Source: Candidatus Avirikenella pullistercoris (lineage in GTDB: Bacteria; Bacteroidota; Bacteroidia; Bacteroidales; Rikenellaceae). From it: a DNA stretch of 46,271 nucleotides. Shown piece after piece: positions 1 through 46,271 of the stretch. The position numbers were made by a program, and so were the translations under genes. The notes under the pieces were generated by a model. That model was given only the letters and a program-made list of their open reading frames with translations, made no database searches and was not told where the DNA came from. How positions within the stretch are numbered: the first letter of the stretch is position 1; each line of letters opens with the position of its first letter. Location: the NCBI GenBank assembly GCA_018710935.1, contig DVIX01000027.1, positions 1 through 46,271 on the forward strand, written 5' to 3'.

Positions 1-53
1 CAAAAAACACCTATAATTAATTATTTAGACATTTTTTTAACCCAAACTGAATA

Positions 54-1070
54 TTATTTTTCTAGTTTTAATTCGTCTATCCCTTTTTCAAACTGCTTAA
101 CGGCATCTTCTAAAGTTCCGAAAAATTTAGCTCCAGCTGCATTTTTATGGCCTCCCCCCACGAAATAGTGCCGTGCAAAAAGGTTCACATCCACAGCATC
201 TGCTCCCCTGGAGCGGAGCGATATCTTTATACAATCCGGCATCTCTATAAAAATAGCAGAGAGTGTTACATCCGCAATAGAAAGCGGAAGGTTAACGAGG
301 CCCTCCGTATCCCCGCTTTTATAATTAAACCGTCGTAATTCTCCCGCACTCAATGCAATATACGCAGCATTTCCGTTTGCCGTTACTTCCATCTTTTCAT
401 ACAACACATATCCCATCAAACGCATTCTCGATTCCGTCTGCGTATTGAACACCATTGAATTCAATGCAACAGGATTGGCCCCTTTCTCCACTAATACAGA
501 CAACACCCGAAAAAGGTCGGGAGTAAGATTTCCGTAACTAAAATTTCCGGTATCAGTCATCATCCCCACATAAATAGCTTCCGCCATTTCCTGAGTAATT
601 CTATCGAGTTCTCCCAACTCTTCCAATATTTTAAAAACCAGATAACAAGTGGAAGAAGCATTCGTATCGGAAACCGCTGCATCATATAAATCCAACGGAG
701 GATTCTGATGATGGTCGATCAGCACTTTCTGCGCCTTCACGTTCTTTAGCGCATACATGGCAACATCCCCGATTCGGGTATCCAATTCATTGAAATCCAG
801 ACAAAAAATAAGATCTGCCTTTTCAATCTTAGGGATTAACAACGCTTCATTTTTACTAAAATCGCTAATCGTATGAAAATCCTTCAGTTTTCTCAGAAAA
901 TGAGGAGCCTCATTCGGCGTAATAAGCGTTACATTATAAGATAATCCCCGAAGATAACCTCCAAAGGCAATTAATGCACCTACTGCATCTCCGTCAGGAT
1001 TGATGTGCCCCAACAAAACGATATTCTTTTTCGAATAAAGAATATTCTTTATTTTTTCACTATTATACAT
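54..1070 (-). CDS. nrnA: DHH/DHHA1 phosphoesterase, NrnA-like (nanoRNase / pAp phosphatase)
   Basis: A 338-residue cytosolic protein of the DHH phosphoesterase superfamily. The first metal-binding motif is HINPDGDAVG (about residues 22-31), followed by LDFNE and the name-giving DHH in LIDHHQNPP (about 118-126). The C-terminal DHHA1 substrate-binding domain ends in GGGHKNAAGA. Length and motif order match the NrnA family, which degrades 2-4 nt RNAs and dephosphorylates pAp using Mn2+. Which activity dominates here cannot be told from sequence. The gene is monocistronic in the window and transcribed away from the cyd operon. A minus-strand TAnnTTTG element lies about 65 bp upstream. There is no signal peptide or membrane segment. 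Confidence 0.92.
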   Translation of the reverse strand: MYNSEKIKNILYSKKNIVLLGHINPDGDAVGALIAFGGYLRGLSYNVTLITPNEAPHFLRKLKDFHTISDFSKNEALLIPKIEKADLIFCLDFNELDTRIGDVAMYALKNVKAQKVLIDHHQNPPLDLYDAAVSDTNASSTCYLVFKILEELGELDRITQEMAEAIYVGMMTDTGNFSYGNLTPDLFRVLSVLVEKGANPVALNSMVFNTQTESRMRLMGYVLYEKMEVTANGNAAYIALSAGELRRFNYKSGDTEGLVNLPLSIADVTLSAIFIEMPDCIKISLRSRGADAVDVNLFARHYFVGGGHKNAAGAKFFGTLEDAVKQFEKGIDELKLEK

Positions 1071-1134
1071 TTTCTATTTTTTACTAAATTCCCGCTTTAA
1101 TCTTTTTTATTCGTTTTTTTTTCATAACTTTCTA

Positions 1135-1142
1135 CAAATATA
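1135..1142 (-). promoter_or_regulatory. Bacteroidota -7 element for nrnA
   Basis: On the minus strand this reads TATATTTG, a perfect TAnnTTTG -7 element, about 65 bp upstream of the nrnA start. A TTTG-like -33 candidate lies closer than the usual 17-20 bp spacing, so the assignment is tentative. Confidence 0.5.
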
Positions 1143-1329
1143 ATGAAAGGCAAAGCAATCGGAAGGAAATAATTTTCCGAAGATTACAAACCATATTCCA
1201 CAATATTGCAAATATATATACAAAAAAACACAAAGTCGGCACAACGATTGAGACAGGATTCAAAAAACAGAAACGTAAAATATATGCCGGAAATCAAACA
1301 ACGACTAAACGACTTAACACCAAATCATT

Positions 1330-1542
1330 ATGAATATATTTTCCAGAATTTTCCATTTTTACTATAACGGATTTCGTGAAATGACCGTTGGGAAAACCCT
1401 CTGGATCATTATACTTATCAAATTATTTATTATATTCGTTATATTGAAATTATTCTTTTTCCCAAGGACACTTTCTCAATTCAAAACAGAAGAAGAAAAA
1501 GCCTCTTACATATTAGAACAATTAACAGACACGACAAAATAG
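1330..1542 (+). CDS. DUF4492 small membrane protein upstream of cydAB
   Basis: A 70-residue protein with an aromatic and basic N-terminus (MNIFSRIFHFYYNGFREM), one hydrophobic segment at about residues 24-44 (an isoleucine- and phenylalanine-rich helix) and a charged tail. This matches the DUF4492 family, small proteins found just upstream of cydA in Bacteroidota. It ends 37 bp before cydA on the same strand, so co-transcription is likely. Its biochemical role is unknown to me. By analogy with CydX and CydS, single-helix subunits of cytochrome bd elsewhere, it could be a structural or assembly subunit. That is inference from size, topology and position. There is no sequence similarity to CydX that I can see. 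Confidence 0.85.
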   Translation: MNIFSRIFHFYYNGFREMTVGKTLWIIILIKLFIIFVILKLFFFPRTLSQFKTEEEKASYILEQLTDTTK

Positions 1543-1579
1543 CTAAAATTCAAACCATCCTTTATAAAAAATTACGCCT

Positions 1580-3145
1580 ATGTCAATTCTTACTGCGATA
1601 GATGTCGTCGATTGGTCTCGGGCACAGTTTGCCCTTACGGCAATGTATCATTGGCTGTTCGTACCATTAACGTTAGGATTAGGATTCATCTGCGCTTTCA
1701 TGGAAACGATCTACCTGAAACGCGGACAAGATCCGGAATGGAAAAAAATGACCAAATTCTGGATGAGGCTATTTGCCATCAACTTTGCCATCGGAATAGC
1801 AACAGGGCTGATTCTGGAATTCGAGTTCGGCACGAACTGGTCCAATTATTCCTATTTCGTAGGAGATATTTTCGGAGCTCCTTTAGCCATAGAAGGTATT
1901 TTCGCCTTTTTCATGGAAAGTACTTTTTTTGCCGTTATGTTTTTCGGCTGGGACAAGGTATCTCCCCGATTCCACCTCGCTTCAACCTGGCTCACGGCTA
2001 TCGGCGCCAATATATCCGCCCTGTGGATATTAGTCGCCAACGGTTGGATGCAATACCCGACAGGAATGGCATTCAACGTGGAAACAGCCCGGAACGAAAT
2101 GGTTAATTTCTGGGATATCATTTCAGATGTTGCTCTCGTTAAATTCGGACACTCCGTAACTTCCGGATTCGTATTGGCCTCAGTATTCGTCGTAGGTATC
2201 TCTGCATGGTTCCTTTTGAAAAAAAGGAATACCCACTTAGCGGAAAAGAGTATGAAAGTCGCTGCCATCTTCGGATTAATCAGTTCTATTGCCGTTGTAT
2301 GGACAGGGGATGCTTCCGGCATTTACGTAGCCAAACACCAGCCAATGAAGCTCGCTTCTATGGAGGCGCTTTATCAGGGAAGCGAAAAGGCCCCCTTATC
2401 TATTGTCGGCATTCTAAATCCCAAAAAAGAGATCGGAAACGATGAAGATCCAATGCTTTGGGATATTAAAGTAAACGGAATGCTCTCTTTTCTGGCTTTT
2501 CACGATGTCAAATCCTTCGTCCCCGGTATCAATGATTTGGTCTACGGGAATACCGAACGCGATATCATGTCAACAGCAGAAAAAATGGAACGGGGGAAAG
2601 TAGCTATCGAACAACTCCGGCTTTACAAAGAGGCCATCCAAGAAGGAGACACGGCAACCGCACGCTCTATTGTCGGTAAATTCGACCATACAACGGCCGA
2701 AGGCCAACAATTTCTAAATGATTATTTCAAATATTTCGGATACGGATATTTATCTGCTCCGACCGATATCATACCCAACATCGCTCTTACATTTTACGGA
2801 TTCCGTATCATGGTAGCATTAGGATTATGGTTTATCCTTCTTTTCACCGTAATACTGATTCTATTGCATAAACAACGTATCTCCAGCTATAAATGGTGGT
2901 TATGGGTTGTCGTATGGTCCATTCCTCTGCCTTATATTGCGGGACAGGCAGGCTGGGTAGTCACTGAAGTAGGACGCCAACCCTGGACGATCCAGGATTT
3001 ACTGCCGACCGTTGCCTCAATATCCAGTCTGGACGCAGCAGCCGTAAAGGTAACGTTCTTCCTTTTCGCTGTACTCTTTACAATATTGCTTATCGCAGAG
3101 ATACGTATTATGCTTAAACAGATTAAAATAGGTCCAAAAGAATAA
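1580..3145 (+). CDS. cydA: Cytochrome bd quinol oxidase subunit I
   Basis: A 521-residue polytopic membrane protein and catalytic subunit of cytochrome bd, which oxidises quinol and reduces O2 to water without pumping protons. Family landmarks are visible: an early haem-ligand His in AMYHWLFVPL (H24), the acidic helix IEGIFAFFMESTF, a second haem His in KFGHSVTSGF, and the conserved GRQPW motif at residues 465-469. The methionine in FRIMVALGLW fits the b558 ligand position. It is followed after 2 bp by cydB and preceded by the DUF4492 gene. In an anaerobic gut-type Bacteroidales this oxidase would allow use or scavenging of nanomolar oxygen (family knowledge). Confidence 0.97.
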   Translation: MSILTAIDVVDWSRAQFALTAMYHWLFVPLTLGLGFICAFMETIYLKRGQDPEWKKMTKFWMRLFAINFAIGIATGLILEFEFGTNWSNYSYFVGDIFGAPLAIEGIFAFFMESTFFAVMFFGWDKVSPRFHLASTWLTAIGANISALWILVANGWMQYPTGMAFNVETARNEMVNFWDIISDVALVKFGHSVTSGFVLASVFVVGISAWFLLKKRNTHLAEKSMKVAAIFGLISSIAVVWTGDASGIYVAKHQPMKLASMEALYQGSEKAPLSIVGILNPKKEIGNDEDPMLWDIKVNGMLSFLAFHDVKSFVPGINDLVYGNTERDIMSTAEKMERGKVAIEQLRLYKEAIQEGDTATARSIVGKFDHTTAEGQQFLNDYFKYFGYGYLSAPTDIIPNIALTFYGFRIMVALGLWFILLFTVILILLHKQRISSYKWWLWVVVWSIPLPYIAGQAGWVVTEVGRQPWTIQDLLPTVASISSLDAAAVKVTFFLFAVLFTILLIAEIRIMLKQIKIGPKE

Positions 3146-3147
3146 TT

Positions 3148-4299
3148 ATGGAAACATACGCATTATTACAACACTATTGGTGGTTTATCATATCGCTGTT
3201 GGGCGGCATTCTGGTATTCCTGCTTTTTATACAGGGCGGACAAACCCTTATTTACACCATCACAAGCAACGATACGCAAAAAAGCATGGTCATCAATTCA
3301 TTAGGACACAAATGGGAATTAACCTTCACTACATTGGTAACTTTCGGAGGTGCTTTTTTCGCTTCGTTTCCGCTTTTCTATTCCACCAGTTTCGGAGGTG
3401 CTTTTTATGTCTGGATGGCTATTCTCTTTTTCTTTGTTATCCAGGCTGTAGCTTATGAATACAGAATAAAACCGGACAATCTATTAGGGCAAAAGACATA
3501 CGAATGGTTCCTCATTCTGAACGGGCTGTTCGGAACTATCCTGCTCGGAACAGCCGTAGGCACTCTATTCACTGGGGCTGAATTCACCGTTGCCCGGGAC
3601 AATATCGGAAACCTTACCGGGAATAATACCATTTCCCAATGGCAAACGCCGTGGCGTGGGCTTGAAGCCGTTACCGATTACCGTAACATCGCTCTCGGTT
3701 TAGCCGTCTTTTTCCTTGCAAGGGTGTTAGCGATACACTATTTTTACAACAATATCAGAGATAATGAGATTGCAGCTTTATCCAAACGACCTTTGCTCAT
3801 TTCATCTATCCTGTTCGTCGCCTTGTTCCTGACCTTTTTAATCAGCCTGCTATTCAGCGACGGCATGGCTGTCGACCCGGCCAATAATCTTATTCATACC
3901 GAACCTTATAAATACCTCCATAATTTTATTGAAATGCCGGTTATTGCTATACTGTTCTTGATAGGCGTAATTTCCGTATTATGGGGTATTTGGTTAGGTA
4001 TATCCTCTGCAAGTCCGAAAGCGATATGGTTCAGCGGCACGGGAACTGTCGTAACCGTAACCATGTTGCTTTTAACCGCAGGATTCAATAATACGGCTTA
4101 TTACCCCTCTTTAGCCGATATGCAAAGTTCCTTAACGATCTATAATAGCTCGTCCAGCGAATTCACTTTGAAAACAATGGCGATTGTATCTATTCTGATT
4201 CCTTTTGTTTTAGCCTATATCTGGTATGCATGGAAAGCCATGAACAAAAAACCGATTACTGCAAAAACGATTGAAGAAGAAGGAGGAGAAAAATATTAG
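3148..4299 (+). CDS. cydB: Cytochrome bd quinol oxidase subunit II
   Basis: A 383-residue polytopic membrane protein, the structural partner of CydA. It begins 2 bp after the cydA stop, and length and hydrophobic pattern (about eight or nine helices) fit CydB. The first helix carries a Gly-rich segment followed by QGGQTLIYTI, as in the Bacteroidota branch. A strong intrinsic terminator follows 24 bp after the stop, so DUF4492-cydA-cydB forms a closed operon. No cydC or cydD assembly transporter lies nearby. The ABC exporter at 37.6-39.5 kb resembles MsbA rather than CydCD. Confidence 0.95.
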   Translation: METYALLQHYWWFIISLLGGILVFLLFIQGGQTLIYTITSNDTQKSMVINSLGHKWELTFTTLVTFGGAFFASFPLFYSTSFGGAFYVWMAILFFFVIQAVAYEYRIKPDNLLGQKTYEWFLILNGLFGTILLGTAVGTLFTGAEFTVARDNIGNLTGNNTISQWQTPWRGLEAVTDYRNIALGLAVFFLARVLAIHYFYNNIRDNEIAALSKRPLLISSILFVALFLTFLISLLFSDGMAVDPANNLIHTEPYKYLHNFIEMPVIAILFLIGVISVLWGIWLGISSASPKAIWFSGTGTVVTVTMLLLTAGFNNTAYYPSLADMQSSLTIYNSSSSEFTLKTMAIVSILIPFVLAYIWYAWKAMNKKPITAKTIEEEGGEKY

Positions 4300-4322
4300 A
4301 ATTTTATCCGTTTATTAAAGGT

Positions 4323-4357
4323 AGAGGCTGTCAGAATTAATCGACAGCCTCTCTTTT
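4323..4357 (+). terminator. Intrinsic terminator of the cyd operon
   Basis: A perfect 10-bp stem, AGAGGCTGTC (4323-4332) pairing with GACAGCCTCT (4343-4352), with a 10-nt loop and followed by TTTT. It sits 24 bp after the cydB stop. Confidence 0.88.
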
Positions 4358-4451
4358 CATCCATTATCTTCAACCATAATGTTTCCTGAAAATACAAGTC
4401 TACTCAATTTGTCAAATATCGTTCACTGATCACCATTTTTTTAATCCACCC

Positions 4452-4495
4452 AAAAGGAAAAAGGGAATAATTCGCATTATTCCCTTTTTCCTTTT
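4452..4495 (-). terminator. 20-bp perfect hairpin, terminator of the glucosaminidase gene (likely bidirectional)
   Basis: Positions 4452-4471 and 4476-4495 form a perfect 20-bp stem around a TCGC loop, with A-rich and T-rich ends that give a U-run in either direction. It lies 16 bp beyond the stop codon of the minus-strand gene and can also back up the cyd terminator from the left. Confidence 0.88.
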
Positions 4496-4511
4496 AATTA
4501 TAAAACACCGA

Positions 4512-5522
4512 TTATTTTCTAAGTTTCGTCTTTTGCCCCGGTTTGATTTGATAGTCTGTATCCACTCCGTTTAACTTGGCCAAAGCATTCAAACGAATTC
4601 CATAACGCTGAGAAACATAATACAAAGTTTCTCCTTTTGAAACGTTATGCGTTACATATCCGTTACGGGCTTTCGATTTTTTATAACCGATATAAACGAT
4701 ACTACCCGGAGTTATCGTTGCCGGAGGAGTTTTCAGGTCATTGTACGCCAATAAAGCAGCTTCACTCTTACGAAGAGTTTTTGCCAAAGAAGCGAACGTA
4801 TCGCCTTCCCTTGCAATCACAAACGGCACTTTATTGTTTTTATATACAGGAATAGGCGACTCTTTAACCATAGTATACCCTTCACCCGAAAATTTAGGCC
4901 CGTCATAAACACCGATTCCTGTTTCAGCAGAGTTCTTCGATCCCTTTCCCGGCCTGTTCGTTTCAGCGACGACAGTCGTTACCGAAGGCATAGCATCCAC
5001 ACCTCCGCCAACAACCTCTTCATCCAAAAGATATAACTTATTGGTTTCGATCGTTCTTATCAAAATATTGGCATATTCCGGATTCGTAGCATATCCTGCA
5101 TCGCTCAATCCATGTGCCCAACTCTCATAATCGGTCGGTTCAAGGTCGAACAAAAAGCGATAACGGGACGAATTCGTCAGAAAATCGGAATGATCTTTAA
5201 AAGAATCGTACACATCCTTGTATCTTCTGAAACACTCGTCTTTAGCGTCATCGTCATAACTTATCGTTCCTCCAGTCCAGTCGCTTTTACATTTTATTCC
5301 GAAATGATTATTCGCCTCGGTTGCAAGAATACTGTTTCCGCTATCGGACTCAACCAAAGCCTGAGCCATTTTTATACTTGCAGGAATTCCGTACTCTTCC
5401 ATACTTTCTATGGCCAACTGTTTATAAGCATCTATATACTCTTCGGTACTCATCTGCCTTTGAGCGAATGCACCGAAAGTAAACAACTGCATAAAAATAA
5501 TCGATAACACTAATCTTTTCAT
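4512..5522 (-). CDS. Secreted glucosaminidase-domain peptidoglycan hydrolase with two LysM domains
   Basis: A 336-residue protein. Residues 1-20 are a signal peptide (MKRLVLSIIFMQLFTFGAFA). Residues about 25-165 are a GH73-type glucosaminidase domain with the probable catalytic glutamate at E58 in QALVESDSGNS and the conserved FGIKC segment. A Ser/Gly-rich linker follows. A first LysM-like module lies at about 226-277 and a clear LysM, THNVSKGETLYYVSQRYGIR onward, at about 291-334. It should cleave glycan strands of peptidoglycan in the periplasm, anchored by LysM. The gene stands alone with its own promoter and a strong terminator. Confidence 0.92.
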   Translation of the reverse strand: MKRLVLSIIFMQLFTFGAFAQRQMSTEEYIDAYKQLAIESMEEYGIPASIKMAQALVESDSGNSILATEANNHFGIKCKSDWTGGTISYDDDAKDECFRRYKDVYDSFKDHSDFLTNSSRYRFLFDLEPTDYESWAHGLSDAGYATNPEYANILIRTIETNKLYLLDEEVVGGGVDAMPSVTTVVAETNRPGKGSKNSAETGIGVYDGPKFSGEGYTMVKESPIPVYKNNKVPFVIAREGDTFASLAKTLRKSEAALLAYNDLKTPPATITPGSIVYIGYKKSKARNGYVTHNVSKGETLYYVSQRYGIRLNALAKLNGVDTDYQIKPGQKTKLRK

Positions 5523-5600
5523 ATCTGCCGCTTATTTGAAACAATCGAAGATCTGCAAATGCCAAAACCTTCTTATTTTTGCATTAATTTTTATAAATAA

Positions 5601-5630
5601 CAAATATATTAATTTTTTGGAGAATACCAA
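5601..5630 (-). promoter_or_regulatory. Promoter of the glucosaminidase gene
   Basis: Read on the minus strand: -33 TTG (5628-5630), a 19-bp spacer, then TATATTTG (5601-5608). This matches the Bacteroidota TTG/TAnnTTTG architecture and leaves a leader of roughly 70 nt before the start at 5522. Confidence 0.72.
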
Positions 5631-5683
5631 CATTCAGGAAAACAGCGCCCCTTTCTCCGAAAATTCTTCTCTGGGCATTTATA

Positions 5684-5713
5684 TTGTACTTTGGTATAAA
5701 AAGAATATCTTTG
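5684..5713 (+). promoter_or_regulatory. Promoter of the DUF4254-GT9-recQ operon
   Basis: TTG at 5684-5686, a 19-bp spacer and TATCTTTG at 5706-5713. This is a good Bacteroidota primary-sigma promoter about 70 bp before the DUF4254 start at 5783. Confidence 0.72.
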
Positions 5714-5782
5714 TAAGTAAATTAGAAAACCGATGTTTTCTCCGTAAAATAATCTTTTTTCTTTACATTAAACTGACGGTCT

Positions 5783-6391
5783 ATGCGAATCACCGAACTC
5801 TGTGAAAATATTTTTTCCAAAGCAATAGAAGACTACCATAAATACGACAATGTAGATACTCCTATTCACAATCCCTATGCCAAAGGAAGCATAGAATATC
5901 TGCTTTACCTGAAAAACTGGATCGATACTGTACAATGGCATTTGGAAGATATTATCAGGGATCCGGAAATAGTACCGGAAACGGCATTAAAAATCAAACG
6001 CCGTATTGACGCTTCCAATCAAGAACGTACGGATATGGTAGAATATATCGATTCCTATTTTTTACAAAAGTACAGCGAGATCAAACCAAACCCGGGTGCG
6101 AAAATTAATACAGAAAGCCCGGCATGGGCTATTGACCGGCTCTCTATCCTCTATCTGAAAATTTTTCACATGGAAGCAGAAGTCAACCGGACCGATACCT
6201 CAAAAGAACACCACGACTCCTGTAACTCTAAATTAAGTATACTTCTCGAGCAAAAGAAAGACCTTTCTATTGCCATAGAAGAATTAATCGACGATATAGA
6301 AAGAGGGGACAAATACATGAAAGTTTATAAACAGATGAAAATGTATAACGATCCTTCTCTGAACCCAATTCTTTATAAGAATGCCAAATAA
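5783..6391 (+). CDS. DUF4254 protein
   Basis: A 202-residue soluble protein, predicted mostly helical, with no signal peptide. Recognisable segments are an N-terminal ITELCENIF, a central LKNWIDTVQWHLEDIIRDPE and a long helical tail ending in LEQKKDLSIAIEELIDDIE. This corresponds to DUF4254, a Bacteroidota family commonly encoded next to a heptosyltransferase-like gene. Here its last 11 bp overlap the start of the GT9 gene, which suggests translational coupling. Function is not established. A cytosolic partner or regulator of the glycosyltransferase is an inference from conserved adjacency alone. Confidence 0.82.
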   Translation: MRITELCENIFSKAIEDYHKYDNVDTPIHNPYAKGSIEYLLYLKNWIDTVQWHLEDIIRDPEIVPETALKIKRRIDASNQERTDMVEYIDSYFLQKYSEIKPNPGAKINTESPAWAIDRLSILYLKIFHMEAEVNRTDTSKEHHDSCNSKLSILLEQKKDLSIAIEELIDDIERGDKYMKVYKQMKMYNDPSLNPILYKNAK

Positions 6392-7412
6392 GAAAACTCG
6401 CATCCTTATTTTAAGATTCAGTGCTATGGGAGATGTCGCTATGATAGCTCCTGTATTGAGACAGGCCTCTATTCAGAATCCGGATGTCGAATTTTCTATT
6501 GCCACCCGGGCTTTTTTCACCCCCTTTTTCAATGGAATCGAAGGCGTACGCGTCATCGCATCGGATATAGACAAGCGATATAGAGGAATCGGCGGTATTT
6601 TCAAACTATACCGTGATATCCGCCACGAAGGGCCTTTCGATTATTTGATTGACTTGCACGATGTATTGAGAACACGATTTTTACGTGTTCTTTTCCGCTT
6701 TTCGGGCAGCCATGTTTTTCGGATAGATAAAGGCCGGAAAGAAAAAAAGGCTCTAACAAGAAAAAAGAATAAAAAATTCGCTCAGCTAAAAACGACAATC
6801 GACCGTTACGCCGATACGTTCCGAAAAGCCGGCATAAAATTAGATTTGGATTATCATCCGCCCCGTACACAATCGGAAATACCGGATAGCATACGGGCTA
6901 TTTTTCCTGAGAAAAAAGGGAAATGGATAGGAATCGCCCCTTTTGCCAAACATAAGGGGAAAATATATCCTATCGACCAAATGGAATCGGTTATCGCTAC
7001 ATTGAGCAAGGAAGAAAACCTCTCCATTTTTCTATTCGGAGGCGGAAAAGAAGAACGAACTATTACAGAAAGATGGGCAACCCTTTATCCGCACACATTT
7101 TCCGTTATCGGTAAAATATCCTTACAAGAAGAAATTAACTTAATTTCGAATTTGGACTGTATGGTTAGCATGGACTCCTCCGCAATGCATATGGCTTCTT
7201 TGTCCGGAACTCGGGTCGTATCCATCTGGGGAGCTACTCATCCCTATGCCGGATTCTTAGGATTCGGACAAAACACGGAAGATGCCGTCGGGTTACTCCT
7301 CGATTGCCGTCCTTGCTCTGTTTACGGGAATAAACCGTGTTATAAAGGCACCTGGGAATGCTTGACACTATTGTCCCCTCAACAAATTATCGACAAAATT
7401 TCAGAAAAGTAA
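6381..7412 (+). CDS. Glycosyltransferase family 9 (heptosyltransferase-like)
   Basis: A 343-residue GT-B fold protein. The N-terminus ILILRFSAMGDVAMIAPVL is the typical GT9 opening, with the glycine loop contacting the acceptor domain. The C-terminal nucleotide-sugar half contains IGIAPFAKHKGKIYP, LFGGGKEE and the conserved MDSSAMHMASLSGTRVVSIWG block. It probably adds a heptose or related sugar to the lipopolysaccharide inner core on the cytoplasmic face of the inner membrane; donor and acceptor cannot be deduced. A C-terminal cysteine cluster (LLDCRPCSVYGNKPC) is typical of the Bacteroidota members. It overlaps DUF4254 by 11 bp and is followed 4 bp later by recQ. Confidence 0.9.
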   Translation: MPNKKTRILILRFSAMGDVAMIAPVLRQASIQNPDVEFSIATRAFFTPFFNGIEGVRVIASDIDKRYRGIGGIFKLYRDIRHEGPFDYLIDLHDVLRTRFLRVLFRFSGSHVFRIDKGRKEKKALTRKKNKKFAQLKTTIDRYADTFRKAGIKLDLDYHPPRTQSEIPDSIRAIFPEKKGKWIGIAPFAKHKGKIYPIDQMESVIATLSKEENLSIFLFGGGKEERTITERWATLYPHTFSVIGKISLQEEINLISNLDCMVSMDSSAMHMASLSGTRVVSIWGATHPYAGFLGFGQNTEDAVGLLLDCRPCSVYGNKPCYKGTWECLTLLSPQQIIDKISEK

Positions 7413-7416
7413 CCCT

Positions 7417-9333
7417 ATGCCCGATTTTAACGCCATATTAAAAAAATATTGGGGTTATGACTCGTTCCGCCCTCTTCAAAAAGAGGTTATAGAAAGTGTA
7501 TATAACGGTTACGATACGTTAGCCCTGATGCCGACCGGAGGAGGCAAATCCATTACATTTCAAGTCGCTGCATTAGCGAAAGAAGGAATCTGTATCGTAG
7601 TAACACCCCTGATCTCCCTGATGAAAGACCAGGTCGATAACTTGCGCCGACACAAAATTATGGCACAAGCCATACACTCAGGATTAACATCCAGAGAAAT
7701 AGACATTATTTTAGACAACTGCGTATACGGAGATTACAAATTTTTATATGTTTCTCCGGAAAGAATCGATACGACCATATTCAAAGCTCGTTTCGCCAAA
7801 ATGCCCGTATCTCTTATAGCAGTGGATGAAGCCCATTGTATTTCTCAATGGGGATATGATTTCCGCCCGGCCTACCTGAATATTGCGGCATTAAGGCCTT
7901 TGGCTCCGAATGCACCTATTCTCGCCGTAACGGCCACCGCCACTCCCGAAGTGGCCAATGACATTATGAAACGGTTGGAATTCGCTGCTCCCAACCTGAA
8001 AAAAATGAGTTTTGCCCGTCCGAACCTCTCTTACCTTATTCGTAAAGTCGAAGATAAAAACGGACAATTATTGAAAATCATACAGGGAATCCCGGGAACA
8101 GGCATTGTTTATTGCCGTACCCGCAAAGAATGCGAAACAGTCAGCGAAATGCTTGTCAGAAACAATATAGCGGCAGACTTTTACCACGGAGGATTGAGTT
8201 ATCCGTTACGGGCTGCCAAACAAGATGCATGGCTCAAGGGAAGCCTTCAGGTAATCGTGGCGACCAATGCTTTCGGAATGGGAATAGACAAACACGAAGT
8301 CCGTTATGTCGTACATTATGAAATGCCCGAAACGCTGGAAGCCTATTATCAGGAAGCAGGCAGGGCAGGCAGGGACGGAAAACCGGCCTTTGCCGTTTTA
8401 TTGAACAGCGCAGGAGACCGCCTGACTGCTAACAAAAGGGTATCGGACGAATTTCCGCCCATAGAAACCATTAAAAACATATACAACCTGCTGTATAATT
8501 ATCTGCAAATCGGGATAGGCGAAGGAAAAACGACCGCACATGATTTCAACCTTTACGATTTTTGCAGCAAATTCAGGATATTCTCCGTTACAGTACTGAA
8601 TACCATAAAAATATTACAGTTAAACGGATATATGACTCTTACGGAGGAGATAGACAATCCCACCCGTATTATGTTTACCGTAAGCCGGGAAGAACTCTAT
8701 CGGATACAAATCAACCACGAAGAACTGGAAAACTTCATCCGTATTCTGTTACGGCTTTATACCGGGCTTTTTTCCGAATTCGTAGCGATAGACGAAGAGT
8801 ACATCGCTCATTTATCGGGTTATACGACCGAATACATCGGAAATGCTTTCAAACGATTAGGGCAATTACGAGTCATCAGTTATATTCCCCGCAAACAAAG
8901 CCCGTTACTGATTTTAAATGAAGAACGACTGACTCCGGATAATCTGCGTATCTCCCCCGACAGTTATGCCAACCGAAAAAAGAATGCCATTCATCGGTTA
9001 GAAAGTGTTTTCGAGTATATAGAGCGTACTGACAAATGCCGCAGCCTCATTCTTCAAAACTATTTCGGGGAAAAAACCGACCTTCCTTGCGGGCTGTGCG
9101 ACGTTTGCCGCAACGACAAAAAACAGAATACAAACGATAAAAGACAAGAAGCCAAACGATTTATCATTTCCGTATTGCAAAAAAAAGACACCGATATCAA
9201 GGAACTTTCTGCCATAATCAAAGGCGACTCCGATATCGTAAAAGCAGAATTAAGAGAACTGATCGCATCGGGTACCGTTATTCAACATAAAGACGGCACC
9301 CTGTCCCTCTCCTCCAAAAATGTTACAAATTAA
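7417..9333 (+). CDS. recQ: ATP-dependent DNA helicase RecQ-type
   Basis: A 638-residue SF2 helicase. Walker A is MPTGGGKS (38-45) and the DEAH box is at 137-140 in AVDEAHCISQWGYDFRPAY. Motif III is AVTATAT, and motifs V and VI are in TNAFGMGIDK and QEAGRAGRDG. A RecQ-Ct zinc-binding part follows with cysteines in CRSLILQNYFG and CGLCDVC. The final 60 residues look like a small winged helix rather than a canonical HRDC domain. The role is 3'-5' unwinding in recombination and repair. It is the third gene of a tight operon with DUF4254 and GT9, and its last 11 bp overlap the convergent bioD end. Confidence 0.94.
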   Translation: MPDFNAILKKYWGYDSFRPLQKEVIESVYNGYDTLALMPTGGGKSITFQVAALAKEGICIVVTPLISLMKDQVDNLRRHKIMAQAIHSGLTSREIDIILDNCVYGDYKFLYVSPERIDTTIFKARFAKMPVSLIAVDEAHCISQWGYDFRPAYLNIAALRPLAPNAPILAVTATATPEVANDIMKRLEFAAPNLKKMSFARPNLSYLIRKVEDKNGQLLKIIQGIPGTGIVYCRTRKECETVSEMLVRNNIAADFYHGGLSYPLRAAKQDAWLKGSLQVIVATNAFGMGIDKHEVRYVVHYEMPETLEAYYQEAGRAGRDGKPAFAVLLNSAGDRLTANKRVSDEFPPIETIKNIYNLLYNYLQIGIGEGKTTAHDFNLYDFCSKFRIFSVTVLNTIKILQLNGYMTLTEEIDNPTRIMFTVSREELYRIQINHEELENFIRILLRLYTGLFSEFVAIDEEYIAHLSGYTTEYIGNAFKRLGQLRVISYIPRKQSPLLILNEERLTPDNLRISPDSYANRKKNAIHRLESVFEYIERTDKCRSLILQNYFGEKTDLPCGLCDVCRNDKKQNTNDKRQEAKRFIISVLQKKDTDIKELSAIIKGDSDIVKAELRELIASGTVIQHKDGTLSLSSKNVTN

Positions 9334-9982
9334 CGGTCCCTACTTCGATCATCTCACAATCGGGATGATATTTTTCTAAGTAGTCAGAAAGATATTTAAA
9401 CGTATCTTCGTCAATTACTTTATCCGTCCCGAAATAACGGTTATAAGCCAATGCAGCTACTTCAATACCGCGATTACGACATACTTCCAGGCTCAATAAA
9501 GTGTGATTGACACTTCCTAATTTACCGGAAGTAACCAAAATTAAAGGTAAACCGCTGTTCTGAATATAATCGATCGTAGTAATCCGTTCGTTCAACGGTA
9601 CATGAAGGCCTCCTGCCCCCTCAATGAACAATAATTCGTATTTTGCGCTCAACTGCCGTATGGAACGCGCTATTGCATCGAAATCGATCTCTTTTTTATC
9701 AATTGTACTAGCAAGATAAGGCGACGCAGGATAAGAAAAGACAACCGGGCAGGTCGTTCCATCCACATCTTCCGGCAAAAGGTCGATTCCCATTATACGG
9801 CGGTGTACGTCGATATCGATAGACACCCCTCTATCTCCCAATCCTCCGGTCTGGATAAATTTCTGAGTTATCACATTGATTCCCCGTTCTTTAGCTCTGG
9901 CAGCCAAAACGCCTGTAACATAACTTTTTCCTGCATCTGTATCGATTCCCGATACAAAATAAACACCTTTCGTTATCGCCAT
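9323..9982 (-). CDS. bioD: Dethiobiotin synthetase
   Basis: A 219-residue P-loop ATPase. The Walker A variant GIDTDAGKS (about residues 12-20) is the BioD form, and LLFIEGAGGLHVPL is the second conserved block of the family (E/GAGG). It carboxylates 7,8-diaminopelargonate with CO2 and ATP to close the ureido ring of dethiobiotin. No other biotin gene (bioA, bioB, bioF) lies in the window, so it is detached from the usual cluster. It follows tsaD by 30 bp on the same strand and is probably co-transcribed with it. Its 3' end overlaps recQ by 11 bp, tail to tail. Confidence 0.93.
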   Translation of the reverse strand: MAITKGVYFVSGIDTDAGKSYVTGVLAARAKERGINVITQKFIQTGGLGDRGVSIDIDVHRRIMGIDLLPEDVDGTTCPVVFSYPASPYLASTIDKKEIDFDAIARSIRQLSAKYELLFIEGAGGLHVPLNERITTIDYIQNSGLPLILVTSGKLGSVNHTLLSLEVCRNRGIEVAALAYNRYFGTDKVIDEDTFKYLSDYLEKYHPDCEMIEVGTVNL

Positions 9983-10012
9983 AACATTTATATTCTAAAA
10001 AACATATACCGA

Positions 10013-11038
10013 TTACCACATTTCCGTCACACGGGAAGTAGGAGACACATCGAGTGAAACAAAATCATTCCTCAAATATTTATAATACCCGGAAATAGCT
10101 ATCATCGCCGCATTATCGGTAGTAAACCTGAATTGCGGCAGATAAACATTCCAGCCACGCCGTTCTCCCTCTTCTTTCAATGCTTTTCTTAAACCGCTAT
10201 TGGCAGAAACACCCCCTGCGACAGCGACCTCTTTAATACCCGTCGCCTTAGCCGCCTTAACCAACTTCGTCATCAATATATCGATAATCGTGCTTTGCAA
10301 CGAAGCACACAAATCTACCTTATTCTCTTCTATAAAATTTTTATTCTCTGCAACTTCATCCCGCAAAAAATAGAGAAAAGAAGTTTTTAGCCCGCTAAAA
10401 CTATAATCATAATCCGGAACGGAAGGTTTGGCAAACTTAAATTTTTTCGGATTTCCTTCCTGTGCCAACTTATCGATTACCGGCCCTCCCGGATAGGGCA
10501 ACCCCATTACTTTGGCACATTTGTCAAAAGCTTCTCCTGCAGCATCGTCTATCGTCTGTCCCACAACTTCCATATCCAGATAATCCTTTACATATACGAT
10601 TTGAGTATGTCCTCCGGAAACCAGTAAACAGAGGAACGGAAAGGCTGGATGCTTCAGTTCTTTTCCCTCCTCATCGAGAAAATGCGCCAATATATGGCCC
10701 AATAAATGATTGCATTCTATTAAAGGGATATTCCGGGCGAGCGATAACCCTTTGGCAAAAGAAACCCCTACTAACAACGACCCCAACAATCCCGGTCCCC
10801 GGGTAAAAGCTATTCCGTCGATATCATCGACCGTAACTCCTGCATCCTTCAATGCCTTATCCACTACCGGAACGATATTTTGCTGGTGTGCACGGGAAGC
10901 AAGTTCAGGAACTACCCCACCCCATTTTTTATGGACATCCTGATTTGCAATAACATTCGACAACAGGCAAGTATTGCGGATAACCGCCGCCGAGGTATCA
11001 TCGCAGGAAGATTCTATCCCTAAAATAGTTATTTCCAT
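10013..11038 (-). CDS. tsaD: tRNA N6-adenosine threonylcarbamoyltransferase
   Basis: A 341-residue ASKHA-fold metalloenzyme that transfers threonylcarbamoyl to A37 of tRNAs reading ANN codons, working with TsaB, TsaC and TsaE. The N-terminus ILGIESSCDDTSAAVI is the family signature. The metal-binding histidine pair is in CNHLLGHILAHF, followed by LLVSGGHTQIV and DDAAGEAFDKCAKV. The C-terminal ATP region has VAGGVSANSGLR and a metal aspartate in FTTDNAAMIA. Length is normal. Promoter elements for tsaD and for the divergent tamB-like gene lie interleaved in the 86-bp gap. Confidence 0.97.
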   Translation of the reverse strand: MEITILGIESSCDDTSAAVIRNTCLLSNVIANQDVHKKWGGVVPELASRAHQQNIVPVVDKALKDAGVTVDDIDGIAFTRGPGLLGSLLVGVSFAKGLSLARNIPLIECNHLLGHILAHFLDEEGKELKHPAFPFLCLLVSGGHTQIVYVKDYLDMEVVGQTIDDAAGEAFDKCAKVMGLPYPGGPVIDKLAQEGNPKKFKFAKPSVPDYDYSFSGLKTSFLYFLRDEVAENKNFIEENKVDLCASLQSTIIDILMTKLVKAAKATGIKEVAVAGGVSANSGLRKALKEEGERRGWNVYLPQFRFTTDNAAMIAISGYYKYLRNDFVSLDVSPTSRVTEMW

Positions 11039-11054
11039 CTTTGAAAATTAATGT

Positions 11055-11062
11055 TATTTTTG
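11055..11062 (+). promoter_or_regulatory. -7 element for the tamB-like gene
   Basis: TATTTTTG (TAnnTTTG) about 63 bp before the start at 11125. No TTG at the ideal -33 distance is visible. The predicted transcript would cross the opposing tsaD element. Confidence 0.5.
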
Positions 11063-11101
11063 CATTACAGATACTTCTCTGAACCTCTCTGCAAGCAACT
11101 T

Positions 11102-11109
11102 CAAAGATA
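11102..11109 (-). promoter_or_regulatory. -7 element for tsaD-bioD
   Basis: Reads TATCTTTG on the minus strand, about 64 bp upstream of the tsaD start at 11038. A -33 element is not obvious. Confidence 0.5.
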
Positions 11110-11124
11110 ATCAAACGATTTATA

Positions 11125-14100
11125 ATGAAAAAATTATTACGGATAATCCTCAACACTATTGCTTCTATCCTGCTATTTTTCATAGTGTTGCCATTATTCG
11201 TTTCATTAATTTTTCAAATAAATTTCGTACAAAATTTTATTATCGACAGACTGACCGAAAAGCTCAGTACCAAACTCGAAACAGAGATTTCCATTAAAAG
11301 AATCGACCTGAAACTTTTTTATAACGCTTATGTCGAAGGATTTTATGTTCAGGACCCGATTGAAAAAGACACTCTCCTTTATGTCGACAACCTGTCTGCC
11401 CGACTCAAGGGAATCAACCTATTGACAGGCAAAGTAACTATCGACAACATCAATCTTCAGAAAGGAAAATTTTTTCTGAATAACGATAGTACTTTGACAA
11501 TGAATATAAAATATATTACTCAAAAACTCAAACGCAAAGACAAAAAGGAAAGGGAAAAAAGATTCAAAATGGATATCAATTCCATTATCGCCGATTCTGT
11601 CGATTTTCAATTCCGTAAATACGGACACCGTATCGTAGAAGCAGGTATCAATTTTCAGGATATGGAATTTAAAAACATCGCTACCCGAATAAATAATTTT
11701 CGGCTGATAGGCGACAGTATCAATATGAGTATCGACTCCATTCATTTTACTGAAAAAAGCGGAACTGTATTCGACAATGTCAAAACCAAAAATCTTACCC
11801 TTTCACCCAATATTATCCGACTGACAGATTTACGGGTACGAATAGATCGTTCATGGATAGACATGAATAACTTTTCCCTTCATTTCCATGATTGGACAAT
11901 GACGGATTTCATCCAGAACGTCACCATGAAAGCCGATGTTTTGGACAGTCGCATCGATTTCCGTACCATTGCCCAATTTACCGGACGCAAACGCCCGTGG
12001 AAATCGGTCGTCTCTTTTGCCGGTTCCATGGAAGGAACTATCGACAATATGGCAGGATTAGTGCGTAAAGCTCAGACACATACGACATTACTCAAAGATG
12101 TTACTTTTGTTCTCCGGGGCCTGCCCGACATACGGAATACCCTGTTCAACATAGATATTCCGCAATTATCCTGTTCATTAAACGACGTCGGTTCCATATA
12201 TACCGATTTTACCGGCAAACAATTAGCCGACCTAAGCAAATACGAGCAGTTGTCTCCTATCCTTTTCAACGGCAGTTTCAACGGATTCATATCGGATTAC
12301 GAATCCAAAGGAAAACTGGTAACCGCATTAGGGACCGTTAATCTGAACATCAATAACGAACCCATCCAACAAGGATTTCGTTTCAACGGAAATCTCAACA
12401 CTTCCGGTTTCGAGTTAGGGCATCTGTTTCGGTCGAACGATATGGGGCAGTTATCGCTGAATGCCGATATAGACGCCACCATTACAGCCGACTCTGCAAA
12501 TATCAATACCCAAACATTAATTTCCGATTTCTCTTTTAAAGACTATCATTACAAAGATATCGAAATAGACGGTGATTTCGTGAACAAAACATTCTTAGGA
12601 TATATCGGATGTAAAGATCCCAATATCGATTTCGATTTCAACGGATTTGTCGAGTTCGATGAATCTCTTCCCACATACGATTTCAAGCTCAGTGTCCGGG
12701 AAGCCGATCTATACACATTAAACCTGAATAAACGGGACAGCATTTCTCTGCTCTCGGGAAACATTATCGCCAATGGTTCAGGCTCTAACTTAGACAATCT
12801 AAACGGAAATATCGAAATAAACGGATTGAAATATATTAACCCGGTCGATACCATCAATGCAGGACAAATTACGATTACAACCCAAAACGACGAACAAAAT
12901 AAATCCATAAAATTCAATTCCAATTTTGCAGACATTGAATTACGGGGACAACAAAGTTATTACAATATATTCCCTTATTTAAAAAATACCATTCAAAAAT
13001 ATCTTCCTTCTTTACAGGAAACCAATTTAGAAATGTTATCATATTCCTTATCCGATAACCGACAAGAGTCCGACACGCAAAAAAAGCAGGAACCGAAAAA
13101 TATCGAATCGGCAAAGAATAGTTACTATGTCGTAAACCTAAATGTGAAAGAGGCCAATAATGTGGCCGGAATTTTCCTGCCGGGGTTAAACGTGGCCGAG
13201 GGGACTAAATTATCATTCCTTTTCAATCCTGCTATCGACCAATTTTCATTCAGTTTCAATTCCGAATATATCAACAGAGGCAACACCCTATTTTCCAATA
13301 TTAACATCGATACGCAAAACGTAGCGGATTCCATATCCCTGTTCGCCCGTGCTGACGAAATCATTCTTAACCGGCTGTATGTACCCAACCTTTCCATATT
13401 AGGCGGCATTAAAAACAACAACATCAATATTTATTCCCGTTTCTCCAACAAAGACGACGGAACAAGCGCTTTCATTGCCATGCAATCGGTTATCAGGCGG
13501 AATGAAACAACAGGTACCCCTCAAATACGCATTAATCTCCAGCCCTCTTATATCACTTTTAACAACCAGACCTGGCAAACCAACACACCTACCATCACCA
13601 TCGATTCGGCACATATACATATTCCCAACTTCAATATTTCCTCAGGGGTTCAGAATCTTGCCGTAAACGGAGATATTTCCCGACAGGAAACCGATACGCT
13701 GGCAATAAAACTATCCAATTTCAACCTTGCCCCTCTGTCCCGTATTACCGACAGAATGGGGTACCAGATAGGAGGGACCGTAGATGGAAACGTACGAATG
13801 ATTTCCGTAATGCAAAACATGTACTTTTTATCCCAAATAGATATTAAATCTCTGACATTGAACGGGCATCAATTTCAGGATGCCATTTTCCGCAGTGCAT
13901 GGGCTCCCGATGACAGACGTATTTATTACACACTAAATACACAAGGGAGCAAACTCATAGACGGACATTTTACTCCGAAGACCAAACACTATTTCGCACA
14001 AATCGATATTCCGAATATCGATATCTCCTTAATATCTCCGTTTTTACAAGGAATCATGGAAGACACACGGGGAACAGGTCATGTAAAAGTAACCGCATCC

Positions 14101-15735
14101 AATCCCGACGGCTATTTCGCATTGAACGGAACAGTAGAAATTCCTGAATTCACAGCGACTATCGCCTTCACAAAAGTAAGATATACAGTAAGCGGTACGG
14201 TAGATGTGAAAGATAACCAGTTCACCCTACGCCCGGGAGGAAAAATCGTAGATGAATCGGGAACCGAGGCTCCTCTGGATGCATGGCTTACCAATACCCG
14301 TTTTAAAAACGTCAATTATTTTATCGGAATGCACCCGTCCAGAATGCTTTGCATGAACACTTCGGCAAAAGATAATGACCTTTTCTACGGAACCATATAT
14401 GCTTCAGGAGATGTAACGATACGAGGACGGGGGAAACGGGTAACTATGGATGTTACGGCAACCACAGACGCTCCCTCGACCTTCTCTATGCCCCTATCGG
14501 ATAAATCGACTATGACAGAAGCCGATTTTATTACTTTCGTCAGCCGGGAAGAACCGCAAGAGGTGAAACGCACCTTTATTCTGAACGATAAAAAGAAAAA
14601 TAAATCCCAAGGTAGTTTCGATATGAACATGAATGTTACGGTACTGCCCAATACTTACGCCCAAATTGTAATCGACCCGACTATCGGCGATATCATCAAA
14701 GGCCGGGGAACCGGTCAGTTCGTATTCCATGCTCGCCCGAAGGAGAGTATTTTTACTATAAACGGAGGTTATGAAATCGAGGAAGGGAATTACCTCTTTA
14801 CCCTTAGCAATATTATTAATAAATATTTTACCATAAGGGAAGGGAGCACTATCACTTGGACAGGGGATCCTCTACAGGCCAACCTGAACATAACCGCTAC
14901 TTACAATGTCAAAACCTCACTCGCTCCATTGTTGGGTAATGAACCGACATACCGCCGCCGTGTCGATGTGGATTGTAACATGACACTGACCGGGCAGTTA
15001 CTGAGACCCGATATCCAACTCGGAATAGATATTCCGAATGCCGATCCCGAAACACAAAGCATGATAAACAGTACCCTGAACACAGAAGAATCCGTATCTA
15101 TGCAGATATTCTGGCTCCTTTTCGCCAATAGTTTTTTTGCCGACAATAACCTTACTACCAGCAGTAACGTCAATGTAGGGCTCACTACCGGTGCGGCAGT
15201 AACAGGCATCGAATTTCTCTCCAATCAAATCAGCAACTGGATATCCAATGACAAATTCAACCTCGGAATCAATTATCGCCCCAAAAGCGACCTGACTTCC
15301 GACGAGGTGGAATTAAGCGTTTCTGCTCCCATACTGAAAGACAAGTTACTGCTGGATGTAGAAGGGAATTACGACTTTAACAATAATAATGCTTATACGA
15401 CCGAATCTTTCAATAACCTTTCCGGAGATTTCTCCCTTACATGGATGTTGGATAATTCCGGAAATCTGCGTACTAAAGCATTCTCCCGGCAAATCAACAC
15501 TTTCGATGAGAATCAAGGGCTTCAGGAAAGCGGGGTAGGTATCTATTATAAAGAGGACTTCAACCGGTTCAGCGACCTTGTACAAAAATATAAAGAGAAT
15601 TGGGCTCAACGCAAAAAACGGCTAGAAATAAAACAAAATGCTATCGACAGTTTAGGAAGGAAAGTATATATCCGACAAAAAAGACAGGAAAACAAAGCGG
15701 CAAGGCAGGCAAACAGACAAGAAAACAGACAATAG
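11125..15735 (+). CDS. TamB-like translocation/assembly module protein
   Basis: A 1536-residue envelope protein. Residues about 8-33 form an N-terminal membrane anchor. A long beta-strand-rich body of the AsmA/TamB bridge type follows (many alternating hydrophobic strands, e.g. VTIDNINLQKGKFFL). The C-terminal TamB (DUF490) domain spans roughly residues 1080-1460, including GRGTGQFVFHARP, EEGNYLFTL and the terminal strands LSVSAPILKDKLLLDVEGNY. Such proteins span the periplasm and are linked to lipid transfer between membranes or to barrel insertion. The last 50 residues are a basic, glutamine-rich extension of unknown purpose. No BamA/TamA partner is adjacent. The gene has an 86-bp shared upstream region with tsaD. 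Confidence 0.9.
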   Translation: MKKLLRIILNTIASILLFFIVLPLFVSLIFQINFVQNFIIDRLTEKLSTKLETEISIKRIDLKLFYNAYVEGFYVQDPIEKDTLLYVDNLSARLKGINLLTGKVTIDNINLQKGKFFLNNDSTLTMNIKYITQKLKRKDKKEREKRFKMDINSIIADSVDFQFRKYGHRIVEAGINFQDMEFKNIATRINNFRLIGDSINMSIDSIHFTEKSGTVFDNVKTKNLTLSPNIIRLTDLRVRIDRSWIDMNNFSLHFHDWTMTDFIQNVTMKADVLDSRIDFRTIAQFTGRKRPWKSVVSFAGSMEGTIDNMAGLVRKAQTHTTLLKDVTFVLRGLPDIRNTLFNIDIPQLSCSLNDVGSIYTDFTGKQLADLSKYEQLSPILFNGSFNGFISDYESKGKLVTALGTVNLNINNEPIQQGFRFNGNLNTSGFELGHLFRSNDMGQLSLNADIDATITADSANINTQTLISDFSFKDYHYKDIEIDGDFVNKTFLGYIGCKDPNIDFDFNGFVEFDESLPTYDFKLSVREADLYTLNLNKRDSISLLSGNIIANGSGSNLDNLNGNIEINGLKYINPVDTINAGQITITTQNDEQNKSIKFNSNFADIELRGQQSYYNIFPYLKNTIQKYLPSLQETNLEMLSYSLSDNRQESDTQKKQEPKNIESAKNSYYVVNLNVKEANNVAGIFLPGLNVAEGTKLSFLFNPAIDQFSFSFNSEYINRGNTLFSNINIDTQNVADSISLFARADEIILNRLYVPNLSILGGIKNNNINIYSRFSNKDDGTSAFIAMQSVIRRNETTGTPQIRINLQPSYITFNNQTWQTNTPTITIDSAHIHIPNFNISSGVQNLAVNGDISRQETDTLAIKLSNFNLAPLSRITDRMGYQIGGTVDGNVRMISVMQNMYFLSQIDIKSLTLNGHQFQDAIFRSAWAPDDRRIYYTLNTQGSKLIDGHFTPKTKHYFAQIDIPNIDISLISPFLQGIMEDTRGTGHVKVTASNPDGYFALNGTVEIPEFTATIAFTKVRYTVSGTVDVKDNQFTLRPGGKIVDESGTEAPLDAWLTNTRFKNVNYFIGMHPSRMLCMNTSAKDNDLFYGTIYASGDVTIRGRGKRVTMDVTATTDAPSTFSMPLSDKSTMTEADFITFVSREEPQEVKRTFILNDKKKNKSQGSFDMNMNVTVLPNTYAQIVIDPTIGDIIKGRGTGQFVFHARPKESIFTINGGYEIEEGNYLFTLSNIINKYFTIREGSTITWTGDPLQANLNITATYNVKTSLAPLLGNEPTYRRRVDVDCNMTLTGQLLRPDIQLGIDIPNADPETQSMINSTLNTEESVSMQIFWLLFANSFFADNNLTTSSNVNVGLTTGAAVTGIEFLSNQISNWISNDKFNLGINYRPKSDLTSDEVELSVSAPILKDKLLLDVEGNYDFNNNNAYTTESFNNLSGDFSLTWMLDNSGNLRTKAFSRQINTFDENQGLQESGVGIYYKEDFNRFSDLVQKYKENWAQRKKRLEIKQNAIDSLGRKVYIRQKRQENKAARQANRQENRQ

Positions 15736-15772
15736 ATTTCTCATTTTTCTATCTGCTTTATAAAAAATAATA

Positions 15773-15780
15773 TATATTTG
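15773..15780 (+). promoter_or_regulatory. -7 element for asnA
   Basis: TATATTTG, a perfect TAnnTTTG, 92 bp before the chosen asnA start. It falls after the tamB-like stop, so asnA has its own promoter. Confidence 0.55.
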
Positions 15781-15872
15781 TATCATTCGGTTTATTCTTT
15801 TTGCTTATTACAAATTATTCCGGGCACAAAACGACCGACCATAAAAGATACCACAACCTTAACATTAAAATT

Positions 15873-16907
15873 ATGCCTCTTTACCTTCCCAAAACTTACC
15901 GTGCTAAATTAGGACCGGAAACGACAGAGCAAGCGATTAAAATGCTCAAAGACACTTTTCAGACACTTTTATCCGAGGAGCTATGTTTACGCCGAGTTAC
16001 AGCTCCTCTTTTCGTCTTATCCGGAACAGGAATCAATGATGACCTAAACGGAAGCGAAAGAGCCGTCACTTTCCCAATCAAAGACTTAGACAACCGTAAA
16101 GCGGAAGTAGTACATTCACTTGCCAAATGGAAAAGGATGAAACTGGGAGAATACGATATCGCACCCGGTTACGGTTTATATACGGATATGAATGCAATCC
16201 GGGCAGATGAAGAATTAGATAATATACACTCCATATACGTGGACCAATGGGATTGGGAACGTACTATTCGCGAAGAAGATCGAAACCTTAAATTTCTAAA
16301 ATCAATCGTAAAAAAAATATACCATATTATCCGTGAGGTAGAACAAAAAACGTATCGTACATTTTCGCATATTACACCCATTTTACCGGAAGAGATTACC
16401 TTTATCCATTCAGAAGCTTTACTACAAGCTTATCCGCATCTTTCACCGAAAGAAAGAGAGAATGAAGCGGCCAAAAAATATGGAGCCATTTTCATCATCG
16501 GTATCGGTAGTACGTTATCCAACGGAGAAAAGCATGACGGACGGGCTCCGGACTACGATGATTGGTCTTCCGAAACTGAAAACGGATATAAAGGGCTCAA
16601 CGGAGATATCATTTTCTGGAATCCTATTCTAGAAAGTGCCTATGAAATATCATCCATGGGTATTCGTGTCAATAAAATAGCCCTAAAACGGCAACTGGAA
16701 ATTACCGGTAGCGAAAACAGGGAAAAACTCCTGTTTCATCAAGCTTTGCTAAATGATAAAATTCCCCTTTCTATCGGCGGAGGTATCGGACAATCACGGC
16801 TTTGCATGTTTTTCTTGCGATGTGCCCATATCGGGGAAGTACAGTCGAGTATCTGGCCGGAAACAATGATAGAAGAATGCCGAAAAAACGGTATATTTTT
16901 AAAATAA
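15873..16907 (+). CDS. asnA: Aspartate-ammonia ligase (asparagine synthetase A)
   Basis: A 344-residue class II aminoacyl-tRNA-synthetase-like enzyme making asparagine from aspartate, ammonia and ATP. Family blocks include APLFVLSGTGINDDLNG, VVHSLAKWKRMKLGEYD, YGLYTDMNAIRADEE, VDQWDWE, GKLEs-like positions replaced by the expected EEITFIHSEALLQAYP, and the C-terminal GGGIGQSRLCMFFL motif 3 region. The ATG at 15873 is chosen because it begins MPLYLPKTYRAKL, the usual start. An in-frame TTG at 15801 would add 24 unconserved residues. It is convergent with the DUF4301 gene. An aspartate ammonia-lyase gene lies at 29.9 kb. Confidence 0.96.
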   Translation: MPLYLPKTYRAKLGPETTEQAIKMLKDTFQTLLSEELCLRRVTAPLFVLSGTGINDDLNGSERAVTFPIKDLDNRKAEVVHSLAKWKRMKLGEYDIAPGYGLYTDMNAIRADEELDNIHSIYVDQWDWERTIREEDRNLKFLKSIVKKIYHIIREVEQKTYRTFSHITPILPEEITFIHSEALLQAYPHLSPKERENEAAKKYGAIFIIGIGSTLSNGEKHDGRAPDYDDWSSETENGYKGLNGDIIFWNPILESAYEISSMGIRVNKIALKRQLEITGSENREKLLFHQALLNDKIPLSIGGGIGQSRLCMFFLRCAHIGEVQSSIWPETMIEECRKNGIFLK

Positions 16908-16934
16908 TACCTCTGAGAAATTTCTCAAAGGTAT
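16907..16934. terminator. Weak hairpin between convergent asnA and DUF4301 genes
   Basis: ATACCT (16907-16912) pairs with AGGTAT (16929-16934), with inner TGAG/CTCA pairing and one mismatch. There is no clear U-run, so this is only a possible bidirectional terminator. Confidence 0.4.
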
Positions 16935-16961
16935 CGAAGTGATTATATTTTCAGACATTCA

Positions 16962-18440
16962 TCAAAGGATAGCCTGATGAGCGGGCCTCAACAAATCGTT
17001 GATTGTTTTTACCGGATTAAACGTCGTAATCGGAACTTCGACGAACAAAGTCGTCCAATTCGCCATCGCACCATTCCATAGACCCGGCAATTCTTGTGCT
17101 TTCAGCGGTTTTCCATCTTGGGATTTCTGAGATATGAAACCGGTGGAAGGATCCGTATATCCGGTCAAATCGAATTTTTCTCCCCTGAAATTATTTACAC
17201 CGCACAATAAATCCACCGGATTAAAATGCGTAGCTTCTTTCATCAAATATTTTTTATCCGGAGCTATTTGCGATGATTCGGCAATCTGTAACGATTCTGC
17301 CCCATCCGATGCCGTAACCCAGAAAGGACCTCCTCCCGGCTCTCCTTCATTTTTCACCATACCGCATACCCTAATCGGACGATCCAATATTTTATACAAA
17401 TAGTCTCCCCGCTCTTTCAAAGAATATTTTCCGAACGACAACGGCAATTTATAACTAAGGTTCTTTTCGACAAAATGCGCTACTTCATCTATAAAATCCG
17501 AAGAAGAAACTTTTTTATCCCACTCTTTCAAATAAGCGAATATCTTATCTTGTACGGACAACAACACCCCCAACAATACCTTTTTATAACAAACCGTATC
17601 TTTTATCCGACATTCGACAGTTACATTATCCACCGTTTTAATATATATTACATCTGCCTCCAGCGCATTTAAATTTCCGATTAATGCGCCATGTCCTGCC
17701 GGGCGAAACAACAAAGTTCCATCTGCCGACCGAAACGGCTCATTATGTTCATCTACGGCAATCGTATCGGTAGCGGACTGTTGTTCCGAATAAGATATCT
17801 CATAAATTACCCCATAACGTTTTTCATATTCCGGCACCACACGTTCCGTTAATTTCTTAAAATCTTCACGATGTTCCGGCGAAACGGTAAAATGAATACT
17901 TACTCTGTCTCCTTTCCCTTTGGCATAAGCAGCCCCTTCTACCAAATGTTCTTCCAATGCGGTACGGCACTCTTCCTTATAACGATGGAATGACAACAAA
18001 GCTTTCGGTTTTTTCCCATAATTCAATCCCGGTTCTCCGATAATACATTTTACGATCTGCCTGCTTTCCTCATCTTTTTCAATATATTTCCGCAATTCCG
18101 GATAAAAAGCAAACTCCTCTATCCGGTTCAATACCTCTCCAACCGATGCCGATTCCTCTTTTCCCGATACATACCCGTACAAATCCTTAAACATACGGGA
18201 AGCAGCCCCTGAAGCCGGTACAAACTTGATAAAAGCCAACCTCCCCGATTCTTTCTCCGCTATCTCTACCATACGTTTCACTTCTTCCCCACTCAATCTA
18301 AAGATTCCATCGCTTACCGTTGCCGCCCGGGAGACTGGAAGGAACGGGAATCCCCGTTTAAAATTTTCTATTTGTGCTTTTACCTTATCTACGGATAATC
18401 CTTTTTCCTCAATTTGAGAAATATCTTTCTGGGTAAACAT
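16962..18440 (-). CDS. DUF4301 protein with sugar-nucleotidyltransferase-like motifs
   Basis: A 492-residue cytosolic protein belonging to DUF4301, which I know only as a Bacteroidota family without assigned function. Visible motifs are in the order expected of pyrophosphorylases of the GT-A fold. VPASGAASRMFK (74-85) resembles the G-x-G-T-R-M nucleotide loop. PKALLSFH (145-152) resembles the PK-A-L/M segment that follows it. FRPAGHGALIGNLNAL (245-260) resembles the UDP-sugar pyrophosphorylase GHG region, and DVIYIKTVDNV (263-273) its D-x-x-x-x-x-x-DN metal site. I infer a nucleotidyltransferase-like enzyme or a degenerate relative. Substrate unknown. It is monocistronic and convergent with asnA. 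Confidence 0.8.
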   Translation of the reverse strand: MFTQKDISQIEEKGLSVDKVKAQIENFKRGFPFLPVSRAATVSDGIFRLSGEEVKRMVEIAEKESGRLAFIKFVPASGAASRMFKDLYGYVSGKEESASVGEVLNRIEEFAFYPELRKYIEKDEESRQIVKCIIGEPGLNYGKKPKALLSFHRYKEECRTALEEHLVEGAAYAKGKGDRVSIHFTVSPEHREDFKKLTERVVPEYEKRYGVIYEISYSEQQSATDTIAVDEHNEPFRSADGTLLFRPAGHGALIGNLNALEADVIYIKTVDNVTVECRIKDTVCYKKVLLGVLLSVQDKIFAYLKEWDKKVSSSDFIDEVAHFVEKNLSYKLPLSFGKYSLKERGDYLYKILDRPIRVCGMVKNEGEPGGGPFWVTASDGAESLQIAESSQIAPDKKYLMKEATHFNPVDLLCGVNNFRGEKFDLTGYTDPSTGFISQKSQDGKPLKAQELPGLWNGAMANWTTLFVEVPITTFNPVKTINDLLRPAHQAIL

Positions 18441-18850
18441 ACTAATTTATTATATATAAACGTCCTTATAATAATCGGAATAGTAATTTTTTCAAATATT
18501 CAATACATTCCTTATCAATTATCGTAAAGATAATAAAGTTTATCCGGAAAACATTATAAAAAAGAAGAACAAACCTCAATATTTTCAAATAATTTCGAAT
18601 TTTCCCTAATCTTTTCATTTCTATCTGTTTTACCCGACTAGAAACTACCGATAACCGAAAAGTACCGACTATATTCCGATAGACTCAGAAACAAATCATA
18701 CCTCTCTCCCCTTTTTAACGAATAATACGAAAGAAATAAAAAATTAAAAAAATCGACAATCGATAAAAAATTCAAATTCTGTACAAAATTGTGCGGGATA
18801 TTTGTAATATAAAACACATGCAACCATATTAACATTAAAATTCAAATATT
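18441..18850. other. AT-rich intergenic region
   Basis: About 410 bp between the divergent DUF4301 and PepSY-like genes. It holds the promoters of both. A near-consensus element GATATTTG at 18797-18804 sits 47 bp before the PepSY-like start, with one mismatch. I see no gene, RNA or repeat otherwise. Confidence 0.5.
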
Positions 18851-19291
18851 ATGAAAAAGATTCTTTTTGTAATCGCATTATTGTTCGCAGGAATTGCAAC
18901 AGCGAATGCCAGCCCGGAACGTCCTATTACGATAGACCAACTGCCTAAAACGGCACAGGAATTTTTAGCGGCGCATTTCAAAGACCTGACCGTAGCATAT
19001 GCCGTAGCAGAACAAAAATTCACAGGAACCGAATATGAAGTAGTATATACGGACCGTACAGAAGTAGATTTTCGTTCAGACGGACAATGGGACAGCGTAG
19101 AACGCAAATACAGCGCTATTCCGGATTCCATCGTTCCCCAACAAATCAGGGATTTTGTCGCAAAAAACAATTATCCCGGACAATTCATTAAAAAAATCGA
19201 ACGCAATGCCTATACCTGGGAAATAGAACTCTCTTCCGACATTGAAATCAAATTCGATGTACATTTCAACGTAATCGACATCGACGATTAA
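18851..19291 (+). CDS. Secreted PepSY-like domain protein
   Basis: A 146-residue protein with a signal peptide (residues 1-21, MKKILFVIALLFAGIATANA then S). The mature part opens with ITIDQLPKTAQEFLAAHFKD and continues with two beta-alpha-beta like repeats, the second around IPQQIRDFVAKN-like residues IVPQQIRDFVAKNNYPG. This corresponds to the PepSY-like (formerly DUF2874) family of small periplasmic or surface proteins in Bacteroidota. Function is unknown, though the fold is related to protease-inhibitor-type PepSY domains. The mature protein is acidic. It is monocistronic, followed by an intrinsic terminator. Confidence 0.85.
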   Translation: MKKILFVIALLFAGIATANASPERPITIDQLPKTAQEFLAAHFKDLTVAYAVAEQKFTGTEYEVVYTDRTEVDFRSDGQWDSVERKYSAIPDSIVPQQIRDFVAKNNYPGQFIKKIERNAYTWEIELSSDIEIKFDVHFNVIDIDD

Positions 19292-19657
19292 ATCGGCAAA
19301 TTTGCAGTGATATAAACTTCATCGCAAATCCCCGATTCATCAAAACCACACCGGCGGCTTTTTTTCAATAGGAAAAGGACAGCCGGTGCGGCTTTTTTTT
19401 TACAATCGGTTACCTGTTCTGAAAACAGGCCGAATTACCGATTAAAATACTTTGGAATCTGTCTGAAAAATCTTTCAGAATACAAATACTTTCTATTCGA
19501 CCCTTTCTTATTTAAAATATCTTTTTGAGGAAACATAAATTTCATTACTTTTATAAATCAATTTTTATATCTGCATACGGATATCGACATCCGCATCAAA
19601 TATTTAATCGTCGATTTTTCATTATTATTCTGAAAATAACCTATTCTCCGAAACGCT
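19292..19657. other. Intergenic region with terminator and extra hairpins
   Basis: About 365 bp between the PepSY-like gene and murB. It contains the terminator at 19346-19401, a second small hairpin at 19413-19429 (CCTGTT/AACAGG), and an imperfect CTGAAA/TTTCAG hairpin near 19463. No convincing promoter consensus was found for murB and no gene is evident. Confidence 0.5.
19346..19401 (+). terminator. Intrinsic terminator after the PepSY-like gene
   Basis: CCACACCGGC (19346-19355) pairs with GCCGGTGCGG (19382-19391) with one mismatch, followed by CTTTTTTTTT. The first arm is itself followed by a T7 run, so a shorter alternative AGCC/GGCT hairpin also precedes the U-tract. Confidence 0.75.
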
Positions 19658-20659
19658 ATGGTTCAAGAAAAGAACAAACAACTAAAAAGCCTCAATACTT
19701 TCGGTATTTCATGCTATGCCGACCAATATATCGAATTTACAGGAGCCGATGATCTTTATCATATATTCTCCCGCAACCTGCCGGAACAATGGCAAGTTCT
19801 CAGCGGAGGCAGCAATATCCTGTTTACCGGAAATTACAAAGGCACATTATTACACCCGACCGACAACAGTATAGAAATAATAGAAGATACACCCCATGAT
19901 GTTCTTATCCGGACAGGAGCAGGAACCGTATGGGATGACTTCGTACTCTATTGCGTAGAACATGAATTGTCCGGTGCGGAAAACCTCTCTTACATACCGG
20001 GTTATACCGGAGCGGCTCCGGTACAAAATATCGGGGCATACGGCAGTGAAGCCAAAGATATTATCGAAACCGTAGAAATATTCGACCTTTCGAAACTTTC
20101 CACCCGAAACCTTACAAAAGAAGAGTGCGCATTCGGTTACCGGGACAGCATCTTTAAAAATGCATTGAAAGGGAAAGCCATTGTAACCAACGTTTTTTTC
20201 CGGTTGCATAAAATTTTCACCCCAAATCTCTCATACAGCAACTTAGAAGAACGGGTAACCGCATTAGGCAATATTTCCCTGCAAAACGTACGCAAAGCCG
20301 TTATCGATACCCGGAAAGAAAAATTACCGGATCCGAAAAAAATAGGAAACGGCGGTAGTTTTTTCAAAAATCCGGTAGTAGCTCCCGAAATTGCAGAAAC
20401 TTTACAACGGCAATATCCCGATATGCCGGTTTATCAAACTGCTAACGGAGTTAAAATACCTGCCGGCTGGCTGATAGATAAAGCCGGTTGGAAAGGATAC
20501 CGGCGGGGAGATGCAGGCGTACATACCAAACAAGCATTAGTACTGGTAAATTATGCAAACGCCTCAGGACAAGATATTTTGACATTAGCAACCGATATAC
20601 GAAACGATATTCTGCAAAAATTCGGTATTGTAATTACACCTGAAATCAACATCTTATAA
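19658..20659 (+). CDS. murB: UDP-N-acetylenolpyruvoylglucosamine reductase
   Basis: A 333-residue FAD enzyme reducing UDP-GlcNAc-enolpyruvate to UDP-MurNAc with NADPH, the second committed step of peptidoglycan synthesis. FAD-binding features include LSGGSNILF (about 48-56) and the IPGYTGAAPVQNIGAYG block. The catalytic serine lies in NGGSFFKNP, and the terminal glutamate in ITPEINIL. It is the long E. coli-like (type I) form with the extra C-terminal segment HTKQALVLVNY. tilS follows after 17 bp, so the two probably form an operon. Confidence 0.96.
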   Translation: MVQEKNKQLKSLNTFGISCYADQYIEFTGADDLYHIFSRNLPEQWQVLSGGSNILFTGNYKGTLLHPTDNSIEIIEDTPHDVLIRTGAGTVWDDFVLYCVEHELSGAENLSYIPGYTGAAPVQNIGAYGSEAKDIIETVEIFDLSKLSTRNLTKEECAFGYRDSIFKNALKGKAIVTNVFFRLHKIFTPNLSYSNLEERVTALGNISLQNVRKAVIDTRKEKLPDPKKIGNGGSFFKNPVVAPEIAETLQRQYPDMPVYQTANGVKIPAGWLIDKAGWKGYRRGDAGVHTKQALVLVNYANASGQDILTLATDIRNDILQKFGIVITPEINIL

Positions 20660-20676
20660 ACAAGATTTGAACAGTT

Positions 20677-22032
20677 ATGTTACTTGCAAAATTTAAAGCA
20701 TACATCGAACGGGAAAGGCTATTTTCTGCGGATGACCAGATCATTGCAGGAGTAAGCGGAGGTATCGATTCTATGGTCATGTTAAGGCTTTTGTTCGAAT
20801 GTGGTTACCGGATAGCCGTTGCCCATTGCAATTTTTCACTAAGGGGCGAAGAATCCGACGGTGACGAGCAATTAGTCGAGGAAACGGCAAAACAGTACAA
20901 CATCCCTCTGTATTCGGTTCGGTTCAACACACATAAAGAAGCGGAAAAGCAGGGGGAATCCATTCAAATGGCAGCTCGCAGGCTACGCTATGAATGGTTC
21001 GAAGAATTGGCAGATAAATACGGTTATAATAAAATTGCCATCGCCCACAACAACGACGATACTATCGAAACGTTTTTTATAAACCTGATACGCGGGACAG
21101 GAATCCGGGGATTAAACGGAATCCCTGTAACCAACGGGAAAATCGTCCGTCCGCTCATATTCGCTCCCAGAAATGAGATAGAGGAATATGCCTGCAACAA
21201 CTGCATCGCTTACCGGGACGATTCCACCAACGCTTCGGACAAATACTTACGCAACAAAATACGCCATAACCTGATTCCCCGATTCAAAGAAATAGCAGAC
21301 GGATTCAATATAACGATGACGGACAATCTATACCACATAAGCAATACCGCCACCCTTCTGTACTCTTTTATCGGAAAGTTGAAAAAAGAGGCCATTTCAC
21401 CCCAAGGAACCGATTGCTTTACTATCGACTTAAACAAATTATCCGGTTATACTCCGTCCGACTATCTCCTTTTCGAAATCATGCGGGACTGGAAATTCAA
21501 ATATCTAACGGTACAGGAACTTTCCCGTTGTATCGAAGCGAAAGAAAGCGGACGGCAATTTTTGTCTTCCACCCATACCGCTTTATTAGACAGAAAGAAA
21601 ATTATCATCGCTCCCAAAAAAACCTCGTCGTTCCCAAAAGAACAAATAACCATAACTTCCGAAGGGACATTCACTTTCGGGAATTTCATATTTTCATTCC
21701 GAATAATACCGCGCGAAAAAGTCAGCACATTAAAAACCGCTCCTGATACCGCATTAGTTGATGCGGACAAAGCAGAATTTCCTCTTATTATCAGACATAT
21801 ATGTTATGGAGATGCCTTTCATCCATTGGGAATGAAAGGCACAAAAAAAATCAGCGATTTTTTAATAGATGCAAAAATTCCTCTGACAGATAAACCCTAT
21901 CAAACCGTCGTAACCCACAAAGGGCATATTATCTGGCTGACAGGTTTCCGCCTCGACGAATGCTATAAAATAGTTCCAGAAACCCGCCGCATTCTGGAAA
22001 TAAAAATAGACAGGCCGAACGATACGTTTTAA
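20677..22032 (+). CDS. tilS: tRNA(Ile)-lysidine synthetase
   Basis: A 451-residue N-type ATP pyrophosphatase that converts C34 of the CAU-anticodon tRNA-Ile into lysidine. The PP-loop SGGIDS is at residues 27-32, followed by AVAHCNFSLRGEESDGDE and AIAHNNDDTIETFFINLIRGTGIRGL. The middle region has RPLIFAPRNEIEEYA, and the C-terminal TilS domain contains GTKKISDFLIDAKIP and the final WLTGFRLDECYKI. Length is normal for the phylum. It is 17 bp after murB and is essential in most bacteria. Confidence 0.95.
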   Translation: MLLAKFKAYIERERLFSADDQIIAGVSGGIDSMVMLRLLFECGYRIAVAHCNFSLRGEESDGDEQLVEETAKQYNIPLYSVRFNTHKEAEKQGESIQMAARRLRYEWFEELADKYGYNKIAIAHNNDDTIETFFINLIRGTGIRGLNGIPVTNGKIVRPLIFAPRNEIEEYACNNCIAYRDDSTNASDKYLRNKIRHNLIPRFKEIADGFNITMTDNLYHISNTATLLYSFIGKLKKEAISPQGTDCFTIDLNKLSGYTPSDYLLFEIMRDWKFKYLTVQELSRCIEAKESGRQFLSSTHTALLDRKKIIIAPKKTSSFPKEQITITSEGTFTFGNFIFSFRIIPREKVSTLKTAPDTALVDADKAEFPLIIRHICYGDAFHPLGMKGTKKISDFLIDAKIPLTDKPYQTVVTHKGHIIWLTGFRLDECYKIVPETRRILEIKIDRPNDTF

Positions 22033-22086
22033 AAACGGGCATCGTTATATATTATTCGGAATATTTTAAAAATAGTTTTTTTCATC

Positions 22087-22094
22087 TATATTTG
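22087..22094 (+). promoter_or_regulatory. -7 element for the sigma-54 activator operon
   Basis: TATATTTG (TAnnTTTG) 29 bp before the activator start at 22123. No -33 TTG is evident. Its presence suggests that the operon is read by the housekeeping sigma factor and is not itself sigma-54 driven. Confidence 0.55.
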
Positions 22095-22122
22095 TAAAAA
22101 TTGCAACGAGGAGTATAAATAA

Positions 22123-23355
22123 ATGGATTTACAATCTGTAAAACAACGGTTTGGAATCATCGGCAACAACCCGCAACTTGAAAGAGCATTGGAAATAGCA
22201 GTCCGGGTAGCTCCTACCGATTTATCCGTATTAATTACAGGGGAGAGCGGCGTCGGAAAAGAATTTTTTCCCCAGATCATTCACTTTTATTCATCCCGGA
22301 AACACGGCAATTACATTGCTGTTAATTGCGGTGCCATTCCGGAAGGGACTATCGACTCGGAACTGTTCGGACACGAAAAGGGAGCTTTTACCGGAGCGAC
22401 AGAGAGCCGTAAAGGCTATTTTGAAATAGCCGACGGAGGGACCATTTTTCTCGATGAAGTAGCCGAACTGCCCCAAACCACACAAGTACGGTTATTACGG
22501 GTATTGCAAACCGGCGAATTCATCAGGGTAGGAAGTTCAAAAGTCCTCAAAACCAATGTCCGTATCGTTGCAGCGACCAATATCAATCTTTCCCGGGCTA
22601 TCGAAGAAAGAAAATTCCGGGAAGACCTTTATTACAGGCTTAATACCGTCCCTATCGTGGTTCCGCCGCTCAGGGAACGTAAAGCAGATATCCATCTGCT
22701 GTTTCGGAAATTCGTTGCAGATATCGCCAACCAATACCATATGCCTCCGATCAGTCTTTCCCAGGAAGCCAGAGAAACACTTGAAAATTACCAATGGCCA
22801 GGAAACATACGGCAACTGAAAAATGTAGCCGAACAAATATCGGTTATAGAAGAAGCCCGGGAAATATTGCCGGAAACCCTGAATAAATATCTTCCCCCCA
22901 TTACGACTACTCCTATGGTTATCGGAGAATATAACCAAACGAAAGAGCAGGATAACGGTTATAGTACCGAACGGGAAATTCTTTACAAAGTATTGTTCGA
23001 TATGCGGCACGATATAGCGGAGCTTAAACAAATGGTATGCAACCTCTCCAATACGCACGGAGAAACACATCCCGAACCGGTTGTTTCAGGAGCTCTGGTA
23101 GCAACGAAAAACAATTACTCTTCTCTGCCTGCAACCAACGACCATTACAATAAAGATTTATTCGACACGGCAGAAGTAGTGGAAGAAAACGTACCGGAAA
23201 AAGTTACGAAAGAAAGCATGCAGCGCGATGCCATTATCAAAGCGCTGAAACGCCACGGCGGACGCAGGAAAGAAGCTGCACGGGAATTGTTTATATCCGA
23301 AAGGACCCTTTACAGACGAATAAAAGAATTGAATATAAATGAACAAGATATTTAA
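22123..23355 (+). CDS. Sigma-54-interacting AAA+ transcriptional activator
   Basis: A 410-residue bacterial enhancer-binding protein lacking an N-terminal receiver or sensor domain. The AAA+ domain starts almost at once, with Walker A GESGVGKE (40-47), the sigma-54 contact loop GAFTGA (87-92), Walker B GTIFLDE (106-112) and the arginine finger region in FREDLYYRLN. A linker of about 100 residues with a helical segment follows. A Fis-type helix-turn-helix lies near 365-408 (KEAARELFISERTLYRRIKEL). It should remodel RNA polymerase-sigma-54 at -24/-12 promoters. The last 17 bp overlap lptE. Conserved linkage to lptE and secG suggests an envelope-related regulon (inference). Confidence 0.93.
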   Translation: MDLQSVKQRFGIIGNNPQLERALEIAVRVAPTDLSVLITGESGVGKEFFPQIIHFYSSRKHGNYIAVNCGAIPEGTIDSELFGHEKGAFTGATESRKGYFEIADGGTIFLDEVAELPQTTQVRLLRVLQTGEFIRVGSSKVLKTNVRIVAATNINLSRAIEERKFREDLYYRLNTVPIVVPPLRERKADIHLLFRKFVADIANQYHMPPISLSQEARETLENYQWPGNIRQLKNVAEQISVIEEAREILPETLNKYLPPITTTPMVIGEYNQTKEQDNGYSTEREILYKVLFDMRHDIAELKQMVCNLSNTHGETHPEPVVSGALVATKNNYSSLPATNDHYNKDLFDTAEVVEENVPEKVTKESMQRDAIIKALKRHGGRRKEAARELFISERTLYRRIKELNINEQDI

Positions 23356-23851
23356 AATATTGCTCTCTTTGACTGCACTGCTGACAGTAACGGCATCCTG
23401 CTCCGTCAAATACTCTTTCAACGGAGCATCCATCCCTCCCGAAGCACAAACCGTCAGTGTACAGCAATTTCAAAATTTCGCTACAATGGTAGCACCTATT
23501 CTAAGTTCGTCACTGACAGAAGGTCTGCAAGACCTTTTTTCACGCCAGACACGGCTTACCCTTGTCCGGGAAGACGGTGATCTTAGTTTTGAAGGAGAGA
23601 TAGTCAATTATACTTCGACTCCTATCGCCGTAACCGGTGACGAATACGCTTCCATGAACAGGCTTACCGTTACTGTAAAAGTACGTTTCGAGAACAAAAT
23701 ACAACCTCAATACAATTATAATTCCCAGTTTTCCGCTTATGAAGATTACAACAGCAACCGATTATTACAAGAAGTAGAATCGACCTTAATCCCTCAAATC
23801 GTGGAAAAACTGGCAGAAGATATTTTCAACGCAGCCGTATCGAACTGGTAA
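23339..23851 (+). CDS. lptE: LptE-like LPS assembly lipoprotein
   Basis: A 170-residue lipoprotein: signal peptide with lipobox VTASC, cysteine at about residue 21. The mature domain begins [23 protein letters not shown], characteristic of the Bacteroidota LptE family, and ends in a helix rich in [21 protein letters not shown]. LptE plugs the LptD barrel and helps place lipopolysaccharide in the outer leaflet of the outer membrane. Its start lies inside the end of the activator gene, and the next gene follows after 1 bp, so translation is probably coupled. Confidence 0.9.
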
Positions 23852-23852
23852 G

Positions 23853-24521
23853 ATGGACAAAACACTTTTCATAAAATTAATTTCTCACAAAGAGAACGTC
23901 ACTTTTTATGAGAAAGAACTCGAAGATACGGTAGTACGCTATCCGTGGTTTACACTGGGCAAGGTATTGCTGCTAAAATCTTACCGTTCCAATAAGAAAA
24001 AACGTGAACAGGCCATTGCATTACACAAACAGATTGCCCTGAACCTGCTAACGCATAACTATCATAATTACCTCTTTTCCGCCCCTTTCTCCTTTCGTCC
24101 GGCAGAACGGACCAGAACCATAGAAATAATCAACTCTTTTCTTGAGAAAGAGATAAAACGGATTATTCCGAAAGAAAACGGAGAAGAAAATACAGACCTC
24201 GCCTCCGGGCAGGATTTCGATGAAAGCATTGTAACGGAAACACTGGCAAAAATATATGCCGGACAGGGACTAACGGACAAAGCTCTCAACATTTATACGA
24301 AATTATGTTTGAAATATCCAGAAAAAAGTGTTTACTTTGCAACTCAGATTAAAAACCTTCGCCTGTCCGATACAGAAAGAGGGAATAATCCGACTCCGGA
24401 ATGGAATGCCATTGAAACAATGGGAATAAATATAACGGGATTAGACGATATAGATACTTCCCAAGGCATTGAAATTCCTGAACTGAATAATGATTACAAA
24501 CATAAAAAACAGATAAAGTAA
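23853..24521 (+). CDS. Conserved TPR-like protein of the lptE-secG operon
   Basis: A 222-residue soluble protein without a signal peptide. The N-terminal half is helical and basic ([19 protein letters not shown]). After an acidic linker, residues about 125-165 contain a TPR-like pair, [20 protein letters not shown] then [12 protein letters not shown] recognise the architecture as a common unnamed Bacteroidota gene between lptE and secG, but not a defined function. It starts 1 bp after lptE and ends 1 bp before secG. A scaffolding or envelope-assembly role would be inference from position. Confidence 0.8.
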
Positions 24522-24522
24522 A

Positions 24523-24852
24523 ATGTATATCTTCTTTATTGTATTGATTATCATTGCAAGTATTCTTTTAATACTTGCCGTATTGGCTCAACATCCCAAA
24601 AGCGGAATGGCCGCTAATTTCGGAGCCTCCAACCAGGTAATGGGAGTTCGCCAGACAACCGATTTTCTTGAGAAATTTACATGGGGAATCGCTATTTCTA
24701 TCGTAGTGTTGAGTTTGCTTGCTACTATGACAATGCCGTCGGCTAAGATATCTCAAAGCAAATCGATTATCGAAGAAAACATCGAACAATCCATGGAACC
24801 CAATCAGGTTTTTGAAATTCCGATGACAATCGATTCATCCAATAATCAATAA
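24523..24852 (+). CDS. secG: Preprotein translocase subunit SecG
   Basis: A 109-residue protein with two membrane helices (about residues 2-20 and 50-70). The connecting loop has the family pattern QHPKSGMAANFGASNQVMGVRQTTDFLEKFTW-type residues (conserved GA-S..FG equivalent plus an F/LEK-TW end). SecG assists SecYE during export across the inner membrane. The acidic C-terminal tail of about 40 residues is typical of the phylum. It closes the activator-lptE-TPR operon, with a strong terminator 32 bp downstream. Confidence 0.9.
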   Translation: MYIFFIVLIIIASILLILAVLAQHPKSGMAANFGASNQVMGVRQTTDFLEKFTWGIAISIVVLSLLATMTMPSAKISQSKSIIEENIEQSMEPNQVFEIPMTIDSSNNQ

Positions 24853-24883
24853 CTTTTTTAAGAAGAAAAGTTTTTGTATTTTT

Positions 24884-24920
24884 AAAACTGTAATCTGTTG
24901 AACAGATTACAGTTTTTTTA
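24884..24920 (+). terminator. Intrinsic terminator after secG
   Basis: AAAACTGTAATCTG (24884-24897) pairs with CAGATTACAGTTTT (24903-24916) around TTGAA, followed by more T residues. It lies just upstream of the pepT start, which rules out the longer in-frame pepT start at 24898. Confidence 0.88.
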
Positions 24921-24945
24921 TTTATCAATCCAAAACCAAACCGAT

Positions 24946-26160
24946 ATGGAATCTCTGAAAGACCGTTTTTTAAGATATGTCCGGATAGATACGCAAAGCG
25001 ATCCGGAAAGTACGACTTATCCTTCCACCCCTGCCCAACTCGCATTTCTTTCCATGTTGAAAAAAGAGCTGGAGGAGATAGGGCTCAGCGACGTCGATAT
25101 GGATTCCAACGGTTATGTAACGGCAACTATTCCGGCAACAATTTCCCAGTCCGTTCCTGTTATAGGATTTATCGCTCATGTGGATACCTCTCCCGACCTT
25201 TCAGGTAAAAATGTAAATCCCCGTATCATCGAAAATTACGACGGGAAAGACATACTGCTCAATAAAGAAGGGAATATCCTGTTGACTCCCGCCCAATTTC
25301 CAGAGTTAGCTTTATACAAAGGCGATACATTAATCGTAACCGACGGGAACACATTGTTAGGCGCCGATGACAAAGCAGGTGTAGCGGAAATCATAGATGC
25401 AGCGCAATACTTGATAAACAACCCGCATATCAAACACGGGAAAATCCGTATCGCATTCACTCCGGATGAAGAGATAGGACGAGGAGTAGATTTTTTCAAT
25501 GTGAAAAAATTCGGCGCCGATTATGCATATACTATGGACGGAGGACGAAAAGGCGAGCTTGAATACGAAAATTTCAATGCAGCGAGCGCACGCATAGAAA
25601 TACAAGGAAACAATGTACATCCCGGATATGCCAAAGGCAAAATGCTGAATGCCTTGCGGGCCGCTATGCTTATCGATGGCAAACTTCCTGCAGGCGAATG
25701 CCCTGAAAATACTGAAGGCCGGGAAGGTTTTTACCACCTGACCAAAATCTCCGGAAGTGTGGATTCCGCCTTGATGGAATATATTATTCGCGACCATGAC
25801 CGTCAAAAATTCGAAGCAAGGAAACAATGCCTTACCAAGGCTGTGGAATACGTCAAAACGCTCGGATACGGTATCGACCTGCAACTCCGTGACCAATATT
25901 ACAATATGCGCGAAATTATAGAACAAGGAAATATGTATATCGTAGAACGTGCAGAGAAAGCGATGGAGAAACTCGATATAAAACCGCATATTTCACCGGT
26001 CAGGGGAGGAACGGACGGTTGCCGCCTGTCATTTATGGGGCTTCCCTGCCCCAATCTTTTCGCCGGAGGTGAAAATTTTCATGGACGATATGAATTCATA
26101 TCGCTCCAAACCATGCAAAAGGCTAAAGACCTGATCGTAGAAATCGCCACACAAGAATAA
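24946..26160 (+). CDS. pepT: Peptidase T (tripeptide aminopeptidase)
   Basis: A 404-residue M20 zinc metallopeptidase that removes N-terminal residues from tripeptides in the cytosol. Metal and catalytic motifs are all visible: [34 protein letters not shown] (general-base and metal glutamates), and the C-terminal [18 protein letters not shown] followed by ENFHGRYEF. The ATG at 24946 ([19 protein letters not shown]) matches the family start. An upstream TTG lies inside the secG terminator hairpin. The gene converges on the AraC regulator and has no clear promoter of its own. Confidence 0.95.
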
Positions 26161-26212
26161 CAAGCCTATCCCGACACCTTCATTATCGATAAAGCATTTT
26201 TCCAATATAATA

Positions 26213-26239
26213 AAAGAGGAACCTGTATGGTTCCTCTTT
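26213..26239. terminator. Bidirectional terminator between pepT and the AraC gene
   Basis: AAAGAGGAACC (26213-26223) and GGTTCCTCTTT (26229-26239) form a perfect 11-bp stem around TGTAT, with A/T-rich flanks suitable for termination in both directions. Confidence 0.82.
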
Positions 26240-26262
26240 CCTTTAATATAACATCCGGCAAA

Positions 26263-27135
26263 TTATTGAAGCGCTATCGAATGTTTATTTTTATTCCGTA
26301 CCCTATACGCTGACGGAGTAATTCCATATTCGGTTTTGAACAATTTAATATAATGGGAAGAATTGCTGAAATTACATTCGTTACTGATTTGCATGATTCC
26401 TTTATTAGTCGTAATCAACATAAAGCGAGAATATTCCAACCTCTGTTGCAAAAACCATTTGTGAGGAGGTTTTTTAAATTGTGTTCTGAACTCTTTCTTA
26501 AAAGAGCTTACACTTATTTTGCACTGTCTCGCCAGTTCCTCGATCGTAATATTATTGAAAATATTATCGTAAATAATCTTTCGGAAATCATTTTTATCAA
26601 AGGAAACATCCCTCAACAATTTGCTTCGGACACAGGAATCTTTTTCTCTGAAAATAAAATACAACAATTCCGTAACCATAATTATTCCCGCAGGTTTATC
26701 ACCGCCGATAACGCCTTCATCAAAATATCCGTTCAAAGAGCTAAAAAATGCCAATACTCCAGGAGCCGCTTGTTCTACGACAAGTTCGGTATTACAATTT
26801 TGGCAAATATGGGATGCATCGATATCCGTTCCGAAATTAGAGGTAAGAATATTCAGGTACTCGCAAAACTGTTCCGGTTCAAAATGGATCAATATCTGTT
26901 CAAATTCATTATGTTCATCCGGAACATCTTCAACATAATAAGTTCCTTTTTCGAAATAAATTACCTCTCCCGGAGATATTCCGATTCTTTTATCGCCATA
27001 ATAAATAAACTTTTTCCCTTTGGATAAAAAAGCCAGTGTACTCCGGCTAAACTCACATAAATTAATAGTACCGCCGGAACTTTGCCTGTACCGAACAATT
27101 AAAGGAACATTTCGAATAATGGAATCAACACTCAT
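26263..27135 (-). CDS. AraC-family transcriptional regulator
   Basis: A 290-residue regulator. The N-terminal half resembles a cupin-like ligand-binding domain (GKKFIYYGDKRIGISPGEVIYFEKGTYYV). The C-terminal AraC-type DNA-binding domain, about residues 190-285, has two helix-turn-helix units: ITIEELARQCKISVSSFKKE and GIMQISNECNFSNSSHYIKL, ending in the conserved FKTEYGITPSAYR. The ligand is unknown. It is a lone gene whose upstream side is a 610-bp AT-rich region carrying repeated TTATTGTA motifs, possible operator sites for this protein (inference). The nearest plausible targets are itself and prfA. Confidence 0.9.
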   Translation of the reverse strand: MSVDSIIRNVPLIVRYRQSSGGTINLCEFSRSTLAFLSKGKKFIYYGDKRIGISPGEVIYFEKGTYYVEDVPDEHNEFEQILIHFEPEQFCEYLNILTSNFGTDIDASHICQNCNTELVVEQAAPGVLAFFSSLNGYFDEGVIGGDKPAGIIMVTELLYFIFREKDSCVRSKLLRDVSFDKNDFRKIIYDNIFNNITIEELARQCKISVSSFKKEFRTQFKKPPHKWFLQQRLEYSRFMLITTNKGIMQISNECNFSNSSHYIKLFKTEYGITPSAYRVRNKNKHSIALQ

Positions 27136-27226
27136 GATATACCTAAATTTTATAGTTATGAAATTGTATAATTATATAGTATCTATCCTTTAAATTAAAA
27201 GATAAAACAGCGTTAATTAGTAATAA

Positions 27227-27234
27227 CAAATATA
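27227..27234 (-). promoter_or_regulatory. -7 element for the AraC gene
   Basis: Reads TATATTTG on the minus strand, 92 bp upstream of the start. A TTG at 27250-27252 (minus) gives a 15-bp spacer, shorter than usual. It directly abuts the first AATTATTGTAA motif. Confidence 0.5.
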
Positions 27235-27667
27235 CAAAAATTATTGTAACAAAAAATTTTACATAATAATTATTGTAATTAAAATATAATATTGTACGAC
27301 CATCTTCAATACTCACACAATAAATAAATGTTTATCAACACATTACATAAACACAAAATAAAATTTCACATAAAATAAACTATTTTAATAAAATACATTT
27401 ATTGTATTTATCACAACAAAATAATATCATTTATTAAATTCACAAAAGAATATTTAACCATATAATAAATTATTACAATATATTATACTATTAAAAGATA
27501 TTCTGAAAGTAAATTACAAGATATGCCCGCCTTTTCTTTTCGTTCAATTTTTAACCGAACTGCAATTAATACCAACAGCTTTATAAACATTTAACCGACA
27601 ACTTATCAACATATCGACACATTTCATTTTCAAGGAATACACTTTTCCAAAACCCACCCTATTATTA

Positions 27668-27698
27668 TTGTTGGTTTCAGCAAAAAAATATAATTTTG
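27668..27698 (+). promoter_or_regulatory. Promoter of prfA-pyrF
   Basis: TAATTTTG at 27691-27698 with TTG at 27671-27673 (17-bp spacer) or 27668-27670 (20-bp spacer). This is a good Bacteroidota promoter 48 bp before prfA. Confidence 0.68.
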
Positions 27699-27746
27699 TA
27701 GTTTAATACTTATATATACATTTACGAAAGAAAGAGAGATAGATAT

Positions 27747-28841
27747 ATGTCAGAAAATTCAATGTTGGCAAAATTAGAAGGGCTTAAAACCAAATACGAG
27801 AATATAGCCGCCCAAATCACCGATCCGGAGGTTATGTCCGATATGAAAAGGTATGTATCCCTGAACAAAGAGTACAAAGAACTCATGCCGATCGTCGAGG
27901 CAAGCGAAAAATATAAAATCGCCATTTCCAACTTGGAAAACGCTAAAGATATTTTAGCGACCGAAAAAGACGAAGAGATGCGCGAAATGGCAAAAATTGA
28001 AATCGAAGAACTGGAACCTGCTATCGAACAGTTAGAAGAAGAAATCAAACTTTTGTTAATTCCTGCCGATCCTCAGGACAGTAAAAACGCTATTATGGAA
28101 ATCCGGGGCGGAACAGGCGGCGACGAAGCAGCTATTTTTGCCGGCGATCTGCTCCGCATGTATATCCGTTTCTTTGAAAAGAAAGGATGGAAATACGAAA
28201 TAACCAGCGAAACCCCCGGAACGGCCGGAGGGTATAAAGAAGTAATTATAAAAGTAACCGGTACCGGAGTATACGGAATTTTAAAATATGAATCCGGCGT
28301 ACACCGTGTGCAGCGTGTTCCACAAACCGAGACACAGGGACGCGTACATACCTCGGCTGCATCCGTTGCCGTTTTACCGGAAGCGGAAGAATTCGATATC
28401 GACCTGAAAATGGAAGATATCCGTAAAGACACTTTTTGCGCATCGGGCCCGGGCGGACAATCCGTCAATACGACCTATTCCGCTATCCGGCTTACTCATA
28501 TTCCTACCGGTATCGTCGTACAATGCCAGGATCAGAAATCCCAGCTAAAAAACTTCGATAAAGCATTGGAAGAGCTGCGTACCCGTATTTACAATCTCGA
28601 ATATCAGAAATATTTGGATGAAATATCCAGTAAACGGAAAACTATGGTATCTACCGGCGACCGTTCTGCAAAAATACGTACGTACAATTATCCGCAGGGA
28701 CGCGTTACAGACCACCGAATCAATTTAACCTTATATAACCTAACCGCTATAATGGACGGCGATATACAGGAAATTATCGACAAACTGCAATTTGCCGAAA
28801 ATGCGGAACGACTGAAAGCAGCTGCTGAAGAAGAAAACTAA
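27747..28841 (+). CDS. prfA: Peptide chain release factor 1
   Basis: A 364-residue class I release factor reading UAA and UAG. The peptidyl-hydrolysis motif GGQ is at residues 236-238 (SGPGGQSVNTT). The anticodon-like tripeptide position, PAT in E. coli RF1, reads PQT here (VQRVPQTETQG). This keeps the P-x-T frame and is not the SPF of RF2, so RF1 identity holds. The N-terminal helical domain and the ECQD-like block VQCQDQKSQ are present. It is followed 29 bp later by pyrF and preceded by a good promoter. Confidence 0.96.
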   Translation: MSENSMLAKLEGLKTKYENIAAQITDPEVMSDMKRYVSLNKEYKELMPIVEASEKYKIAISNLENAKDILATEKDEEMREMAKIEIEELEPAIEQLEEEIKLLLIPADPQDSKNAIMEIRGGTGGDEAAIFAGDLLRMYIRFFEKKGWKYEITSETPGTAGGYKEVIIKVTGTGVYGILKYESGVHRVQRVPQTETQGRVHTSAASVAVLPEAEEFDIDLKMEDIRKDTFCASGPGGQSVNTTYSAIRLTHIPTGIVVQCQDQKSQLKNFDKALEELRTRIYNLEYQKYLDEISSKRKTMVSTGDRSAKIRTYNYPQGRVTDHRINLTLYNLTAIMDGDIQEIIDKLQFAENAERLKAAAEEEN

Positions 28842-28870
28842 TCCTAACTTTATAAACCGATTTACATACG

Positions 28871-29698
28871 ATGGATAGCAATCAGTTATTTGAACAGATA
28901 AAGAAAAAAGAGAGTTTTCTATGTGTCGGATTGGATACCGATATAAAAAAAATTCCCGCCTGCCTGCTTTCAGAAGAAAATCCGGTTTTTTCTTTTAACA
29001 AGGCAATCATAGACGCTACGGCCGCTTATACGGTCTGTTACAAACCCAATCTCGCTTTTTACGAAGTACTCGGCGATACGGGATGGCAGGCATTTATCCA
29101 TACCGTACAATATATCCGCAAGAACTATCCGGACATATTTATTATAGCCGACGCCAAAAGAGGAGACATAGGCAACACATCGCAAATGTATGCCAAAACG
29201 TTTTTTGAAACAGCGCATGTAGATGCGGTAACACTCTCTCCGTATATGGGCCACGATACGGCAGAACCATTCCTCGCTTATCAGGATAAATGGGGAGTGC
29301 TCCTTGCCTTAACATCCAACCCTTCTGCTTCCGATTTCGAAACGGAACGCATGGCTTCCGGAGAATGTTTGTACGAAACAGTCATTAAAAAATCCAAAGA
29401 GTGGGGTGACATAAATAACATCATGTATGTAGTAGGCGCTACTCAGGCTAAGATGTTGGAAAATATCCGAAAAATAATTCCGGAACATTTTTTGTTAGTT
29501 CCCGGTGTCGGGGCACAAGGAGGCAGTCTGGAAGAGGTGGCACGTTACGGCATGAACAGTAAATGCGGATTACTGGTCAATTCCTCACGGGGAATCATTT
29601 ATGCAGACAAAAGCGAAAAATTCGCTGAAGCTGCAGGGCAAAAAGCATTCGAATTGCAACAAGCCATGAAAAAATTGCTCAACGATTTCTGCTATTAG
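28871..29698 (+). CDS. pyrF: Orotidine 5'-phosphate decarboxylase
   Basis: A 275-residue TIM-barrel enzyme converting OMP to UMP, the last step of de novo pyrimidine synthesis. The catalytic array D-x-K-x-x-D is at DAKRGDI (94-100), preceded by YKPNLAFYE with the substrate lysine K58-59 region. GVGAQGG and [10 protein letters not shown] form the phosphate-binding end. The size marks it as the longer group 2 type common in Bacteroidota. It is second in an operon with prfA. Confidence 0.95.
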
Positions 29699-29791
29699 TA
29701 CTCTTTCAAATATTTTTGTCATTTTAACTTTTTTTCTTCACTTTAAAGAAATTTAAAACGAGTTTCTGCCGAATTTGTAAAAAATATGTTA

Positions 29792-29799
29792 TATCTTTG
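29792..29799 (+). promoter_or_regulatory. -7 element for aspA
   Basis: TATCTTTG about 100 bp upstream of aspA. A TTTG at 29774-29777 lies 14 bp before it, closer than the usual spacing. Confidence 0.5.
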
Positions 29800-29900
29800 A
29801 ATATAAGATAAAAGTTACGAACGGATAAATAACCATTTTTAGACAATTACTAAATAAAATATTAAATGAAGCACTCTGTGCTTTTAAAAATTTTTCAATC

Positions 29901-31334
29901 ATGGATATTACAAAAGAAAAACTTTCAGGAAAGACAAGAACTGAGCACGACTTATTAGGTAACAAAGAAGTGCCTGTTGAGTACTATTTCGGGGTACAGA
30001 CCATGCGCGCCATTGAAAACTTCCACATCAGCCGCGTAAGACTTAATATGTTTCCTGCATTCGTTAACGGGCTTGCAATCGTAAAACAAGCTGCTGCAGA
30101 AGCAAACTGTGAATTAGGCCTGTTGAAACCGGAAATTAAAGATGCTATTGTAAATGCATGTAAAGAAATTACATCCGGCAAGTTACACGACCAATTCGTT
30201 GTAGATATGGTACAGGGCGGAGCAGGTACCTCAACCAATATGAACGCCAATGAAGTAATCGCAAACCGCGCATTGGAACTATTAGGCCATCAAAAAGGCG
30301 AATACAAATATTGTTCTCCGAACAACCACGTAAATATGTCTCAATCTACCAACGATGCTTATCCTACTGCTGTCAGAATCGCATTGTTGTACCGGACAAG
30401 AGATTTAATCGACACATTGAAAAAGTTGGTTGAAAGTTTCAAAAAGAAATCCGTTGAATTTGCAGACGTTATAAAAATGGGGCGTACCCAAATGCAGGAC
30501 GCCGTTCCTATGACTTTAGGCCAAGAATTCGGCGCTTATGCCGCTACTTTGTCAGAAGAAATAGACCGTCTTGAAAATAACGTAAAACTGTTCCTTGAAG
30601 TGAATATGGGTGCTACCGCTATCGGTACAGGTATCAACTCCGATCCGGATTATACCCCTATTTGCATCAAACATTTGCAACAAATTACCGGAATGCCGAT
30701 TGTTGCTGCCGGCAATATGATCGAAGCAACCAACGATACAGGTGCCTTTATCATGTATTCTGCCGCTGTAAAACGGTTAGGCGTAAAACTTTCCAAAATA
30801 AGCAACGACCTTCGTCTGTTATCTTCCGGCCCTCGTACAGGTTTCCATGAAATCAACCTTCCACCGATGCAACCGGGTTCTTCCATCATGCCGGGTAAAG
30901 TAAATCCGGTTATTCCGGAAGTTGTCAGCCAGGTTGCTTTCAAAGTCGTTGGTAACGATATGACCGTAACAATGGCTGTCGAAGCAGCTCAACTGGAATT
31001 GAATGCAATGGAACCGATTATCGTTCACTGTATGTTCGAATCTGTTGAAATGTTAATCAACGGTATGAATACTTTACGTGAAAGATGTATCGACGGCATT
31101 ACTGCCAATAAAGATCGTTGCCGCGACTTAGTTTACCATAGCATCGGATTGGTTACCGCTCTGAACCCGTATATCGGTTATGAAGTATCGACCGAATTGG
31201 CAAAAGAAGCACTGGAACAAAATAAAGGTATCTATAATCTCGTTTTAGAAAAAGGAATTATGTCCAAAGAAGAACTGGATAAAATCCTTCTTCCGGAAAA
31301 CATGGTTAAACCCCGTAAATTCATTAAGAAATAA
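29901..31334 (+). CDS. aspA: Aspartate ammonia-lyase
   Basis: A 477-residue member of the fumarase/aspartase superfamily. It deaminates aspartate to fumarate and ammonia, feeding the fumarate respiration typical of Bacteroidales. The opening RTEHDLLGNKEVPVEYYFGVQT-type residues and FVVDMVQGGAGTSTNMNANE are aspartase/fumarase II signatures. The catalytic-loop signature GSSIMPGKVNPV lies at about residues 326-337. The N-terminal EHDLLG favours aspartase over fumarase C, which usually has ERDTMG-like residues. It has its own promoter and a strong terminator. Fumarase remains a less likely alternative. Confidence 0.9.
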   Translation: MDITKEKLSGKTRTEHDLLGNKEVPVEYYFGVQTMRAIENFHISRVRLNMFPAFVNGLAIVKQAAAEANCELGLLKPEIKDAIVNACKEITSGKLHDQFVVDMVQGGAGTSTNMNANEVIANRALELLGHQKGEYKYCSPNNHVNMSQSTNDAYPTAVRIALLYRTRDLIDTLKKLVESFKKKSVEFADVIKMGRTQMQDAVPMTLGQEFGAYAATLSEEIDRLENNVKLFLEVNMGATAIGTGINSDPDYTPICIKHLQQITGMPIVAAGNMIEATNDTGAFIMYSAAVKRLGVKLSKISNDLRLLSSGPRTGFHEINLPPMQPGSSIMPGKVNPVIPEVVSQVAFKVVGNDMTVTMAVEAAQLELNAMEPIIVHCMFESVEMLINGMNTLRERCIDGITANKDRCRDLVYHSIGLVTALNPYIGYEVSTELAKEALEQNKGIYNLVLEKGIMSKEELDKILLPENMVKPRKFIKK

Positions 31335-31351
31335 CAACCTTCGATAAACTG

Positions 31352-31387
31352 AAAAAGAGGATGTTATTTATTAACATCCTCTTTTTT
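31352..31387 (+). terminator. Intrinsic terminator after aspA
   Basis: AAAAAGAGGATGTTA (31352-31366) and TAACATCCTCTTTTT (31372-31386) form a perfect 15-bp stem around TTTAT, ending in a U-run. Confidence 0.9.
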
Positions 31388-31404
31388 ACTAAATATGAAT
31401 ATCT

Positions 31405-32103
31405 ATGAAAAAATTATTTTTTGCATTATTTATTTTAGCAGCAGCGATAAGCCTGCCTGCCCAGGCACAAGAAAAAAATTTTATCGATCAGAATTATGTG
31501 GAAGTTACCGGTAGTTCTATTATTAAAGCAACTCCGGATATCGTGTACCTGAATATTACCATCAACGAAAAACAGGGTACCGGCAAACAAGGACTCGAAA
31601 AAGCTGAAAAAGAGATGGTCTCTACACTCAAATCTTTAGGAATAGACATTGAAAAAGACCTTACCGTATCCGATTTTTCCAGCAGTTTTCTAAAAAGAAA
31701 CAATATTACTTTAAGTAAAGATTATATATTGACATTGCGGGATATTTCAAAACTGAACGACATTTACACAAAATTGGAAGCAAGCGGAATTGCAAATGTC
31801 AATGTACGGAGCACCGACCTTTCCAATAGAACGGAATTACGTTTACAAGCCAAAAAAGAAGCTGTAATCGCAGCTAAAGAAAAAGCGGCCGTTTTAGTGG
31901 AAGCAGCCGGACGCAACTTAGGGAAAGCGTTATATATCATTGATTACGACCGAGATGCAACTCCCGTTTTAAGAACGTACAATAAAGCAATGGCATTAGG
32001 AAGCATGGCAAACGAAAGCGTTGCCATGGACGAAATAGCCCTCGATTTCAACGAAATGGAAATCACGGCAAATATCACCATCCGTTTCGCTATCATCGAC
32101 TAA
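31405..32103 (+). CDS. Secreted SIMPL-domain (DUF541) protein
   Basis: A 232-residue protein with a signal peptide (residues 1-21, ending LPAQAQ). The mature region carries a SIMPL/DUF541 domain: VEVTGSSIIKATPDIVYLNI at the start, a helical ELRLQAKKEAVIAAKEKAAVL segment, and a final beta strand (MEITANITIRFAI). Such proteins are periplasmic or surface-exposed, form oligomers in studied cases, and are loosely linked to stress, but a biochemical activity is not established. It starts 18 bp after the aspA terminator, so it may depend on readthrough or an unseen promoter. Confidence 0.88.
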   Translation: MKKLFFALFILAAAISLPAQAQEKNFIDQNYVEVTGSSIIKATPDIVYLNITINEKQGTGKQGLEKAEKEMVSTLKSLGIDIEKDLTVSDFSSSFLKRNNITLSKDYILTLRDISKLNDIYTKLEASGIANVNVRSTDLSNRTELRLQAKKEAVIAAKEKAAVLVEAAGRNLGKALYIIDYDRDATPVLRTYNKAMALGSMANESVAMDEIALDFNEMEITANITIRFAIID

Positions 32104-32115
32104 CAGCCAATCCCT

Positions 32116-32159
32116 ATGAAAACAGCGAAGATATTACAAAATATCTTCGCTGTTTTCAT
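32116..32159 (+). terminator. 19-bp perfect hairpin after the SIMPL gene
   Basis: Positions 32116-32134 and 32141-32159 are perfect inverted copies around TACAAA, with a U-rich 3' arm (GTTTTCAT). It begins 13 bp after the SIMPL stop. Confidence 0.8.
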
Positions 32160-32217
32160 TAATCTTCATCCGAATAATACCGTTATAAGACTATGCGGAA
32201 ACTAATCCGGTTTTTAT

Positions 32218-32225
32218 TATTTTTG
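32218..32225 (+). promoter_or_regulatory. -7 element for the metal permease gene
   Basis: TATTTTTG 31 bp before the start at 32256. No -33 TTG is seen. Confidence 0.5.
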
Positions 32226-32255
32226 TAATCTATCTGGGTTCAATTTACGACAAAC

Positions 32256-33080
32256 ATGCTTGATTTCATACGGGATATCGCTTCCTACCAATTTTTACAA
32301 AACGCATTAATCGCCTCCTTATTAACAGGAGTAACTTGTGCTATCATAGGAACTTATATTGTGGTACGGCGTATGGTTTTTCTAAGCGGAGGAATCACAC
32401 ACGCCTCTTTCGGGGGAATCGGCATCGCTTATTATTTTGGATTCAATCCCATAATAGGGGCACTGATATTTTCTGTTCTGTCTTCCCTCGGAATGGATTA
32501 CATCGCCTCTAAAACCAAAATGCGGGAAGATTCCGCTATCGGGGTACTCTGGGCTTTGGGAATGGCTATCGGAATTATCTTTATTTTCATGACTCCCGGC
32601 TATACTCCGAATCTGATGAGTTTTCTTTTCGGAAATATATTGACCATTACCGACGATATACTGCTCGGTAATGCCGTCATTGCTCTATTATTAATCGCCA
32701 TTTTTACTTTTTTCAACCGGCAAATTATATTTACGGCTTTCGACAAAGATTTCGCCAAAACCCAAAACATTCCTGTCGCCCTGATTAACGGGACGATGCT
32801 GGTACTTACTGCAACAACTATTGTCCTGACAATTAAATTAGTAGGCATTGTTTTGTTGGTTTCCTTGCTGACAATTCCTCCTATAACGGTCAATACATTT
32901 ACACATTCCTATAATAAAATAACTCTTTATGCCATAGTCATAACCTGTCTGGGCTCCATAACAGGTTTATATATCAGCTATATCTCCGATCTGCCGTCCG
33001 GAGCTTCCATTATTATTGTATTGGGAACATTTTACATACTTTCCCGGCTTATCTTCAGTATTCGGAAACATTACCGTTAA
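32256..33080 (+). CDS. ABC-3 family metal-ion transporter permease (ZnuB/MntB-like)
   Basis: A 274-residue polytopic membrane protein with about eight helices. The ABC-3 family pattern is clear: IIGTYIVVRRMVFLSGGITHASFGGIGIAYYFG near the N-terminus (the SGG-tHASFGG segment contacting the ATPase) and GIVLLVSLLTIPP near the C-terminus. It should form the membrane channel for Zn2+ or Mn2+ import. No ATPase or substrate-binding lipoprotein lies next to it, so partners must be elsewhere. Metal specificity cannot be read from the sequence. Its stop overlaps the end of the convergent nuclease gene by 4 bp. Confidence 0.9.
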   Translation: MLDFIRDIASYQFLQNALIASLLTGVTCAIIGTYIVVRRMVFLSGGITHASFGGIGIAYYFGFNPIIGALIFSVLSSLGMDYIASKTKMREDSAIGVLWALGMAIGIIFIFMTPGYTPNLMSFLFGNILTITDDILLGNAVIALLLIAIFTFFNRQIIFTAFDKDFAKTQNIPVALINGTMLVLTATTIVLTIKLVGIVLLVSLLTIPPITVNTFTHSYNKITLYAIVITCLGSITGLYISYISDLPSGASIIIVLGTFYILSRLIFSIRKHYR

Positions 33081-34114
33081 AACCAGAATTTTTTATCCAA
33101 CCTGGATTCCGTTTTCCATTCTATTTCATCCGGAAGCGCAGGGAAAAAATCATAACCGGCCATATTCTCCACCGAATCGACAGTTACTGCATAAACCCTG
33201 AAATTCCGATTAACGTCATCAATATTCGGAATGATAAAACCTATCGAATAATAGTTTCCCTTATACTCCGTCAATACTACTTTATAAAAATAATTAGGTA
33301 CAGTTACTCCTTCTCCGATACGTTTCATCGGTTTTTTATCGCTTTTCGATTTTAAAACACCTCCGGTAACCACATATACCGTATCGTATTTAGTTGCCCA
33401 ACGTCGCACCTGCTGTTCCAAATCATTCCAACAATTCCGGTTCAACTGAGGTTTTTGGGGAGAGACATTGGATAACAAAAAGGTTTCTTCATTCTCCATC
33501 GGAGTATCGTCCCGGTCAGCCGATGGGAGCAAATGCCCCCTGTCATACCCCGAACGTTTGTAATCGGAAAGGGAAGCACTTTTCCAACCTTTCGATATGA
33601 CATAAACATCTTCTTTAAAATTATTACTGCGTTCCGCTCCCTTTACCTGTACCTCTTTTCCGGTAAGGCAATACGCTACCCATTCGGATTGTTTATGAGA
33701 AGGAGAATACAAATAGCTGTAACGACCGATTTTATTCGTTACAAAATAGGTAGAATCCGAACACTCCGGCAACTCAAGGCGAACTTTGCTTTTATCGAAA
33801 AATATTTTCTTTTCCGCAGATGCGATACCGGCAGATACTGTTTCCCGTCCGGGTCTTTCTCTTTCCTTTTCATTTTTTCCCGTTTCGGATAAGTTTTTTG
33901 CAGGTTTCAAAGCCCCCTTTTTCTGTGCCGTATCATTCTTCACAAGCATTTCCCGCCCTATGTCTCCGGAAACAGGACACTCCCCGATTCCATTATAATG
34001 CATGGACAAATAAATAGCTATTCCCGTCATTATTAAGAGTAAAATAACGACGATAAAATAACCTTCTTTATTCTTTTTAGTATTTCTACGCGACGTTTTT
34101 TTTGCCCTTGCCAT
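33077..34114 (-). CDS. Membrane-anchored DNA/RNA non-specific endonuclease
   Basis: A 345-residue protein with a very basic N-terminus (MARAKKTSRRNTKKNKEG), one membrane helix (about residues 20-40) and a Glu/Lys-rich linker. The C-terminal beta-beta-alpha-Me nuclease domain contains the catalytic DRGH in YDRGHLLPSADR, then the metal Asn region NVSPQKPQLNRNCWNDLE. The topology (basic cytosolic tail, then a helix) places the nuclease in the periplasm or outside. It probably degrades nucleic acid for nutrients or defence (family knowledge). It lies 5 bp after the tRNA methyltransferase gene, last of a three-gene operon. Confidence 0.9.
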   Translation of the reverse strand: MARAKKTSRRNTKKNKEGYFIVVILLLIMTGIAIYLSMHYNGIGECPVSGDIGREMLVKNDTAQKKGALKPAKNLSETGKNEKERERPGRETVSAGIASAEKKIFFDKSKVRLELPECSDSTYFVTNKIGRYSYLYSPSHKQSEWVAYCLTGKEVQVKGAERSNNFKEDVYVISKGWKSASLSDYKRSGYDRGHLLPSADRDDTPMENEETFLLSNVSPQKPQLNRNCWNDLEQQVRRWATKYDTVYVVTGGVLKSKSDKKPMKRIGEGVTVPNYFYKVVLTEYKGNYYSIGFIIPNIDDVNRNFRVYAVTVDSVENMAGYDFFPALPDEIEWKTESRLDKKFWF

Positions 34115-34119
34115 ACCGA

Positions 34120-34812
34120 TTATAAAACATCGTTATTCTTACGGGCGACAGCCCGTACCATATGATGCTTACCCAACGCACCGGGAAGCCTTTTTACTTC
34201 AAATCCCACTCTTCGGAGCGCCCTTTTCACCTCTCCTTTGGAAGAATAGGTAACCAACACGCCGTTATGTTCCATATGGTCATATATTTTTCCAAACATT
34301 TCATCCGTCCATAACTCCGGCTGGCTATCGGGAGAAAAAGCGTCATAATAGACAACCCGATATTCTCCTTCTAAAAAAGCTTTTTCCAAAGAGGCATAAA
34401 TCTTTTTGATACGAAAATAAGAGGTAATCTCCACCTCCTTATCCCAATCGCAACTATGAATATCGAGAAATAAACGATACAACTCTTGGGGCATCAATCG
34501 TTCGTAATTAAGCGATTCGATTACAGTCCTGTCTACGGGAAAAAGTTCTATCGTATGATAAACGATTTCGATATTCCGTTTCATTGCCTCCCGCAATGTC
34601 AACAACGCATTCAGTCCGCTTCCGAATCCCATCTCCAAAACTTTAATCCGATTCCCGCCTACCGCATTCAGCCCAGCCCCGATATAGACATATTCACTTT
34701 CCGACAAGGCTCCTCCCACTGAATGATAAGTATCCCCCATCACCGGATGCACCAATGTATGCGAACCATCCGCCGTAACCTGCAATTCCGCCCGATGATA
34801 GATAACCTGCAT
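34120..34812 (-). CDS. tRNA U34 5-methylaminomethyl-2-thiouridine methyltransferase (MnmD/MnmC2-like)
   Basis: A 230-residue SAM-dependent methyltransferase of the DUF752 / MnmC N-terminal type. Landmarks are DGSHTLVHPVMGDTYHS near the N-terminus, the SAM loop LEMGFGSGLNAL, YYDAFSPDSQPELWTDEMF, and the late LVTYSSKGEVKRALRRVGF. It should complete mnm5s2U in the wobble position of certain tRNAs. It stands alone without the FAD oxidase half of MnmC, as in other Bacteroidota and Firmicutes. It overlaps the stop of rlmD by one base and is followed 5 bp later by the nuclease gene. Confidence 0.88.
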   Translation of the reverse strand: MQVIYHRAELQVTADGSHTLVHPVMGDTYHSVGGALSESEYVYIGAGLNAVGGNRIKVLEMGFGSGLNALLTLREAMKRNIEIVYHTIELFPVDRTVIESLNYERLMPQELYRLFLDIHSCDWDKEVEITSYFRIKKIYASLEKAFLEGEYRVVYYDAFSPDSQPELWTDEMFGKIYDHMEHNGVLVTYSSKGEVKRALRRVGFEVKRLPGALGKHHMVRAVARKNNDVL

Positions 34813-36224
34813 TATTCCCGTCTTAACAACAATACGACATTTTCCACATGATGCGTATGCGGGAACATATCTACCGGCTGTACTTTTTCTACTTTATAAT
34901 CTCTGTCGAGAATAGCCACATCACGAGCCTGTGTAGCCGGATTACAACTGACATAAACGATTCTTCGGGGAGCCGCCCGCAATACGGTCTCCGCTACCTC
35001 CTCATGGATACCCGTACGGGGAGGGTCCAAAATAATGACATCCGGTTTTCCGTTTTCTTCGATAAAAGCATCATTCAGGACATCTTTCATATCCCCTGCA
35101 TAAAATACGGTATTCCCGATATGATTGAATGCCGAATTTTCGCGCGCATCTTCTATTGCTTCCGGGACATACTCCACCCCGACAACCTTTTTCGCCCGGA
35201 GTGCTACAAAATTAGCAATCGTCCCTGTCCCGGTATATAAATCATAAACGACCTCATTCCCGGTTAATCCGGCAAACTCCCTCGTTACCTTATAAAGTTC
35301 ATACGCTTGTTCGGAATTGGTCTGATAAAACGATTTAGGACCTACCTTAAACCGCAACCCCTCCATATTTTCCACGATATAATCTTTACCATAGTAACAA
35401 TTTACCGGCAAATCCCCATACGAATCATTCAATTTATCATTTATGATATAAATCAATGAGGTAATTTCAGGAAACCGCTCTTTTAAAAAATCGAGCAACT
35501 CTTCCCTTTTGGTTCTATCCTCATACGCAAATACCACGATAACCATCACATCGCCCGATGAAGCCGTACGAATTACGATATTACGCATAAAGCCGTCATG
35601 GTTTCTGACATCGTAATAACTATATCCCCGTTCTTTCGTAAACTCTTTCACTGCATTCCGGATCGCATTGGATGGCTCCCTCTGCAAATAACACTGTTCT
35701 ATATCCAGTATTTTATCGAACATCCCTGTAATATGGAAGCCCAAGGCATGTTCTCTGTCCACTTCCGGATTATTTTCCAATTCCTTATACGGAATCCACC
35801 GTTTATCGGAAAAAGCGAATTCCAATTTATTCCGGTAATAACGAATATTTTCAGAACCGATAATCGGAGAAATTTCCGGCAATTCGACTTTCCCTATCCG
35901 GGTAAGCTGATCTTTCACCTGCCGCTGTTTATATTCCAACTGTTTATCATAAGGCAGGTTCTGCCATTTACAACCTCCGCAATCTCCGTAATGTCCGCAA
36001 AAAGGTTGTTCTCTGAATTGCGAATATTTGACATAACGGACCACATAGCCTTCCATAAATCGACGGCGCTTGTTACAAATCTGAACATCCACAATATCGC
36101 CGGGAACCGTAAACGGTACAAAAACCACTACATCATTATATTTTCCCAATGCTTTCCCTTCAGCAGCAACATCTATAATTTCAAGGCCTTCTATCAAGGG
36201 GTATTTATTTTTCTTTCTTGCCAC
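34812..36224 (-). CDS. rlmD: 23S rRNA (uracil-5-)-methyltransferase RlmD-like
   Basis: A 470-residue class I SAM methyltransferase of the TrmA/RlmD group. An N-terminal TRAM domain (about residues 10-65) is followed by an iron-sulfur cysteine cluster in CGHYGDCGGCKWQ. The SAM site is YDLYTGTGTIANFVAL, with DPPRTGIHEEV and the catalytic cysteine in YVSCNPATQARD. It methylates a uracil of 23S rRNA, U1939 by analogy. Whether it covers U747 as well, as RlmCD does, cannot be read. It is the first gene of an operon with the tRNA methyltransferase and the nuclease. Confidence 0.9.
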   Translation of the reverse strand: MARKKNKYPLIEGLEIIDVAAEGKALGKYNDVVVFVPFTVPGDIVDVQICNKRRRFMEGYVVRYVKYSQFREQPFCGHYGDCGGCKWQNLPYDKQLEYKQRQVKDQLTRIGKVELPEISPIIGSENIRYYRNKLEFAFSDKRWIPYKELENNPEVDREHALGFHITGMFDKILDIEQCYLQREPSNAIRNAVKEFTKERGYSYYDVRNHDGFMRNIVIRTASSGDVMVIVVFAYEDRTKREELLDFLKERFPEITSLIYIINDKLNDSYGDLPVNCYYGKDYIVENMEGLRFKVGPKSFYQTNSEQAYELYKVTREFAGLTGNEVVYDLYTGTGTIANFVALRAKKVVGVEYVPEAIEDARENSAFNHIGNTVFYAGDMKDVLNDAFIEENGKPDVIILDPPRTGIHEEVAETVLRAAPRRIVYVSCNPATQARDVAILDRDYKVEKVQPVDMFPHTHHVENVVLLLRRE

Positions 36225-36240
36225 AATTTCAATTTTTCGA

Positions 36241-36248
36241 CAAAGATA
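36241..36248 (-). promoter_or_regulatory. -7 element for the rlmD operon
   Basis: Reads TATCTTTG on the minus strand, 17 bp before the rlmD start, implying a very short leader. No -33 TTG is visible. Confidence 0.45.
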
Positions 36249-36330
36249 ATATTTTAAAAAGGACCGTAACGAGAATTCCGAAAAGAAACCGCCGGAATTT
36301 CTCCGGCAAACAAACCTTATAAAATAAAAC

Positions 36331-36349
36331 AGCCGGTAAAATACCGGCT
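36331..36349 (-). terminator. Terminator of the exporter-DUF5672-Trx operon
   Basis: AGCCGGTA (36331-36338) pairs with TACCGGCT (36342-36349). Read on the minus strand it is followed by GTTTTATTTTA. It lies 25 bp beyond the thioredoxin-like stop. A second small hairpin (GCCGGA/TCCGGC, 36291-36307) follows. Confidence 0.78.
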
Positions 36350-36373
36350 ATCCATTTCATCCCCTCCCAAAAA

Positions 36374-36835
36374 TTACCTGTAACGATTCAATAAATCGTC
36401 CGTCAGTTGGGAAGCCCTTCCTTGCCACACGAATATTCCCTTTTTATCCAAAAGTACCGTCATCGGCACATACCGGACATCATACGCTTCGAATGTTTCT
36501 CCTTCGTCATCAACCGCTACCATATAAGCCGGATTTTTCCCTGCAAAGAAATTCTGCACTTTCTCTTTATCATCCTTTGCCACAACAATAAAACTAATCT
36601 CCCCCTTATATCGTTCAGCAAAATCATTCAACCGCTCCAACTGCTCCTCAACCCCTTGACTATCCAAAACTAAAAAATCTATACAAAGGGACTTATTATT
36701 CAACATCTGGCCGGGAACGATAAATTCCGACACCTGTAATTGCGGAGCTTTTTCATTATAAACAAGTTTCTGGGCTACAACCGTCGTAACAGAAGCCGCC
36801 AAGAAGAATACGATCAATAAAATACACCTTTTCAT
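36374..36835 (-). CDS. Exported thioredoxin-fold protein lacking the CxxC motif
   Basis: A 153-residue protein with a signal peptide (residues 1-21, ending VVAQ). The mature sequence follows a thioredoxin/AhpC-like pattern: NEKAPQLQVSEFI, a strand SLCIDFLVLD, FIVVAKDDKEKVQNFF, YMVAVDDEGE, and the cis-proline loop YVPMTVLLDKKG. The position where redox members carry CxxC has none, and only one cysteine is left in the mature part. It is therefore probably not a disulfide oxidoreductase but a binding or structural relative (inference). It lies 14 bp downstream of the DUF5672 gene and is last in the exporter operon. Confidence 0.82.
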   Translation of the reverse strand: MKRCILLIVFFLAASVTTVVAQKLVYNEKAPQLQVSEFIVPGQMLNNKSLCIDFLVLDSQGVEEQLERLNDFAERYKGEISFIVVAKDDKEKVQNFFAGKNPAYMVAVDDEGETFEAYDVRYVPMTVLLDKKGIFVWQGRASQLTDDLLNRYR

Positions 36836-36849
36836 TCACAAATATTTAG

Positions 36850-37644
36850 TTATATAACGATGCCTGTATAATCCTTTATCAACGGACGATAAAAATTTTT
36901 CCTCTTATCCCATCCGTGAACGGCAAAAGGAAGTTTTTTACTGTAAGCATAACACTCCTCCGGATTAATATCAAATGCAAAATCCAACGCTTCCTGCCAA
37001 CCGGGAATTTTAAAATTCTTGTTCCATTCCGGTACTTCCATACTCCAAAACACATCCTCGTTATAACGCGATTTACCTTCTCTTTTCAGATACTCCGCAA
37101 TGAGGGGGCCCATCTCGCAAACCGCCTTATAATGCGGCATAACTTTCCGCAAAGAAAAACCTCCATTACCGACTTTATTCCACAAATCGTAATTTTTCAC
37201 CCCTGTTAAAGAACGGAAAAAATTTCTGAATCCCGAAAAAATCCTATAATAAAAAGCATCGTATTTCTTTTTTTTCATCCAGGGAGCCCCTATATAATCA
37301 TATCCTAAAGAGCTCCAATATTCCAACCGATCATCGAATATAAACGCATCCAATTGACAAATCAAAATATATTCCGTTTCTAAAAAACGTTTATAAAATA
37401 CAGGCGACATCATCAACCGGTTATATCCTGCCACTCCCTGAAAAAATCTATCTTCAAAAGATTCTATTCCAAAAGAATATCCCGGAACAAACGAAGTCCA
37501 TGAAGAAATATCCAGAGATTCCGGTTTCACAAAAACTTTCTCATACCGATTCAATACACTGAAACAACGTTCCAACGATATCCGTTCGGTTTCACTCAAT
37601 GCCGATTTATATACAGGAATTATAACCTTTACTTTACAATCCAT
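36850..37644 (-). CDS. DUF5672 glycosyltransferase-like protein
   Basis: A 264-residue protein without a signal peptide. It opens with KVKVIIPVYKSALSETE, like a GT-A fold enzyme. CQLDAFIFDDRLEYW holds a possible D-x-D-type acidic site, and GYDYIGAPWMKK and NGGFSLRK are hallmark DUF5672 blocks. ends with FAVHGWDK, resembling the late histidine of GT-A enzymes. It probably transfers a sugar to a surface polymer on the cytosolic side. Donor and acceptor are unknown. It starts 1 bp after the MsbA-type exporter, which implies a shared role in envelope glycan or lipid export. Confidence 0.85.
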   Translation of the reverse strand: MDCKVKVIIPVYKSALSETERISLERCFSVLNRYEKVFVKPESLDISSWTSFVPGYSFGIESFEDRFFQGVAGYNRLMMSPVFYKRFLETEYILICQLDAFIFDDRLEYWSSLGYDYIGAPWMKKKKYDAFYYRIFSGFRNFFRSLTGVKNYDLWNKVGNGGFSLRKVMPHYKAVCEMGPLIAEYLKREGKSRYNEDVFWSMEVPEWNKNFKIPGWQEALDFAFDINPEECYAYSKKLPFAVHGWDKRKNFYRPLIKDYTGIVI

Positions 37645-37645
37645 A

Positions 37646-39481
37646 TTAATTCGATTGCTGTAACTGCTGCATTTCTATTAATTTATGATATGCCCCTTTC
37701 TTTTCCAGCAATTCCGCATGAGTTCCTTCCTCAACAATCCTGCCCGACTCGATAACGATTATCTTATCGGCATGCTGTATCGTACTTAGGCGATGGGCAA
37801 TCACCAAAGAGGTACGGTCTTTCAACAAAGAGGTCAACGCATCCTGCACCAGTTTTTCCGACTCGGTATCCAATGCGGATGTCGCTTCATCCAGAATCAA
37901 TATTTCCGGATTCCGTAAAACAGCCCGGGCAATACTGAGCCTTTGGCGCTGTCCCCCCGACAATTTAGCGCCCCTATCTCCGATATTCGTCTGATAACCG
38001 TCTTCCGTTTCCATAATAAACTGATGGGCATTGGCCACCTTAGCGGCAGTAACTACCTCATCGAAAGAAGATGCGATATTTCCTAATTTAATATTCTGTT
38101 CGATAGTATCATTAAACAAAACGACCTCCTGAGAAACAATCCCCAATTTATCCCTTACAGAAGAGAGCTTATATTGCCGGATATCTATTCCGTCGATAGA
38201 AATACTCCCGCTATCCACATCATAAAAACGGGGTATCAAATCGGCAATAGTCGATTTTCCGCCTCCGGAAGCACCGACCAAAGCAACCGTTTCTCCTTTC
38301 TTTATCGTAAAACTGACTCCATGCAATACCTCTTTATTATCATAAGAAAAACGGACATTATCAAAAGCAATTTCTTCGTTAAAATGCTCCAACACAACCG
38401 GTTTTTCCACGTCGAGAATTTCCGGTTTGGCATCGATTAACCGAAGTACACGGTCACCGGCTGCCAACCCCTGATGAATCGTACTGAAAGAATCCGCAAC
38501 GGAACGGGCCGGACGGGTAACCTGAGAGAACATGGCAAGATAAGCCAAAAAAGAACTTGCATCCAATCCTCCGCTAATCACCATGTTGCCGCCATAAATC
38601 AAAATAACGGCAACAGCCGATACCCCTAAAAATTCAGACATCGGAGAGGCCATCTGCTGACGGGTGGCCATGGAACGTAAAATGGAAGAATAGCGGGAAT
38701 CTTTTTTCACAAACTTATTAATTACGTAATCTACCGCATTATACGATTTAACCACTTTTATCCCGGATAACGCCTCTTCCGCTATGCTTACCATATCGCC
38801 CAAAGATTCCTGCGCCTCCGTTGCACTTTTTCGCAAATGTTTTACGATATAGCCGATAATCAATGCCGTAATAGGCAGCATAGCCAAAACGAACAAAGTC
38901 AGCTTCCCTGAAATAGCAATCAATGCCACAAAATAACCGATAATCAAAGCAGGTTCTTTAAAAGCCACCTGCAAAGTATTGGTCACACAGAACTGTACGA
39001 TATTTATATCCGAGGTCAATTTGGAAAGAATATCCCCCTTTCGCTCATTACTGAAAAAACGGACATTCAGGTTCATTACATTTCGAAAAAGAGCATCCCT
39101 GAGGTTTTGCAATGTATGTATCCGAAAATTTTCCATGATTTTCTGAGCGGCAAAACGGAATAAATTGCTTAATAGTACAGCCGATACTACAATTACACTC
39201 AAAAATACCAAAACATCCTGTAACGAATAGGAACTTCCGAATTGTAAATAAATAAAATATTTAATAATATTTTCAAGATACTCCGTAGATAGCTGGAACT
39301 CCGGCATCACCGTAACCGCCTGACGCATAGCCTCGCCATTAAACAAAGTCGTTAAAACGGGCATTATCAACGTAAAAGTCAACGTATTGAAAACAGCATG
39401 CAAAACGACACAAAAGAAATACGGTATCGCATATTTTTCTACCGGACGTGCAAATGTAAAAATTCGGAAAAAGGTTTTCAT
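37646..39481 (-). CDS. ABC exporter, MsbA-type (fused membrane and ATPase domains)
   Basis: A 611-residue half-transporter. Residues about 15-345 contain six membrane helices, and residues about 370-605 the ATPase. Visible motifs are Walker A GASGGGKST near residue 400, the Q-loop VSQEVVLFN, the ABC signature LSGGQRQRLSIARA near 510, Walker B ILILDEATSALD and the switch histidine in VIAHRLSTI. It works as a homodimer, or possibly a heterodimer. Lipid A flipping (MsbA) is the closest recognised role, but multidrug or polymer export cannot be excluded. It leads an operon with DUF5672 and thioredoxin-like genes. Confidence 0.92.
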   Translation of the reverse strand: MKTFFRIFTFARPVEKYAIPYFFCVVLHAVFNTLTFTLIMPVLTTLFNGEAMRQAVTVMPEFQLSTEYLENIIKYFIYLQFGSSYSLQDVLVFLSVIVVSAVLLSNLFRFAAQKIMENFRIHTLQNLRDALFRNVMNLNVRFFSNERKGDILSKLTSDINIVQFCVTNTLQVAFKEPALIIGYFVALIAISGKLTLFVLAMLPITALIIGYIVKHLRKSATEAQESLGDMVSIAEEALSGIKVVKSYNAVDYVINKFVKKDSRYSSILRSMATRQQMASPMSEFLGVSAVAVILIYGGNMVISGGLDASSFLAYLAMFSQVTRPARSVADSFSTIHQGLAAGDRVLRLIDAKPEILDVEKPVVLEHFNEEIAFDNVRFSYDNKEVLHGVSFTIKKGETVALVGASGGGKSTIADLIPRFYDVDSGSISIDGIDIRQYKLSSVRDKLGIVSQEVVLFNDTIEQNIKLGNIASSFDEVVTAAKVANAHQFIMETEDGYQTNIGDRGAKLSGGQRQRLSIARAVLRNPEILILDEATSALDTESEKLVQDALTSLLKDRTSLVIAHRLSTIQHADKIIVIESGRIVEEGTHAELLEKKGAYHKLIEMQQLQQSN

Positions 39482-39501
39482 ACAATTTATTTGATTTGGT
39501 A

Positions 39502-39509
39502 CAAATGTA
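39502..39509 (-). promoter_or_regulatory. -7 element for the exporter operon
   Basis: Reads TACATTTG (TAnnTTTG) on the minus strand, 21 bp before the exporter start. No clear -33 element is visible. Confidence 0.45.
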
Positions 39510-39743
39510 AGAAAAACAACCGGAAAACCTTATATCCGCTAAAAGAAAAGAGGTTCTACTCGCTTGCTTGTATATGCCGCGGAAAAAAATATCCGTCATC
39601 AAAAACAACGATACCAATTTTTACGAATGCCCGATACCAAACCGCAAATATCCAACTGTAAGCTCCCTGATTTCTTAAAATATAACAATTAGGGCTGTCT
39701 TAACATATAGCAACCTAAAAAATAACAACTTATTAATTTATTC

Positions 39744-41099
39744 CTACTCCGCTCCGGATTCTGCGTCATAATTGAATTTTACATCTTTAATATCCAATGT
39801 AGAACCTCTTAACCCTTGGTTCGGGTCCTGATTTGCATTTACAGCCGCCCAAAAATTATCTCCATAAGCACTGGAAGAGAACATCACGATAATATGGGTT
39901 ACCGGTGTTTCATCTATTTTATCGGAATCTACAAAAGTTTCTTTAATAGGCTCCGTTGCACTTACCAAAGTCGGTTTCCCATCTACGGAAGCATAAGCAT
40001 AAAAAGCGACTTCTCCACGGGAACCTCCGATATTCATATAAGGTTTATCCGCCAATTGCGCAGCATTCGGTTTTCCATAAATAAATTCAAGCGTCTGTTC
40101 AACAAAACCGTCATCCGAAGTAACATCTCCTATTTTTTCACTTGTCCGCAACCAGGCAGAAGCGATACGGATATAATTCCCGATTCCCTGATCCCTATTT
40201 TGCAATATAAAATAAATATCGCAAGAATCTTTTGTCGGCCGTCCTTGTGCATCTCCTTCCCGTATTATATTTAACAACCCGTCTTTCATGGTTTCCCCCG
40301 GAGTATAACGCATTTTAAAAGTTACGCTTTTCGGCCTGGAATTAAAAGAAGTGCCAAAATCAAGCATTTGTCGAGTTTTTCCTGCAAATCCCAAAGCAGC
40401 ATTAAAATAAAAACGTCCCGTAAATAATGCACCTGCTACCACTTTTGATCCTGCTCGTTCTGTTGCCTTATTATCCACTTCAATCGTTTCCATTCGGGCA
40501 TACGAAGGCGTTACATTATTCGGCATCGGACGAGTTGTAAAATAATAAATTTGAGATACCGATACAGCATTTGCTTCTGCAGTAGTTTTCCACGGCGTTT
40601 GAGTAGCTCCATCTCCAGGAACATAACCAAATTCTCCTGTTTTATCTATTTTTATTTGAGAACCATCTTTATCTGACGTTGCAACCGTCCATGTACTCAT
40701 ATCCGAGAAGTCGATCTGTTGTTGAGCATTCTCCTGATCCGGATGTTTTACCACAATTTTCCAAACTTTCTGAAAGGCACTATTCTCTGCAATTACCTTA
40801 AAAACAACCGGTTCACTGAAATTAGTAACGGATGAAGCATCTATCGTAGGACGTGCCAGATTGGAATATGACACCAAACGAACTTTCAGGTTCGCCATAT
40901 CCATTGTCGAAGGAACTACCACATCTACATATCCTGTATCCCGCCAATCCACCTGAGGAGTTATCTTGGACGAACTCTGCCCCTCTATTTCAAAAGTCAA
41001 TATATTCGCTTCCGTAGATTCCCCGAAATAATCTTTTGCGATACATCCCTGCAATAACAATATGGTTATCAACAAAATTCCTTTCAATATCTTTTGCAT
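39744..41099 (-). CDS. PCMD-domain lipoprotein
   Basis: A 451-residue lipoprotein with signal peptide and lipobox LLLQGC (cysteine 19). After a short linker comes an Ig-like beta module (about 35-125: ANILTFEIEGQSSSKITPQV through WKIVVKHPD), then a large C-terminal PCMD domain (putative carbohydrate metabolism domain) starting near DFSDMSTWTV and ending GSTLDIKDVKFNYD. The C-terminal part resembles a carbohydrate-binding beta-sandwich. It probably sits on the cell surface or in the outer membrane and binds glycans (family inference). It is 4 bp downstream of the barrel protein gene and co-transcribed with it. Confidence 0.88.
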   Translation of the reverse strand: MQKILKGILLITILLLQGCIAKDYFGESTEANILTFEIEGQSSSKITPQVDWRDTGYVDVVVPSTMDMANLKVRLVSYSNLARPTIDASSVTNFSEPVVFKVIAENSAFQKVWKIVVKHPDQENAQQQIDFSDMSTWTVATSDKDGSQIKIDKTGEFGYVPGDGATQTPWKTTAEANAVSVSQIYYFTTRPMPNNVTPSYARMETIEVDNKATERAGSKVVAGALFTGRFYFNAALGFAGKTRQMLDFGTSFNSRPKSVTFKMRYTPGETMKDGLLNIIREGDAQGRPTKDSCDIYFILQNRDQGIGNYIRIASAWLRTSEKIGDVTSDDGFVEQTLEFIYGKPNAAQLADKPYMNIGGSRGEVAFYAYASVDGKPTLVSATEPIKETFVDSDKIDETPVTHIIVMFSSSAYGDNFWAAVNANQDPNQGLRGSTLDIKDVKFNYDAESGAE

Positions 41100-41103
41100 A
41101 CCC

Positions 41104-42249
41104 TTATTTTCTTAAACTATTAACGTATTCCCTGTTTTTAAAATAATCCAAACCGAAATAGTAAGCGAATCCGAACTGTATATTAAACGGCATAAATTTA
41201 AAGCTCAATCCGTAACTGGTCATACTCCCTTTATCCACTTCATTATTGACCAATTTCGTTTTTTCCCAATAAGCAACGACCGGGTTCATCGCAAACTCAA
41301 ATGCAAAACCTCTGGTCATGAAATACATAAACCCGGGTGAAATACCAAGCCCTACCCCTAATTTATCTTTTTTAATTTTATGTATTTCTGTCCCATTATC
41401 ATAAACATTACGAGACAACGCATTCGTATAAGTAAAAAGCAAACTGGTTTCACTTACGATAAAAAAACGTTGTGCAGCATCTAACGGAAGATAATTCCTC
41501 AATACGACCGCACCGGTATAAGCACTACTTACGTTATTGGTCTCATAACTTTTCGCTCCGATCACAATATCCAAAATATCCGCATCCAATTTCAACCGCG
41601 TATCGTTGAATGTATATCCGAATTTCAACCCTACCGCAACATTATTCGCAACCAAATGCCCTGCCGAAACAGCCGCACTGAAATTTCTTCTGTAAACATC
41701 GTCTATCGTTGCCAAAGGTTCCAATAACATATCGTCGATATCATTGCTGCTAAAACCTATTCTGAAAGAGAAATAAGTCACCCGCTTTTCCAATAACGCA
41801 TAACGGTCCTCACTTTCAAAAGCCTGTTTCCCGTACCCTTTATTTCTATTTACTTTCAAAAAAAGGAAATTAACATAATCCTTTTTCCCTTTTCTCGTCT
41901 TTACCGTATCTACTTTCTCACTATCATAATAGCCGACGGGATCATTTATAGCAGAATACCGGGTAACCTTAGGAGGAATCGATACCTGCATCGTATCCTG
42001 AATTTGCGGTTCCGGATACTGTTCTTCCGTTATTTCTCCCTCTGCCTCCACTCCTTCAGTTATCATTCCCTGCTGTTCATCTGTAAATTCGACTTCCCCT
42101 GCAACCTCTTTTTCATTTACAATATTCAATTTCTCATCGAAATTCGTCATAACCGGCTGTGCCTCATCCGACAATTCCGGCAATATAACGGACGCCTTTA
42201 CAGCAAAGGATAACAACAACAATAATACACTAAAAGATAACTTGTTCAT
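41104..42249 (-). CDS. Predicted outer-membrane beta-barrel protein
   Basis: A 381-residue protein with a signal peptide (residues 1-19, ending VKA). An acidic, Glu-rich unstructured stretch (about 20-95, e.g. EVAGEVEFTDEQQGMITEGV) precedes a C-terminal domain of alternating amphipathic strands (TYFSFRIGFSSNDID, NNVAVGLKFGYTFND, AVVLRNYLPLD, FMPFNIQFGFAYYFGL), as expected of an eight- to ten-stranded barrel. I do not recognise a named family. It is the first gene of a two-gene operon with the PCMD lipoprotein, so the two probably act together at the outer membrane. Confidence 0.8.
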   Translation of the reverse strand: MNKLSFSVLLLLLSFAVKASVILPELSDEAQPVMTNFDEKLNIVNEKEVAGEVEFTDEQQGMITEGVEAEGEITEEQYPEPQIQDTMQVSIPPKVTRYSAINDPVGYYDSEKVDTVKTRKGKKDYVNFLFLKVNRNKGYGKQAFESEDRYALLEKRVTYFSFRIGFSSNDIDDMLLEPLATIDDVYRRNFSAAVSAGHLVANNVAVGLKFGYTFNDTRLKLDADILDIVIGAKSYETNNVSSAYTGAVVLRNYLPLDAAQRFFIVSETSLLFTYTNALSRNVYDNGTEIHKIKKDKLGVGLGISPGFMYFMTRGFAFEFAMNPVVAYWEKTKLVNNEVDKGSMTSYGLSFKFMPFNIQFGFAYYFGLDYFKNREYVNSLRK

Positions 42250-42329
42250 TCAAAATTTATTTAGTTTGAATATGAATTACTACTTCTGAAAATGGTATAA
42301 CAAAACATCGTTCCAAAACATAAACTTCA

Positions 42330-42357
42330 CAAAGATATTATTTTTTTTGAAAAACAA
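42330..42357 (-). promoter_or_regulatory. Promoter of the barrel-PCMD operon
   Basis: On the minus strand: TTG (42355-42357), a 17-bp spacer, TATCTTTG (42330-42337), 81 bp before the start. Confidence 0.65.
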
Positions 42358-42544
42358 TATCTTTTATACATTTTACAACTTTATCATACAGAGTATATTA
42401 CATTTTCAGACTATCCATATTTCCACATCTTTGCAATAAACAGTATTCAGCTGCTACAAGTCAGATATCCGCAAAATACTCTTATTTATCCGAATGATTT
42501 CTTATTTCGAAATCACCTGCAAAAGATTCTTTTCGGAAATTAAT

Positions 42545-42574
42545 TTGTTTTATCGAATAAAGAAGTTATATTTG
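42545..42574 (+). promoter_or_regulatory. Promoter of greA
   Basis: TTG at 42545-42547 (within TTTG), a 19-bp spacer, TATATTTG at 42567-42574. This is one of the best matches to the Bacteroidota consensus in the window. Confidence 0.75.
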
Positions 42575-42675
42575 TAAAAATATTTGAGCAAAGAGTTCTG
42601 ACTAAGTAAAACGAGTTGGAATTCTTTATTTTTTACACCCCCTTAAAACAATAAGGGAATTAATACTGAATTATT

Positions 42676-43149
42676 ATGTCTAAGGTAGTTTATTTAACAG
42701 AAGCAGGATTAGAAAAGTTAAAAAAGGAATTGGACCATCTGCGTAGTGTCGAGCGTCCGTCCATTGCTGCACAAATAGCAGAAGCCCGGGACAAAGGGGA
42801 CCTATCTGAGAATGCCGAATACGATGCTGCCAAAGAAGCACAAGGCTTATTGGAAATGAAAATATCAAAACTGGAAGCTACTGTCGCTGCAGCAAGGATT
42901 ATTCATGAATCCCAAATAGACACCAATAGTGTACAAATACTAAACCGTGTCAAAATCAAGAATGTCGGAACAGGCAAAATAATGGAATATACATTAGTTT
43001 CCGAAAATGAAGCCAATCTGAAAGAAGGTAAATTATCAATCGGTACTCCCATTGCAAAAGCCCTGTTGGGACGAAATCAAGGAGATATTGTCGATGTTCA
43101 GGTTCCTTCCGGCGCTATGAAACTGGAAATTTTAGAAATCGGTATTTAA
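42676..43149 (+). CDS. greA: Transcription elongation factor GreA
   Basis: A 157-residue two-domain protein. The N-terminal coiled coil (TEAGLEKLKKELDHL through EARDKGDLSENAEYDAAKEAQG) carries the acidic tip residues D and E of GDLSENAEYDAA, which position Mg2+ in the RNA polymerase secondary channel. The C-terminal FKBP-like domain ends with GAMKLEILEI. It rescues backtracked polymerase by stimulating transcript cleavage. It has a strong promoter and is followed by a hairpin at 43186-43227. Its single-copy context and normal length are unremarkable. Confidence 0.96.
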   Translation: MSKVVYLTEAGLEKLKKELDHLRSVERPSIAAQIAEARDKGDLSENAEYDAAKEAQGLLEMKISKLEATVAAARIIHESQIDTNSVQILNRVKIKNVGTGKIMEYTLVSENEANLKEGKLSIGTPIAKALLGRNQGDIVDVQVPSGAMKLEILEIGI

Positions 43150-43185
43150 TCCGCATCTTTAACTTATCGAAGATTTTTGATATAA

Positions 43186-43227
43186 ATCCGGGAACAAATT
43201 ACAAAACACTTGTACTTGTTCCCGGAT
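43186..43227 (+). terminator. Probable terminator after greA
   Basis: ATCCGGGAACAA (43186-43197) pairs perfectly with TTGTTCCCGGAT (43216-43227). The loop is 18 nt with further ACAA/TTGT pairing. The downstream AATTTATATAATT is AT-rich without a pure U-run. Confidence 0.65.
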
Positions 43228-43330
43228 AATTTATATAATTACCTGTCGAATTCTTCCCTCCCTTTTACAATTTCTACCGCTCCCCTTAAAAAATCAACTT
43301 ACACAGGATTCATTTCCTAATATTTTCGTG

Positions 43331-43338
43331 TATCTTTG
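43331..43338 (+). promoter_or_regulatory. -7 element for the carbamoyltransferase gene
   Basis: TATCTTTG 65 bp before the start at 43403. No TTG is seen at the -33 distance. Confidence 0.52.
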
Positions 43339-43402
43339 CATCGGAAGTAAAATAAACCGGGATAGACACCGGAAATCTAACCCATAGTTAAAACAAAAAA
43401 AG

Positions 43403-44356
43403 ATGCGTCATTTTACGAACGTTCACGATTTAGGCGACCTGCAATCTGCCCTGAAAGAAGCTTTTGAAATCAAAGCCGACAAATACAAATATTCTGAACT
43501 CGGAAAAAATAAAACCCTTATAATGGTTTTCTTCAATTCAAGCCTGAGAACCAGACTCAGTACCCAAAAAGCGGCAATGAACCTAGGAATGAATGTCATG
43601 GTTTTGGATGTCAATGCAGGTGCATGGAAATTAGAAACAGAACGGGGAGTAATCATGGATTCAGATAAGACAGAACATCTTCTAGAAGCAATCCCCGTTA
43701 TGGGAAACTATTGCGATATTATCGGAGTACGTTCTTTCGCCCGGTTCGAAAACAAAGAAGACGATTATAACGAAAAGATATTAAATCAATTCATTCAATA
43801 CTCGAATCGTCCGGTCGTAAGTATGGAAGCTGCTACACGTCATCCTTTGCAAAGTTTTGCAGATTTAATTACCATAGAAGAGTTCAAAAAGAAAAAACGC
43901 CCTAAAGTAGTAATGACATGGGCACCCCATCCCAAAGCTCTTCCACAAGCCGTACCCAACTCTTTTGCAGAATGGATGAATCAAACCGATTATGAATTCG
44001 TTATCACACATCCGGAAGGATATGAATTAGACCCTAAATTTACAGGTAATGCCCGAATCGAATACGACCAGGACAAAGCTTTCGAAGGAGCCGATTTCAT
44101 ATATGCAAAAAATTGGGCTGCCTATTCAGGTAACAATTATGGTAAAATTCTCAGCAAAGACCTTTCATGGACTGTCGATACCCGGAAAATGGAACTGACT
44201 GACAATGCCTATTTCATGCATTGCCTTCCCGTCCGACGCAATATGATAGTAACCGATGACGTTATAGAAAGTGAACAATCTTTGGTTATTCAGGAAGCGG
44301 CAAACCGGGAAATATCCGCCCAGGTCGTTCTGAAAAAGATCATAGAATCGCTATAA
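43403..44356 (+). CDS. argF': N-acyl-L-ornithine (probably N-succinyl-ornithine) carbamoyltransferase
   Basis: A 317-residue transcarbamylase of arginine synthesis. The carbamoyl-phosphate motif is SSLRTR (46-51), followed by ATRHPLQSFADL and the terminal MHCLPVRRN. ornithine-specific HCLP is thus extended to HCLPVRR, the mark of N-acetyl/N-succinyl-ornithine enzymes. The close Bacteroides relative uses N-succinylornithine. Residue 90 here is Thr (DKTEH); from memory the B. fragilis enzyme has Pro90 there and the X. campestris acetylornithine enzyme a Glu. So the acyl preference is uncertain. It stands alone with its own promoter. Confidence 0.9.
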   Translation: MRHFTNVHDLGDLQSALKEAFEIKADKYKYSELGKNKTLIMVFFNSSLRTRLSTQKAAMNLGMNVMVLDVNAGAWKLETERGVIMDSDKTEHLLEAIPVMGNYCDIIGVRSFARFENKEDDYNEKILNQFIQYSNRPVVSMEAATRHPLQSFADLITIEEFKKKKRPKVVMTWAPHPKALPQAVPNSFAEWMNQTDYEFVITHPEGYELDPKFTGNARIEYDQDKAFEGADFIYAKNWAAYSGNNYGKILSKDLSWTVDTRKMELTDNAYFMHCLPVRRNMIVTDDVIESEQSLVIQEAANREISAQVVLKKIIESL

Positions 44357-44449
44357 ATACCAAAAGTATAAATTATAAAAATAGGAAAATTTATATTAAG
44401 TTTGTCACTTGTAAATTATTTATAATCAATTATAAGGTACAAAAACAAC

Positions 44450-45730
44450 ATGAGAAATCTCCTGCTTATAGCGCTATTCACATTGGCATTCGGCTATGCG
44501 TGTAAAAAAGATAAAACCGTTACTGCTCCTACATCACCTTACGCAAGGATCAATGTAGAGTTGTATGATGTAATCTCCAACGAGACATCCCTGACCATTA
44601 CGATCGGTGCATACAAAACGCCATGGACATTTACATCTGCAGAAGATTGGTGTGTTCCCGAAAAAACCTCGGGAGACACAACTACAACCGTAAAAATCAA
44701 TATTCAACAAAATACTTCTTTAGAAGAAAGAAAAGCCATTTGTACCCTTAATTACACTTTAGACGGTGAAGCAAAATCCCAAAATATTACAATAACTCAA
44801 GCAGGAGAAGCACAAGATGTTATATTGGATAAATATGAAGTCGATGTCGAACCGGCCGGAGGTGAAGTTATTTTAGAGTTAAAGGCCAATATGCCCTGGG
44901 AACTAATCAATAATAACAGCGCATGGGTACGCATGGTATCAACCTATACAATGGTACAGGAAAATATCAAACTGCAGATAGATCCCAATCCCAATATCAA
45001 TTACAGAGAAGCAGCACTCCAATTCAAATTAAAGGATACGACTATCCACAAAATCGTTACCGTTTATCAATTCGGGCACGGTTCCATGGAGAAAGACAGC
45101 CTTGCATTAGTTAATCTATACAACAGTACAAACGGCAACAACTGGACGGAAAAATGGACTTTGAGTCAACCGGTCGATCAATGGGCCGGAGTAATCGTAT
45201 CTAACGATACAAAAGATGGAAGAAGAGTTACAGGCCTTCTTCTCAATGAAAATAACCTCACCGGAACCATTCCTTCCGACATCGGCAACATTGCTTATCT
45301 CAATAGACTAAATTTAAGTAAGAACAATTTAACAGGCGATATTCTTTCTCCCATAAGTAAATTAACCGGATTAGTATATTTAGCATTAAACGATAACCAA
45401 CTGACCGGTCAGATTCCTCAAGATTTCAATAATCTAACTAATCTGTACAGGCTTGCATTACAGAATAACCAATTATCCGGCGATATTCCCGATATTTTTG
45501 AAGAAATGCCCTATTTAACAGAGGTAGGACTCAGCAATAACAACTTAACAGGAACACTTCCTTCTTCATTAGGTAGCAAACCATTGGAACTATTATATCT
45601 GCAAAATAACCGGTTAAGCGGAACCATTCCGGATAGTTATTTACAAAATGAAGGTTGGAATACTACATGGCAACCAGACCTCTATATCTGTCCGCAGCAA
45701 GAAGGTTACGGATTTTCAAATTGCCAATAA
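44450..45730 (+). CDS. BACON and leucine-rich-repeat lipoprotein
   Basis: A 426-residue lipoprotein with a signal peptide and lipobox FGYAC (cysteine 18), followed by lysine-rich KKDK. Two BACON-like beta modules follow, about residues 30-120 (ending QNITITQAG) and 125-210 (ending HKIVTVYQFG). Then comes a linker with a DSLALVNLYNSTNGNNWT cap and about six plant-type leucine-rich repeats of the form L-x-x-N-x-L-x-G-x-IP from about residue 260 to the end. BACON domains bind carbohydrate or mucin, and LRRs bind protein (family knowledge). It is probably surface-exposed and used in host or glycan contact (inference). It is monocistronic, with a terminator. Confidence 0.9.
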   Translation: MRNLLLIALFTLAFGYACKKDKTVTAPTSPYARINVELYDVISNETSLTITIGAYKTPWTFTSAEDWCVPEKTSGDTTTTVKINIQQNTSLEERKAICTLNYTLDGEAKSQNITITQAGEAQDVILDKYEVDVEPAGGEVILELKANMPWELINNNSAWVRMVSTYTMVQENIKLQIDPNPNINYREAALQFKLKDTTIHKIVTVYQFGHGSMEKDSLALVNLYNSTNGNNWTEKWTLSQPVDQWAGVIVSNDTKDGRRVTGLLLNENNLTGTIPSDIGNIAYLNRLNLSKNNLTGDILSPISKLTGLVYLALNDNQLTGQIPQDFNNLTNLYRLALQNNQLSGDIPDIFEEMPYLTEVGLSNNNLTGTLPSSLGSKPLELLYLQNNRLSGTIPDSYLQNEGWNTTWQPDLYICPQQEGYGFSNCQ

Positions 45731-45756
45731 ACAATAAATGAAATAGAATAATTCCC

Positions 45757-45788
45757 AAAGAGAATGGTTATAAACCATTCTCTTTTTT
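45757..45788 (+). terminator. Intrinsic terminator after the LRR lipoprotein
   Basis: AAAGAGAATGGTT (45757-45769) and AACCATTCTCTTT (45773-45785), followed by TTT and more T residues. Confidence 0.88.
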
Positions 45789-46036
45789 ATTTTTCAAATA
45801 AGAATTTCGATAACACAAAGTCAATGATAAAATTTTCCCTTAAAACCATTGATTAAACTCCTGAAATACACTTAAAGCAAAAGAGAAAAAACTGTATTGA
45901 AAAAGGAAAATAACGATAGAGAACCCAAAGAACAGGAAACAAAAAAGGAAAGGAATAAATCGGTAATAAAAAGAATTAACAGAGAAAGAGAATAATAGCA
46001 ATTAAAGGAAAGAGGGCGGACGGATGGGAGGGAAAA

Positions 46037-46084
46037 GGAAAGAAGGAAAGAAGGAAAGAAGGAAAGAAGGAAAGAAGGAAAGAA
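46037..46084 (+). repeat. Tandem repeat (GGAAAGAA)x6
   Basis: Six perfect head-to-tail copies of GGAAAGAA within a longer polypurine stretch. The unit is not a multiple of three and it is outside any credible gene. Confidence 0.95.
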
Positions 46085-46153
46085 AAGAGAGAAAGTAAGA
46101 AGAAAAAGAGAGCCAAAGAAACTAATAATCGCCACCCCTCCCCCCCCTTCAAT

Positions 46154-46191
46154 TAAAAAAACCGGATAAAGTATTATCTCTTTATCCGGTT
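46154..46191 (-). terminator. Terminator of the rRNA operon
   Basis: AACCGGATAAAG (46160-46171) pairs with CTTTATCCGGTT (46180-46191). Read on the minus strand it is followed by a T6-7 run (A-run at 46155-46161 on the + strand). It lies directly after the 5S rRNA 3' end. Confidence 0.9.
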
Positions 46192-46194
46192 ATA

Positions 46195-46271
46195 TCGGCG
46201 GCTACCTACTCTCCCACATAAATATGCAGTACCATCGGCGTTGATGAGCTTAACTTCTCTGTTCGGAATGG
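46195..46271 (-). rRNA. rrf: 5S ribosomal RNA, 3' part (truncated by the window edge)
   Basis: The reverse complement reads CATTCCGAACAGAGAAGTTA, then the loop E/helix IV region with GATGGTACTGC, then GTGGGAGAGTAGGT and a closing GCCGCC, all highly conserved 5S rRNA segments. About 77 nt are present, so roughly the first third lies beyond the right edge. The 23S and 16S genes should follow at higher coordinates, all read leftward. Confidence 0.93.

Follow-up and report, generated by a model that had tools for sequence, protein, structure and literature searches.

A DUF4301 protein of Candidatus Avirikenella pullistercoris with a predicted UDP-sugar pyrophosphorylase fold: a candidate nucleotidyltransferase of Bacteroidales

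The window analysed here is the whole 46,271-nucleotide stretch of contig DVIX01000027.1 from Candidatus Avirikenella pullistercoris. Positions 16962-18440 of the minus strand hold a single complete open frame of 492 amino acids, and stop codons are frequent throughout the plus strand. The encoded protein matches DUF4301 (PF14134) over residues 3-489 with an E-value of 6.1e-203 and 675.7 bits against a gathering cut-off of 27, bearing out the family assignment of the initial annotation. On the plus strand, asnA (15801-16907) is a convergent neighbour with no apparent functional link. Upstream of the DUF4301 gene and on the opposite strand lie a gene for a PepSY-like protein (18851-19291, plus strand), murB (19658-20659, plus strand, matched by PF02873 and by the NCBIfam murB model) and tilS. 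MurB uses a UDP-GlcNAc derivative, and the PepSY-like gene stands between murB and the DUF4301 gene in this genome only. A 5S rRNA at 46193-46271 is truncated at the end of the window.

In the Rikenellaceae clade, murB lies within two genes of the DUF4301 gene, on the opposite strand, at 8 of 9 loci, and MurB and TilS are its recurrent neighbours in that family. The recurrent neighbour is shikimate dehydrogenase within Prolixibacteraceae and RelA/SpoT within Bacteroidaceae. At the Bacteroidaceae loci L031-L035, L132, L142 and L145, the DUF4301 gene adjoins the RelA/SpoT gene in divergent orientation (annotated in L034). Outside Flavobacteriaceae, no neighbour kept across families was found. 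Gene neighbours say little about the substrate, apart from murB in Rikenellaceae and an operon in Flavobacteriaceae.

DUF4301, a family labelled ‘unknown function’, is carried by 66 of the 395 sampled Bacteroidota genomes (about one-sixth), essentially as a single copy; the only mention of it found in the literature searched is in a rumen metaproteome. Every one of the six genomes sampled from the window's order contains it, as does Bacteroides ihuae alone among 14 control genomes. By search and by tree, the closest relatives of the window protein belong to Rikenellaceae/Alistipes, with 54-57% identity, and the genomes of the same order cluster with Bacteroides and Bacteroidaceae in the DUF4301 tree. 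The family, which the initial annotation linked to Bacteroidota, is not confined to that phylum: scattered MAGs labelled Alphaproteobacteria (gut), Deltaproteobacteria and Desulfobacteraceae also carry the gene (loci L097, L101, L130 and L138). Each pair of these copies forms its own supported clade inside the Bacteroidota tree, and their presence may reflect gene transfer or mis-binning.

The AlphaFold2 model of the protein, built from a 33-sequence alignment, has a mean pLDDT of 92.1 and a pTM of 0.91. In a Foldseek search against the PDB, ranks 1-45 are all UGP or UAP structures, with E-values from 4e-12 to 6e-8, and the next match stands at 1e-3. The best VIA-align match is yeast Ugp1 (2i5k), with a DALI-scale Z of 22.9 over 320 residues and a model range of 1-492, followed by human AGX2 (Z 21.5, 343 residues), Leishmania USP (3ogz, Z 18.3) and GlmU (Z 16.2, 230 residues). 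Given the residue counts and range for Ugp1 and AGX2 as against GlmU, the structural match extends past the common GT-A core. VIA-align re-scores the matches of Foldseek itself, so the two are not independent of each other, and the sequence evidence is independent of both. A UGP/UAP fold over the whole protein, as opposed to an unrelated fold, is a well-supported prediction of the model. Only 14 residues follow K478, and the C-terminal left-handed β-helix of the UGP subgroup is absent.

A profile of 30 diverse DUF4301 members, searched against all PDB sequences, has a sole match up to an E-value of 10: the UDP-GlcNAc pyrophosphorylase 3oc9 (E 0.013), in an alignment covering the RPxGHG and DN motifs. 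A profile from a narrower DUF4301 alignment returned noise only, the diverse alignment being needed, and a single-sequence search of the PDB with the window protein gave no real match. Scanned singly, 12 of the 30 members match Pfam UDPGP (PF01704) weakly (best E 9.1e-5), and any other Pfam family is matched by at most one member. The window protein itself has no UDPGP match at E-values up to 1 and no NCBIfam match at 0.1, the GlmU and alt-GlmU models (TIGR01173, TIGR03991) included. In a six-frame search of genome G009, the UDPGP model likewise retrieves a DUF4301 gene. In the C-terminal third, hhalign aligns DUF4301 with two Bacteroidota UGPs at an E-value of 6e-5, pairing VExxQ, FNPVD and VPxxTFNPVKTxNDLL of DUF4301 with REAAQ, FNTNN and VPRARFAPVKTTDDLL of UGP. 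Relatives for a larger UGP alignment were sought in viral contigs, and none were found. The pure sequence signal between DUF4301 and UAP is real but faint, and the profiles back a UGP/UAP relation weakly but specifically. Together, the full-chain matches in Foldseek and VIA-align, the 3oc9 profile match and the weak UDPGP matches lend support to the UDP-sugar pyrophosphorylase-like reading that had been proposed for this gene.

The elements of the model follow one another in the order strand 70-74, loop, PK, strand 150-153, helix, strand 179-185, helix, strand 212-218, Q, GHG, helix, strand 264-267 and DN. The nucleotide-binding loop (FVPASGAASRMF, aa 73-84; 18189-18224, minus strand, as are all features below) follows the first strand and replaces LxGGxGTxxG. 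The PK segment (PKALLSFH, aa 145-152; 17985-18008) contains K146, predicted to bind the β/γ phosphates of UTP, and Q220 (17781-17783), located after strand 212-218, is the predicted uracil contact. The GHG loop (FRPAGHG, aa 245-251; 17688-17708), aligned to APNGHGG of UAP 3oc9, carries H250, with predicted binding of the sugar-1-phosphate, and the metal site (KTVDN, aa 268-272; 17625-17639) carries the predicted metal residue D271. The C-terminal half consists of a sugar-binding-loop (SB-loop) equivalent (CGMVKNEGEPGGGP, aa 359-372; 17325-17366), the segment QIAESSQI (aa 385-392; 17265-17288) with the putative sugar-binding E388, the sugar-site segment FNPVD (aa 406-410; 17211-17225), paired with FNTNN in UGP and FNAGN in AGX1, and FNPVKTINDLL (aa 474-484; 16989-17021), which holds the predicted catalytic Lys, K478, and is aligned by hhalign to FAPVKTTDDLL of bacterial UGP.

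Conservation was counted over 118 DUF4301 sequences. P75, A76, S77, G78, R82, M83, F84, P145, K146, Q220, R246, P247, G249, H250, G251, K268, D271, N272, C359, G369, G370, E388 and N407 are present in all 118; K478 is conserved in 117 of 117 with one gap, and V409 and D410 each in 116 of the 118. The four motifs described in the initial annotation lie at exactly the residues it gave (74-85, 145-152, 245-260 and 263-273), with their G and D positions intact in every sequence; because their key residues are invariant among relatives, they are not a product of chance. All four resemble their counterparts, the nucleotide loop, PK segment, GHG region and metal site, but an insertion of about 58 mostly helical residues (86-144) splits PASGAASRMF (75-84) from PK (145-146), whereas in known members the loop runs on into PK without a break. 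That N-terminal set was real yet incomplete, since the C-terminal half of the motifs (359-484: SB-loop, VExxQ, FNPVD and FNPVKTxNDLL) had been missed.

In A. nidulans UGP, uridine is contacted by L121, G123, G124, Q198 and G227, phosphate by K135, H228 and K403, Mg by D258, and the sugar by N256, E307, N329 and N331 (PMC10470519). The uridine site maps onto loop 75-78, Q220 (for Gln198) and G249 of DUF4301, the phosphate site onto K146, H250 and K478, the Mg site onto D271, and the sugar residues onto N269, E388, N407 and V409, with Val thus standing at the position of the second sugar Asn (N331). The C-terminal pairs of this mapping come from hhalign and the GHG and DN pairs from hmmsearch, and K146 and Q220 are placed by strand and motif order. 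K146 and K478 would likewise correspond to K127 and K396 of human UGP, and E388 to E303 of AGX1. Human UGP keeps at most 0.15% of its activity as K127A, D253L or K396A, and 0.011% as N251L (PMC5381698).

Of the 118 sequences, 117 have Asn at residue 269, the equivalent of human N251; the window copy alone has Thr (codon acg, 17634-17636, minus strand). The codon is two base changes away from an Asn codon, so T269 is not a single-base assembly error. T269 may mark an altered or weaker copy, or come from a faulty assembly of the site, and it is not representative of the family. The same copy reads GNLN where most of the family has ENLN, and on account of these two features the motif strings quoted in the initial annotation are partly atypical.

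The reaction is very probably an ordered nucleotidyl transfer giving a UDP-sugar and PPi. UTP, the likely nucleotide donor, would bind first through loop 75-84, K146 and Q220, and a sugar-1-phosphate, the putative acceptor, would bind second through H250, E388, N407 and the SB-loop (359-372). D271 would hold Mg, K146 would act on the leaving PPi, and H250 and K478 would act on the sugar phosphate, with K478 stabilizing the α and sugar phosphates until the UDP-sugar and PPi are released.

DUF4301 shares with UAP1/AGX1 (PF01704) the whole-chain fold, the GHG and DN motifs, a CG...EPxG sugar-binding loop, VExxxI and an FN segment. Its SB-loop (CGMVKNEGEPGGGP) is more like that of AGX1 (CGAKVVEKTNPTEPVG, EP-V-G290) than like the KGG loop found in UGP, in an alignment made by eye with a verified AGX1 sequence. 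Unlike UAP1/AGX1, to which it is 13% identical, DUF4301 is bacterial, has the loop PASGAASRMF with about 58 residues before PK, and reads FNPVD where AGX1 has FNAGN. With UGP (PF01704; yeast Ugp1, human UGP2), the best structural match, it has in common the catalytic K/H/D/K set and FxPVKTxxDLL around the last Lys, but it differs in the missing β-helix, an SB-loop without KGG, Val at the N331 position and the split nucleotide loop. Leishmania USP shares the fold, and DUF4301 is about 90 residues shorter. GlmU and alt-GlmU belong to the same nucleotidyltransferase superfamily and possibly catalyse the same reaction, whereas DUF4301 is a different family without the LbH acetyltransferase domain, the chain being too short after the catalytic core. 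Of the features that define PF01704, DUF4301 displays the whole-chain UGP/UAP fold and the Lys/His/Lys phosphate set with the metal Asp (K146, H250, K478 and D271); it is not filed there because it falls below the profile cut-off and lacks both the contiguous LxGGxGTxxGxxxPK loop and the C-terminal β-helix. DUF4301 would work as UGP and UAP do, yet stands as a variant outside PF01704.

The best explanation of these results as a whole, held with moderate confidence, makes DUF4301 a nucleotidyltransferase that acts on its own, depends on Mg and has the GT-A-like fold of eukaryotic UAP/UGP; more doubtfully, it may fill the GlmU uridylyltransferase step in Bacteroidales. Alt-GlmU (TIGR03991) exceeds its cut-off in 25 of 31 DUF4301 genomes; the remaining six, in which it does not, comprise the window genome and precisely the five others sampled from its order. 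In the window genome (90% complete), profile searches with NTP_transferase, GalU, UDPGP, PF12804 and TIGR03991 found no GlmU, alt-GlmU, UAP or UGP. Its PF00483 (NTP_transferase) matches are ManC-like, CDP-glucose and IspD enzymes only, and its four PF12804 matches, the best of them IspD (4.7e-12) and the other three weaker, include none at the strength expected of GlmU. Canonical GlmU is likewise absent from the PF12804 matches listed for 41 genomes of the order. Three long PF12804 frames (456, 513 and 539 aa) were considered as GlmU and rejected as an IspD-SDR fusion, another nucleotidyltransferase and, by eye, an XdhC-like protein.

The same genome contains MurB and two LpxA proteins, users of UDP-GlcNAc or a derivative of it. 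The LpxA-type UDP-GlcNAc acyltransferases lie at L231:537-1337 (267 aa) and L232:64-846 (261 aa). A missing GlmU has been noted in Bacteroidetes, where it was read as pathway loss or GlcNAc scavenging (PMC7725333), and in Tannerella forsythia (PMC5790795). Because GlmU and alt-GlmU are not found while LpxA and MurB are present, and a missing GlmU has been reported, GlcNAc-1-P would be the preferred acceptor in Bacteroidales. That UDP-GlcNAc is the main product there, from GlcNAc-1-P or another HexNAc-1-P, is a guess that leans to the doubtful side. The conserved murB neighbour in Rikenellaceae speaks for it, whereas the GlcN-1-P acetyltransferase that it would also require counts against it. 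Two further observations count against it and do not fit the main explanation: 25 of the 31 DUF4301 genomes keep alt-GlmU as well, and the Flavobacteriaceae proteins joined to a NadR-type kinase, next to PnuC, suggest a different pathway.

With the same fold and chemistry, the product could instead be UDP-glucose, or a broad range of UDP-sugars in a USP-like salvage, so that the gap filled would be one of UDP-Glc and not of UDP-GlcNAc; this is rather unlikely. The C-terminal motifs FNPVKTxNDLL and VExxQ are closest to UGP and yeast Ugp1 heads the structural list, but the EPxG of the SB-loop is that of AGX1 and not the KGG of UGP. GalU exceeds its cut-off in 5 of the 395 Bacteroidota genomes and full-length UDPGP is found in 2 of them, yet canonical GalE is common (51/61), as would suit a missing source of UDP-Glc; GalE is, however, equally frequent without DUF4301, which implies that most Bacteroidota supply UDP-Glc otherwise. 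A match to glycogen synthase (PF05693) is present in the window genome, but GT3 glycogen synthase and GalT fail to track DUF4301 across genomes. Two further proteins were observed in the sampled genomes. A 300-aa LAAGMGSRYGG nucleotidyltransferase of Bacteroidota (L185:1414-2313, G273) has no NCBIfam match at 1e-10 and is one more sugar nucleotidyltransferase of this phylum without an assignment, and a 650-aa protein (L230:997-2946, G394) with an N-terminal galactokinase-like (GHMP) and a C-terminal GalU-like domain is a candidate sugar kinase/pyrophosphorylase.

In Flavobacteriaceae, the gene belongs to an operon in the order thiamine-binding-like protein (Thiamine_BP), PnuC, NadR-type kinase and DUF4301, the last two overlapping or sharing one frame (eight read directly). 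DUF4301 frames exceed 650 aa in 22 of the 66 genomes. One-frame fusions of the NadR-type (ribosylnicotinamide) kinase with DUF4301, downstream of PnuC and the thiamine-binding-like protein, are present at L036, L045, L049 and L067 and in genomes of family f7, and at L069 (G084) the PnuC-DUF4301 pair is kept without the kinase. The concept of a sugar kinase fused to a pyrophosphorylase is familiar from FKP, the fucokinase/GDP-fucose pyrophosphorylase of Bacteroides, although the kinases are unrelated and the domain order is opposite. This arrangement suggests a UGP-fold nucleotidyltransferase acting, at least in Flavobacteriaceae, on a vitamin-type phosphate such as NMN from the fused kinase, and the GT-A nucleotidyltransferases CobY and MobA do act on cofactor phosphates. 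The proposal is nevertheless improbable: every solved UGP, UAP or USP relative uses sugar-1-phosphates, and the NadR-type kinase is over its cut-off in none of the sampled Bacteroidales. A narrower version, DUF4301 as an NMN adenylyltransferase replacing NadD, was demoted, since 30 of 31 DUF4301 genomes have a NadD above the cut-off and no NAD or TPP riboswitch was found at the eight Flavobacteriaceae loci searched. In the window genome, no NadD exceeds the TIGR00482 cut-off; a weak match falls on a 166-aa frame that is probably CoaD, and the incompleteness of the assembly (90%) may explain the absence.

A non-catalytic UDP-sugar sensor or regulator that merely keeps the fold would accord with a nucleotide loop unlike LxGGxGT and with the loss of the near-invariant Asn269 in the window copy, but it is highly improbable, as the catalytic Lys, His and Asp are all invariant across a deep tree, which is unexpected for a pseudo-enzyme, and the protein carries neither a DNA-binding nor a regulatory domain.

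In conclusion, the reading of DUF4301 as a UGP/UAP-like nucleotidyltransferase gives a concrete and testable chemistry to a family found in about one-sixth of the 395 sampled Bacteroidota genomes, and provides a named candidate for a reported hole, the synthesis of UDP-GlcNAc in Bacteroidales without GlmU. Tentatively, DUF4301 could have taken over the uridylyl-transfer half of GlmU once Bacteroidales had lost both GlmU and alt-GlmU, as an essential, lineage-specific step towards the cell wall and lipid A of bacteria that are dominant in the gut. If this is true, the published interpretation as loss or scavenging (PMC7725333) would be wrong, and gut Bacteroidales would possess a cell-wall enzyme of eukaryotic type.
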